A DNA stretch of 64,000 nt, taken from positions 1 through 64,000 of the forward strand of contig JADGJT010000013.1 in assembly GCA_027604005.1 (NCBI GenBank), given 5' to 3'. Position 1 is the first letter of the stretch, and each line of letters begins with the position of its first letter. Under the pieces are notes generated by a model. It ran no database searches. It was given only the letters and a program-made list of their open reading frames with translations, and was not told the DNA's origin. Positions 1 to 64,000 of this stretch are shown piece by piece. A program made the position numbers and the translations under genes. The DNA comes from Dinochytrium kinnereticum (lineage: Eukaryota > Chytridiomycota > Chytridiomycetes > Chytridiales > Chytridiaceae).

Positions 1-614
1 TGGTTCCATCAGGCCGTCCCCTTCCCCCCTCGCCCCCCCCAACTCTTTACGAGAAAACACGAAAAAGGGCATCACGTTTCCTTTTTTTTCTCTTCAACAG
101 AAAAAAGGACACTAGAAACAACAAAGTGCAGGGCGACGACGACCCCCACCGCCTGCGTTCCCCTCCACAAATAACTATTATCTGCAATTTATCTTAAAGA
201 GCCATCGAGAAGCACGATGAATCAGGAGAAACATATGAACGTTGATTACAGTAAACCGGTCTTCTACTTCTCAGGGTAAAACCTCCAACAGTGTCTTAAT
301 TAAAAGCCCAAAACAAACTATATTGGCGACACTTGTTCTGTCAGGTTGAATTCCATTGCCCTCCTCCCCACACACAATCCTGGTCCACAAATGACAGTGC
401 CCCAGGTTGTTTTTTTTTATTGTATAAAAAAAGCAAAGGTTATAAAACTTCATTTACGTTTCAAAAAAAACAACACCACCAAAACAAAAATAATGATCAA
501 CCAATCTAAATTCTCCAGCCCTTAAACTGAACTTTTGAGTACGCGAGAGACCCGAAGAACAAAACTAAACAAAAGGAGGAAAGCACGACCTGAAAGGAGT
601 GCCGTCAATTAATC
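1..614. other. Left-edge intergenic region, nothing recognised
   Basis: No open frame here resembles a protein family and no RNA gene was recognised. The sequence is AT-rich with several short homopolymer runs. It probably contains the promoter and leader of the gene that starts at 615, but no specific element can be supported. Confidence 0.5.
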
Positions 615-1586
615 ATGTCATCATTTCTCACCCTCACCCTCACCCGGCCCTCCCCCCGAACAACGATCCCAACAACGCAACCACGAACCTCACCAAAACC
701 CATCACGTCCATCTCACAACGAACGGAAGGATCGCAACCACCCATCACATCATCACCATCGGTGTCCACGGCGACCGAGTCTCATAGCGCTGATGGAAGC
801 AGTTTGGTGGCATCTTCGGACACGTTGGAAAATATTGTTTGGGTTGAAACGACGAACGCAGCGGTCGTCATCGCGTCCAGAATCACAACCTCCCTTCACA
901 GCCTTCATGACACTTCTCCACAGGTACCCACGCTCAACGCCATTTCAACAACCACCAAACCTTCAAACCTCCCTCCACTCATCATAACATCCCCCCTCAA
1001 CCCCATCACCGTGTCCCAAACTCAACCTCCAAACACCGCCTCAAGAAGCTCTCAACAGCCAGCGCCGCCCATCATAGCGATAACTCTCACCCTCGTCATC
1101 ACCTTATCCCTCATCCTCGCAGCAACCATATCCCACCGTGTCATCAAACCAAATCACAATGAAACCCAATCCCCAAAACCTCCCTTCCGTTGGTCATTCC
1201 CCACGCAACCAATCTCAATCAACCCTTCAACCATCAACGCACCAAATCAAACCCGTCTCTCCCTCAAAACCTCCTCAACCCTCTCATCAATCACCTCGTC
1301 CGATTCAACCCCCACACGTGTCTCCCCCCTCTTCCAAGCCCTGACTTCTCAAAAAAGGCTCTCACGTTTCGTCACGTCGTTTCAAGGAGGGGCGTTGAGG
1401 GACGTTTTGGAGGAAGGGGTGGAAGAGAGGGATGGGACGATTGAGAGGTGGAGAAGGGGTGAGGCGCCGAAGACCCCAGATGGGATGGAGTGGAGTGTGC
1501 TGAGGGTCGATGATGAAGAGGTGGAGTTGGTGGTTGATGATAAAGGTTCTTCGGGAAGGGATGCATTTGGGGTTGGCTATGTTTAG
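615..1586 (+). CDS. Ser/Thr/Pro-rich single-pass membrane protein, unknown function
   Basis: This 323-residue intronless frame matches no family I recognise. Residues 1-150 are very rich in Ser, Thr and Pro, as in O-glycosylated surface stalks. A strongly hydrophobic stretch at about residues 153-178 would cross the membrane once. A second Ser/Pro-rich stretch follows, then a charged acidic tail (about 255-323). There is no clear N-terminal signal peptide, so the internal segment would have to act as signal anchor. The composition recalls fungal wall-stress sensors, but no WSC cysteine domain is present, so that is only a loose analogy. An AATAAA lies just after the stop (about 1600). Reality as a gene rests on the long frame, the single membrane segment and the polyadenylation signal. 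Confidence 0.5.
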   Translation: MSSFLTLTLTRPSPRTTIPTTQPRTSPKPITSISQRTEGSQPPITSSPSVSTATESHSADGSSLVASSDTLENIVWVETTNAAVVIASRITTSLHSLHDTSPQVPTLNAISTTTKPSNLPPLIITSPLNPITVSQTQPPNTASRSSQQPAPPIIAITLTLVITLSLILAATISHRVIKPNHNETQSPKPPFRWSFPTQPISINPSTINAPNQTRLSLKTSSTLSSITSSDSTPTRVSPLFQALTSQKRLSRFVTSFQGGALRDVLEEGVEERDGTIERWRRGEAPKTPDGMEWSVLRVDDEEVELVVDDKGSSGRDAFGVGYV

Positions 1587-2053
1587 TGAGGAGAGAGCAA
1601 TAAACGTCGTGATGTATTAACTATGTTATAACGTAATCCATAACTAATTGTCGCGGTCGATGCCACACACACGTATCTGCAGACCTTCCTTTCTTCCATC
1701 AGAGGCGAAAACCGTACGTGTATGGCTCAGACTCTTGGAATCGTCGCCACCTGTGACGCGGAGGACCCGACCGCGCCCCGATCACATCACAACTCTTATA
1801 TCTGATCTTAACACCACCATTGCATCCAGAACTGAGTCAAGCATCAAAAAAAAAGCCGCAGATAAGCAACATACAAAAAGAAACTCGCGCGTGCATAGAA
1901 AACAGGTAGGAAAGGAGCGTGAAAGGAATGAGAAAAAGGAAAAGCAAAGGAGTGCAAGGATAATAAGTACATATGTAACAAGACCATGGAACAAACAAGC
2001 AAAAATTAAACTGATATGCAAAAGGCCAGACAACGCAACAGAAGGCGCACCGC
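1587..2053. other. Convergent 3' spacer
   Basis: This stretch lies between the 3' ends of the membrane-protein gene (+) and the Whi2-like gene (-). It is A-rich on the plus strand after 1840. A 151-codon plus-strand frame here is lysine/arginine-biased and looks like a compositional artefact. It probably holds the two 3' UTRs. Confidence 0.4.
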
Positions 2054-4946
2054 TCAAAAGGCAACAAACTCCGCAAGCCAAACCCTCCTCACCCATACCT
2101 TAACACTCCCATCCCTGCCCCCCCCCACACAAAACCCGCCAAGCCCATCGACCCCGCCCTCAACAACCTCCCACCAGCACTTCCTCACAGGCATCCTCTT
2201 AGCCATATGCTGAACAAGCCCCGGAACGGTCACCCCACTTCCAACAGTCTCATCCCTAACCTGAGTAACAACCCCAGGAACGGGTAAAGAGCCCATCTGC
2301 TCCCCATCCAAATCCAAGGTCACGTCATGGACAGTCGTCGCAACACTCGTTGTTTTCGCGGGAACAACGACAACGCTCACCACCTTCTGCGCAACAGCAT
2401 CAACCCCTCGAAACCCCCACTCTGTTCCAAGAGGGTCAAGTTCGGAAAAGAGCTGTAACGCTTCAACAAGATGCGAATGAAGCAAGGGAGGGTGAGGGGC
2501 TTTGAGTCGATTCAAAGGGGACGAAAAACTTGAAGAAGAAGAGTTTGAGGAAAACGATGACGAAGTAGACGCCGTGCTATCCGACGAAACGCTCGTTGAT
2601 GACGTCAAAGTTCTCTTCAACATCGGTGAAGCAAGAGCCAAAGTCTCCCCGGACTCGGTCCTAGTCCGTGGAACCCTATTACCGGGAACCGGTGGTCGAC
2701 CCAACTCATCACCATCCACACCATCGTTCTCCTCGATTGCTAAAAAGGTTGCCAAGAAGCTTGAATCTGCTTGGGATCCACCTGACAAAGCGCGAAGAGC
2801 GGTAGCGCCATAAGGCTCTGCTACAATGTTTCGGGATAGGATATGACGGAGGCATTGGGAGCGCAGTTTCATGCGGCGCAGAAGGGCAGGATCGTCGGCC
2901 GTTAGGCTCGGGCTTCGGGATGGTGGAGTTGGGGGAAGAGGTTTCGGTTGCATGAAATCAGAGGGTACGGTCATTTCTGCTGAGACCTTCATAGACCTAA
3001 GCGAAGCTTCTAATACACCGTTTTCAATTTCGTTGCTTCCACGCTTATCATTTCCGGCATCTGAATTAAGATTCGTGGATACCAAACCACCGCCTTCATC
3101 ATCAAGCAGACCGCTAGATACCCCCACAGTCTTCTCTTTCCCAAATCTGCCACGAACCAGTTTTGTGACTTTAGAGAACACTCCAGACAACCACCTCAAC
3201 CCAGCCTTCTGTGCAGGTCTTTGCGCACATTTTTCTGGCTCCGTCACATTACCAGCAAGCGTAGCTCTGGCGAATTCAGAGTGGGGCGAAAGAGGATCTG
3301 ACCTCACCTCCAAAAAACCGTCTTTAATTAGTCGAGGAGGAGGAGTAGGGGAAGGAGTAAGTGGAAGTGGCCTGGCCTCAATCTCATCTACCAAATCCTC
3401 TCTTCTTCCCACAGGCACTATCTCTACCGCGGCCGCTTCTTCCACCGGCAGGCTCTCAACAACAAAAAACTCCACCTCCTCACGCAGCACAAGGATCGAA
3501 TCAAGTTTTGGCCTTCCGCCCACCGAAAAGAGTCCTTCCTCAGCGACATTGCCAGAAGGCGGAAGAGCTGTAGCGGTGGAAGATTGAGAAAGGGATGTGG
3601 AAGAGTTTGATCGTTTAGGCAAATCGTCTATCATATCAGGCTTCGGTAGTCCCGTTGGGTTGGTAATGCCGGTATGAACAGGAGGAACTGCAATCGGTGT
3701 CGGTGGTGGTGTTTCTAAACTTTGTGAAGCTCTCTTCCCACTCGCAGGAAGAATACCAACAAGATCGCCTAGATGGTAGAGGGTTTTCCAGAAACCAGAT
3801 TGTGGCGCGTTGCCAGATTGCTGGCGTCTTTGGGATGACCGCGATTGCCTCGGTGAATCTGGTTGTTTTTTATTCTGCTGCGACTGCCGCGGCTCATCTT
3901 GCTGATCTTGCTTCAGATTCTGTTGCTCAAGCGGCTGATGCAACTGGCCCGCGTCCGAATGTTCAGCTTCATTGTCCGCAACTGGCAATTCCAATTCTAC
4001 ATTCTGCGTCTTCACAGATGCAGAAGAACCCAACGGAGTGTCTACCAGCCGAGTCGGCGTTGAAGCAGTTCGCATAGCATCATCAATAATATTCTGCAGA
4101 GTAGAGAGCAGGTAGCGGAACAATTCTGGGTCAATATCAGCCGAAACAAACTTATAATCCTCGACAGAGTCCAAGAATGGCCCAGAGAAGGGATTCACCG
4201 CATCTTTGTAGGTACGGCCTCGAGAGGCGTGGTCCTGGACTGAAGGGTATTGTGGGCACTCGCAAAACGAAAGCGGCTTTGAGATGCTGGACTTTCCAGC
4301 CCCCGAGTCCCTCTTACCAACCCCGTAACGCTCGTCGGCCTCATTGAAGTCTTCCTCATCGTCGGAAGATAGAGATACCGAGTCCAAGTCAGACTCCTAG
4401 TTAAAGATGGGTAAGACTCTAGTATTGACACAAAAGGTTGGGGGAAAGGGGATGCACCTCCATGGAGTCCGAATCCAGGGAACTCTGATGCCGCATCATA
4501 GATCTCAACGACGAATTTCGAGAAAGCTCAACATTGCTGACGATTGATCCTGGCGTTAAAGTGGAGGACGGTGACGATGCAGCAGACACAATAGCTGCTC
4601 TTGCCTTACAATCAGGATGATGACGACATTGATCCATGGACCCCTCCCTCGATTCACTCGATCCCTTCGCAGCAGGATCCTCCACAGAACCAGGATAGAA
4701 CGCAATCAAGCCGGTTGGAAAGATGGACATGAGGATTGAGTCTGGCAGTAAGCCGAGGATCTCACTGGTGACGCGGAAGCGCGAAGAGCCCCTCAGCTTG
4801 ATGTAGACGACATCTGTTGGTCTTGGCCCTTGTGGGGACTTTGGTTGCAGCTGCTGGTGGTGCGAGGTGGATGGGGAGCGGATGGCAGGCTTTGAGGAAG
4901 GGGTGATGGGCTGGTGGAAGCGAGAGACGGGAGAAGAGGCTGGCAT
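2054..4946 (-). CDS. Whi2-like BTB protein (phosphatase-activator family)
   Basis: Two exons (4946..4458 and 4396..2054) give about 943 residues. The first exon encodes the start of a BTB/POZ-type fold as found in fungal Whi2-like proteins: VVYIKLRG, then a strand and helix ending near SILMSIFPTGLIAF. The fold finishes at the start of exon 2 with DIDPELFRYLLSTLQ. A long low-complexity linker with a Gln-rich stretch follows. Near the C-terminus is a PVRKCWWEVV block of the kind conserved in Whi2 relatives. In yeast, Whi2 works with Psr1/Psr2 phosphatases in stress response and TORC1 restraint; this role is inferred from the family. The protein is about twice the length of yeast Whi2 because of the linker. 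The start ATG at 4946 opens the frame directly before the BTB region. The gene is divergent from the MATH-BTB gene. Confidence 0.68.
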
Positions 4947-5944
4947 GCCTCAACAGCCTCTCTACGGGGTGCGTGCTTGTGAGGGCAGGGGGTAGCGATA
5001 TGGGTGTTGATGCTGAGTGTTGGACCCTGGGCTGAATTGTTGATATTCTTTTTCTTGTTTTTTTTGCCTCAAAACAGTTGATCCTGATTTTTTTTGACAG
5101 CGCATGCGCTTGAGCTGTATGTGCTCTTCTGCTTATCTTCAGCCTGCAACTGCAGCGCATCCTTCAACGCTTAAAGTTGCTGGCCATCCTGGATATTATG
5201 AGACGTCGTAAAGGGATGCAGTGGTGGGCGAACGGATGCCGTCGTTGTAGTTGCTGCTCTTATTGCAGTGGTTGTGGTTGACATGGGAGTTCTTGTCGTC
5301 ATTGTAAATGTGACATTCACTCAACACACCTCACAGCCAAGCCTTTATCGCCAGCGAGGAGATTGCTGAGACGAATTGGGAGAGGGCTAATCGCGGCGAT
5401 CGCTTTGACTCCGGGAAGAAGAGGTAGGGAGGTGGAGTTGACGGAGAGGATGCGTGCTCTGGATTCGAGGTTGATGGTTTGGCTCTGGCAAAAAGTACGT
5501 GAGCGACACCACAACCCCTCTAGTCATCCCGCTCTGATCCTTCAGCACCTAGCCCAAGTGCTTAGGGAAACTCCCTGCGCACCGCACCTGATCCACCGCC
5601 ACCATCCCAAGCCCCATCCGCAGAAACGACCTACATGCAGGCATGATGCGCGTCCATGAGTGGCGTGTAGGCAGAAGGTAAATAAAAACGAAGAAAGAAA
5701 CCGCGATGTGTGTGATGGCATCCCTTCCCAAGTTGAATCGAACAAAAAGGAAGCATCGGCCTTTGATGTATCTGAAAACAGTTTCGATCTCATTCGGAGC
5801 AAAACCCCCATAAGTTGCACCAGACTGCTTCCAAACGACTCACCACGAATTCAATCGAAACTGCTGCAGCTATCCCCTGCCCAGCTCATTGTAGCCGGCT
5901 ACCCCTCCCTCCGCATCGCTTGCTGATCCCGTCCATCCGCTGCA
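4947..5944. other. Divergent promoter region between Whi2-like and MATH-BTB genes
   Basis: About 1 kb separates the two start codons (4946 on minus, 5945 on plus). Several 60-100 codon frames occur on both strands but none shows family similarity. T-rich tracts lie at about 5046-5100, near the minus-strand gene. No specific regulatory motif is supported. Confidence 0.4.
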
Positions 5945-8014
5945 ATGGTGCTGCAGGAGCATCAGGCGTCCGTGGTCTGGTGCATCCCGCATGTAAGTGT
6001 GTCACTGGGAGAAAGTGAGCCACTTCACTCTTCCATCCCACAACCTTCCCCCTTTTCCCTCATCGTTTCTCTTCATCATCTATTCATCCACTTCCTCTGT
6101 TTCTTCCGATTCCCTCCTGCTTACACCGTCTTTCCATCAAGTTCCGGAGGCAGACGGCAAAGCTCATATCACCCACATTCGGGCCAACGGGATGTCTTTG
6201 GGAGCTCACGCTCTATCCAGAAGGTCATGGAACAACGAGGGGCACACATGTTGCACTTTACCTGGATGTAGTGAAGTCTGATGAGGAGGTGGCTGCTGGC
6301 GATGCATTTTCAAGGCCCATAATCTCCTTCAACCTTGCTATCATGAAGAAGGGATCCAGGGACGATTACCTGGTTCAGAAGGAGAGAGAACCTGCGAATA
6401 TGGATGGCTTTGGAGCTGGTTAGTGGTAGCTGCTTCGTTTTTCTTCATCCTTTTGTTGTCTTTGCTGTTTTTGACTCTTGTTTTGGATTTCGGCCTTGCT
6501 CTTTACCTTTTACTTTCCAGCTTTCGTTTCTTCACTCCTTTCTGTTTTCTTTCGGGCCATTACTCTCATTTATAGGTCTTTCATAAATCCTGTATCAACC
6601 CATACAAGTATCATTCTCTCTATCACTGACCTCACAAACTAAAATTGAGGAAAAAACAGGAACGTCCCATCCAAAGTCGTGGGGCTGGGCCACAATGCTG
6701 CCCGTCACGAAACTTCCGGAAGCCCTCACCGCGGATGGCACCCTCTCAATCTACGCCGAAGTAGTATGGTACCAGCGTCGCGGTGCCATTGCCAAAATAA
6801 TGGACCAATTGAGTCTAGGCGCTGAACCATCCTCCCAACGACTTCTCTTCAATGATACACTTGCTGACGTGATGTTCTCCGTGTATACCCCCTTGGCTGA
6901 AGACAGTGGTATTGAGGATTCTGGGGTAGTTGAGGAGGCCGAGTACGTAGATGGCAGGGATGAGGTAAATGTGTTTCGTGAAGAAGCCGTGAGACGAGTG
7001 TCGCTAGCCGAGCATCCTGAGAGCCAAATCGAGCCGGAGGTGTGTAAGGAGTCGTTCGATAGAGATTGGTCGGGAGGAATGCCATCCTCACTACCTCCTT
7101 CCAACGTGTTTTGGCAAAGTTCGGACAACAGTATCACCCGGAAAAAGAGAAAGGTTGAGAACGCTGCGTCCCAACAATCGATAATTCCCTTTTCCGAAGA
7201 TCTTACCACCACAACAGCCACCACCACCCCCGTTGTACCTCTATATCACCCTGGCTCCACATGCGTCTCACCAACACCGTCCTCTAGATCTTTACCCGCC
7301 AGAAAACGAAAACACCTTCAACAATACCACCGCACCCTTATTCCTGCCCACCGCTCAATTCTCGCCTCAAGAAGTGACTACTATTTTGCGATGTTCTCCT
7401 GTGGGCTTACCGAATCCTCATACGTTTATCCGATAACATCCCTTACCGCTTCTGCCGCTCCTTTTTCGCTCCCAAATTCGACATCGAAGACAGCAAGACG
7501 TTCTTTGGCCGATGCTGATGCATCCTCATCACTTGGACTGGGGATCGAGATTGAGATCAGGGATTTTTCGGTGCATGCCATCAGGGCCATGCTGGAGTTT
7601 ATTTACACGGGGAAGTTGGCGAAGACGCCGGAGACAAAGGAAGAGAGGTTTGAGCTTGTGAAGGTTGCTGATAGGTATCAGGTAAATCGTAAATCACTCT
7701 TCTCTTGTCGTTGTTAGTCTCGTTAGAATTGCCTTCTCAACTCTCAAAAAAAACAACTTTATGTTCGAAAGATCCCTGGTCTCCACAGTTACGTCAGCGG
7801 TCTAATCTACGAAGCCGATTTGGACGTCAACACAGTCATTGAAATTCTTGAACTCGCCGACAAGTACTCTTCCGTCGGGACAGAGCTTAAAATGTCGTGC
7901 CTCTCTTTCATGGCTGAAAACCTGACACGGTTGAAACATTGTAAGAAGTTTATGGATTGGGTGAGGGGAACCGAACAGAGAGATTTACTGGTTGAGGTGG
8001 TTGGGATGCTCTGA
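5945..8014 (+). CDS. MATH-BTB domain protein (Cul3-type adaptor)
   Basis: Four exons join in frame: 5945..5992, 6142..6418, 6660..7681 and 7772..8014 (about 529 residues). Exons 1-3 encode a MATH domain: the first strand at VVWCIPHF, the middle CLWELTLYPEG ... HVALYLDVV, and the end KSWGWATMLPV. A BTB domain follows. It begins at LLFNDTLADVMFSV, has a long Ser/Pro insert, resumes at IPAHRSILASRSDYYFAMF and continues with AMLEFIYTGKLA. Exon 4 gives the helical back part (IYEADLDVNTVIEILELADKY). MATH-BTB proteins (SPOP and relatives) recruit substrates through MATH to Cul3 ubiquitin ligases through BTB; that role is inferred. The roughly 120-residue insertion inside the BTB is unusual. Confidence 0.82.
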
Positions 8015-8620
8015 TGTATGGGATGTGGTGATGTGGTGGGGAGTTTATGATCACGCATTGTATAATTGTCATTTTCATATTTGTATTAAACACTTTAACT
8101 TGCCAGCAGCAGTGACCTCTTTGCATGTATACGCTCGCCTCACTTCCTTCCGATCTCCTCTGTACCCTTCTCGTCATGCTTTTCAAAAGAAAGAAAGAAA
8201 GAAAGAAGAAGGAAAAAAGGCCCACAAGAACTCAAGTCGTCTGGATGCAAGTTGACATCAATCAAGTTTTGAAGGAGATTAAGCATCTTAAGGTCTAAGG
8301 GACGAAACATAAATTCAAGTCGTGAGCATCATCATTCTCAAATGGCCGAGCATCGCACCACGGAACAACCTAACATATATATATGCCGACTTTGAGGAGT
8401 CTCCTTGAAAGTCCTAAAATAAAAAAGGAAAATCATCATGATGTCGATCCCATGTTTACATTTCACACTTTGTTTATTTTGTTTGCAGATGCTTTTTTTG
8501 TTTGTTTGCGGTTTGCCTGCTTTCAAAGCCCACTGCGCGCGCTGGTCAAGATTTGAATAGAGCCGTGCCAGTTTTAGAGTGCCAACCTGAGTCTTGGGGA
8601 ACCCGATAAAGAAAACGAGT
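8015..8620. other. Spacer before the kinase gene, with short GAAA tract
   Basis: This co-directional spacer holds the 3' UTR of the MATH-BTB gene and the promoter of the kinase. A short (GAAA)n tract lies at about 8188-8206. No conserved coding frame was found. Confidence 0.4.
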
Positions 8621-11353
8621 ATGCCTGCATCTCCACTACCACATCCCATACACCTGTCACGATCAAACTCGAGCTCAATCGTCACGACATCATCGCCAAA
8701 GTTTGGACCAGATAGATTCGTCCTTCAAGAGCTCATTGGATCTGGATCGTTTGGGAATGTGAGGAAGCGCTTTCCCGTGTTATTTTCTTGTTTTACATTT
8801 ACTTTTGGGGTGGAATGGTTTTTCTGATCGCGGTTGAGGTGCAGGTGTATAAGGGTGTTGATACCCTGACTGGGGAGGTTGTTGCCATCAAGGTGGTTGA
8901 CCTGGAAGGTCTGTGTGATTCAAGGGTTGTCAAATGAAGTGCTGACAATTAGTAATAGACAACGACGATGACATTGAGGACATTCAGAGGGAAGTGGCCA
9001 TTCTGTCTGGGTTGCGGTCAAAGTGAGTTATTGATTTGGCTCATCTTCTCCTTATGGATGAAGCTAATAATAGTTTGATGGATGTGCCAAAAGATACGTT
9101 ACAAAGTACCATGGGTGAGAATGCAATGCCTATGTCCATCACCCACATTAACACAAAACTCCATCATCCGACGGTTACAAAAGCTCTTACACCCGTGAAA
9201 CGAAACTACACATCGTCATGGAACTTTGTGAAGGAGGCTCCTGTCAAGATATAGTTAGTTACCGTACCTCCCAAGCCATCCATTAATCACCTTAAGTAGC
9301 TGAAACAAGGCCCTCTCCCCGAATCGCTCATATCTGCCATCCTCCATCAATCTCTCCTGGGTCTCTCCTACCTCCATGACCGAGGAAAGATTCACAGGGA
9401 CATCAAAGCTGCCAACATATTGCTGACGAGTTCAGGTGGAGTAAGGCTAGCGGACTTCGGGGTGTCTGGGCAGGTGAGAGGTCACTTTTTGCTTTGCTTC
9501 TCCAATTGCTTGTATTAGACGGCTGTTAAGTTATTCCTTGGGGAAGTGGTTAGATTACGTCGACCATGACGAAGAAGAACACTTTTGTTGGGACGCCTTA
9601 TTGGATGGCTCCAGAGGTCATATTGAGGTCGGCTTATGGCTGCAAGGTGGTTTTTTCCTTGCATCTCATCCTGATACATGTCTAACCTCTCTTTTCTTTG
9701 TTCGGAGGAAGGCCGATATATGGTCTCTCGGCATCACAGCAATTGAATTAGCAACGTATGTGCCATCGACACCCAATCTGCCTTTGTAGATTTTTTTCTT
9801 TTGATCCTGTTCTCTCTTCATCTGGAACCAACCCAACACTAAGCGATACAAAAACATAGCGGCCTTCCTCCCTACTCGAACCTTCACCCCCTCCGAGTCC
9901 TCTTCATGATCCCCAAATGCGACCCTCCAAGGCTTCACGAAAAGTTTTCTAGGCAGTTTCAGGACTTTGTTGCCAGGTGCTTGCAGCAAAAGCAAGGGCA
10001 GGTGAGGCATCATTCGTTGGCTTGCTTAAAGAGGAGTTTGATGACCCTTTCTGGGATTCTTTGTTGTGTTTTTTCAAGCGACTATCAGCTGCGGAATTGC
10101 TGGAGCATCCTTTCGTGAAAAAAGGTGCGGAGGAGTGTGCAGAGTTGGAGAAGCATATCTGTTTTGTAAGGACTGGAAGGTTCGTTGGAAAGTGCCTTTG
10201 CCGACGTAGTTGCTTATTATCCATTGTGTAGAAAACCCGTTTCGATGAATGAAGCATGTGAAAAGGTACAGTCGGCACAGTACCCGTGACAACTAACCCA
10301 TTTATTCGAAGATGCCGAGGTCAGCTCTCCGCACAATAGGCACAAAAGAGAGTCTTCGCACCCTCGGAAGAAAGTAAGCTCAGTCCATCCGCTTTTTCTT
10401 GTTTTTATTTACTGGAATCGACAGCGTCATGTTCGAAGACGATCTGGAGAGTCTGACCAAAACACCAGCATGGTCGTCACCAACCAAAGGGACCGAGAGC
10501 AACCACATTGCATCATCAGCTGAAAAGGATGCCTTGCCTCCTCGCCTACCTTCAAAACGAGACCAAGAACTATCCTTCAGAACCGACGAGGACAGCAAGA
10601 CAACAACAATGAGCACAATCGCCGTGAACCTGCTGGCCAGATGGAGACGGAGGCAACTGGAACGCACATCAAAAAAATAATAAAGAAACATCAGCTGCAT
10701 CCTATCCATCTGCATCATCAGCTATCTGGGCAGACAGAGCGTGCAGGAAAGAAAGTCAAGGGGGGGGGGGGAGATGGGAAAAGATGTCGTCAACCCTCGG
10801 CGTGCCAGTAGCCATGGACCACCCATTGCAGGTGGTTTGGCAGCGACACTTCTTTGGGAGGACATGATGCTCTGGAATGCTCCATGGCGACCAAGCGGAT
10901 CATCGGCACGCAGCCTGGTGCTATGGTCATGGCAAAGGAACTTCGTCTATTTTTGATCAAGTTTTAAACAGAGGGGAATGTGGGGGATTTTATATGCATT
11001 GGATCGGAGGATTTCCACAAATTTTTTTTTCTCCAATTTTCAAGCGGTGACAAGCTGGTTGGGTACTTAAACGAAACCATTTCCCTCCTCCGTCAATCAG
11101 CCAGCACATCACAACAGGACACTAAGGATAAGGTACTCTCCGCTTTCACTCATACCCCTCCACGTCCCATCCTCTTCCCGTTCACACACGCAACCACACG
11201 CGCCAGCCTGTCCGCGCTTAACTGAATGATGATATGTCTATCCAGCTCACTTCGACGTCATCCAAACAAGTGACGAGTGAATTGAAAGACCCAATAACTG
11301 ATCCCTTTATCCTCACCCTTCCTCTTGACCCCAACTCCTTCGTCCCCCCGTAG
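8621..11353 (+). CDS. Ste20-family GCK-III-like protein kinase
   Basis: The catalytic domain is spread over ten well-defined exons: 8621..8758, 8845..8908, 8959..9022, 9094..9114 (only 21 nt), 9184..9253, 9300..9473, 9554..9646, 9712..9755, 9860..10001 and from 10079. Motifs in order are the glycine loop [16 protein letters not shown] (catalytic Lys), [19 protein letters not shown] and the activation segment with [13 protein letters not shown]. The sequence around LADFGVSG and [13 protein letters not shown] places it with MST3/MST4, Sps1 and Nak1/Kic1. Those kinases act in polarity, septation and Mob/NDR (MOR/RAM) pathways. The tail includes blocks near 10427-10620 and 10870-11353 ending at the TAG at 11351. 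Joining of frames between about 10620 and 10840, across a run of 12 G, is not resolved. Confidence 0.8.
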
Positions 11354-11717
11354 CCATTCCGAAGTTGGAAGTGAGATATCTAACCATGTGTTTTGTCTGC
11401 TTTTTGTGGTAGGTTTGTTACCTGGTCTTCGAGTATGGATTTTCGTCATTGTGTGTATAGTGAGAGAATAAACTGTGAATTTGTTAAAAAGACCTCCATG
11501 CCCCATCTTCGTTTATTTTTCTTTATAGTCGTGTCCGTCTTCCATATCCAGTTGGTATAAAGACATTGTAATTTGATATGGGCTCAGTTTGGTTATAACC
11601 TAAATGGCGTCGGTTGACCGTGTTCAAATGGGTCTGTTCGCTGCCCATGACCCTCCTGTGGAAGCCATGCACCTCATATTGCAATTCATCTTCATGTTTT
11701 TGAACCATTTTGGCTTA
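11354..11717. other. Convergent 3' spacer
   Basis: Lies between the kinase stop (11353, plus) and the adenylyl cyclase stop (11718, minus). It presumably holds both 3' UTRs. No coding frame or RNA gene was recognised. Confidence 0.4.
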
Positions 11718-14700
11718 TCATGACACGTATCTGCAAGACATGAGAAGCCCCAGATTCCTCTCGTCGCTTGAAAGTCCCCTCACATGGAAGCACTCGGTTC
11801 CGTCCTTCAATACCCCACCAACAGATTGATCAATGTTGAACTTGGCTTTGTCTTGTAAGAGCTGAGCCGTCACTTTGGAGACAAAGACTGTCCCAGGGGT
11901 AGCCATCTCTTGAACTTTTTCGGCTCGGTCGACGGCTTCACCAAAGAGCTCGTATTTGATTTTGGTATAGCCACCTAGCGATTGGCAAAAAAACACGGGT
12001 TATATGTCAGACTAAAAGCAAAGAGCAAAGAGAATAGGAAATAAAAATAAACCTGTAACAAAGCCCCTAGCGGTCCCCGAATCAATTCCGGCCCTTATCA
12101 ACAACCTCCCTCCTGGTACCTGGGCAAAAGCCGTCCCATGATCAGCCAACTCCTGCAAGGCCGCGATCATCGAAAGTGCCGTCCGACAGCTCAGCGATGC
12201 GGCAAAGGTTGGGTCCCCGCGACGAGGCGAAACAACCCTGGTTAATCCCAATTCATTCTCCTGAACATCTTCACCTGGATCATCTTCCATGTGTTCTGCG
12301 AGGTTCGGAAAACCGAGAGATTCGGCAATCTGATGCGTCAATGGGTTGGGCTCCCCTTTGCTGTAGCCTAGATGAGCGGCTATGTAGGCGTCGCCTACTG
12401 TGATGATTTTTTCTACACCATGGGCTCGACATATTTTGTCAAAGGCCGAGAAGACTGTGTTAAGGATTTTGATGAGGGCGTCTGGTTGGATTTTGCTTGA
12501 GAGGACTGTGAAGGAGGTGATGTCTGTGTGGATGACGGATATGCCTTTTTTTTTTGATTTTTATGCAGGGGGTAATAAAAGTATTAGGATAAATTTGGAA
12601 GTGAAGTGGAAATGAAGGTTGGTTGGCGTGCTTTTTTTCTTCGAACTTACAGTCAAAAAAGTCTATGATAGCAGACTTATCCGCTAAGTCAATGTTCTGA
12701 ATAAGCTTTTTCATGATCCGTTGAGGCAAAATAGCATTCAAAAGCCCAGTCGATAACTTCGTTTGTCGATCGGAAACCGTCTTTGAAATAAACAAGGTCT
12801 CCTTCAACAAAAAGTCTGTGCGCATGACACACTCCATCCTATGAATCACAACCTGCAACAGAGCATGACAAGCGAGAGTGGTGAATATATCATACATATT
12901 CCAAGAGACGTAAACCCCTGACGAGATAATTAACGCTGAAATAAGGATAGTGAGAATGATGAACCGTTCCATGTATCCTAGAGCCTTGTTTTTCACGAAA
13001 ACGGCGTAGGTTATAAAACATTGCATAATGGCTCCGCGAGCTTGATCGAATAAACGGCCGTAGTTAGAGAAAAGGCAAAGAGTGGTGCATGCACCGAATA
13101 TGGGCAAGATGTTGAGAACGTATCCCATGATATGAGTCGACAGGAGAAAAGCGATGAAAGACAATGCGGACTTCTTTCCTTTTTTCAAAGACTTTTGATA
13201 TCCTTTCCCTGAAAACGACTTCTCTTCTTTTTCGTCCTGACCTTTAAGTCTCTTTCGCCATCCGTCACCAACCTGGGCAAATGCTATTCCAACCTGAAGG
13301 AGTCCGAACAGACATGACACGTAAACGTATGAAGGCGTTATGAGAGGTTGATAGAGTATTACGTCACTTAAAACAGCCGTCAAGATCAAGAGCCAAACTA
13401 AAATGATCCCACAAAGAGCATGTTGATAATTCAGCAAAGTGTCACTTTGAACTGTACTTTTTCGGAATATCGCCTCAATACGATGTTCTCGGAAGATTAA
13501 ACGCCAGGGTATAAGAAAGTTCGCTACGGCCTCATAGAGCTCTTGAGCTTTTCCGTCACTTAATAATGGGTGCACTTTCTCCATAATAGGTTGGAAGGGA
13601 TCCATTTCCGATGACACAATGGAATGAGCGCTTCGATCCTTCAACTCTTTACTCATCGTTCCCGACACAAGTACCGATGCCGACTGAGCCATCGCCATAG
13701 TATTCATTCCAGCCAAAAGAGATCCAGTTGGAGGAGACATTGGACCAATGTTGCATATCGAGTCGTTTGGAAGCACCTCAGCTTCTTCTTGCACTGGTGG
13801 ATGTGATGTGATTATCTGTGGACTCTGCATCGCATCCCATGCCGATGCAATCGGGTGAGATTTAGGTGTCTCCTCCATATATGATGATTGTGGGGATCGA
13901 GGAAAACTTGTAGAAACAGGTGAACAAACTACATGAGATGCAGAGGTGACCATAGGTCCAATACTCGCGCCAGATATCGACACAATGGAATGTCTGTGAC
14001 GCGGACCCCCAGCCCCTCCATTATTACCAGTTTTTTCCTTCACAATTGGAGAGGTAACGGTCAAAGTAGCCTTCCCTCCTCCCGGGCTCATGTTCTCATT
14101 TGATCCATACCAACTCATGGCGGTCTGGCGATTTTGACGTCGAATGAGCTCGCCGATTCCGATACTCATAGGGCGTTTTGCTAAACCTGTGCTTGAGAGG
14201 CGGCGTCGCATTTGAAGGGATGGGGCGTTGGAAGAAGGCGTTGCTGTGGCTTCTAGAGTGTTTCGTTTTGCGCTTGAGCGGGTTATGAATGGATGTTGTA
14301 GGGCAAAGACTTCGAGTTCCCCTCTGCCTTTTACAGGCCGGAGTCCAAGAGGGGTCCATAACACCTCTAATAGCGAATTGCGGAGTTATAAATTGGATTT
14401 GTTTAATATTGTTTCTGAACTCACTTTTTGCGGGATTTAACGTGTCGAAAAACTCCTTGGTTGCAAGAACATTTCCAAGCCCAAGGCTTTGTAGTCTACT
14501 AGCTGTAGAAGAATTAAGTATAAAGTAACTTATATAAGGAGAAAAATAGACCTATCACTTACCAACGTTGACAGTGTCCCCATAAACATCATAACAAAAC
14601 TTCTCTTCTCCAACGATGCCTTAATCGAGATATTATTAGCATAACTTCGCATTCAACTCTACCAAGCATTTCAAGTAATGACAATCATTTAATCCACCTT

Positions 14701-16119
14701 ACCCGCAACAATTGGTCCCAATGAGATGCCTATCCTGATATCTCGCTTAGGAAAATCATGGTCATTGGGAAGCTGATAAAGCAAAGCCGATTGGATTGAA
14801 ATGATCTCATCTGCGTTCAACACAATAAGCTTTCGGATAATCTCCCAAGCAAGCATGGTGATTCTCTCGCTAGCTTTGTCCAGGCTGTCGTTTTTACATG
14901 GATGAAAGAGAAGAAGAACTTTGCTTCCAATTGTCTTTTGTGGGATGGAAGTTATCTCAGTCACTCATACATTTGATGTAAGTTTGGATAGTTGTACCTT
15001 TATCTTTTCCACCTCAGGAAATTCCCTCAACAGTATATCGAAAGATTTGAAGGTCTCATTTAAAAGGGTTGCAGTCACCTCAAAATCTTGGTCTTTTAAG
15101 TCCGTCGATTTAAAAAAATCGATGAAAATGCAAAACGCGTTATCAAAGCGATCCGATACGGTCGAGAACTTGAAGTTTGAGCCGATCAGCCTGGGTATAA
15201 CGGACTAAAGATGAAGGTTATCATCGGCTCTCACCTTAAAATAAAATTGCCAGAAAACTCAACCCAGTAAACAAACCTTCGGAAGCATAATGTCCAATAA
15301 ATTCGCCAAAGTCCTCCTTTGCTCAATCTGCCTCCCCATCTCCATCTGCAACCTTTTGTACGAGATAAACTCCAACCTCACAACCCTTTCGAATCTTGAG
15401 AACCTCCACCAGACCACTACTAACACGCCAAGGGAGGGAGAGATGTAGTCTAGGAAATATACGAAAGAACCAGCTGGGGCTTCCACAGAGGCGATTGCGA
15501 CACCCCTCCCCACAATTAATATTCCGCAAAAACATAAAAAAAATAAGGCTGTGATGTAGCGCGTGGCAGATCCTATGAGACACATGATAACAATCATGAA
15601 GACCTGAAAGTAAGTGGTATATGGTTCGAAAAAAGCTAAAGGGGTTGAGTAGCGTTCGAATCTAGCGCCCATAGAGCAAAATCCGAAGAGAATATTAGAA
15701 GTTAATAGTAGGGGATGGACGATAAGCGTGTCTCCATACCTTAAAACACAAACAAAAACAATAAGGTATAATAGAACGACAGGTAATGGAGCGCGCCAAA
15801 ACGACATAAACTGAAAGCTCCTGGCCCATCTATCTTCTGGACATATGCAAGTGTAGATCACACCAACAAGCGCGGCAGCAAGAACGACCGCCATACTAAC
15901 ATATGACCCCACAGTAAGTAATGCGAATGTGGCAACATCATTGTCAAACGCAAGAGAATATGTTGCCATGAGGACAGTGAAGAGTATAAACAAGAGAAAG
16001 ACGTTTCGAACAAATAGCCTGGATCTCCTTCCACCCGTATGCTCTTTCAGAAACTCTAGTTCGTGAGTTCCAGGGAATCGCAGTGTCCGCGGATGGATCA
16101 AATCATCTTGCTCCCACAT
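11718..16119 (-). CDS. 12-TM class III adenylyl cyclase, animal-type architecture
   Basis: The order is TM bundle 1 (about 16070-15380), cyclase domain 1 (about 15204-14290), a Ser-rich linker, TM bundle 2 (about 13430-12800) and cyclase domain 2 (about 12550-11720). This is the layout of animal membrane adenylyl cyclases, not of the LRR-bearing Cyr1 of yeasts. Reading by eye, domain 1 has EKIKTIGS and YDVYGDTVNVASR, i.e. the adenine-selecting Lys/Asp and the catalytic Asn/Arg, but Ser where the second metal Asp should be. Domain 2 has VIHTDITSF and ITVGDAY, both metal Asp, but YELFGEAVDRAEK lacks Asn/Arg. The pair should make one complete ATP-cyclising site. Introns interrupt both cyclase domains, e.g. 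14997..14935. The ATG at 16119 lies just after an in-frame stop; a further 5' exon is possible. Confidence 0.85.
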
Positions 16120-17007
16120 TCCCCCCCAGCCACTTCCGATGGCTCCTCAAAAACTGTGCTGTCCTCCTTTTTTCCACACTTGATCGATTTTAAAAACGGT
16201 GGGCAGTGCGGGCCGTAAGCCCAGATGTGAGCCGTTATGCTTCAGTCGTGAGTAAACCTGTTTGCCGTGAGGATATTCAAGAGCGAGGTAGGTTACTAAG
16301 AGAGCTGCTGGGTCTTCGATGGTACAATTATTCCTTAAAGCATTGCGTGGGCAGAGCAAAGTACGGTAGGGGGCTGTAGAGACCTTGAAGAGCGTGATCG
16401 CCGGCCGCAATGACGGAAATCGCGAAAATCTCCAGATATGTAAAGGGCATACTCTTGGAGTGGTTCTACAGGTCATAGGTGCACGGTTATTACTGCACAT
16501 CAATCTAGGGGAACGTTCAAGGCATCCAATGATGCAGCCTACAGAAGCCTCAGTGTTGAAGGCAATTCGGGAGGTCACGACGATGATGGACGTGTTCTCC
16601 CCCCGTGTTGGAACGCGACCTACGCGTGCATCCTGCCGCTGGCCCAGCCGCCGCTGGCGGGCAGTTGATCCTTGGTTCGTTGAATTAACTGAGAACTGCC
16701 TTTAATAATGATAATGAATATAAAAAAGAAGAACAAGTGATTTGGCTGTCCCAGCCACAAACATGAAATTCACACTTCATTTTGGCAAGTGTCTTTTGAA
16801 GAAGCACCGCCTCGAGCAAAATCTTGTTTGAAGAAAAAGCAGCCAACACACCCTCCGTCCTGCACCTCTCACCAACCATCACCACCTACCCCCACCACCA
16901 CCACCACAACCACCACTCGCTTTCACACACATACCATTGAGGGAGCGAGATCAGTTGATTACAACCCCCTGTTCCCTTCCCTTCCATCCCTTCCAGCACA
17001 GAACGCA
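16120..17007. other. Divergent region between adenylyl cyclase and first chitin synthase
   Basis: A GC-rich block at about 16147-16680 has a 143-codon minus-strand frame of unrecognised sequence and a GC-rich inverted repeat near 16631-16660. After about 16690 the sequence becomes AT-rich, then CA/CT-rich up to the chitin synthase ATG, as expected for a promoter and leader. Confidence 0.4.
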
Positions 17008-20000
17008 ATGTCCTACCAACCAGTTGGCGGCGGCGACGACGAGCGCTCAAGGCAGCCGCAGCAGCCTCCCTATCAGCCGCAGCAGAACCCCTATGGTCCT
17101 AGTGGAGGAGCGATGCCCCAGAATTTCCCTCCTCCTCCGCCCGGACCCATCCCTGCTTCCGCCTTTGCTCCCTCCCAACCCTACACCCCTCAGCAGCAGC
17201 CTCTGCAGGGCCAATACTACACTGCCCCGCAGCAGCCCCTATCGTACCAGTACCAGTCTCCCCAGCAATTCAACCCGCAGCAAGCTCCTGGTGCTTTCTC
17301 ACCCTCAGCTTCCTACACCACCTTCAATGATCAGGGCCCTTCCGGTTACGGCCCCGGTCCCTCAAAGCAGCAAGGCGGCTTTGTTCGCGGCACAACAACC
17401 CTGCGCCGTAACGCTCCCGCGCGACTTGTTCAAAAGGAGGTTGAGCTGTCCGAGAACGGGAATTTCGTGATTGATGTGCCTGTCTCCAAGCATCTTTTGG
17501 AGGACGTGCCGTACAGGCAGGGAACAGAATTCACGCATCTGCGGTAAGCTATTCATTCCTTCAGCCCTCCTCTCATCCCCCCCTCGTCCCCAAGTTTCTT
17601 TTGTGGGTGACAGTTAAGCCATCGGGGTCTTCCTGGCATCTCATTGGCTGGCTTCAAATACTAAATTTCCTTCTCAGATACACGGCCGCAACGTGCGACC
17701 CCAACGACTTTCCCAACCAGTACACGCTCCGTGCGAAGGAGGCTGGCCGTAGGATCAGGATTGCTGTCGTCGTTACCATGTAAGCGGCGCGTTGCGTTTC
17801 GTAGCCTTGTCGTTGTCATTTCACTTCTGTCTGTGGCTAACATAACCTAATCTCCACAGGTACAATGAAGACGACGTGCTTTTCGGCAAGTCTTACACCG
17901 CCATCATGAAGAACATTGCCTACCTTTGCACCGGACGGTGTGCCGGCTGGGATAAGGAGGGATGGCGCGAGATTATCGTCTGTATCGTTTCCGACGGTCG
18001 TGCGAAATGTAACCCGTTGACCCTCAACGTCTTGGGTCTTATGGGCTGCTACATGGACGGTCTGGCCAAGGCCTCCGTTAACGGCAAGGCTGTTACTGCT
18101 CACGTTTTCGAGTTCACGAACCAGATTACCGTTCGCAGAGATCTTTCCATCCGCAAACCGAACGATGAGGCAAAGGATGGTTTGAGGCTTGTACCATGCC
18201 AGACTATTCTTCTTTTGAAGGAGAAGAACGCCAAGAAGATCAACTCTCACAGATGGTTCTTCAAGGCTGTCTGTGATCAGCTCCGTCCCGAAATTTGCAT
18301 TCTTATCGACGTTGGAACGAAGCCCACCAAGCAGTCCTTTTTCCACTTGAACAAGGCGTTTGAGAGGAATCCAAACGTCGCTGGCGCTTGTGGTGAAATT
18401 GCTGCTGAGCTTGGGCCTTGGATGAACAAGGTTGTGAACCCAATTGTAGCCGTCCAGAACTTTGAGTATAAGTAAGTGCTTAATACGTGATGTTTCTCTT
18501 GCCCTTTTCTTGCATGCTTAACATTTATTTTCTTGTATTTAGGATGAGTAACATTCTCGACAAGCCTCTTGAGTCCGTTTTTGGATACATTTCCGTGCTG
18601 CCCGGCGCTTTCTCAGCTTACAGGTACACCGCTCTTCAGGGCGAGCCCTTGAAGTGCTATTTCAAGGGTGAAAACCCTCACGGAAAAGATGTGAAGGAGG
18701 CCAACATGTATTTGTAAGTATTGTGTGGCTTTTTTATGAGTCTGACAAAAATTCTTCTCTCCCTTATTTTATAGGGCTGAAGATCGTATTCTTTGTTTTG
18801 AGCTTGTTGTCAAGTCTGACTCGCAAAACGTGCTTAAGTACGTCAAGTCGGCTCGTGCCGAGACCGATGTGCCCAACACTCTTCACGATCTTATCAAGCA
18901 GAGGCGTCGATGGTTGAACGGGTCCTTCTTTGCATCAGTTCATGCAACTATGAACTTTATGAGAATTTTCAGGAGTGGTCATTCGGCCGGGAGGAAGTGG
19001 GTTTTGATGATGGAGTTCATCTACAACGGCATCAACTTGCTTTTCTCTTGGTTCAACATTGCAAACTTCTTCCTGTCATTCTACGTGAGTTATTTTTATT
19101 AACATACTGATTACTCTACTCTGTATGAACCTGTTAACTGACCTTTCCTTTGATCCATAGTTTTTGTTCAACGTAGCTAGTGACCAGGCACAGGCATCTT
19201 GCCAGCTTGGCTCCGTCGAGCGGGATGGAGATCCATTCTTCCCTAACGGTGATCGCGTATTTGGCTTCCTAAAGACCCTCTACATCTTCTCGGTTGTGAC
19301 CATGTTTATCGCATCTCTCGGTAATCGACCTGAAGGCTCTAAAATTCTTTACACTACTATGGCAATCATTTTCGCGCTGCTGATGGGTCTTATGTTGTTT
19401 ATGGGTATTTGGACGGTCAAAGTGTCTGTTACGGCTTACAACAACAACCTTAACGGCGAGACTAGCACGGCTAAGACTTTCCTTAACTATGTCGCGGAGA
19501 CGCCGGCGTTCCGTGATATTGTCATCTCTCTTTCGTCTACGTATGGGCTGTACTTGATTTCGTCTTGCCTATTTATGGACCCATGGCATGTGTTTACCTG
19601 CATGCTCCAGTACCTGTTCATGCTTCCTAGCTTCATCAACATTCTCATGGTTTATGCCTGTGAGTAGAGATTTCGGAACTTGTTTAGGTGGTGAAAATTA
19701 CTTACCGTCTTTTCTCCTGTTTTCATAGTCTGCAATCTTCACGACGTTTCTTGGGGTACCAAGGGAATTGACGCTAGCTCCGATCTGAAGGACGTTTCTG
19801 TCAAGACAAATAAGGATGGTGCTAAGGTTGCTACTGTCGAGGTCCCAAGTGACGATAATGACGCTGACCAAGAGTGGGAGGCCCTGAATAAGGAGATGAT
19901 GAAGCAGAGGGCTGGGCTGAAGGATCGAACTGAGACCGAGAGCAAGAATGCTCAGACAGAGCAAGATGGTGCGTGTTTTTTTTTTCTCCCTTTTTTTTCG

Positions 20001-20342
20001 GGATCTTTCTGACCCTATTTGCAACCAGACTTCTTCAAACAATTCCGTACGAATACTCTGATGCTCTGGCTCCTCACAAACGGTGTTCTCGTCTACGTCT
20101 TCACTACTCCACAGATTGTTGCTGCAATCTTCCCGAATAACCGAAAGAAGCAAGGAGTAAACCCCTACCTTACCTTCTTGTTCTGGTCCGTCGCTGTGTT
20201 GTCGTTTATCCGATTCTTATGCTCGTTGATTTACTTGGTTGGTTGGTGGATGGAGGGGCTAGAGGATGCTGGCAAGAGGAACCCGTTGAGGAGTGCTGCC
20301 AAAAATGTGAAGCAGGCTGTCACGCATGATAACCCTGCGTAA
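17008..20342 (+). CDS. Chitin synthase, class I-type (upstream tandem copy)
   Basis: Eight exons fit exactly: 17008..17543, 17678..17779, 17860..18471, 18543..18713, 18775..19084, 19161..19659, 19729..19968 and 20029..20342 (927 residues). A Pro/Gln-rich cytosolic N-terminus of about 140 residues precedes the chitin synthase N-domain. Family landmarks are [57 protein letters not shown] (the QRRRW product-site motif) and a C-terminal membrane region with [10 protein letters not shown]. It polymerises UDP-GlcNAc into chitin at the plasma membrane. The catalytic Asp, ED and QRRRW residues all look intact. The ATG at 17008 starts directly before the Pro/Gln-rich region; an upstream in-frame extension exists but has no feature. 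A close paralogue follows 0.8 kb downstream. Confidence 0.95.
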
Positions 20343-21133
20343 ATTGGTTGTATTTGGATATTCTTTCTGTGTTTGTTTTTTTTTTATTTGCCAATCTTTG
20401 AGTTTTGGTTTATGTTCATTGTTATGGTTTTGTTTTATTGTAGCCTTTTGTCTGCCTTTTGTGTTTCGTGGCTAGTGACGCTTTTCATGTCTCTTCATGT
20501 CTCTTCATTTCTCTATTCATTCAGACTTTCTTTCTTTCTTTCTTTTATTCAAAGTGCTGGTTGACTGACTATCTTTGGCTGGCGTTGATATAAGTGTTGG
20601 GGGTGTTTTTTTGTGTATCTTGACGGCTGTTTTTGCAATATATCACCTTTATAGTAGTGGTCTAATGAGAAGCAATTATGCTATCGTGAGAAAAAGAAAG
20701 CAAGATCGAATGGACAATAAAATGATGCGTTGAAGTTAAGGAATAACCGGTGTACTTCCATTTCAGTATTAAAGGCTCCTCTCCTTGCTTTGGTGGCATG
20801 CTCATCAGCCATCATCGAGAGGAAGTCGGCGGCTGCGTAAATCTTCCGTTGCTGCCTTGAGCTGCATGCCGGCAAGCAATCACGGATAACGAGCTTTCGA
20901 ACGCTGGTTGCAGCATGCGGCCAGCCTTATTACAGCCTTCTTGAGGCTTTGGGAAATACTTTTGCAACCGCAATTTGTGGCTGGGATCTAAAGTGAAAAT
21001 CAAATTCTGAAGACACGACGGCTTCTCCCATCCCGTCCTTGCATTGCTTCAACCCCACGATTGATATCAGGCACTGCTGCTAGATCGCGCATCGCTTAGC
21101 TGAGAGAGGAGGAGGGGTTTACGCTCTACCATT
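20343..21133. other. Spacer between tandem chitin synthase genes
   Basis: The first 250 nt are T-rich and probably carry the 3' UTR of the upstream gene, including a (TTTC)n stretch at about 20528-20546. The rest should hold the promoter of the downstream copy. No coding frame with recognisable similarity was seen. Confidence 0.4.
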
Positions 21134-24100
21134 ATGTCACAGTCACAATACACTCCCGTGTCTGAGGCAGAGGATATTCCGCTCAATGACGACCACCATC
21201 AGTCCCAGCGGCCACCCGTACCGCAGGGCCCGTTTCCCCCACCGCCGCCCCTTCAAGGAAACTACTACTACTCTCCCCAACCACAATCATACCAGAATCA
21301 AATGCCTCCACCCCAGCAACAATGGAGCCAGAACCCATCCAACCCATCATACTATCAAACCCCTAGCTATGCTTCAGGGTCGTCCGCACCGCCATCATCT
21401 TCTGGCCCTTCGAAACCATTGCAGCGCATTCATACGAGAAAGATGGTGCAGCGGGAAGTTGTACTGGATGATGGAAACTTTGTTGTCGAGGTTCCCGTGT
21501 CAAAAAAGATGCTGGAGGGACTACCGCACCAGGATGGAGAGGAGTTCACCCATCTAAGGTATTGGCTGTCATTTTGTGAACGGGTTTAATAGTTAATCTT
21601 TTCGTGCAATAGATACACAGCGTGCACAACCGCACCGAAGGACTTCCCATCACAATATACGCTTCGAGCTAGAAAGTATGGGAGAAGGACACGTATTGCG
21701 GTCGTTGTTACTATGTAGGCATTATGACTCTATCTAAGGCTGCTTTGTGGACCATCTAACCATGTCACGCCGGCTAAAAAATCAGGTACAATGAAGATGA
21801 TGTGCTAATGGCAAAATCCATGACTGCCATCATGAAGAATATCGCTTACCTATGTACTGGTCGCGTAGCAGGCTGGAAAAAGGACAGCTGGAAAGAAATT
21901 GTTCTCTGCATTGTTTCCGACGGACGCGCTAAATGCAACCCGCTGACCCTCAATGTACTGGCCCTGCTCGGTTGCTACGCGGAGGGCCTTGCCAAAGCCT
22001 CTGTGAACGGACAGAATGTTACTGCCCATATCTTTGAGTACACGAATCAATTGGCTGTACGAAGGGACTTATCTATTCGACGCCCGAATGACGACACGAA
22101 GGACGGACTTAACCTCGTGCCATGCCAGACTATTTTTTTGCTAAAGGAGAAGAACGCGAAAAAAATCAATTCTCACAGATGGTTTTTTAAGGCGATTTGC
22201 GACTCCTTGGATCCGGAAATTTGTATCCTTGTCGATGTCGGGACGAAACCTTCAAAGGAATCATTCTTTCATCTCTACAATGCATTTGAACGCGATCCAA
22301 ATGTGGCTGGCGCTTGTGGAGAGATTGTTGCGGAACTCGGGCCTTATTGGAGCAAGTTGGTGAACCCTATCGTTGCTATTCAGAACTTTGAATATAAGTA
22401 TGTATTTGGTTTCTTTTGCTGGAAATTTTAGCTAATACCTCGGTAAAGGATGAGCAATATTCTGGATAAACCACTGGAATCGGTCTTTGGCTATATTTCC
22501 GTCCTCCCTGGCGCCTTCTCTGCCTACCGGTACAGTGCTCTTCAAGGAGAGCCTCTAGAATGCTATTTCAAGGGCGAAAACCCTGAAGGGGCATCGCTGC
22601 AAGAGTCGAACATGTATCTGTAAGTGAAATCTATGGTTTGGAAAGTATGTGATGTTTGACCACAATATAGTGCGGAAGATCGTATTCTTTGTTTCGAACT
22701 GGTCGTCAAAAGAGAGGCTCAGTACCTCCTTCGATACGTCAAGTCTGCTAGAGCAGAAACGGACGTACCGTCGACTTTAGAATCCCTTATCAAACAAAGA
22801 CGGAGATGGATTAACGGATCCTTCTTCGCTTCGATCTACGCCACCTGGAATTTCAAGCGAATTTTCTCATCGGGCCATACCGGATCCCGAAAGGCGATTT
22901 TGATGGCCGAGTTCATCTACAACTTTATTCAGATTATTTTTGGATGGTTTAACCTTGGGAACTTTTTTTTAACTTTTTATGTAGGTGTCATTCCTCCACT
23001 TTATGCAGAGTCTAATTTGATTCTTTTGCAACATAGTTTGTCTTTAATATTGCTTCCAACCAAGCCAACGCCGCCTGTACAGGTGGTGTCTTTGACAGCT
23101 CTGCCGACCCATTCAACGGCGGTGGTCCTATAGTCTTTGAGGTTGTCAAAGGTCTCTACACAGGAGCTCTTGTTATGATGTTTATCGCCTCCCTCGGAAA
23201 CCGTCCCGATGGATCCAAGATCCTTTACAACGGTGTCGCCATTCTCTTTGCCCTGCTTATGGGGTTGATGATGTTTATGGGTATTTTTACGATCAAAGTG
23301 TCGATCGACTATTTCAAGAACTCAAATCCTGGTGGCTTTACGGATTTTATATCCTATGCGAAGGCCACGCCTGCGTTTAGAGATATTGTTATTTCGCTCT
23401 TCTCCACTTACGGGCTCTATATATTTTCATCGATGTTGCACCTGGAGCCTTGGCATATCTTCACTTGCATGCTTCAGTATTTGTTTATGATCCCAACTTT
23501 TATCAACGTTTTAACCGTTTACGCATGTGAGTTTACGGCCCTCAACCAAGCATTTTCCTGCTCTTAACGTATTTTTTTTTCATATTCTAACATTCTCTTA
23601 AAAGTCTGTAACCTTCACGACGTTTCATGGGGTACCAAAGGTCTTGACACGGAGCCCCTTCTTGCTGCTGTCGTTGTTACTAAAGCCAAGGATGGAAGTA
23701 CAGTAGCGACGGTTGATGTTCCAGCGGACGACCAAGACGTGGATTCCGAGTGGCTTGCTCTTCAAAAGGAAATGATGAGATTGCATCTCACCCTAAAGGA
23801 CCGTACAGATGAAGAGGGTCCTGCCAATGCGCAGACTATCAAAGAAGGTAGTTTGTCTATATACATCCTCTTACTTTCTTTCTAAACATTTCTTCCTGAA
23901 AGATTCGTTCAAACAACTCAGGACCAACACGCTCCTCCTGTGGCTTTTCACAAACGGTCTCCTGGTCTATATCTTTACCAACCCGTTCATTATCCAGTCA
24001 ATTTTCCCCAACACCTCCGCCAACTCGAAGGTCAACAAACAAGCGGTCAACCCCTACCTGACGTTCTTGTTCTGGTCCGTGGCGGCCCTTTCGCTCTTTA

Positions 24101-24231
24101 GATTCATCTTTTCAGGGGTTTACTTGATTGGATGGTGGTTTGAGGGACTGGAAGTTGCAGGAAAGAGAAACCCGTTTAAGACTGCAGCAGTGAATGCGCA
24201 AAAGGCTTACGTAACTGACAATCCAGCATGA
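21134..24231 (+). CDS. Chitin synthase, class I-type (downstream tandem copy)
   Basis: Eight exons, 21134..21558, 21613..21714, 21786..22397, 22449..22619, 22671..22980, 23037..23526, 23605..23847 and 23903..24231, give 893 residues. Every intron has the same protein position and phase as in the upstream copy, and four internal exons have identical lengths (102, 612, 171 and 310 nt), so the pair arose by tandem duplication. Catalytic landmarks are kept: [38 protein letters not shown] and [12 protein letters not shown]. It differs mainly in the shorter N-terminal Pro/Gln-rich region, the extracytosolic loop in exon 6 and codon choice. It probably provides stage-specific chitin synthesis; that specialisation is an inference. 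Confidence 0.95.
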
Positions 24232-24594
24232 GTCGGATTTCGTCTGAAAGATGTTTTTGGTTTGGGTGGGGGGTTTTCATGGTTTCTCCTTTATCCTTAC
24301 TATGCAAAGCTTTGCTGTTTACTGTTTACCACTCCTTTCAAACTGTACATCAATATTTTTCAATGTATCTTTCATTGATTCCATTTAAAGAAACAATAGC
24401 TTGACATATATATGAAGAAATAAATTGTGATTCATATATATAAAGAAGAAACAGAAGCAAACAACTAGATGCCCAGCACAAGATAATAAGCGAGAATTAC
24501 GGGACAAACAAACACAAATGTAAAACTTTCCCCCAAGAATATTAGAATGGAATAATCACACAATGGCCCAGTCCTGCGAGACATCAACAGCCTC
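24232..24594. other. Convergent 3' spacer
   Basis: Lies between the second chitin synthase stop (plus) and the Bro1 stop (minus). AT-rich, with an inverted repeat annotated separately. Both 3' UTRs probably lie here. Confidence 0.4.
24406..24441. repeat. AT-rich inverted repeat between convergent genes
   Basis: Arms at 24406-24416 and 24431-24441 are perfect reverse complements of 11 bp around a 14-nt loop. Such a hairpin midway between two convergent 3' ends could affect 3'-end formation of either transcript. Chance occurrence in AT-rich DNA is a real alternative. Confidence 0.45.
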
Positions 24595-27500
24595 TCAATC
24601 CATTAAAGATCCACCTGGCCCCTGCGGCCATCTCCCAGGCTGCATGGGCTGCATTGGCGCGGGTGGTTGCTGAGGATACTGAGAAGCCGGAGATGCAGCA
24701 TAACCAGGTGCCCCTACAGGAGCAGCGGCGTAATTTGGTTGTGATGCAGAAGGAGGCGGTTGCTGATAGCTACTGTAGCCCCCACCATAACCTTGCTGAG
24801 AATAATTGGCAGGAGGCTGGGGTTGTCCGTACTGCTGCTGGGGGTTAGGAGCGTAGGCAGGCTGGTGAGGAGGCTGTTGTGGCTTGGGAGCATAAGCAGG
24901 CTGCTGCGGGTTAGGTGCATACGCAGGCTGATGCTGATACGGCATATGCGAGCCGTAAGGTTGCTGAGAAGGAGCGGCGGCAGGTGGCGGAGCATAAGAT
25001 GATGGGGGCGGGGCGGCAGGGTATTGAGGACCTCCACGCTGCATCGAATTATAGCCTGGGTTGTATGGATCAACAGGAGGAGTGTAGGGCTGTGAGGGTG
25101 GTGGAGGCTGCGATGCACCGTACGCTCCAGGTCCAGCGCTAGTTCCTCGAGCTGGGTCGGCAGCATTGGTGGCGTAGGGGTAGCTATTGTACTGCAAAGA
25201 TGCTGCAGTAGACGTCGAGACCGGGGCAGGGTACGACGGGTTACTTAGGTAAGTAGGTCCAGAAGATGGCACGGATGGGTATGAAGGCATCGGTGGGCGG
25301 TTTGGCGTCTGCCCATAAGGAGCTGAAAGGGGAGATCCAGCTAGATGCGAAGGAGGAGCTCCGTACTGACCTGGCTGGGGCCCATTCGGAGAACTTGCAA
25401 GGCTAAGCTTTGCAAGCTGCTCTCTCAAGACCTGCTGACCCTTAAAAGCGCTATTTTCTTCTATCCGCTTGATAATATTCGCACGTTCATCATTACGGCG
25501 ATTCACGAAGCCCACAGCGTTGGATTTTAAAGACAATACGAGCTCGTTGAGATCACTATAGAACCTAACACCCTTTCGTAACCCCTCCTTGCTCTCCTTC
25601 CAAGACTCGTACCCACGCTTCCAATCCTTTATCACATCGGACCGCTTGCGGTGTCGGAGCTCTAAAGTCCTGAGCGCCTTAGACGTCGTTTTAAGCCTCT
25701 CGAATTCCGATGTAACGGCACCAAGAATTTGCGCATGCCCTTGTAGGTTAGCAGCGATTTGAGCTCTAAGTGGTTGGAATTTCGAAAGCTCCGATTGAAA
25801 GACCTGGCTCTCCTTATTCTTATTCAGAACTAGAGTACTGGCAATGTCATCCTCATGTATCTAAAAAATGTTAATGTTGCCCGCATATGCCCTTCAACAT
25901 ACCTTGGCCTTAAGCTCTGAAACAACATTTCCTCTTTGGCTCTTGAGATTCCTGAGTTGAGCCAGCATATTCTCAATCTTCTCAACTGCTACCTGCTCTT
26001 CAAGAGCGCCTTGTCCACTCCCTGGTATGTCGTCAATCAAATTTCCAACATTTGGGGGCTTCTCAGCTCCGGGGGCAGCAGACATAACTAGCTCAGCGAA
26101 GATTGATTCTACCTCCTCAAGGGGGCGACGCAATATATTTGACTCTCTTTTAGACTCGGAGATACGACCGTAGAGAGACTGATCCGTCATGGCTGCTTTC
26201 TCGTACGAGTCACGATTCTGGCGAACATCTTGTCTGATTTGGGACGTAAGCTTAGTCGAAGGTTCTTGGGTCCATTGCTCCATATACTTCGCCTATAACA
26301 AATAAATTGAATTAGAGACGAGGTTGACCAAATCTTGACGTATAAAAAGAATCCCAAAATCAAAAATGAAAAGTAAAACCAACCCGCTGCTGCTCGCATT
26401 CAAACTGTTCCTTGTCCAAAAGTAATCCAATTTCGTCCAGCTGATCCCTCGCCTGCTTCTTTAAACCCTCCAAAACTCCAAGCATTTCATCGGTCGCAGA
26501 AGACCGCTGGCTCTCTTCGGACCTTATTTCATCAACCATGTTGACAATCTCTTGGGGTAGCCTTAAAGTATCATCAACCCCACTCGAGCCTTTCTTTGTA
26601 AACTGCTTCAACTGCGTCAGCGTCGTCATAAGATTTAGGGACTCGATGGTGGCATGAAGCTCTTCGTTCGCCGAATCGCAGTTATCCTGTTCCGCTCGAA
26701 GAATTTTAGCCTTTTCTTCCGAATACATGGAGGCGGCCTCATGAACCGATAACGGAATGAGGTTCTGAAAAATATCGGGACCAATGATACGAGCAACGTC
26801 CGCCTGGCCATTAACGCAAACCTCTGCAAAAGTGATGGGCTTTGCTATGGCAACTTTGTCGACTGCAGGCAATGAATCGATCGACGGAACTAAATCATGG
26901 TAAATGATATCATTATCCTTCGTAGTGGAGTTTTTCCTATCAGTGACGATGCTAAGATTAAGTTTCGATTGCTCTGCGATGGCAGCCGACGCGCTTCCCG
27001 TAGTGGTGGATGAGGCTGGGGTCGTAGAGACTGTAGGGCTGATAACGTAAGTCGTGAAACTCGAATAACTGCTGTTAAAGGAGGTGGCCATCTTATGCGC
27101 TTCCTTAGCAAGAGCCTCGGCTTTCGTGGCATATGCAACGCTTTCTCCATATTTGCTGGCGTCCTCCAGCTGGTAAGAACGATGCAGGTTGGCAATGGAT
27201 TCAAAGTGCTTGGTTTTAATCTGAATAACCATCAGGACAATGGTAAACAAAGAATTCAACTACCTTTATAATTTCAATCCAAGCTTTATCGAATTGTCCT
27301 TTAACTGTCTCGCTTGTCAACCCATCCAAAGCTGCCGCATAGAAATGCGAAGCCTGGGCAGCAAGCTTTGAGACAAGAGCGCCTTTCTTCTTCTCCGCAA
27401 TAACCTTTTCCAAAAATACTTCTTGAGCCTGAGCCAGCATCAAGTCGGCCAACGACTTGATCGAATCCCGCGAAAGGTCTACTGACGGCGCATGGAGAAA

Positions 27501-27971
27501 GTTCTCATTGATGTATTGAAACAAGCCCGCAGCTGCTTGCAGGTAATTGAAAGCAATTTTCTGCCCGGCCGGCTCAAATCTGTTTTGAAGGGCAGCTATT
27601 GAAGCACATGTCGCCGCGATGTTGAAGATGACCGAAGCCTTCTCGTAGGCAATGGAATACTGTGATATCGATTTTTGCGAGAATGCATCATACCAGGTGA
27701 ACAGAATCTTCACATTCTTCTCGTCAATAGGAAAGCGCACTTCCAAGAGGTCCAGCTGCCCATAGTAGCGGTACAGGATATCTCGCCCAGTGATGTCCTT
27801 TCCAGCACCGCGGGAGTCCTGCCGCAGCCTATGCAGAGTGCCAATTTCTCCAGCATACTTTTCAGGGTCTTCTGAGTACGCAGTAGCAATGTGTCTTTTG
27901 AGAGGGGTGAAGTCGGCTTCGTCCGTCTTCTTTGTCGGAGGATGTAAGATGGGCGATTGCTGAGAGGCCAT
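24595..27971 (-). CDS. BRO1: Bro1/ALIX ESCRT-associated protein
   Basis: Four exons (27971..27264, 27220..26384, 26292..25903, 25860..24595) are each a multiple of three and give 1,066 residues. The BRO1 domain covers roughly residues 10-370, with TDEADFTPLKRHIATAY near the start, YYGQLDLLEVRFP, EKASVIFNIAATCAS and FLEKVIAEKKKGALVSKLAAQ. A coiled-coil V domain follows (about 380-720). The C-terminal third is a Pro/Gln/Tyr-rich tail with PAYAPNPQQ-type repeats. In yeast and animals this family binds ESCRT-III (Snf7/CHMP4) through the BRO1 domain and ubiquitin or cargo through the V domain, and recruits Doa4-like deubiquitinase in multivesicular body sorting. The long Tyr/Pro tail resembles ALIX more than Rim20. 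The start ATG lies just before the domain. Confidence 0.9.
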
Positions 27972-28183
27972 ATTATTTTTAGGTCTTAGAAAATCTAAGT
28001 CTGCAAATTTTGAAATGTATACCCTCTTTTAAAGGTTGTAGTTATGGTCCATAACAAAGAAGATGCAAATGTTATCATTAATTCCGAAGAGCACCAATGT
28101 TTTATTTCTGAATCTCACCAAAGAGTATGCGTAAGCGGGCGTCTGACACGCATGCGGCCATTTGGTTGTATACCGTTAAGAAC

Positions 28184-28431
28184 TTAAATGTCCTTGAGTT
28201 GGACTCTTTTGGAGGCAACCTTCATAATGCCGATCTTCTCTAACTTCTCAAATATCTCAATCAGTTTTGTCGTCTCTGATTCTTTTTCCTCCTCAGTAAG
28301 ATTATCCCATTCGGCGTTCCGCTCTTGCTTGGAAATCTCGCCCGTAATAGAGTCGATATTTGGGTCCGCAGACCCAGCCTGAAAATTTCCTCCTCCTCCG
28401 CTTCATGGAGTAGTCCTTTCTACATACCTCC
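28184..28431 (-). pseudogene. Decayed duplicate of the RIC8 3' end
   Basis: On the minus strand this stretch encodes a sequence nearly the same as the last ~65 residues of the intact RIC8 gene at 31243-31500, e.g. EISKQERNAEWDNL and KLIEIFEKLEKIG. Nucleotide similarity spans about 250 bp. Decay is clear: an extra T in a run shifts the last codons so the native ESK end is lost, and the upstream part breaks off after AGSADP, where the intact copy continues with a Gly-rich stretch. No other RIC8 exon is present nearby. It sits between BRO1 and tubulin cofactor C, 2.8 kb from the source. I read it as a truncated segmental duplicate, probably non-functional. Confidence 0.8.
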
Positions 28432-28670
28432 ATTCTTTCTCATACATAAAAAAAAAATGTAAGGTGACCTCCACACTTCCATCGTCAGCCCTAAGCGAGC
28501 GTGGATACCCAGAGTACAGACAGACTACGGGAACAAATCTCTGTCATTGCAGATGTGCTCCCGCCATGGTGTCTGCTTGCCAACTTATGGACAAGATTTA
28601 CGCGTCCTTTATATAAAAATGTGTGCATGTCCAGCAGATATTACCACGCGGTATAAACCAGTTGAGAAGA

Positions 28671-30037
28671 TGGATGTTAAAGAAGCATCAGCTAAGTTCT
28701 GGGTGGAATTCCAAGCGGAGCTAAAAGGTAAGAGAGCAGCGCCATGCAAGGCGATGCAGACATTTTGCATCCCCCATATTCACACCATTCGATGCATCGT
28801 TTAACTTCACATGATCAGCGCTCCAAGATGCTCTTGAAAAGGCAGGGAGCAATGCCATTGAGCTTGGGAATCTAAAGCGAAGTATGTTGGCTTTGGAGAA
28901 ACGAGTAATGGATGCCTCCATCTTCCTTCCTGCTTATGATCAAAGGCAATGCAACCTGGTAAGCTAATCAGAATTCTTTCTTAAATGGCAACTTCAATGA
29001 TGTTTGCGGATGGGGAGCTGAAATTCTTTTTGAGTTTAGCAACTTCAAAGCCTTACAGAGAAGCTTGGAGCTGCATCCAAACCTAGATCAAAATTCTCTT
29101 TTGGTGCCGGAAAGACGAGAACGGCTGGTACTGCATCAGCTTTGTCTCAAAAAACATCTGTTCCTGAGAACAACCCCGCCGTTTTGCAAACTGTTGAGAA
29201 GTTATCAGCAAGAGGAACAAAGATTGTTGGGGAGAAATCTCAGCACATTCGCCGAAAAGCTTCCAACTTGGCGGAGGGAGAAGACTTCTACTTCGAGAAT
29301 TTGGAAAACTGCTTCATCGATCTTCGCTCTCCAGTCTTTATCGGGGCAATACATGCCATCAATGTGAAGAATTGTGTTATCTTGACAGGGGTGATTACAG
29401 GATCGGTGCTTTTGGACGGGCTCACCAATTGCATTTTCGCGTCGGCTTGCCGACAGGTATGTGATACCTTCATTCTTCGTTAAGCCATAAAATGAAGAGT
29501 TGTTTGTTGTTGTTTTCTCCGTGGTTTCAAACGCGGGATGCTGATTGCCCCTTAAAGGTTAGAATACATAACACCAAAGCGACGCGTGTTTTGCTTCACA
29601 TACCCTCGTCGCCCATCATTGAGGACAGCACCGGAATAACGTTTTCCCCGTGCCCGCTTGCTCTAATAGGAACAGCCCCACCCTCGGAAACTCTGAGGCT
29701 GATGCAAAAGGTCGATATTGACCCGGCCGAAACTTCAAATAGGTGGTCGAACGTTGAGGATTTCAATTGGCTTAAAAAGCAGGCTTCTCCTAACTGGACG
29801 GCGGTCGGTGGTCAGGTCGCTTTGGTGACGTCCGGCTTGGACGTAGGTGATGCGGGATTGATGAAGAGTGCTGGTGATGATGAGGCTTGTTCAGTGCCAT
29901 CTTCACCGGAGAAACTGGTGGTCTGGCTGGAGCGAAGTTTTCTGACTCCATGCCCAAGTGACCTTGGAGATAGTGAGAAGCCTTATGTCGCTGATGAAAT
30001 CGATGGAGTTGGATTGAAGGCTCTGAGTCATCTGTGA
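28671..30037 (+). CDS. TBCC: Tubulin-folding cofactor C
   Basis: Several exons: the first starts at 28671 (MDVKEASAKFW), then exons near 28819-28958, 29039-29457 and 29559-30037. An N-terminal helical (spectrin-like) part is followed by a basic linker and the C-CAP/TBCC beta-helix. Recognisable blocks are DFYFENLENCFIDL, then VKNCVILTGVITGSVLLDGL, CIFASACRQ joined across an intron to VRIHNT, and EDSTGITFSP. The Arg of the QVRIH block matches the arginine finger through which TBCC stimulates GTP hydrolysis by tubulin held in the cofactor D/E complex, releasing assembly-competent dimers. In a flagellated fungus this would serve cytoplasmic and axonemal tubulin. An ATG further upstream in the same frame exists, but the residues before 28671 look non-coding. 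Confidence 0.88.
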
Positions 30038-31242
30038 GATGGAAAATTGAATGCCTCCCAAAGATCTATCTTTTGAATGATCGCCATATCAATAATTATT
30101 GCCCACTGGCATGATAGCGCGCAGTGAACGCCTCATCAGTGACTACTGGTAGTTCTGGCATTCACGCAATGCCTAAGAGGATTGCATGTATGACAGCCAT
30201 CTCTCTGAAGACATCTGGCCCAACAAGGCGTCGTCGCCCTTCAAGCAGTACCTGCTTCTTTTTAGCCCCAATGTAAAGCTCACCTGCTCTGAAGATAGAG
30301 TTTGGTCATCTCAGCCCAGGATGATGATAAAGCTGATTCTTTTAATCTCTGAACTGAGCCGTTTTTATATTTATTTGAAACGATATTTAATATCCATGTA
30401 TTAAAATATAAACCGTATAAACACTCTTGTATTCTGCCCGATGGGTGAGTTTTTTTCTTTTCCACTTTCTACTTTCCAGTATTGACGCACTGGCGCAAAA
30501 GGAGGCGAGACTTTGGCGAGACTGAATCACCAACAACAGATGTTATGAAGAAAGTATACACTCTATGCATCAGTCAGTCAAGTAGATTGTAGTTGATGTT
30601 TTTATTATTTGCAGAGGCAGGTCAAGCGCTCCCAATATCTGCACGGACGCGTCGACTGGTTTGAACTATTATGGATGAGACCTACGTTGAACCAGGGCCT
30701 GGTCCCCTGTAGCTAGCCTGTAATGCTTTAACCTTTTCTCTCCTGCCCTCGTTCTCATCTATGCCTGTGCATCGATCGTTTCCCTTCTTCTTCTCCTTCG
30801 CTGTTCCCGCCCGCGTCTTCGCCGTGATGGCCTCATAATTCTCTCTCAGTTGCAATCCTGATTCCTCAACCTTCTCATGCGTTTCTGTCTGCTCCTTCTT
30901 TTAATCTACCGAAAGGGTGAGTGGGTATAAATCTTCCTTTTCAATTCCAAATGGTATTTACTAACGCTCTCTTTCCACTCATCCTTCCTTCCTTTCTTTT
31001 CTACGTTAATCATTCATTCCTGTTCCTGATGCTGGGACGAACTTTTCTCCTAAAATGCTTTGAATATTTCAAATGTGTAATAAACACTAAAGATCATAAA
31101 GGATCTTATTGCTCCTTGAACTCGTTCAATCCACCAGTTTACGTCCTGAATTCAGCTTGCTACAAAATTTAAAGAAAAGACGAGTACAATAGCACAAAAA
31201 TATTGTTGAGTCTCACTATATAATATTAGGAACTTATGTCCT
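30038..31242. other. 1.2-kb convergent spacer with no recognised gene
   Basis: Lies between the tubulin cofactor C stop and the RIC8 stop. There are scattered short frames (for example 30186-30404) without protein-like composition, and T-rich stretches near 30440 and 30960-31020. This is long for a convergent spacer in this window. No RNA gene or repeat was recognised. Confidence 0.4.
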
Positions 31243-33222
31243 TCATTTGGACTCTTTGGAGGCAACCTTAATGATGCCGGTCTTCTCTAACTTCTCAAAT
31301 ATATCAATCAGTTTTGTCGTCTCTGCTTCTTTTTCCTCTTCAGTGAGATTATCCCATTCGGCGTTCCGCTCTTGCTTGGAAATCTCGCCCGTAATAGGGT
31401 CGATATTTGGGTCCCCAGACCCAGCCTGAAAATTTTCTCCTCCTCCGCTCCCTGGAGTGGCGCCGCCAAGGAGTCCTTTCTGGAAAAGAAATCCTGCCGC
31501 ATTACCGTATCCAACATAGTTGACAAGCGTTGACGCTATATTGTAGTAATGCAGCGTATAACAATATTAGTCTTTACAGAAAAGAATTAGGGTGAACCAG
31601 TACGATACAGACCATTTTCGTCACAAAGAACAAATAAGAGTTCAGAAACACATGTTTTCAAATTCTCAGAAACGCTTGTCATCAGTTTAATTACACGGGA
31701 GGTAACAGTATCGGAATCATCCAAATGCTTTGAACGATCACTTTCCATAAAATGTAGTCCTAGTTATTTAAAAATCCTTTTTTTTTCAACTTACATGTTA
31801 AAAGGCATTAGCATACTCTTGGCAAGTTGATGAACTCCAGAATCTTCACGAACAAGATCTCGAAGAACCAATAGAATCGGTGGGAGCACCTCATCGGCCA
31901 ACTGGCCATCCAATAAAAGCTGATCTGGTTTAATCAAACCTAAACCCGCTTGGTACGGTAAGATTTTCTTTAACGATAGAGAGAGTATCAGAATAAGTCT
32001 TTCAGCTAAAGTTTTTAATCCATCGCTCCCTCCGCATAAAGCCTTGCTGTTGTCATCGACAACATAATTGAGTAAACAGTGAATAGCATGACTATGCGGT
32101 GGAGAAAGTGGCGCTGACTCATTGATTTTGTACAATGTCAGCACTTTAAGGATTGCCGGAAGGAGCCTCTCCAAATGTTACAACAGTTTTGAAGTCGAAA
32201 CAAACCTTTCATAGGGTTTCGCCTTTGCACGTTTCTTATCAAAAATCTGTGCATTTATTGACGAAGAACTTCTAACCAACGCGGAGGATCCAAGCGTATT
32301 ATTATCCATCATAGCATTAAATATGACTTTGAATGCTTCATTGACAACCATAAGTTCGTTCGCAAAGCCAGTTGAAAGGGAGGGCATGTTAAGGAGTTTG
32401 TTTGAAATAGGATCCAGGACCTTATGATGTTTAGAACTCAATGTAAATCAATATCTCACATGTTGAATTAGCTCTGGTAATTCATGATCCTGCTCCAACT
32501 TCTCCAAAGTTGCTGGGGATTGGGCAGTCAAGAGGAACAAAATCCTTAATCCAAGGAACCAAATATCTAACGATTCGACTCCCTATGACGAGTTAAGCAG
32601 GCCCACTAAACCCCCGGTTCAAATAATGCATACTCGCAAATGACTGATTATAATATCCAAACCGCCGAGGCTTAAGAAGATCGTTCGAGACTCTGAGCTG
32701 AGGCAGCAATTGACCAGGCATTTAAGGGCTTCGGTCTGTTGGGGTCCAATGGAGACATCTGATATGGTCGAATTTTCTGCTCCCGCGTACGTCAAGAGTA
32801 ATTTGATACCCTACTCGATAGTTAACATCATGGGCTAAGAAGTGCAGCTCTAACCGATGCGGAATATATGACTTCGCATCCTTCCACTTCCCTTGCCAGA
32901 ATTCTAAGGCACTGCAATGCTGATGTCACGGCTTTAAAAATTCAGTTAAAAGCGATCATAAGCGCTTTCTCATGGTAAAAATACGCAGCTCAATCACTTT
33001 CGGGGCCATACCTTCAGCTGTCCAGCGGTTTCTCACTGGGGTTCCATCCTCGGTTCCCAGAGTAGTCATCAGCTGATTGACAAAGGCCTCCTTCTCAGCC
33101 AGAGTATATGGTCCTCGGGGCTTCAAAAATGCCGTTGATTGCGCATGCGCAGCAAGGAACACGCCGAGGGCAGCCGACACCTCGTCAGAGGACATCGTTG
33201 CGAGATCTGTTTTCGGGAGCAT
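31243..33222 (-). CDS. RIC8: RIC8/synembryn, G-alpha chaperone and exchange factor
   Basis: Multiple exons; the ATG at 33222 begins MLPKTDLATMSSDEV. The protein is built of helical ARM-like repeats. Landmarks are FLLTAQSPATLEKL (about 32530), the central PLSPPHSHAIHCLLNYVV block (about 32100), PDQLLLDGQLADEVLPPIL, the late DSDTVTSRVIKLM and FVLCDENG blocks (about 31715-31610), YVGYGNAAGFLFQKG and a charged C-terminal helix ending KVASKESK. RIC8 proteins fold nascent G-alpha subunits and promote GDP release in the cytoplasm. They are present in many filamentous fungi but lost in budding yeasts. The C-terminal segment after the Gly-rich linker is the part duplicated at 28184-28431. Intron borders within the gene were not all fixed. 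Confidence 0.82.
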
Positions 33223-33293
33223 TTTGGAATTGTCACAGCGTTTGTTTTGTGCAACTGGGTATACGCTGTACTGCAGTCCATATACTGGCGACG

Positions 33294-33425
33294 ATGAAAG
33301 GAGAGGATGCTATCGATGCGTTCGACAGCGTGAAAAATCAACTATTCTGTGTGGGATGCGGTGCATTTCTCTGCCTCGCATGCATTCTTGCTGATCCTCT
33401 GAGCGTGTGTGGCATGTGTTGTTGA
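33294..33425 (+). other. Small Cys-rich reading frame upstream of the ADCK2-like gene
   Basis: An ATG-initiated frame of 43 codons has eight cysteines arranged as CVGC, CLAC, a single Cys and CMCC in its last 24 residues. It ends 65 nt before the ATG of the ADCK2-like gene and lies on the same strand, so it may be an upstream frame in that leader. The spaced CxxC pairs would suit metal binding. A chance frame is a serious alternative; there is no family match. Confidence 0.25.
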
Positions 33426-33490
33426 AGTGCTCAGGACAAACTTTGGGGGTTTGAAAATTTTCATAAAGGCTCTCTCTCACCGCCGTCACG

Positions 33491-35651
33491 ATGCCTTCCC
33501 TGCAGGGACTGCTGCGACGGTCTCGCATCTCACGCATCCCATCACCGCTTTTTTTTCACTCCCTTCCTCCTCATGCTATTCCGCGCACCTCATCATGGAC
33601 CACCCATACTCACGGCTTCTACTCTGTGAGATCTTGTCGAACTAAGGATATGTGGCCGCTAGGAAAAGGGCCGGTCTTTTCTGCAAATCATTACATCCAA
33701 AGGCATTTCACGTGGACCTCGGGATCCGATGGAAATGATACGTTCCCATCGTTTTCCAGAAAGTGGACTGGAAATCTTTCTGTGGTGCTGTCTGCAGGCA
33801 TTGTTCTCATTGCGTCGTCATCCCTTCTCTATCCCATCAAATCCGATCCGGCTTCTCTTGTCCACCCGCTTGGTCCTCTCATCACGCAATCCGTCGCCTC
33901 TCCATCCCTCGAATCTGCTCACAAGCCTAAGCAAGATACGATCACTATGCGAAATAAGATACTTACATTTGTGGGCACGCTCATTCGTCCTGTGCGCATA
34001 CTTGGGCGTTTCTTTCAGCTTTGTGTCCTTTTTCTTCCCGTTATAACTTCGTTACCTTGGTGGCTCTATGTGAATCGGAAGATTTTCTTTGGCGAGGATT
34101 GCAAGGATATTGTAATTACCTCTGAATGGTGGTTGCATTTACTCGTGAAGACTCTAGAGTGGTCCGGCCCCACATTCATCAAGGTATTCCTTAAGTAATT
34201 TCTCTGTTTTATTTTATATTAATACCGGTTGAACACTAGCTCGGCCAATACGCGTCCTCTAGGGCTGATGTTTTTCCACCTCAAGTGTGTAAAATCCTCT
34301 CAAGACTTCAGTCAAACGTAAAACCACACTCACTACATGAGACGAAAAACACTATACGGGAACAGCTTGGTTTCGAGATTGATGCTGTTTTTGAATCCTT
34401 CAACCCTAATCCAATTGGCGTCGGGGCTATCGCTCAGGTTGGTTTTTTCAATGCGAGAAGGCGTTAAACAAGATTTAGGTTTACAAGGCCAAGCTTCGTT
34501 TCAATCCAATAAAAGGAGAGTCTACGCTTTGCGCCGTAAAGGTGCTTCACCCTGGTGTCGCAACGGTTATTGACTCGGATCTGACAATCATCCAGATTAT
34601 TGCCAAAACAATTGACTTTCTGATACCGGATGCGCGATGGCTATCTCTACCCGATGAAATTGCTATGTTTTCATCCATGATGCGAGCACAGTTAGATTTA
34701 AAGACAGAAGCGACCAATTTGGATAGATTTCGGTACAACTTTCACAAAGTGCCTATGGTTGATTTTCCAGGGCCAATTCGGCCCTATGTTAATCGGGACG
34801 TTCTTGTGGAAGAATTTGTTGATGCAATTCCTGTTACGAAGTTTCTCGAGTTGGGGCCTTCTGTTTTTGATGAAGCAATTGCTCAGCTTGGTATCAGATC
34901 ATTTTTGGTAAGCCATCCACCAAGTCTAATCTAATACAATATCTAGAAAATGCTGGTCATTGACAACTTCGCCCATGCGGACCTTCACCCTGGCAATATC
35001 TTCGTTTCTTTCCAGTCTCCGGCAGGATCTTCAATGCTTCCGAGCTCTGAAGCCTTAAAAGAACTGAATGAGATAAAGGATGTTACGGCTTGGCAGGAAG
35101 CGATGAAGTCATTAAGGCGAGATGGACTTGAGCCGAAGCTCATCTTGTTGGACGCTGGGCTGGTTTCAGAATTGTCCCCAACGCACCTAACCAACTTCAC
35201 GGACCTTCTTGCTGCCATCATATCATACGATGGGGCACAAGTAGCTCAGTTAATGGTTATGAGGTCTCGTGATCCCACTACTTGCAGAGATATGGGTGGT
35301 TTTCAGAGAGATATGGTGAATCTTCTTGACAAAGTACGGGGCGAGACTCTTCGGCTGTCGAGATTCACATTTTCTGCGATCCTTGGGGCGGTGTTTGACA
35401 TGGTGAGAAAGTATCGTGTCCACCTTGAGGGTGACTTTGCAAACGTGGGTATCGCCGTCATGCTGGTTGAGGGGATCGGCAGGCGCCTTAACCCATTGGT
35501 GGACCTTCTCGCGGAGGCTGGGCCTGTGTTGAGAAAGATGGGAGGAGACTCTGATGACAGCAGCATTGCACGCAAAATGAAGGACAAAGGCCTTTACTGG
35601 ACAGAAGTATGGTACTGGGTCAGCAAAGTTCGAAACCTATTTGCGGTATAA
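33491..35651 (+). CDS. ADCK2/Mcp2-like UbiB-family atypical kinase, mitochondrial
   Basis: Four main exons cover 33491 to about 34183, about 34240-34437, about 34476-34911 and about 34947-35651. The N-terminus is rich in Arg, Ser and hydroxylated residues without acidic ones (SLQGLLRRSRISRI), as in a mitochondrial presequence. A hydrophobic segment lies at about residues 95-115. UbiB/ABC1 landmarks follow: GPTFIKLGQYASSR (the KxGQ-type motif), VYKAKLRFNP, CAVKVLHPGV (VAIK equivalent), NFAHADLHPGNIF and LILLDAGLVSEL (DFG-like). The family supports coenzyme Q and mitochondrial lipid homeostasis. The sequence is closer to ADCK2/yeast Mcp2 than to Coq8, since no alanine-rich loop of the Coq8 type is seen. 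The initiating ATG fits the presequence. Confidence 0.82.
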
Positions 35652-37641
35652 TAATTAAGTATAAAGTTAATAATACCTACCCGTTTGAACTGTATGAAAG
35701 TTTTTTCTCGAACCCATCTTACAAAGTCGCTTTGGCTGCCCCTCAGCCTTAACTTGAAGGAAGTTCAGAGTCAGCGGCAACAGCACCAACTAGAGTAGTA
35801 TCGGGAGACTGGAGTCGCTTTTTCGTTGCCCTTCTCATTGTCTCGGCATAGGACAGGCTTGCAGGCTTCCAGTGGCTTCCTCTACCTCATCTCTCTGCAT
35901 TCTACCACATTCTTCTTCAAGTCAGTTAGCCACCCATCTTTCCAAATAGCCTCTCGCAAGTCTGACCTTTGGATTTCCGTGTAAAGATCTTGCTTGCATG
36001 TCCTTCACCTTCTTCAATTATCATGCTGTACCATCATTTTATTTACTTTTGCAAAAAAGATCTGTCTCTTGTTACACCCGACAAGCGACCCTTCATGATC
36101 CCACACGCCACCAACACCACTCACTTTGGCCACCTCCATCTCTCCCTTTCACCTAGCGATTCCTTTACAATTCCTTCTGCACGTTTTTACCCCTCCGCAC
36201 CTATGAACTTGCTAAGTCGAAATGATTTGCAAGCTCACGAATTCTATTGCCTTTCCGTTTCTAACCGCCCTTGTGGCATTTATGAATTTGCTCCCCTCAC
36301 TCTTCTCCCAATACTGACACCCTCTCATAATAAAGTGTGTCAAGCGATTGAGTCTTCATTTTCTTCCCACCAAAGGTCTCGCGCTGCTGGTCACAGCATC
36401 CAGCAACTTTGGCACTCCTCTCAAACAAACCACGACAAGTCCTTGGTGAAGAGTGTTGAAGATCCAATAAAGAACTTCCCGCTGGCACGTGCCAGCAGTG
36501 CTGGGGTCTGATCTTACTTTGTGTTTGTGGGTCTTTAGAACTTAGAGGTTTATTTGCTTGTAGAGAGAGAGTGTTCAAGTTTTTATTGTTATCCACCTTT
36601 TTCATCCTGCCCCTTTTATACCCGTCGAGATTCTCTTTGCGATGTGAGGTCTTCCGTGGCATCATATACCCCTTCGAAGCATTCCACGGAACAGCACCTT
36701 TTGTCGAGCACCTTCGCGTGGCTGGAGGCGGATGTGACTATTTCTTGCCCAAGTCACAACGTGGCTTGGATCTCACGCTGCCTATGTGGCGGCACTGTCA
36801 ATAACAATAGTTAAACCTTTAAATGTTCGCACCAACCGAATCATTATCCAACACCACGCAGATGTCGTCTTCAACGAAGGCTTATGCTGCAGTGGTCCGG
36901 GAATTGGCGTGCCTGGGGGCGGAACATGATTTTGGTGATCCTGTTAACGTTGAGTCAGTTGGTGAAGGTTGAGGATTATTTGGGCCTTGGCGTGGTTCAG
37001 CGGGATATCTAGTATCCAATGTTGTTGCAATACTTGTCCGCATTGCGGCCCTTCCACCGGGCTGAGGGGTGGGAGTGGCAGGCGATCCACAACCATGAGC
37101 AGGTGCACCACGCGCTGTCAGCCATCCAGTCGCTCCTATTCAAGAGTCGGTTTTCACTCTGGACCACTTGACCACATTGCGGGAAACTTAAGACAGGGCG
37201 TCTGCCGCTGAATAGGTGTTGTGGGGTATTGCTATTCTCGCGTTCTACTCTCGCGCTCGATCACCGGAGGTGGCGGCTGCTGCGGTACGGGAGCTGTGGA
37301 AAGTTTTGCCAATGGAGGTGTTGCATGTGGGTGGAGTTTTAGGCGGGTATTCGCCTTGGGTTTCCCGTACTAAAACCACTGTTAGCTTCGAGTCAAACTT
37401 TTCGCGTGTACGCGAACGTGCAGTAAATAAATGCGCTCAGTCGCTCGTTTGAGGGTAGGCATCAGCCTCTGGATGGGAGAATCCGAAAGGCTGAGAATTT
37501 TCGAACCAATTTTTGCCGTTTTTTTTGCCAGTTAATTTTCTCGCCAGCTCTACTTTCCCCTCGTCGCCAGACGTGCCGTCCTGTCTGGGCTGGCATCAAA
37601 AGGGCTCTGCATCGAACCTTCAGGAGTGGGCGAGGGCCTGC
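35652..37641. other. 2-kb spacer upstream of the C2H2 factor gene
   Basis: No certain gene was found. The first 850 nt are pyrimidine-rich on the plus strand; a 180-codon frame at 35969-36511 has no ATG at its start and no recognisable sequence. A 16-bp perfect palindrome lies at 36481-36496 (annotated separately). From about 36823 to 37480 the DNA is more GC-rich and contains protein-like frame fragments that do not join into one gene. Part of this must be promoter and leader of the zinc-finger gene. Confidence 0.4.
36481..36496. promoter_or_regulatory. 16-bp perfect palindrome centred on a CACGTG E-box
   Basis: The sequence GCTGGCACGTGCCAGC equals its own reverse complement over all 16 bases. 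Its core CACGTG is the classical site of dimeric bHLH factors (Cbf1/Pho4/USF type). It lies in the long spacer between the ADCK2-like gene and the zinc-finger gene, 1.15 kb before the latter's ATG. A regulatory role is inferred from symmetry and position only. Confidence 0.4.
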
Positions 37642-40299
37642 ATGGACACGACGCCATCAGCGTCAAAGCAGGATGCGACGGAGCAGGGCCTCGGCGGGCG
37701 GCAGTCTGCTTCGATGCAGCCCGCTGCATTCGCTGGCATAGAGGGGGTTGGGGACTCGTCCGAAGACGAAGAGACAGGGGCCCTCGCCTCAAGGGCCGAC
37801 AATTGCGGCGCGTCTCTGTCGCATTCAAGCTGGCTGTCGCAGTACGCTGTGGAGATGGGCGTTGGTCAGGATGGCACAGGGTTGGATATCCTTGCGGGAG
37901 CTGGACGATTCCTCCCGGGACAAGGAACATCTGATCATACTGAATTGTCTAGATCTCAAGTCATTGGGAGGGACCTGCATGCTGAATCTGCGATCGCTGC
38001 TTCGAGTCATCTCGGCCATGAGCCTTTTGTTTTCATGGATGATCGTGGCGAGACGCCATTTTTTACGTATCCGCCTGGCAACAGAGCTCCTCCCTTTCTC
38101 CCGTCGCCAAACACTCAGCACATGGCTGATGCTTTCAACCTTTTCAGTACCGCACCGGAACTTCATATCGAAGAGCCAAAAACTGAGCAAGTTAATGAAA
38201 GCTCCTTGTTATCAGCAACGGTAAGCCCGCTTTTTTACTCGTATTTCTAGTAAAAAGAAACCCAACTGAATGCATGTATTCAGGAAAGAGGATCTGCGAG
38301 ACGGAAAGCACGAAAGCAGCAGCCAGGGGCCCCGAGTCATCCAACGTTAGTAACCGGGCAAGCTGGAGACCTCCCTGGAAATTCTGAATATCTGCAGTTT
38401 CCACCATCACGCGCCTCAGAAAATGCACCGATGTTGCCCTACTATTCCACCTCTTTCTACCCCTTTCTCCCTTTACGCCCAGAACCCGTCAGCCATTCTC
38501 ATCCTACCCTGCCGAGCTATCTTTATCGATACCCCCTGAACCCCAATATGTCTACCTTGCGGGGTTACAATCCTGCAACGAGGTTCCATCAATTTCCTCC
38601 AGGATACGTATTTCAGACAACAGCATCACAAAATGCGAGCATATATGCCGCCCAGTCAGCTTTCCATGCAGGCCTACCGCCTGGTCTTTTTCCAGCCATG
38701 ACCGCTCTGAGCGATTTATCGTGGCCTTACCTTTCGGAGGATCGGATTCGCCCTCAATACCCTGAGGGAACGCAGGATGGCAGAACGATACAGAGAGAAA
38801 GCAGCTTGATTCATAAAAATGATGAAACGGCTGAGAGCCTGAAAAGACAAGAGGAATCCGCAGAGATACTTGCTGACCTGTGGGGCACACGTCGCTACTT
38901 ACCAGGAACACCGTTCGGAAATATAAGGGAGGAAGAGCATGACTTGAGAGAGAAAAGGCGTAGGCTGACAATGGTGGCTAAATCCGCTTCAAACATACCC
39001 CCAGACCAATATCCCCCGGCTACTCGAGGTCTTGAAGGTTTCTCAGGATTTCCGGGGGCTCCTTCGCAAAGCAAGCTTGGAGCAGCAGCGGCGTTCCCTA
39101 TCCATTCCAATCAGCCTTATCTGGCGCAGCAAAGTCACCCAAAGCAAGTTGGGAAAATTATACCGGACTCACTTGCCCGAAACCCCTTTCCTCTAAAGGC
39201 AGAGAACTTCTCAGAAAGCGACATAGAAGGTGGAAACGTCTCTCAAAGAGTCAGACATGTCCCGGGCGAATCGACAAGGGCACACGCGGGATCAGATTTT
39301 GTTGAGAAAACAGTGGCGATATCTCCCGAAAGAAATATTACGAAAACCGACGAATCATCACTTCAACATCTCAACACAAATGCAGTAGACCTCTGGGCTT
39401 TCCCCACTCGGAGAGATAAACGACGAAGACGCGAGTACTCCTCCCAGCATGAATGCTCACCAGAAGCCATCTCTAGCAATGCCGTCTCCTCAGCAGCGGA
39501 ACCAACCGTAGGGAAACGAAGATCCGATAGGTTACGAAAGCTGCAATACGACGAGTACGGTGGTGTTCAGAAGAAAGCTTCATCGCGTAACAGCGGGGCT
39601 GAGTTGCCTCTCAGTGACAGCAACACGGAATGCTCCTATGGAGGCTTAAGTGACTCAACCCAAAGTTCACGCAGCAGCAGCGCTAAATTAGAATCCGAAT
39701 ACGAGAGCGATAATGCTGGACCATCAAAGGTGGTGACGAAAGCAAACGGCCGCTCGGCAGTTTCAAGTGCTTCAATGGGGGGCATGAGGGTTTCTGGAAA
39801 TGGCGGCGGCATCTTTCCCTGTCCATATTCTGGCTGCGGGAAATGTTTTTCTAGGTCCCACAACCTTAAAAGCCATCTTCGGACCCATGCAGAGGAGAAA
39901 CCGTTTGAGTGCGGCTTCTGCAACCGAAAGTTTATGAGGAATCACGATTTAAAGAGGTAAGTTATTGGTAGCTTGAATACATATATATATGAGCTTTATT
40001 CTTACTTGTGCTGTTGTCAAAGACACTCGAGAAGACATACAAACGATCGACCCTACGCATGCTCAGTCTGTGGCAAACGGTTCATCCGCAGCGATGCAAT
40101 GCGCAGGTAATGAATGTTCCCTTGTTTGCTGTGCAGCCCAGTAGATTGCCTCCTCCCTTCGCTCCACAATATCCTAACTCAATTTTCTCTCTAACACCCA
40201 TGGTCCGTTCATCCCAACGATGCTCTCGTCGAATCCACCCTCCTCATGGCAAACAAACAAAGGCATCGTCGAGATTGTGCCAGTGGCCCTCGAGAGTAA
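37642..40299 (+). CDS. C2H2 zinc-finger transcription factor with three C-terminal fingers
   Basis: Exons 37642..38220, 38284..39956 and 40023..40106 join in frame; a last exon 40263..40299 is proposed. A long Ser-, Pro- and Gly-rich region is followed by a basic patch (KRRRREY) and the fingers at the C-terminus. Finger 1 is [10 protein letters not shown]...HLRTH, finger 2 CGFCNRKF...HSRRH and finger 3 [16 protein letters not shown]. Without the last exon finger 3 would lack its histidines. With a 156-nt intron it continues HRRDC, giving a C2HC finger, then stops before an AATAAA. The layout, disordered N-terminus plus terminal fingers, is common in fungal stress and developmental regulators, but no orthologue can be named. 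The ATG at 37642 is the first in frame; a 5' exon may exist. Confidence 0.75.
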
Positions 40300-40387
40300 A
40301 TAAAAATTTGTTAACAATTCACCTTTTTTTTTTTTTTCAACCATCGTCTCGATTTTTTTTTTTTTACAATCCCATTAGTGTTGCAGA

Positions 40388-42226
40388 ATGGTGGGTGATG
40401 CTGCATCCCATGGCATCCGGAGTGATCACCGATATGCTGACCCTTCTGTATGTGCTATCTTGTAGGGGAGCCTTTTTGTTTTGTTTGAGACGGCCGCCGG
40501 CTATGCCCTCTTTGAGCGCATCCAGTCCGAGGAGATTGGCCAGGATCTGGAGGATGTGCAAAAAGCCACCCTGGATCTTACCAAGTTCGGTAGATATGTC
40601 AAGCTTAAGAGTTTTGCGCCATTTAAGAGCGCTGCTCATGCGTTAGAGAACCTTATGGACATTACGGAAGGTGCGGTTTTATCCTCGTTCCCACAACCAT
40701 TTCTCAAGTCTTACAATCGCCTTTGTGGCGTTTTCTATCATCGCAGGAATCGCACATGACCACCTGAAGTCATTCTTAGAAGTTAACATGCCCAAGGGCA
40801 AGAAGAGCAATGCTCAGCTTGGTGTTGGTGAGAAGAATCTGGCTGGACACATTAAAGCGGAGCTTGGCTATAATTGCGTTAGCAGCGACACCAACGACAC
40901 TGTTGCCGAGATAATCAGAGGATTGAGGTTGCACTCGGAGAAGCTCCTGAAGCAGATGAAGGATGGTGACATGTACCGTGCTCAGCTGGGTCTTGGCCAC
41001 TCGTACTCAAGAGCAAAGGTTAAGTTCAACGTCAACAGGGCCGACAACATGATTATTCAGTCGATCAACTTGCTGGATCAGCTTGACAAGGACGTGAACC
41101 TCTTCTCCATGCGTGTCAGGTTTGTGGGAGATGGCATGGATGATAGTTTAACTTTTCATAATTACATTCCGTTTTTAGGGAATGGTACTCGTGGCATTTC
41201 CCTGAGCTCATCAAGGTCGTTGGTGAGAACGCTACCTACGCTCGATGCGTTAAGTACATAAAGAACAAGGGAGAGCTTTCGGAAGATGACCTTCCCGAAC
41301 TTGAGAGCATCCTCAAAGAGGACGCAACTAAAGCGAAATTGATCCTTCAGGCAGCAGCTACCTCTATGGGAACCGATATTTCCGAGATTGATATGCAAAA
41401 TATTGAGGCATTCGCCGATCGTGTTATCTCCCTCACCGACTACCGCAAGCGCCTTCACAGCTACCTCGTGTCGAAGATGCACCAGGTCGCTCCCAACCTT
41501 TCGGCTTTGATCGGCGAGATGGTTGGCGCGCGACTGATTGCCCACGCTGGATCTTTGACCAACTTGTCGAAATATCCCGCGTCAACCGTCCAGATTCTTG
41601 GTGCAGAGAAAGCTCTATTCAGGGCTTTGAAAACTCGCGGCAACACTCCCAAATACGGTCTTATCTATCACTCAACTTTCATCGGAAGGGCAGGCGCTAA
41701 GAACAAGGGCCGCATCTCGCGAATCCTTGCGAACAAATGCTCAATAGCCTCGAGGATTGACTGCTTCTTGGACAAGCCTACCTCCCGCTTCGGTGAGCTC
41801 TTGAGGGAGCAGGTTGAAGAGCGACTTGCCTTCTACGAAGAAAACACGACACCCCGAAAGAACGCTGAAGTAATGAGCCAAGCGATGAAGGAGGTCGCCG
41901 CTCAAATGGATTTAGATGACGAAGAAGGTAATTGATTTTGACAAACAACATATGCTTATTTCTTAGAGTCACCTCGGAAGCGAAAGGGAGCTGCGACTGA
42001 TGACGATGATGAAGAATCGGCCTCACCATCGAAGAAGGCTAAGAAGGAGAAGAAGGAGAAGAAGTCCAGCAAAAAGAAGGCGAAGAAGGAGGAGGAAGAC
42101 GAGGAGGAGGAGGCGGAGGAGATCGAGGAGAAGCCCAAGAAATCAAAGAAGAAGAAGACTGCGGCAGTTGAGGCAGAGGAGGAGCCCGTTAAGGAGAAGA
42201 AGAGCAAGAAGAAGGCGAAAGCGTAA
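40388..42226 (+). CDS. NOP56: NOP56, box C/D snoRNP core protein
   Basis: The frame continues upstream of [14 protein letters not shown] to an acceptor at 40465, and the best donor is directly after an ATG at 40388-40390. The initiator Met is therefore the only codon of exon 1, giving [16 protein letters not shown], which aligns with known NOP56 starts. Further introns lie at about 40671-40746, 41118-41178 and 41928-41966. The order is the NOP5 N-terminal domain, the coiled coil, and the Nop domain with [20 protein letters not shown] and [17 protein letters not shown] Lys/Glu-rich tail of about 95 residues follows. With Nop58, Snu13 and fibrillarin it forms the C/D snoRNP that 2'-O-methylates rRNA in the nucleolus. 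An AATAAA lies 20 nt after the stop. Confidence 0.93.
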
Positions 42227-42288
42227 AACGCCAAATTTCCTTTCAATAAATATTTACACTCATTTTCCAAAAAACACCCATTTGTGTC

Positions 42289-45200
42289 ATGGACGTGTTC
42301 GGCAATGCCGCCACTGCTGCGTACATACGGGGCGCCTTTGCTGGGATTGGCTTCCTCATAATCCTTGAAGTATTTATCATCCTCGTCGCATGCTTTTTCT
42401 TGTTCGACCCCATGCGAAAAACTGTCACTCCGCCCAAGCCAGAATACGCCATCGAAGAAAATGCTTCCGACGCTCTGAAGTTTGAAGCATCAGGGATCCC
42501 AAAACCTGGAGGAACCTTTTTGGGTTCATCATCCCTGAGAGCTACGGATAAGACGAATGAGCACGAAGAGCCATGGCCGGCCAACATAATTGGGTATCTC
42601 AAGGCCTCTTTGACTCCAACCCCGGAAGATACAATGTTACCACCACCTCCCCTGAATGCGAAGAAAAAATTCAACGAAGTCCTAGGAGAGGACGGAAAGC
42701 CTCTTCTTCTTGATCCTGTGGCTATGGGCCCAACTCAAGTTTGTGAGTGGGTCAACGTTGTAGCCCACAGATTCTTTTTGTCACTTCGTGACAGCCAGCT
42801 TTTTAAGGATCGCATGCGGCAAAGAACCACAGAGCGGATGAATATGAAGCTAAAAAACAACTCTTTCGTGGTTGGTTGTCATTACTTCTTTTGTTCATTT
42901 TTAATCCCAATTTCTATCCTTCAGTCTCATGTCAACATCATGGATCTTTCATTAGGTGATCATGCACCGAAAATACATGGAATTAGGTTAATGAAGGGAG
43001 TTACGGATGATCTGGCTGTGGTAAGTTATTTTGTAAGGATTACCAAATCTTGAACCAGAAAGGTAGTTGCTTGAAGTAGATGTTACCTATCTCGGTGGCG
43101 GAAGCATAGCTATTGAAACAACCTTAACTGCAGGACTGAGTATACCGGTTCGAGTTTACATAAGTGGATTTTCCGGGAAGGTTCTTCAATGACAGGAAAA
43201 CTTTGTTGTCTAATTTCTTTGCAGTTGCGCGTTCGAATTCCTTCAGTTTATTGGCCAGATATGCTTGCGGTAGCGTTTGTAGAAGACCCTGGAATATCTT
43301 TCGTGGTGGACTCGCCACTGACATTACGAGAGAATGAACTGGTTCGAGGTGTGGTAAATCGACTTCTTGCAAGCATCTTGCGAAAAGTGTTTGTGGAGAT
43401 GTGGGTTATGCCGTCATGGAGGAATTTCTTCATGCCTTTGATGATCCCCTCCGCCTCGGTATGCATATATTCTCAAAAGCCATCAAAAGTAATTAAGTTA
43501 GGAGGAACTAGCTAGGATGAATGCTGCTAATGGCAAACCGCCTACAACACAGCGAAAACCTCCAAATCTATTAGAGAGAAGTGCAACATTGTGGGAGAGC
43601 CGGTCGCCTTTACTTAGAACCTCTTTGAAACCTACGTTGAGCTTACCACTTCTTGACGTACTTGGTGCAGTCTCGTTTCCGACGAACGAGACAGTCTCTT
43701 CAACAGCAGATTTTTCTGATTTAGAATCGAAGTTGAGCAAGCCTTTTCTAGCGATTGCTGTTGACAAGAGGAAGGAGTCGGAGTTTGCAGTGTTTGCGGA
43801 GCCTTCTGAATACCAGCTCCCGGATAATGCCGAGTTTAGGGGATTCTTGAGCTCATTGATGTGGAAGACTGCTAAAAACAGAGGCGGCGTCTGCGTTCAG
43901 AAAAGCAAGGTGGCCTACGGTGGGAGGAGTGGCGACATTTCTCGTGCTTTTATTTCGATAAATTGTGATGCGGAACGTGTATTTGCGGTAGGTCTCATTT
44001 TTTCGTAGTCAGTTCTGTGCATTTTTTCTGTCGAAAGCATTCAAAAGAGATTCTGAGTCTCTTCAAGGTTCTGTCAAACCCAGAACACTTTCGGCACATT
44101 GAGGATACATATACGGATTCGTTTGTAGTTAAAGGACTAGGTACTTCAGTCTTTTTGCTTTCTGTTATAACAATATTAGATGACACACGCTCAGTTCGAC
44201 ATATGTCCTTTTCCTTGTCGAGGAGCTCAAAAAAAGACCTGAATCTCTTTGAAGTTAAGAAAAAAATCATTAAGGCTGCCGATGGTGGCGAGGGAGAAAC
44301 CAAACCAGTATGTGAAGCTTATATAGTAACGATGCGATCGATTGGAAGTCTAAATGAGACGCTGAGTGCCCTAGATCTAAGTCTAAAGGGACCTGATGAT
44401 GGGATTACGCAAAATACTTCCGGTCTGTCTGAGGATGCAAAAACTGCACAGCCTCACCCCATTTCCCGTGAAAGAGTAGCTACCGAATCTACTTCTAAAC
44501 CCGACGTCAAGAAGGGATCCGACAACGTTGCAGCTGAAGACTTGTTACAAGAAATCCCAGCCTCCGATTCCTCAGTACCGGAAAAGCCGCCTAATGAGGC
44601 AGACTCTGCACGATTCTCCACGGTGTATTTATATGGCTATCTGATTGAGGCTTGCCCCGAGGATTCCTCTTCGACTATCGTTACGGTTATCTCACAAATG
44701 GCGCCAGAGTTATCTAAGTTAGAAGCAAACTTCAACGCCTGTCGCAAGATAAAGCTCTTCATTGAAGAGCTTGTGAGTCTCACCTATGGAGGAGCCGCCA
44801 ATCAATCTGGGAATGAACTACGCCGTCGCAGGATATTTAGTAGCGGTACAGGTCTCTCAGCAACGTCCACGGAGTCCACAGGAGAGAAGCGCATCGAGAA
44901 GATCCGCAACCTCGTTAGTTCGACAACAAGTTATTTAATGAAAAGTAAACGTGTCGCTAATTGGCTTGGAAGTGGTACACTGAATGGAAATGAAAGAAAC
45001 CCGGAAACGAGCTCTATCGCAGATGCGCAGAGTATAAATACTGCCGAAATTGAAGAGTTTGCCGAGACGCTAGCACAGGTTGAAATGGCACGGTTGGATG
45101 AGCTGGAGGCTGCCGAAGCAAACTTAGGCGGCGAGCTTGATAACCACGATGAAGGTTTCGAAGCTCATTCGAATGCACCAATTCAACGAAGTTTGGCATT

Positions 45201-46959
45201 CGATAGATTGGACATAGCTGATGATACGCTTTCTACGCAATCGATAGATCTGGACGAAGGAAGACAGTCTTCAGTCGGCCTGCATGCGCCTCCAATACCC
45301 TCAATTCATCCATCCCCTTCCATCATATCGGGAATTAGTGGTATGGTTCCTTCCACATTGAAGGCCTCTGCGGCTTCTGCGGTGGCTATAGCTCGATCTG
45401 TAGCCAAGAGGAGATCTTTTAAGTTTTTGAAAAGAGGCAATCAGACAGGGGAGACTAGTTTAACGGCATCCGATGATGACGAGGCAAATGCACAGCATGA
45501 CAACGGAGCCGAGATTAACGGTATGGACGTGTCATTCGCAGTCGGCACAAACTTGGGGGACGTTCCGTGGGTCGAGAAGAGGATGTTTGGAAAGGGTGAA
45601 ATAGTTAGGGCTGATATGCCCACGTTGGGTTCTGGTGAGAGATTAGAGCTAGCATGGGAATTCTTTGTGAAAGGAGAGGCCACTATAGTTTTCGGGCTGC
45701 TCTTTACCCCTAGTAGCCCCACATCGTTACCCTTTCCGGAAAGCTCGAACGAGCCAGGGACACGACAGATCATCCCCATGGCTAGCGTGAACGGGGCTTC
45801 TCCTCGCGGTTTTCGAGGCTCTTTGAGCACCAGCTCTTTCCCAGAAGGGCTATTTACGTTTGTGTGGGACAATAGCAATGGAAATAAGAAGCAGTTTAAA
45901 GACATTCTTCACCGATTCACATTGCGAGCATTTGAGATTCCAAAGTCTCCTAGCCTATCTTCATCTGCGATTATGCGGGAGCATGTTGGGGAGTTTGGAT
46001 TGGGAACGGATACCCGTGGTTTCTGTACCGGAGTTTCTGGAGAAGTTATTATTCAGCGGAAGGCCGTTTACAGAGTTAGCGTAGTCTATGACTCATCGAT
46101 GGATCCCGCGGAGAGTGAAGACGGGTGTTCCGGAATAACATATTTGACATGGGATTATAGTACTAATGGGCTTGACGTGAATTTCGGTATCAATTACTCC
46201 TGCTTTGTTGATTCAGTGGTCGAAGTAAAGTCGATAGCAGACCAAAGGAGCCATTCCGCTAGTATTGAAGCCCTAAATGCCTCGGAGGGGATTGTGAGAG
46301 ACAGTGCTTCTGAAATTGCAGCAACTTCGGACATGGTTGCATTATTATCGAGTCCATCAATTTCCTGCACACCACCCTTGCCTCAAGTACCGATCTCTGC
46401 AATGGGGTCTTCTCCTCCTAAGTCGGAACGACCCTCTGTGCCGCCACCGAAACCAACGCGACGAGGTCAGAAGTCTCCAAGAGGTGGTAGCCCGCAATCG
46501 GAACGCGGATCTTTAGCGTCACGTTTGGCAGCTACCGTTGCTGCTCATGAGCAGACACCGGCTGCATCTTTAGTATCCGATGATTTTGCGAATACGGATC
46601 TTTCTGGGAGTCTGGATGTGCTGGGAAGTGCAACGCAGATGTCAACCTCACCGGGTATTGAAAGGACTCATTCACAGACCATGGGTTCCATTGGAGGCCT
46701 TTCTGAATCCCTTCGCAAACATAGCCGAGCAGAAGTTATCATTCCATCCGCGAGAGTTAGTTCGCATCGAGGCTCTTCACTGAGTGGTGTCATCCCTATC
46801 TCTGGGCGTCACGGTGTGTACAGTTTTGTATGGGATAATTCACATTCGGTGGTCCTTCATAAAACGATCGCGTTTCGGGTGGGAACGGTGACCCATCCTG
46901 AGCTTTCTCTTGGTGCAGAGGTGGCGGCAGAAGTCTCTCCCCAGAATTCTTTAGAATAA
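42289..46959 (+). CDS. Membrane-anchored SMP-START-GOLD lipid-transfer fusion protein
   Basis: Six exons, 42289..42870, 42925..43020, 43067..43180, 43225..43458, 43502..43987 and 44068..46959, are all multiples of three and give 1,467 residues. Residues 13-38 form one membrane anchor. An SMP domain covers about 151-342: CEWVNVVAHRF, VNIMDLSLGDHAPKI, EVDVTYLGGGSIAIETTL, LRVRIPSVYWPDML. A START-like domain covers about 460-740: AERVFAVLSNPEHFRHIED at the intron 5 junction and a last helix CRKIKLFIEEL. After a disordered region come two GOLD-like sandwiches: about 1014-1124 (RLELAWEFFVKGEATIVFGL ... FTFVWDNSNG) and about 1156-1445 with a long insert (YLTWDYSTNGLDVNFGINY ... YSFVWDNSHS). SMP domains move lipids at ER contact sites. 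Both lipid-binding folds in one chain is unusual. The SMP part resembles TEX2/Nvj2; no PH domain was seen. Confidence 0.78.
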
Positions 46960-47024
46960 TAAAAAAATCTTGTCTCTTCATTCGGACATTTGGCGATTGT
47001 TTTTGCATTCGGACAATTCCATGA

Positions 47025-49235
47025 ATGACCAACCAAGACGGGGATGAGACTTCAACAGTCGACATGGCGCTCATTCAGGGTTTGTTTGCTTTACCTTCCA
47101 TATTTCTCATATTCTCTTTCTTTTCGCCTTTTCACTCTGTGTTGATACTGTGAGAAGGCGTGAATGAGGATGAAACCCCTGACGATGGCCACTCCTCACC
47201 TCAAGGTTTGTAACTTAGTTAAAACCGCTGTGTGCATCTGTCTGATGATATCTGGTTTCCTTTGATCCATGAAGTCTTTAAAAGTGACATACCTCGCACA
47301 GTAGGTTTCTTTTTTCTGCCAAATCTTAACGACCGTAGATTATCGAAGGGCTCTCATTAGAGTAGGTTTAATCAACTACTTCCTTTAAACTGGAAAAAGG
47401 TCTGACGCGGACGAAATATTGGAGGTCTTTGGAAACTGGCAGCATAAATGCTCGACCATCAAAAGCTATCTCATCGATAGGAAAGAAGCGTTCAAAATCG
47501 ATGACGACATGATCGAGAGAATATTATCATTATGGGCAGATGAGCAGTCAGGATGGGAAGATTACATATCCGGGGATGGGTGGAGGAGCACCGCGGATCC
47601 ATATGTTCGCGATAATATCCGGGACACATTGAAGGACTTCCCGGATTTGAAGGATGATTATCGCCTGCTAGATCGAATTGGCCAAGGTAACTGATTGAGA
47701 TCAAGTGACGTATGAACAATTATATGATATGTAAGGCACCTTTAGCTACGTTTACAAAGCCGTCGATATCCACCATGAGAAGTTTGAGAACACGTGGTGC
47801 AAATGCTCAAACCAGGATTCGGCTGCAGGGGCAACTGTCTGTGGTCTAGTCGCCATTAAGATTCTATTCCGAAATGCTGCAGCTGATCGAATCTATCACG
47901 AGATACATGCATTAAATAGTGTAAGGTGAGAGGTCTCTCCCAGTAATGAATCTAAAAAAAAAAAAAGTGGGAAGCCAAATGTTGCTCCCCTCTTGAAAGT
48001 TCATCGTCATAAAGGACAGGTATCACACATATTCTATTTGTAAAAAAGCTTGTAACCGTTATTAGATTGCTTTAGTGTAAACTCTTTTGCCATTACAGAT
48101 ATGCTGACTTTTCCAGAATGCCATATTATGAAACGTTTCGCTTAGAGGTTGCGGCTATCTACTTTTTTCCCTCTAAACCCAATTATATAGAGTAACTTGG
48201 ACGATGAGACAATAAGCATGGATGATATCAGGAGCTATCTGCGAAGCCTATTCTCTTCATTAAAATCAATTCATGAGGCAGGTATAATCCACCGAGATGT
48301 TAAACCTGCGAATTTTGTGTGGAATCGGTCTCAAAATACGGGTGTGTTGATAGATTTTGGGCTCGCGGAAGTGAGTGCTTTAAGCACCTTAATGGAGACT
48401 TACTCAAAGTAGAAACCAAAAGATCTCGGAAAACAAGGTGCTTTGTTCCTTGTTCGGTCGATAACAGATTGACTGGCTATTTTCAGGCAGTTACGGACTT
48501 GTCCAGGGTGGTTCAAGTCTTATTCCGATCTCACATAAAAGTTTGACGGGGAAGCTTAGCCAGAAATCTCTGATGCTGAAGAGCGAAGTTGCCATTGGTG
48601 ACGCTGATACACTCAAAAAAGACGGCACAAAGGTCAAGCTAGGCTACTTGAAAAATGACAAAAGGTTGGCAAAGTCGGAACGAAGGAAAGGTCTCATCAT
48701 TTGTAATTGTTTAGACGTGCTGTAAAAGCGAACAGAAATGGGACTCGTGGATTTCGTGCACCCGAAGTTCTTCTCAAAGTCCCGAATCAAACAACTGGTT
48801 TTTCTATCTTTTCATTGATGAAGATTCACCTTATTTAGCCATTGATATTTGGGCAGCTGGCGTTATCCTTCTCTCATTCCTCACGCGACGATACCCATTT
48901 TTTAATTCGCAGGATGATGCCCATGCGTTATTGGAGATTTCGCATATATTTGGACGACACGCCATGAAGGAAGCTGCAGCTAGGATGGGTCTGCGATCTT
49001 TTCTCGATATACCTTTCTGACATAAAAAAAAGGACGTTCCTTTCACACGAATTTGCCGACTGTTGCAGATGCCCTGTCCTTCGAAACTATCACAAGCACG
49101 TTGGGAGGAATGGACGATATACCTGAATCCGCATTTGATCTGCTACGAAAGTGTATGGATCTTAATCCTCAAACCAGGATAACTGCAAACGAGGCCCTCG
49201 AACATGACTTTTTCAAGGAAGAAAAGAATCAATGA
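47025..49235 (+). CDS. CDC7: CDC7 (Hsk1), DDK catalytic subunit
   Basis: A many-exon gene with a short N-terminus built of small exons from ATG 47025, then DYRLLDRIGQG joined to TFSYVYKAVD across an intron (Gly loop). Next come VAIKILFRN (catalytic Lys), YHEIHALNSV, SIHEAGIIHRDVKPANFVW (HRD), VLIDFGLAEV (DFG), a variable insert at about 48400-48720, and NGTRGFRAPEVLLKVP with IDIWAAGVILLSFLTRRYPFF. The C-lobe ends CMDLNPQTRITANEALEHDFF. CDC7 with its Dbf4 partner phosphorylates MCM2-7 to fire replication origins. The kinase insert between DFG and APE is characteristic of the family. It starts only 65 nt after the stop of the preceding gene. Small N-terminal exons are provisional. Confidence 0.85.
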
Positions 49236-49352
49236 ACCACAATAAATCTCCCTCTTTTCGGCGGTATTTATTTTGAAACATGTAGATGATTACGGGTTGT
49301 GAGTGGGGATGTTATACGTCGCGATTAGATGATTTGGCGGTTTCGTAGTCCA

Positions 49353-50805
49353 TTATCGCTTTCCCTTAGCATCAATCTGATCCCATTCCTCGAGTTTCTC
49401 ACAGCTAAGGGTTCGGTACCTTTGGGCCTCCTGCAGCCTCTTCTCATCCACCCTAAACCATGACCTTGCGTTGTGAATCAAACCAGCCTTGTATTCTCTT
49501 TCATGAATGCAGCGTAAGTGAAGGTTTTGTTTGAACTGAAAGGCGGTTAGAAAACTCCAATGGATCGAATTAAAACACGATAAAACAAACCTGAGATTCA
49601 ATCTGGTCTTCAAAACGCTTGAGTTTTCGCTCCATTCCGTAGTAACTCTTTTCATACATCCTTGGATTGACATAGTATCTAACGTTATGAGCAGCCGTGC
49701 TCCTTCCCATACTGTAGCTTCTGCTGTGTTCCCAAGAAAAGCTTTTCTCGTTCATGCTCTCGTCGGGAGAGTAAAGAGCTGAGATGAAAGAAAAAAATAG
49801 AAGAAGTAACACCGGGAATAGCTGCAGGAAATTCAAAAGTCGAGCCTGGTTCGGATTGACATGGGCTTGATGAGGTTGCTGATGTTGGGCTGTGCGGAAA
49901 CGACGGCGGAACTGAGGACCGGCTGCGAACCCACTAGTGTACATATTGGCTCCTGAAAATCATGTTAAATGTAGTCTCGCCATTCTGCCGTACTCCCACC
50001 GTTCCCAGAGAGTTCCGAGAAGAACATGTTGAAGATCTCTTCCGGGCTTATTTCTTCACCGAAACCACCGTGCCGACCGAATCCATATCCAGGATTAAAT
50101 CCACCGCCGCCACCAGCTGCAGGACTGCGACCCGATTCTCCATCAATACCGAATTTATCGTAACCTTCCCTCTTCGCAGGATCGCTCAGAACAGCAAATG
50201 AGTGTCCAATAGCTAATAACAATGGTCCGATTAGAAATCGAATTAAGTCTCCAAAAATGCGCCAAACCTTTAAAGGCCTCGTCTGTCCCAGGGGCCCCGC
50301 ACTTATCAGGATGATATTGTAGAGCAAGCTACAAGTAATTGTAAAAACAACAATTTCTGTCAGAGTCCTACTTTTCTGTAAGCCTTCTTGATAGCCGATT
50401 CATCGCATCCTTTTTCCAAACCAAGAACGCCATACAGATCACCCTTGGCTTTCATTCCTTTTATCCGTTTGATACCCTCCGTTTGCTCTGGAGTGAAAGG
50501 CCGCGAAGGTGCTTCTGCCGGGGCTGAGGGCGGTTTTGATGGGCCGTTTGATCCAGGGCTTGATTTTGTAGACGATCCGGCGTGCTTTGATGCAGGCTGT
50601 TTCATAGAGGCGTTCTTTTCAAGAAACTCCATCTGAAGGGCGTTTAACTTCATCAAAACAAGGACCATCGTACCCATTTCAGGCCGTCATCAGTCTCGCA
50701 CAAAGACAGGCCCTTCTTGGCATACTTGACTGCGGCCTCCGAATTTCCTTCCTCAAACTTCTGCTTTGAGAGCTCTAGGCACCGGATAGCCTCGTCCCTG
50801 TTCAT
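49353..50805 (-). CDS. ER-membrane J-protein, DNAJB12/14 (Hlj1-like) family
   Basis: The start at 50805 gives MNRDEAIRCLELSKQKFEEGN, the N-terminal helix typical of this family. A Ser/Pro linker leads to the J domain (LYGVLGLEKGCDESAIKKAYRK joined to LALQYHPDKCGAPG), with the HPD motif intact, and DPAKREGYDKFG. A Gly-rich stretch follows (GGFNPGYGFGRHGGFGEEISPEEIFNMFF), then one membrane segment (LLNFLQLFPVLLLLFFSFISAL) and a DUF1977-like C-terminal domain. These proteins recruit cytosolic Hsp70 to the ER surface for degradation of misfolded membrane proteins. Five or six exons are needed; junctions near 50690, 50370-50330, 50265-50215 and 49600-49535 were read from splice signals. Confidence 0.85.
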
Positions 50806-50924
50806 GGCGATGCAGCCCAATGTGGGGTACGAACAGTTGCACAACAGGTACTTCTTCCTTTTTTTTTTTTCTCTCTTCGAACTGGACAAACCTCAAGTTA
50901 AACGGCAATCTTGAGGCAGCAAGG
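50806..50924. promoter_or_regulatory. 119-bp divergent promoter between J-protein and tRNase Z genes
   Basis: Only 119 bp separate the start codons at 50805 (minus) and 50925 (plus). The spacer contains a run of ten T at 50860-50869, of the poly(dA:dT) kind that keeps fungal promoters nucleosome-free. Both transcripts must start within or near this interval, so co-regulation is plausible but inferred. Confidence 0.5.
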
Positions 50925-53900
50925 ATGAAGAGTTATATTCAGGTGCTCGGATCATCCACGGGAGATTCAGCGCCCTGCATTCTAGCGTCTTTTGATACGC
51001 AACGCTACCTTTTCAACGTTGGTGAGGGAGTGCAGCGATTCTGCATGGAGAATAAAGTTCGATTGTCAAAGTTGAGCAACGTCTTTATCACAAGGGTTGG
51101 GTGGGATGCAGTTGGAGGAATACCTGGTATATCCACTTGCCGAAGATCAATTATGCCAATAAATTACTTAGGAATGCTATTAACTCTGGCCGATGCTGGC
51201 AATAACCTGATCACCATTCATGGAGGCAAAAACCTCACTCACATGCTTGCAGCTTGCAGGCCTTTTGTTTTCCGGTAAGATCATGATGCCCTTCGAAATC
51301 TATCAAAGAAAGCTTGTTTATCAACCCATTTTTTTCGTTGTTGCCTGAATAGAATGTCCGCCGGAGTACGCGTGAACGAACTGGAAGAGAGCTCCTATAC
51401 TTATTCTGACGAAAATTTGGACATCAGATCTGTTATCATATATCCTGCCAACTACGATAAAGAGTCCCCAAGAAGACGTGACGTGATGCCTGAAACAATG
51501 ACTGAGACTGAGAGCTCGAACAAGCGAGCAAAACCCGACGGAGAGGCGACACAAGCAGCAGAGGAACCGAAATCTGTTGGGAAGCCAATCAAGATCCCTG
51601 ACAGATCCATCACGCCTGTGCATAGGCGTCGCCTTCCACCTCAAAACAATGACGTGACTGCGGAGAAAAAGGACGGCGTGGATGATTCCAGAAAGCGAAA
51701 GTTTAACGATGATGCCGAGGACCTTTCAGAACTTTCCCCTCTAGAATTTGAAAAGAGGGTCGTTAGAATGATGTTTTCGTCAGGAGAAAGTATATCACTC
51801 CCTGGTCTAAAATCTATTGAGAGCAATCGCTACCTTAGCAATGGAACTCAAGGTGAAAATACGCAGAACGATCGTCTCCTTCAAGCCTCTAATATATTTC
51901 TCGCTCTTTAATATTAGGACGAGCCCATAATGCTAAGTCTATTCCTCGGCTGCCGCCTACAACGCAGTCAAAAGCTGTTATCTCTTATATCTGTCAAGGT
52001 TCGAGAACTGCTGGGAGGTTTGATCCTGAACTTGCTGCCGCTTTGGGGGTTAGGCCGGGAAAGCAATATGGTAATCAGCTAATTGAGTATATTTAAGTAA
52101 CTCTTTTATAAAGGGAGGCTATATGCTGGAGAATCGGTGATAACAGACGCGGGAGTCACGGTTTATCCTCATCAGTGCATGGCACCTGAAAAGAACGGGG
52201 CTGTAGGTATAAGATTCCGTTTCTATCATCCTAAAGTACTGTTTTGCAAGGTGTTTATGATCGTTGAATGCCCTTCTCATGAGTACATTCGCCCTCTTGT
52301 CCACAACGCGAAGTTTGAACCGCATTTCGCGAAAAACACCAACACTTTGGTTTCGGCAATCGTACATATCCTCGGAGACGGAGTGATCGACGACCCACAT
52401 TACCGCACTTGGATGCAATGCTTTGGGGATAGCACACAGGTAAGGGATGCCTTATACATTCAACGCTTAGTTCCCTAGCATATTATTATTGATGGAAAAC
52501 ACACTCCAAAACCCGTGGTTTTTCACAAAAGTGCTATGAGCTTATGTCGACTGAACAATATTGATCCTAATATTTTTGAAATACCGTTCTATAGTAACGT
52601 CCCAACACCTTTTGAAAATGGTATAACACTTCATGAACTTCATTTAAAATTTTTCGCTTTCAGATGCGTCGTTGCCTACTAAGATATCTACTGCTCAACC
52701 CTTATTGATTTATGGGCTGGAGCCTACTCCAAAGTTTGACCGCTCAGAAATAAGGAAGTTTAATCACCTGGAACTTAATCAGAATCCGGCTGGGAGGTTA
52801 GAGAAATTCTTAGAAAGCTGTAATGGCCTGAACGAAGCTCTTGTTGAGCGAAACGGGGAAGATCACATGAATTTCTCTGCCAAAGTCTATCCGCTAGGCA
52901 CTGGTGCTTCGCTGCCCTCTAAGTTCCGGAATGGTTTGTGGCAACCGATTTTTCTCGTCTAAAGTTTAGTGAGCTCGACTTATATTCACGTGCCAAATAG
53001 TGGCGGGATTTTACTTGATGGTGGCGAAGGGACTTATGGACAGCTGTTCCGCAAGTTCGGACCGGACTCGGCATTGCCCCTCTCCGAAGTCTTAAAATCA
53101 CTGAAATTGGTTTTTGTATCTCATATGCACGCCGACCATCATCTCGGCATATTCCGAATCCTTGCCGAGCGCCGAAAGGTTTTCAGATACTTCTTTTTAA
53201 TAGTAGTAAAAAAACTTTTTTCAGATTTTGAACGGCGAGAGTGCACCTTTCTTCATTGTCGGACCACCGAAATATCAAAACTGGCTTGAGGAGTATTCAG
53301 AAATTGAAGATTTGGGATTATCCGATATGACATTCTTATCTTGTTCCTCCCTTCTCCAAATATCATCCGAAGAGCAGAATTCAAAGGATTTTGATCGGTA
53401 CATAGCGTCAATATAACATGCAACTCAACGTTATAGGCTACTGGAAGTTGCGGGGCTATCCTCTTTCAGAACTGTAGTAGTAGATCATTGTCCATTTGCC
53501 TATGCCTGTGTTATAGAACACGCAGAAGGCTGGAAGATAGTGTAAGCTAAATTCTTTATCTTTGACGAACTTTGTATTTACTTGGTAGCTGACTCCTTTT
53601 TGAAGGTTTTCTGGGGATTGCCGGCCAAACCAGAATCTTATCCGGCATGGTTCCAACGCCAGTCTATTGATCCATGAAGCGACATTCGAAAATAGTCTGA
53701 ATGCAGAGGCGAAAGCGCGAAAGCACTGTACCATTGCGGAAGCATTAGAAGTGGCCAAGCAGATGAATGCCAAGAACATCTTGTTGACGCACTTCTCTCA
53801 AAGGACACCAAGGATTCCAAATGAACTTCTTCAAATCAAGGATTCAGAGCAGCAAGCAAACATTCTGATCGCCTTTGATTTGATGGGTTTCAGTTTATCG

Positions 53901-54386
53901 GACATGTGGAAGTTTTCATCGTTTTTAAAGCCTCTTGGAGAGCTCTATCCTTCGCAGGGAGTTCTCATTGATGGTGAGAACGAGGGAGAAGAGGAAAATG
54001 AGGATGAGTGGGCCTTGAGCGGAAGTAGCAATTCTGCGGCGAATGCTAGAAGTGGAGGCCGCGGTGGTCGAGGTGGACGTGGTGGAGGTGGAGGAGGACG
54101 AGATGGGCGAGATAACTATCGCGGTGGAGGAGGGGGTGGCGGTGGTGGTGGTAGCCGAGATATCGGTAGAAGCGGTCGCGGAGGCGGGCGTGGTGGGTTC
54201 GGAAGTGGGGCGCGAGGAGGGGGCGGGCGCGGCGGAGGTGGTGCCAGAGGCAATGGAGGGCGTGGAGGTCGAGGAGGTTGGAGTCGCGGGGGACCGAGAG
54301 AAGGAGGCAGAGGCAGATGGGGTAATAAGGATGGAGGGCAAGGGAGGAACGAAGTTTCCAGGCAGGAAGGAGGGGCAGCTGAATGA
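50925..54386 (+). CDS. TRZ1: Long-form tRNase Z (ELAC2/Trz1) with an RGG-rich tail
   Basis: Multiple exons. The N-terminal half is the degenerate metallo-beta-lactamase domain (QVLGSSTGDSAPCILASFD, YLFNVGEGVQRF) with a charged insert. The C-terminal half holds the active domain: YPLGTGASLPSKFRN (PxKxRN loop), GILLDGGEGTYGQL, FVSHMHADHHLG (the HxHxDHH zinc motif), FSGDCRPN, IHEATFE and LLTHFSQRTP. The enzyme cleaves the 3' trailer of pre-tRNAs in nucleus and mitochondria. After the catalytic domain and an acidic linker comes about 110 residues of GGRGG, RGGRGG and GGGGG runs (nt about 54045-54340), an RGG/GAR domain not found in standard tRNase Z. The RGG part is in the same exon and frame as the last catalytic block, so a separate gene is unlikely. 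Confidence 0.88.
54045..54340 (+). repeat. GGN-codon low-complexity tract encoding the RGG tail
   Basis: About 300 bp of imperfect repeats of GGT/GGA/GGC and CGN codons encode the RGG tail of tRNase Z. Such tracts can expand or contract, and their antisense frames give long but spurious open frames rich in Thr, Ser and Pro. Confidence 0.7.
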
Positions 54387-54436
54387 TGCCAAAGAATAAA
54401 AGCATAATTCTATTGAAATAACCTTCCTTTATTTTT

Positions 54437-55694
54437 CTATGCAAATCTCTTGGTTATTTTTTCGCCGATATACTTAAGCGACCGGGAAGGGCCAGCCGTC
54501 AAAAGTCCCTTAACGGATTGAGTGAAGGCTGGCGCTCGGACAATGCTTCGGATAGCTACAATATGGTATCACTACATCGTAATAAACTTGAAGCTCAAAA
54601 TCGCTTCTACCCCAAAAAAAGAACGGGCGGTTATACCTGATTGCGTAAGCTGGGTCACTTCCGGGGACTGGGCGAATGCTAATGCCAGCTCGGAATCAAC
54701 GAAACATTAGAACAGAAGTAAGGAGGGCCTTCAATACCATTTGAAACCTGAATATTGCCAATGGACAACCGAAAGGAATCAATGATTTTGTCTCTCATCT
54801 TTTTGGGGAGTGACAACAATAGCGCAGCCCTCAATCTGGCATCGTCGTCCTGCTTCATTGGGCTATCCAAACCAGTATCTGGCGACTCCTTCCAAAACTT
54901 AGACGCTGACATCAAGACATTTGGGCAGTTCTCCACTATCGGTCTATACATCGCTCGAAGCTCCGCAATCTGGCCCACAACAATATTGTGAACCTTACGC
55001 GGGTTTTCAGCGATCATCATGCGGAAGTCACCCAAATACGATATGGATACTAAGGCCTTGAAAAAATCTTCTTCCGTGAACTCCGTTGGAAGACTCAAAA
55101 GGGCTATTCTAACAGCGTTCTCAAGATTTGCATCATTAGCCAACTTGACCCTTGAATCACCTCGTAGAATCTTTGTCTAAACGGGACGTTAAGACGAGAT
55201 TCTATTTTAAAAGCAAATAAACTTGCCGGCTTCTGCATGCGTCCAGCAAGATACAAGGTCTCCCAATCCTTCAAATCGGCAATAAGGCGGTCCATAGAAA
55301 CTACCCCATACTTGACGCGAATATCTCCCCTGTTGGACCGCACTGTGACATCAGGGTTAAAATAAACGCCCGCGCCAAACTTCTCCTGGAGTACGGAGAT
55401 CGTCTGCGATCCAAAAGACTGGATAAAGGAGTAGTGGTGAGGATTCTGGCGAACGTTCAAGGAATGCCAGTGCTCAGGATGTGTGACGCCGAATATGAGG
55501 TCAATCATTGGCCCCTTCTTAGTTCCTGCTTTTGCGTTTTCCTCATAACTTGCTTGCTTGAAAACACCTGATCCATATCCAGCAGCGAAGCGAACTGGAG
55601 CTTTGAATGAATCAAGAATGCTGGACAGCGTATCATCTGCCCAGAATGTAGTTGATGTGGAGTTGCTCCGCACTTGTCTGATGACTCTGTGCAT
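54437..55694 (-). CDS. TAM41: TAM41, mitochondrial CDP-diacylglycerol synthase
   Basis: Three exons, from ATG 55694 (MHRVIRQVRSNS, a presequence-like start) to about 55227, about 55180 to 54700 and about 54555 to 54437. An upstream in-frame ATG at 55754 is possible. Family blocks in order are FAAGYGSGVF, MIDLIFGVTHPEHWHSLN, FGAGVYFNPDV, KYGVVSMDRLIADLKDWETLYLAGRMQKP, FTEEDFFKALVSISYLGDFRMMIAENP and a terminal AFTQSVKGLL ... YIGEKITKRF helix. TAM41 makes CDP-diacylglycerol from phosphatidic acid at the matrix face of the inner membrane, the first committed step to cardiolipin. The stop is 50 bp from the convergent tRNase Z stop and the start 16 bp from the divergent methyltransferase start. 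Confidence 0.9.
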
Positions 55695-55710
55695 TCCAAA
55701 AATAAATCTA

Positions 55711-56655
55711 ATGGCAAAAATGGAGTTTTGGGCTGGCTTTTGGGTTGGGGTCATTACAGTCCTTGCCCTACTTGCGGTTTCGAAACTTCTCCTTAGACAG
55801 ATATTCGATAGATATGCTCAAAGCACGTCAATCTATGGGCAAGATCAGGACTTCCTTAATATGCATGTCGACTCTCATTGGTTTAATATGGGATACTGGA
55901 CTGAGGCTACCTCTTCGTTTGCGGAAGCAGGTGCACACTTAGCATCGTTGGTTTCCGAGAAAACGTTTCAAGACAACGATAAGATAGTTGACTTTGGTTC
56001 TGGCAACGGAGATCAGCTTCTTTTGTGGGCCGCATGCTATCCAAAGGCCAGAATATATTCAGTAACTCGGGAGGCATTTCAAGCACAAATATCGTCGGAA
56101 AAGGTCAGGAGAAAGCGGTTAGATCAAAGGATTCATGTCTTTCATGGAGATGCCATACATCCTGAGTCCTGGGTCAATGCGCACGCTCGCAAAGGGCTTC
56201 AAGAGTACGACTTCGACGTTGCAACAGCCGTGGATAGCTGTTACCACTTCGGTAGGACAAGGCATGACTTCCTCAGTGTGTGTTCGAGATTGCTCAAGCC
56301 ATCATGTCGAATTAGTTTCGCAGATATCGTGGGCAGCAAGTCGCGCCGAGGCTGGTTTGCTCAACGTCTCCTAGACTTCTTCTGCCTGGCTGCAAAAGTC
56401 CCGCAGAGTAATCTGATAACGCCAGAGGCATACCATGATATTCTCGCATCATATGGATTTCAGCAGATCGAGATAGTCGATATATCCACGAACGTTTTCC
56501 CTCCTTTTTTCCAGTTTGTAAATGCCCAGTCCTCTGCATTTCAACACGTTGCAACGTTCGGCATTCGCATACAGTTTTTTATTATCTCTTCGCTTTTATT
56601 ATATTTCCACCATCGAGATATGATTCGATTTGTGATAATAAAAGCAAACCGTTGA
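55711..56655 (+). CDS. Membrane-anchored SAM-dependent methyltransferase, intronless
   Basis: The 314-residue frame has no intron. Residues 5-27 form one hydrophobic N-terminal segment (FWAGFWVGVITVLALLAVSKLLL). Class I methyltransferase motifs follow: LNMHVDSHWFNMGYW upstream, motif I VDFGSGNGDQLLL (GxGxG), the acidic/strand II region ARIYSVTRE, HVFHGDAIHPE, DVATAVDSCYHF (motif II) and LLKPSCRISFADIVG (motif III). A second hydrophobic stretch lies near the C-terminus. The NMGYW block and motif pattern are close to those of sterol, quinone and phosphoethanolamine methyltransferases, so a membrane-lipid substrate is likely; the actual substrate is unknown. In-frame ATGs also exist at 55681 and 55720. 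Confidence 0.75.
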   Translation: MAKMEFWAGFWVGVITVLALLAVSKLLLRQIFDRYAQSTSIYGQDQDFLNMHVDSHWFNMGYWTEATSSFAEAGAHLASLVSEKTFQDNDKIVDFGSGNGDQLLLWAACYPKARIYSVTREAFQAQISSEKVRRKRLDQRIHVFHGDAIHPESWVNAHARKGLQEYDFDVATAVDSCYHFGRTRHDFLSVCSRLLKPSCRISFADIVGSKSRRGWFAQRLLDFFCLAAKVPQSNLITPEAYHDILASYGFQQIEIVDISTNVFPPFFQFVNAQSSAFQHVATFGIRIQFFIISSLLLYFHHRDMIRFVIIKANR

Positions 56656-56704
56656 GAGACCCTTATGCATTAAACTCTTTTGTGAAAAGAATGACATTAT
56701 CGTA

Positions 56705-59510
56705 TCACCACATCACACCAGTTATTCTGAAAAGCTCCGCGTATCTTTTCCGAGTGTTAACGTAGTTGGTAAAGCAACAACTTACTCAAAGTATTTGGTT
56801 ACCAATCTGTATTGCCGTTGGGGAATGTTCATTGAGATCAGCGCATTTTGAACCTTCGCCAAGCCATGCCTCCGAATCAAAGAAAATAGGCCCCTTGCGA
56901 TTGGGCTCGGATACTAAAACAATTAATAAATAAAAAAGGAAGTGAAAAGAATACTGTATGCTCCGCAAAGGCGCGGTCCAGCGCGGTAACAAGTCGGACA
57001 ACGTAAGTAAGAGTGTCCTTAATATTTCCTTCCTTGGCTGCCATATCAAGAAGCTTTAAGAGGGACTTCGCTGAAAATTTTTGGTCAAGGCAGAGACGGT
57101 AAGCATTTTTCCCGTCTTCGGAATGCTCTAGGCGCACTGAAAGGTCACCATAGATCTCCCACTCTGCTCCAGTCTTCCTGTAGAGAAGGGCATTCGAGGA
57201 ATTAGGGGGGCCCCCAAAAGATGAGCGATATTGGGCAATTTCCTAGGCAATGTTAATTTAACGTAATTCGAGCGCAAGAACCTGTTTGAGTGCAGTGTAA
57301 AGTCGAAGATCATTATAAAGCACCATAAACAGGTTATCTAGCCATTTCTCACAAAGCCTCTTGTTTCGGAAAGAGAAAGAGACTGAAGTTCGCTTTGGGC
57401 GCGGATTCTACGTGAAACGATAAGTTTTTTCTCGTTGAAAGAGTATTGTACCGGAATACGGGTCGTCGTTCTATTCCCATCAATACTGTCAACCTGCTCG
57501 ACGGCAGCCTTCTTCATAATCTCATCGATACTAATACCTTTATTGGCGGTTGGAGATAATGCCTCTAACGATGTCACATTCATCTGACCCGTGATATCCT
57601 TCAACTCATCGGTATTCTCCTTAGTCTCAGATGTTGGAACGCCATCCAAAGCAATGGTATCGAAGCCGTCGTCGACTTTGTCTTCGGCCGATGAAGCCTC
57701 GATAATAACGTTTGGCTGCTCACTCAGGCCAATCAAATCATTATTTCCGGCCTCTTCTTCGCCAGGTTCAGCCTTGCTCTTTTCTTCAATTATCGCACGA
57801 TGAATCCTGTACTCCTCCTCCATGACGAAAACATTTGAACGAAATCGCAACAGCTCATCCCATCCGACCTTCGAAACGATTCTGATGAGAAGTGCATAAG
57901 CTTTAGAGAAAGTTCCACGCAAAGAGAGAGCAGGTAATCGTAATAGTTCAGGATGAATCTGAAAAAGGCTTAATAAGATCTTTAAACAGAAGAATAACCT
58001 CATTTTCTCGTGGATCATTTTCATCATAAATCGTTCCGCTACCCGCCGGCATTTTTTTGGGGTCTTCATCAGCTTTAAGAGTGGCAGGATCCGGCTTCAA
58101 GGGAAGATGAGTCCGAATTGGGGGCGGCATTCGCTGCGCGTCTTTTTCGCTGAAAAACGTAAGACATGCAGTAACTTATAATACAAACCAATATGTGAAC
58201 ATCGGGCAAGAATTCAAGGACAAAAGAGCCTATCGAGTTAGCATTGCCTAACATTAGCTTTGCATACTGATTCAAAATCACCAATTTCAATGTAGACATC
58301 GGTTAACTTTTCCCAAGTTGTATATTCTGAGGGTGCGTAAGTCACGGCTAATTTTGCGAGCTTTAGGGCCATGTCTAATTTCCGCTAAAAAAATATTTAA
58401 AGAAGGACAATACATATATTTACCTTTGCAACTAAAAAATCGATTTGCACTAAGAGGACACCATAAGAGAGCGGTTGTCGTTTCAGTGCAGTGAACAGAG
58501 TATCAACTGCCTTTATCTCCTCATCTATCCAAGCTTAGTAGTATCTAAACGATGAAAAACATACCGGTGCCAAGGTACGAGCGCGCAAGTACTGCCCCGA
58601 CTTCCGGATCCTTTTCAAAGAGAGGCTCGAAAAACTTAGCGGCCTCCTCCAATCTCCCACATTCACCAAAATATTTCATAATCCCGTTCGTTAAGTGATT
58701 ACTAAAGTAAGTTGCAACTTGAACTTCTGGATCGGTTCCAAGCTGCCAACCTACACAGGTTATTTCTGTTTAATAAAGCATTTGAGAACCTTTCCAGAAT
58801 TCTAAGCGAGCCATCTCCAAAAACCTCTTTTCCAACGCCAGCGTCGGAAGTGGATCCAACTTCCGCAAACCCAAAAGCGGCTGCCCGTCATTACCGTCGG
58901 GCTCATCATTATCGTCAAGAATCGACCTCAGGACACTTGAGACGGCTGTCTCCTGCCAGATTGCGTTGTTTGCAATGGGGTGCCTGCACAATACTTTAAT
59001 AATTAATCTCTCGAGAGGTAGCAGTACTTATCGCCGCGGAGATCAACAACGTAGCTCTCGACACCACCGGGAATTCGAACCTCAACACGAACATCAACCC
59101 TTGAGAATGCATTGAAACAACAGTAGGTCCCTGACTTAATTTTCCAAGGATTAGGAGTCTTTGGGTTAAAAGATCCCAACGAATAAGTCAATGAATTCAA
59201 ATATGCCGCGAGAGTCGCGGAAGAGCTAAGTTGTTAACATTATATAATGCCATTCTTGAACCTTGCGTCTGTCCCAAGGACAAAGTGATACGACCCGACC
59301 TGATCCATTTAGATAACCCTGATGGAGCAATCTTACATCTTTGTTTGGTGCCTTGGGATTCGACTTTTCAATATGACAAAGATCAGGCGGTCCCAATTCT
59401 CGAAAGGTTGCTGGATGGATGCGAGATCTAGTTAAATTGTCTGAAATTGCAAGTGATCTCTCTCACCGAGTGACTCCGTTCTAGCAACTAGGGCTTCCCC
59501 GACTTCGCTC
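56705..59510 (-). CDS. ChAP (Chs5-Arf1-binding) family protein, exomer cargo adaptor
   Basis: A many-exon gene with TPR-like helical repeats. Family blocks in order are ELGPPDLCH (about 59380-59355), YLNSLTYSLGSF and SGTYCCFNAFSRVDVRVEVRIPGGVESYVVDLRG (about 59200-59030), ALLTLNSFPMFTY (about 58250-58190), LPALSLRGTFSKAYALLIRIVSKVGWDELLRFRSNVFVMEEEYR (about 57930-57800), a variable acidic insert, and the C-terminal GLAKVQNALISMNIP and YFEYAELFRITG. In yeast Bch1, Bud7 and Chs6 form exomer with Chs5 at the trans-Golgi and export chitin synthase Chs3 and other cargo. Here the cargo is unknown. The N-terminal exons are uncertain: joining ...ARTESL to NLTRSRIHPATF needs either a 26-nt intron (about 59454-59479) or a frameshift. 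No start ATG was fixed. Confidence 0.82.
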
Positions 59511-59582
59511 TCAAAGAATTCCGGGATCCCTATTCAGAGTATTTCAGAGCCCGTAAGCTGGCGATCACAGAGTGCTTGCACG

Positions 59583-62081
<2,499 letters not shown>

Positions 62082-62305
62082 TGATTTTACTTTACTCTTC
62101 ATGCAACAACATAATAAAATCATTTCCATTTTCAAATGTTATTTGGATGGGACAAGTCTGGATGGCTGATTTCAAGCAAAAACCCCTTAGACGTCTCACG
62201 CTCAATGCATTAGAGTAACTTTATGTGTGAGATTGATGATGGTGCTATCATTCCAAAATTAATAAAGGGCGAATAAAGAAAATTGTTCTCAAAAAACTTT
62301 TCAGA

Positions 62306-63639
62306 ATGTGGGGGGTTTCTCTGATCGCGGCTCTGGCCGTATTCGTAGTCCAGACCAGTGCTGACACATTGAATGCCAAGATTGCTTCATTGGAGGCAAT
62401 GACTTTAAATAACCCTGCCTCCCCTATTACGTTGGACACTCGGAGCTTTAAACTGCTCACCGAAAAGCCAAGAAACTACTCGTCGTTTATTGTTCTGACC
62501 GCCATGGGAAGGGAATACAACTGCGAGCCATGCAGGTAATCATCTTTATAAGTCCCAAAATGACATTGTATCCTAGAGAATTTGCGTCTGAATTCGGCTT
62601 GGTTACCCAGGGATGGGCTAAGACACGTGAAGCAGGAAGATCCTACTTTGGTACACTGGATTTTAAGGATGGGCAGGAGGTCTTTCGATTGGTAAGCCTT
62701 TTCCTTATTCCAAACGGATGCATGCCACTACTTTGTCTAATTGATTTCTAGTTGCAAATTCAATCCGTTCCCTATGTCCTTCACTACCCGCCCAGTGAAG
62801 GGCCTCATTACAAGGTTATTGCGAAAGATTTTGAACTTTACGATTTAAACCGAAGGTAAACTGATATATGGACGGCTTTGAAAGAAGTTGACTTCGATGG
62901 ATTTGTAGAGGTCTAAAGGCTGAAGACCTTGCTCAATGGATTGAGAACGTTTCACGAGTGCAGGTAAGCACTGAGGAATATTTTTTAAGATTAATTAATG
63001 CATTGAATCAGATTAAAGTTTCCAGACCAGTGGACTACTCAGTTTACTTGGTTTATGCCGCTGGGACTATCAGTACCCTCATAATTTTGAGCCTTATTTC
63101 CAGCAGCCTTATCGAAATTTTGCAGCATAAGCGCTTATGGATTTCAATTTCTTTGGTGGGAAACACTGGACCATTCGTGAGACCATCACTTACGATTTAT
63201 AGGGCTGTATACTCCTCTTCTGCTCCGGTTTCATGTGGAACCAGATTCGGGGTGCCCCGTATACTGGAGTGAGAGATGGAAAGCAACAACTTATTGCAGG
63301 TGGTTTCCAGTCACAGTATGTGATTGAAAGCCAAATTGCCGGCGTTCTTTGTAAGTTTCACATGACAGGAGATATTCGTTTAATTTCCCTTTTTTTTTCA
63401 TTAGACGCCCTGTGCGCACTTTTTATTGTCGTTTTGGTTTCAATGGTACCGCAAATTTCCGATTCTGGTTTCCGGAAGGTCTCGGTTTATTTCGGTGTCA
63501 TCGGTTTCCTCCTGACTTACTCAGTGATTTTGAGAATGTTTAAGATCAAGAACGGCGGTTACCCCTTCACCTTAGTAAGCTTATGTTTTAAAGTAATGAG
63601 TTTGCTAACATTGTCAATGCGTTTAAATAGATGTTATGA
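62306..63639 (+). CDS. OST3: Oligosaccharyltransferase OST3/OST6 (MAGT1/TUSC3) subunit
   Basis: ATG 62306 opens a cleavable signal peptide (MWGVSLIAALAVFVVQTSA). A lumenal thioredoxin-like domain carries the redox motif CEPC at 62522-62533, joined over an intron to REFASEF, followed by the TLDFKDGQEVFRLLQIQSVPYV and DLAQWIENVS blocks. Four membrane segments follow (about 63030-63100, 63190-63240, 63400-63460, 63480-63540), including GFMWNQIRGAPYTG, and the chain ends YPFTLML. OST3/6 subunits form mixed disulfides with nascent proteins to assist N-glycosylation by the OST complex in the ER. Seven or eight exons; borders were read by eye. The stop is only 8 bp from the stop of the gene on the opposite strand. 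Confidence 0.88.
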
Positions 63640-63647
63640 TCGCTATA

Positions 63648-64000
63648 TTATGCATGTCCTCCAACGGAATTCAATAAATTGAGAACCCCAAAACATATCT
63701 CGAGCATGTCCTCCATATTGTCTTTTAATTTTACCAGCTGTGGTACGGGCGATTCTAAGAAGACTTCGTCGACGATTTCCACAGGCCTTCCCTTGTAAGT
63801 GCTGATCGAACAGTAGTTAGCGAGTTAAAACGAGCAAACAATACTCTATCTTGATTGTGCGCAATTTAGAAAGGAGCTTGCTTTGTATTTGCAAAGGGAG
63901 AGCATGTTGATGGAAACTTAAAGCATAGACCGATGTGATTAGCGACGTTTGGGATAGGTAGAACTCTATCACAAGGTCCTCAGGCAGTTCAGGTTGAAAT
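63648..64000 (-). CDS. 3' part of a possible Rogdi/Rav2-like gene (runs off the window)
   Basis: Two exons are visible on the minus strand: one entering from the window edge to about 63835, with PELPEDLVIEFYLSQTSLI and SVYALSFHQ, and one from about 63795 with GRPVEIVDEVFLESPVPQL and a final EICFGVLNLL helix, stop at 63648-63650. The beta-rich DLVIEFYLSQTSLITSVYAL followed by a short helix, and the EIVDEVFLESP block, recall the Rogdi leucine-zipper family (Rav2 in the RAVE/rabconnectin complex that assembles V-ATPase). The match is from memory and only the C-terminal part is present, so the name is tentative. Confidence 0.45.

What the first reader, a model, noticed from the sequence alone, without database searches (positions are those of the whole stretch)
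42289..46959. SMP, START-like and two GOLD-like domains on one membrane-anchored protein
Six exons, each a multiple of three with good splice signals, join a membrane anchor, an SMP lipid-transfer domain, a START-like lipid-binding domain and two GOLD-like beta-sandwiches into 1,467 residues. The SMP/START joint lies inside exons 4 and 5, and the start of START crosses intron 5 in frame (ERVFA to VLSNP). I know SMP proteins with C2, PH or CLCC-type partners and START proteins with PH, GOLD-less or GRAM partners, but not this order. Two different lipid cavities in one chain anchored to the ER would suggest a relay or dual-cargo carrier at a membrane contact, with GOLD domains as possible adaptor or secretory-path binding units. 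That function is inference.
Basis: partly seen in the sequence, partly recalled or inferred. Interest (0 to 1): 0.85.

Follow-up and report, generated by a model that had tools for sequence, protein, structure and literature searches.

The report
Chytrid SMP–START–GOLD lipid-transfer protein
A chytrid fungus gene joins a membrane anchor, two different kinds of lipid-carrying domain and two protein-binding domains in one chain, an arrangement shared by its known chytrid relatives but filed in databases under the name of an animal protein that it does not match well.

Summary
The observation largely holds. Window 42289-46959 (+) encodes TM anchor, SMP, START-like domain and two GOLD domains in one protein of Dinochytrium kinnereticum (99-100% to NCBI's P0001). 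Of 27 homologs (25 named, all chytrids), SMP and both START halves are detected in 27, all seven tested blocks in 20, or 16 with near-identical rows also left out; gene-model fusion is unlikely. Family profiles match SMP to Mmm1 and GOLD2 to ACBD3. START shows only by profile-profile comparison, but over its whole length and above 100 of 100 shuffles. GOLD1 rests on homology to GOLD2. The NCBI name 'PDZ domain-containing protein 8' fits poorly (no PDZ, C1 or C2 in 27 of 27). It is probably the unnamed SMP paralog 'specific to flagellated fungi' of Wideman 2018; I found no description of START or GOLD in it. Best guess: an ER-anchored dual lipid-transfer tether; function is inference.

The parts
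42289..46959 (+). Whole gene, 7 exons, 1,454 residues: 42289-42870, 42925-43020, 43067-43180, 43225-43458, 43502-43987, 44068-44140, 44180-46959
   Evidence: In-frame translation with one terminal stop; 100% over 305 aa and 99% over 1,066 aa to P0001; GT-AG at all six introns
42346..42402 (+). N-terminal transmembrane anchor, residues 20-38
   Evidence: Strongest hydrophobic 19-mer of the protein, mean KD 3.04, next 1.55; in 17 of 22 homologs scanned the strongest 19-mer also starts within the first 50 residues, and three of the other five lack the N-terminus
42721..43510 (+). SMP domain, residues 145-345 (exons 1-5)
   Evidence: Profile A5 (11 rows) hits Mmm1 5yk6 E 2.6e-4 and Mdm12 only at E 0.16 or worse; MMM1 over its cut-off in P0019, P0021, P0023; the window protein alone only E 0.0024 to SMP_MUG190-like, under cut-off
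43859..44784 (+). START-like domain, residues 462-730 (a conserved stretch at 410-430 before it may be START helix 1), with a poorly conserved, probably disordered loop 590-672 (44362-44610)
   Evidence: hhalign of 23 rows to 21 START rows: 165 columns over the whole domain, prob 73, P 3e-5, 0 of 100 shuffles reach it; no reliable direct hit in Pfam or PDB
44141..44179 (+).
   Evidence: Nothing inserted there in 20 of 22 aligned homologs, P0001 included; same position and phase as an intron in the C98 paralog
44884..44964 (+). Conserved S/T-rich basic amphipathic segment, residues 764-790 (EKRIEKIRNLVSSTTSYLMKSKRVANW)
   Evidence: Highest hydrophobic moment among the proline-filtered 18-mers of the protein; block found in 23 of 27 homologs, 21 with near twins left out
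45562..45936 (+). GOLD domain 1, residues 990-1114
   Evidence: hhalign to GOLD2 prob 97.7, score 73.4; best of 60 shuffles 20.0; no convincing direct Pfam or PDB hit
46015..46206 (+). GOLD domain 2, first half, residues 1141-1204
   Evidence: Profile A1 to ACBD3 GOLD 6q68, E 7.2e-9 for the chain, this half and the second half aligned in order
46207..46713 (+). Variable insert inside GOLD2 (residues 1205-1373) with a PPPKPTRRG stretch and a conserved SLASRLAA segment
   Evidence: Low conservation apart from residues 1281-1320
46714..46893 (+). GOLD domain 2, second half, residues 1374-1433
   Evidence: Pfam GOLD_2 E 7.8e-7, over cut-off; ACBD3 and SEC14L2/3 GOLD chains

Best explanation
This is a chytrid SMP-family contact-site protein. 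Shown here: one chain carries an N-terminal TM anchor, an SMP domain, a START-like domain, a conserved amphipathic segment and two GOLD domains. Inferred: the TM segment sits in the ER with the rest in the cytosol, as in Mmm1, Nvj2 and PDZD8; the SMP domain moves glycerophospholipids with little head-group choice; the START-like domain picks up a more specific lipid; the amphipathic segment and the ACBD3-type GOLD domains bind the facing membrane or a protein on it, so that both lipid modules can swing across the gap on long flexible linkers. Because Mmm1-like, Mdm12-like and Nvj2-like genes are present in the same genome, it is probably not a stand-in for the ER-mitochondria complex, and a Golgi or endosome partner is my first guess.
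For: Architecture: in 27 homologs, HMMs built without the tested row find SMP and both START halves in 27, GOLD1 in 25, GOLD2a in 23, GOLD2b in 24, all seven blocks in 20, in order wherever found; with near-identical rows also left out 27, 27, 27, 23, 23, 24 and 16. SMP. START-like. GOLD. TM. Amphipathic segment. Mmm1-like gene on C119, best exon E 1.1e-15; Nvj2-like TM+PH+SMP on C141; Mdm12-like on C189 (by its MMM1 match and my reading, no family hit for the open frame given). GOLD beside lipid-binding domains may act as an adaptor, and ACBD3's GOLD can recruit proteins to the Golgi (PMC7057175, passages). SMP holds lipid tails and leaves head groups outside, START encloses the head group (PMC6071762, passages).
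Against: No localisation, lipid-binding or transfer data exist here. The START-like domain lacks the RD pair and the GG-x-IP-x-WL stretch of most bacterial START rows (my reading) and carries a long loop, so it may not bind lipid. With 13 rows only, its profile matched START (32.0) hardly better than Polyketide_cyc2 (30.3) in local score. P0024 has SMP and START but no GOLD detected in 1,247 residues, so GOLD is not needed everywhere. ER placement is by analogy only. No fold was predicted.
Confidence: 0.5

Rival explanations
1. It is an ordinary PDZD8 ortholog, as the NCBI name says, that lost its PDZ end; it works at ER-mitochondria or ER-endosome contacts as PDZD8 does.
For: 6 of 27 homologs are named PDZ domain-containing protein 8, and 25 of 27 carry the precomputed Pfam label PF26547 (my recollection that this is a PDZD8 N-terminal family comes from no call, and one search shows that the library here lacks it). 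Wideman et al. [quoted passage not shown]
Against: No PDZ, C1 or C2 family in 27 of 27 homologs. Wideman et al. recover PDZD8 and a flagellated-fungus paralog as separate strongly supported groups. START and GOLD are not PDZD8 parts.
Confidence: 0.2
2. The START-like domain is a degenerate scaffold or tether that binds no lipid; only SMP moves lipid.
For: START is found only by profile-profile comparison (negative; positive), with motif losses and a long loop.
Against: Both START halves are detected in 27 of 27 homologs (P0014 and P0022 only in part), with well-conserved elements in both halves.
Confidence: 0.25
3. Two neighbouring genes, an SMP gene and a START-GOLD gene, were joined by the gene model.
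For: No transcripts were seen; NCBI's model skips part of the joint.
Against: The order is kept in 27 of 27 homologs, alignment runs through the joint, and intron positions 5 and 6 are shared with the paralog.
Confidence: 0.03

Closest known systems
PDZD8 (animals and close relatives)
   Same: N-terminal anchor followed by SMP, long C-terminal extension; name given by NCBI to 6 of 27 homologs
   Different: No PDZ, C1 or C2 family found in 27 of 27; has START-like and GOLD domains instead
Unnamed SMP paralog 'specific to flagellated fungi' (Wideman et al. 2018, PMC6069729)
   Same: SMP family in flagellated fungi; the 25 named homologs here are chytrids
   Different: The paper's text names no member and mentions no START or GOLD; its sequences and the Figure 2 drawing could not be opened here, so identity is likely, not shown
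Mmm1 / Nvj2
   Same: N-terminal anchor plus SMP
   Different: Mmm1-like and Nvj2-like genes are separate in this genome; Nvj2 has PH before SMP; neither has START or GOLD (recalled)
ACBD3 and SEC14-like GOLD proteins
   Same: GOLD at the C-terminus behind a lipid-binding domain; GOLD2 matches ACBD3 GOLD
   Different: Other lipid-binding domains (ACB, SEC14), one GOLD, no TM anchor or SMP (domain make-up of ACBD3, the rest recalled)
Lam/GRAMD1 and STARD3 (recalled)
   Same: Membrane-anchored START-type domains at contact sites
   Different: No SMP, no GOLD

Membership tests
SMP (TULIP) contact-site proteins | SMP domain | tested here: met
   A5 profile to Mmm1 5yk6 E 2.6e-4; MMM1 over cut-off in P0019, P0021, P0023
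SMP (TULIP) contact-site proteins | Membrane anchor or partner that places it at a contact | tested here: inconclusive
   TM segment present; location not testable
PDZD8 | PDZ and C1 domains after SMP | tested here: not met
   None in 27 of 27 homologs; but some PDZD8 predictions lack PDZ too (PMC6069729)
PDZD8 | Falls in the PDZD8 clade of an SMP tree | not tested
   No animal rows were obtained in the three protein searches
Flagellated-fungus SMP paralog of Wideman 2018 | Groups with that clade | not testable with these tools
   Its sequences are in an outside repository; taxon range agrees
START (PF01852) | Whole-domain sequence relation to START | tested here: met
   165 columns, P 3e-5, 0 of 100 shuffles; to Polyketide_cyc2 38 columns, score 31.0 (best of 60 shuffles 17.1), to Polyketide_cyc none; no direct HMM hit
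START (PF01852) | Helix-grip fold with lipid cavity | not testable with these tools
GOLD | GOLD beta-sandwich sequence signature | tested here: met
   GOLD_2 over cut-off, ACBD3 GOLD; GOLD1 only through its relation to GOLD2

The most novel reading that the evidence does not exclude
A single chain couples a TULIP-type SMP conduit to a StARkin-type START carrier as a counter-exchange machine: SMP passes bulk phospholipid one way while START returns or delivers a chosen lipid, with the GOLD pair setting which organelle is served. It would be an old chytrid solution to a task that other eukaryotes split between separate proteins.
Probability: 0.2. Interest if true: 0.8.

Novelty: new variant of a known kind. 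Interest (0 to 1): 0.55.

Why it matters
SMP and START are two unrelated ways to carry lipids between membranes. One protein that holds both, kept in the chytrids seen here, would let one ask directly whether bulk and selective lipid transfer are physically coupled at a contact site. It also corrects a misleading database name (PDZD8) and gives a likely domain content to a paralog group noted in 2018 without a name.

Tried and rejected
Direct evidence for START failed: Pfam on the window protein, PDB by single sequence (no hit to any domain), PDB by START profile (two chance hits), Pfam on 13 START pieces (Polyketide_cyc2 in 3 of 13, best E 0.099, and DUF2505 in 1 of 13, E 0.026; the rest look like chance). 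GOLD1 failed directly too: one search gave six cytokine-receptor chains (best 4qqv, E 1.8e-4, its best stretch 0.016), which I take as a chance match between beta-sandwiches; one search gave GOLD_2 E 0.22 in 1 of 11. NCBIfam gave nothing of use. A second protein search with alignment A1 and a third from the SMP part of P0008 were meant to reach animals and other fungi and returned named chytrids plus one unnamed row each new or old (P0018, P0024). These searches take only candidates of 0.55 to 1.75 times the query length that share exact words, so absence from other groups is not shown. Searches of the genome for SMP_MUG190-like, SMP_LBD and GOLD_2 found nothing, but the tool warns that this does not show absence, and GOLD_2 missed the window gene itself; START missed it too, as it is split by introns. 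Gene fusion by model was considered and rejected. No outgroup was found, so the tree is rooted at the midpoint only.

Rows left out: in A3 two of 15 printed rows (P0011, P0018); in A4 one of 12 (P0009); five of 28 (P0001, same gene; P0010 and P0011, insert; P0014 and P0022, gaps); in the tree P0001 (same gene as the window's); of bacterial START loci the duplicates L028-L031 and the fragment L048; of 25 Polyketide_cyc2 loci two did not join the set. The START yardstick is bacterial only.
Full report
The window belongs to a chytrid genome of 22.4 Mb in 558 contigs. The gene at 42289-46959 is that of Dinochytrium kinnereticum or something indistinguishable from it: the NCBI protein P0001 of that species matches at 100% over 305 residues and 99% over 1,066, and the species' second protein P0009 comes from a contig of 65,402 bases, the length of contig C98 here, where it matches. 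The species is in Chytridiales.

Gene model. They are coded by 39 nt, 44141-44179, with GT-AG ends and a length divisible by three, which is why they read as coding. Removing them leaves 1,454 residues, seven exons and six introns. The paralog on C98 has introns at the same two places: ERIYA|ILSNPDH in phase 0, matching window intron 5, and after the first base of the codon for the G in IAPIGKYAS, matching intron 6. The two Geranomyces models P0010 and P0011 carry 12-residue inserts there, unlike each other, as expected if an intron was left in. The same SMP end is missing from NCBI's P0009, though the DNA of C98 encodes it (KVFLEMWVLPSWRSYFLPMMIPSPQ).

Domains. A hydrophobic 19-mer at residues 20-38 (mean 3.04; next best 1.55) is the only strong one. 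SMP, residues 145-345, is weak by single sequence (SMP_MUG190-like E 0.0024, under cut-off), but an 11-row profile finds Mmm1 5yk6 at E 2.6e-4, with Mdm12 chains at E 0.16 and worse, and MMM1 passes its cut-off in P0019, P0021 and P0023. GOLD2 is clear: GOLD_2 at E 7.8e-7, over cut-off, and the family profile finds ACBD3 GOLD chains at E 7e-9 with both halves in order and SEC14L3 and SEC14L2 at 2e-4 and 1e-3. The halves are parted by a variable insert of about 170 residues. GOLD1 has no convincing direct hit, but is plainly related to GOLD2: hhalign probability 97.7, score 73.4, against a best of 20.0 in 60 column shuffles.

START was the weakest claim and was tested hardest. Pfam and PDB gave nothing reliable. 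I therefore gathered a START set of 21 rows from PDB chain 3qsz and bacterial loci that match PF01852 and compared profiles. With 13 chytrid rows the score was 32.4 against a best of 24.4 in 100 shuffles, over the first 71 columns. With 23 rows the local alignment spans the whole domain, 165 columns from the opening tryptophan to the last helix: probability 73, P 3e-5, score 37.4, best of 100 shuffles 22.2; in global mode 32.8 against 9.2. SMP, GOLD1 and GOLD2 profiles gave 19.4, 13.2 and 18.5 locally. Against other families of the superfamily the match is partial (Polyketide_cyc2, 38 columns, score 31.0, best of 60 shuffles 17.1) or absent (Polyketide_cyc, 13.7), while bacterial START itself reaches both at 75.6 and 60.4. 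With 13 rows START and Polyketide_cyc2 were nearly level in local score (32.0 and 30.3), so the preference for START rests on the fuller set and on the whole-length alignment. The domain is START-like by ancestry; its fold and cavity are not shown.

Family. Three protein searches returned 27 different proteins; the 25 with a named source are chytrids by name, from Chytridiales, Spizellomycetales, Rhizophydiales, Polychytriales and Synchytriales (orders mostly from my own knowledge of the names; searches checked two species). HMMs built without the tested protein found SMP in 27 of 27, the two START halves in 27 and 27, the amphipathic block in 23, GOLD1 in 25, GOLD2a in 23, GOLD2b in 24 and all seven in 20, in order wherever found. 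With near-identical rows also left out the counts are 27, 27, 27, 21, 23, 23, 24 and 16. Several models are cut: SMP is only part in P0017, P0018, P0020 and P0022, START N in P0014. P0024 has no GOLD detected in 1,247 residues. The tree of 27 rows follows the chytrid groups as I know them, and a second copy (P0009 with Chytridium lagenaria and Phlyctochytrium planicorne) branches within the Chytridiales part (midpoint root). The same genome holds an Mmm1-like gene (C119), a TM+PH+SMP gene like Nvj2 (C141) and an Mdm12-like gene (C189).

What it is called. NCBI names 6 of 27 members PDZ domain-containing protein 8, and 25 of 27 carry PF26547. No PDZ, C1 or C2 family was found in 27 of 27, so the PDZD8 parts after SMP are not met. 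Wideman et al. 2018 (PMC6069729, whole held text read) report an unnamed SMP paralog 'specific to flagellated fungi', strongly supported and apart from PDZD8; they also note that some predicted PDZD8 proteins lack PDZ. The family here fits their paralog in range, but I could not open their sequences. Their text mentions no START or GOLD. Ten paper searches (listings, with passages of six further papers) showed no description of the combination; the library covers open-licence PMC only.

How it may work. SMP domains leave lipid head groups outside and are little selective, whereas START encloses the head group (PMC6071762, passages). GOLD proteins with N-terminal lipid-binding domains may be adaptors between protein and lipid, and the ACBD3 GOLD domain can recruit partners to the Golgi (PMC7057175, passages). 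The segment EKRIEKIRNLVSSTTSYLMKSKRVANW has the highest hydrophobic moment of the proline-filtered windows and is found in 23 of 27 homologs, 21 on the stricter count, which suggests a membrane-touching helix. Put together, the best guess is an ER-anchored tether with a bulk and a selective lipid module, addressed by GOLD and the helix. Anchor, domains and order are shown; ER, partner organelle, cargo and coupling are inferred.

Noticed in passing
window 40647-42226 +: NOP56/NOP58-type gene just upstream: snoRNA-binding Nop domain E 6.6e-83, followed by a lysine/glutamate-rich tail.
   Followed up: partly
window about 47070-48725 +: Protein kinase gene just downstream, split by introns (Pkinase E 4.2e-13 on one open frame; extent by eye).
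   Followed up: partly
L049 (contig C98:52200-57900): Second SMP-START-GOLD gene of the same genome; NCBI's model P0009 drops the exon end with WVLPSWRSYFLPMM, the same kind of error as in P0001.
   Followed up: yes
P0024 (unnamed source): SMP-START protein of 1,247 residues with no GOLD domain detected; SMP plus START may be the core of the family.
   Followed up: partly
P0025 (Kappamyces): The deposited model has peroxiredoxin domains fused ahead of the SMP-START part, probably a neighbour joined by the gene model.
   Followed up: no
L001, L002 (contigs C210, C484): Two other places in this genome match START (PF01852) directly (E 4.7e-7 and 3.1e-4).
   Followed up: partly
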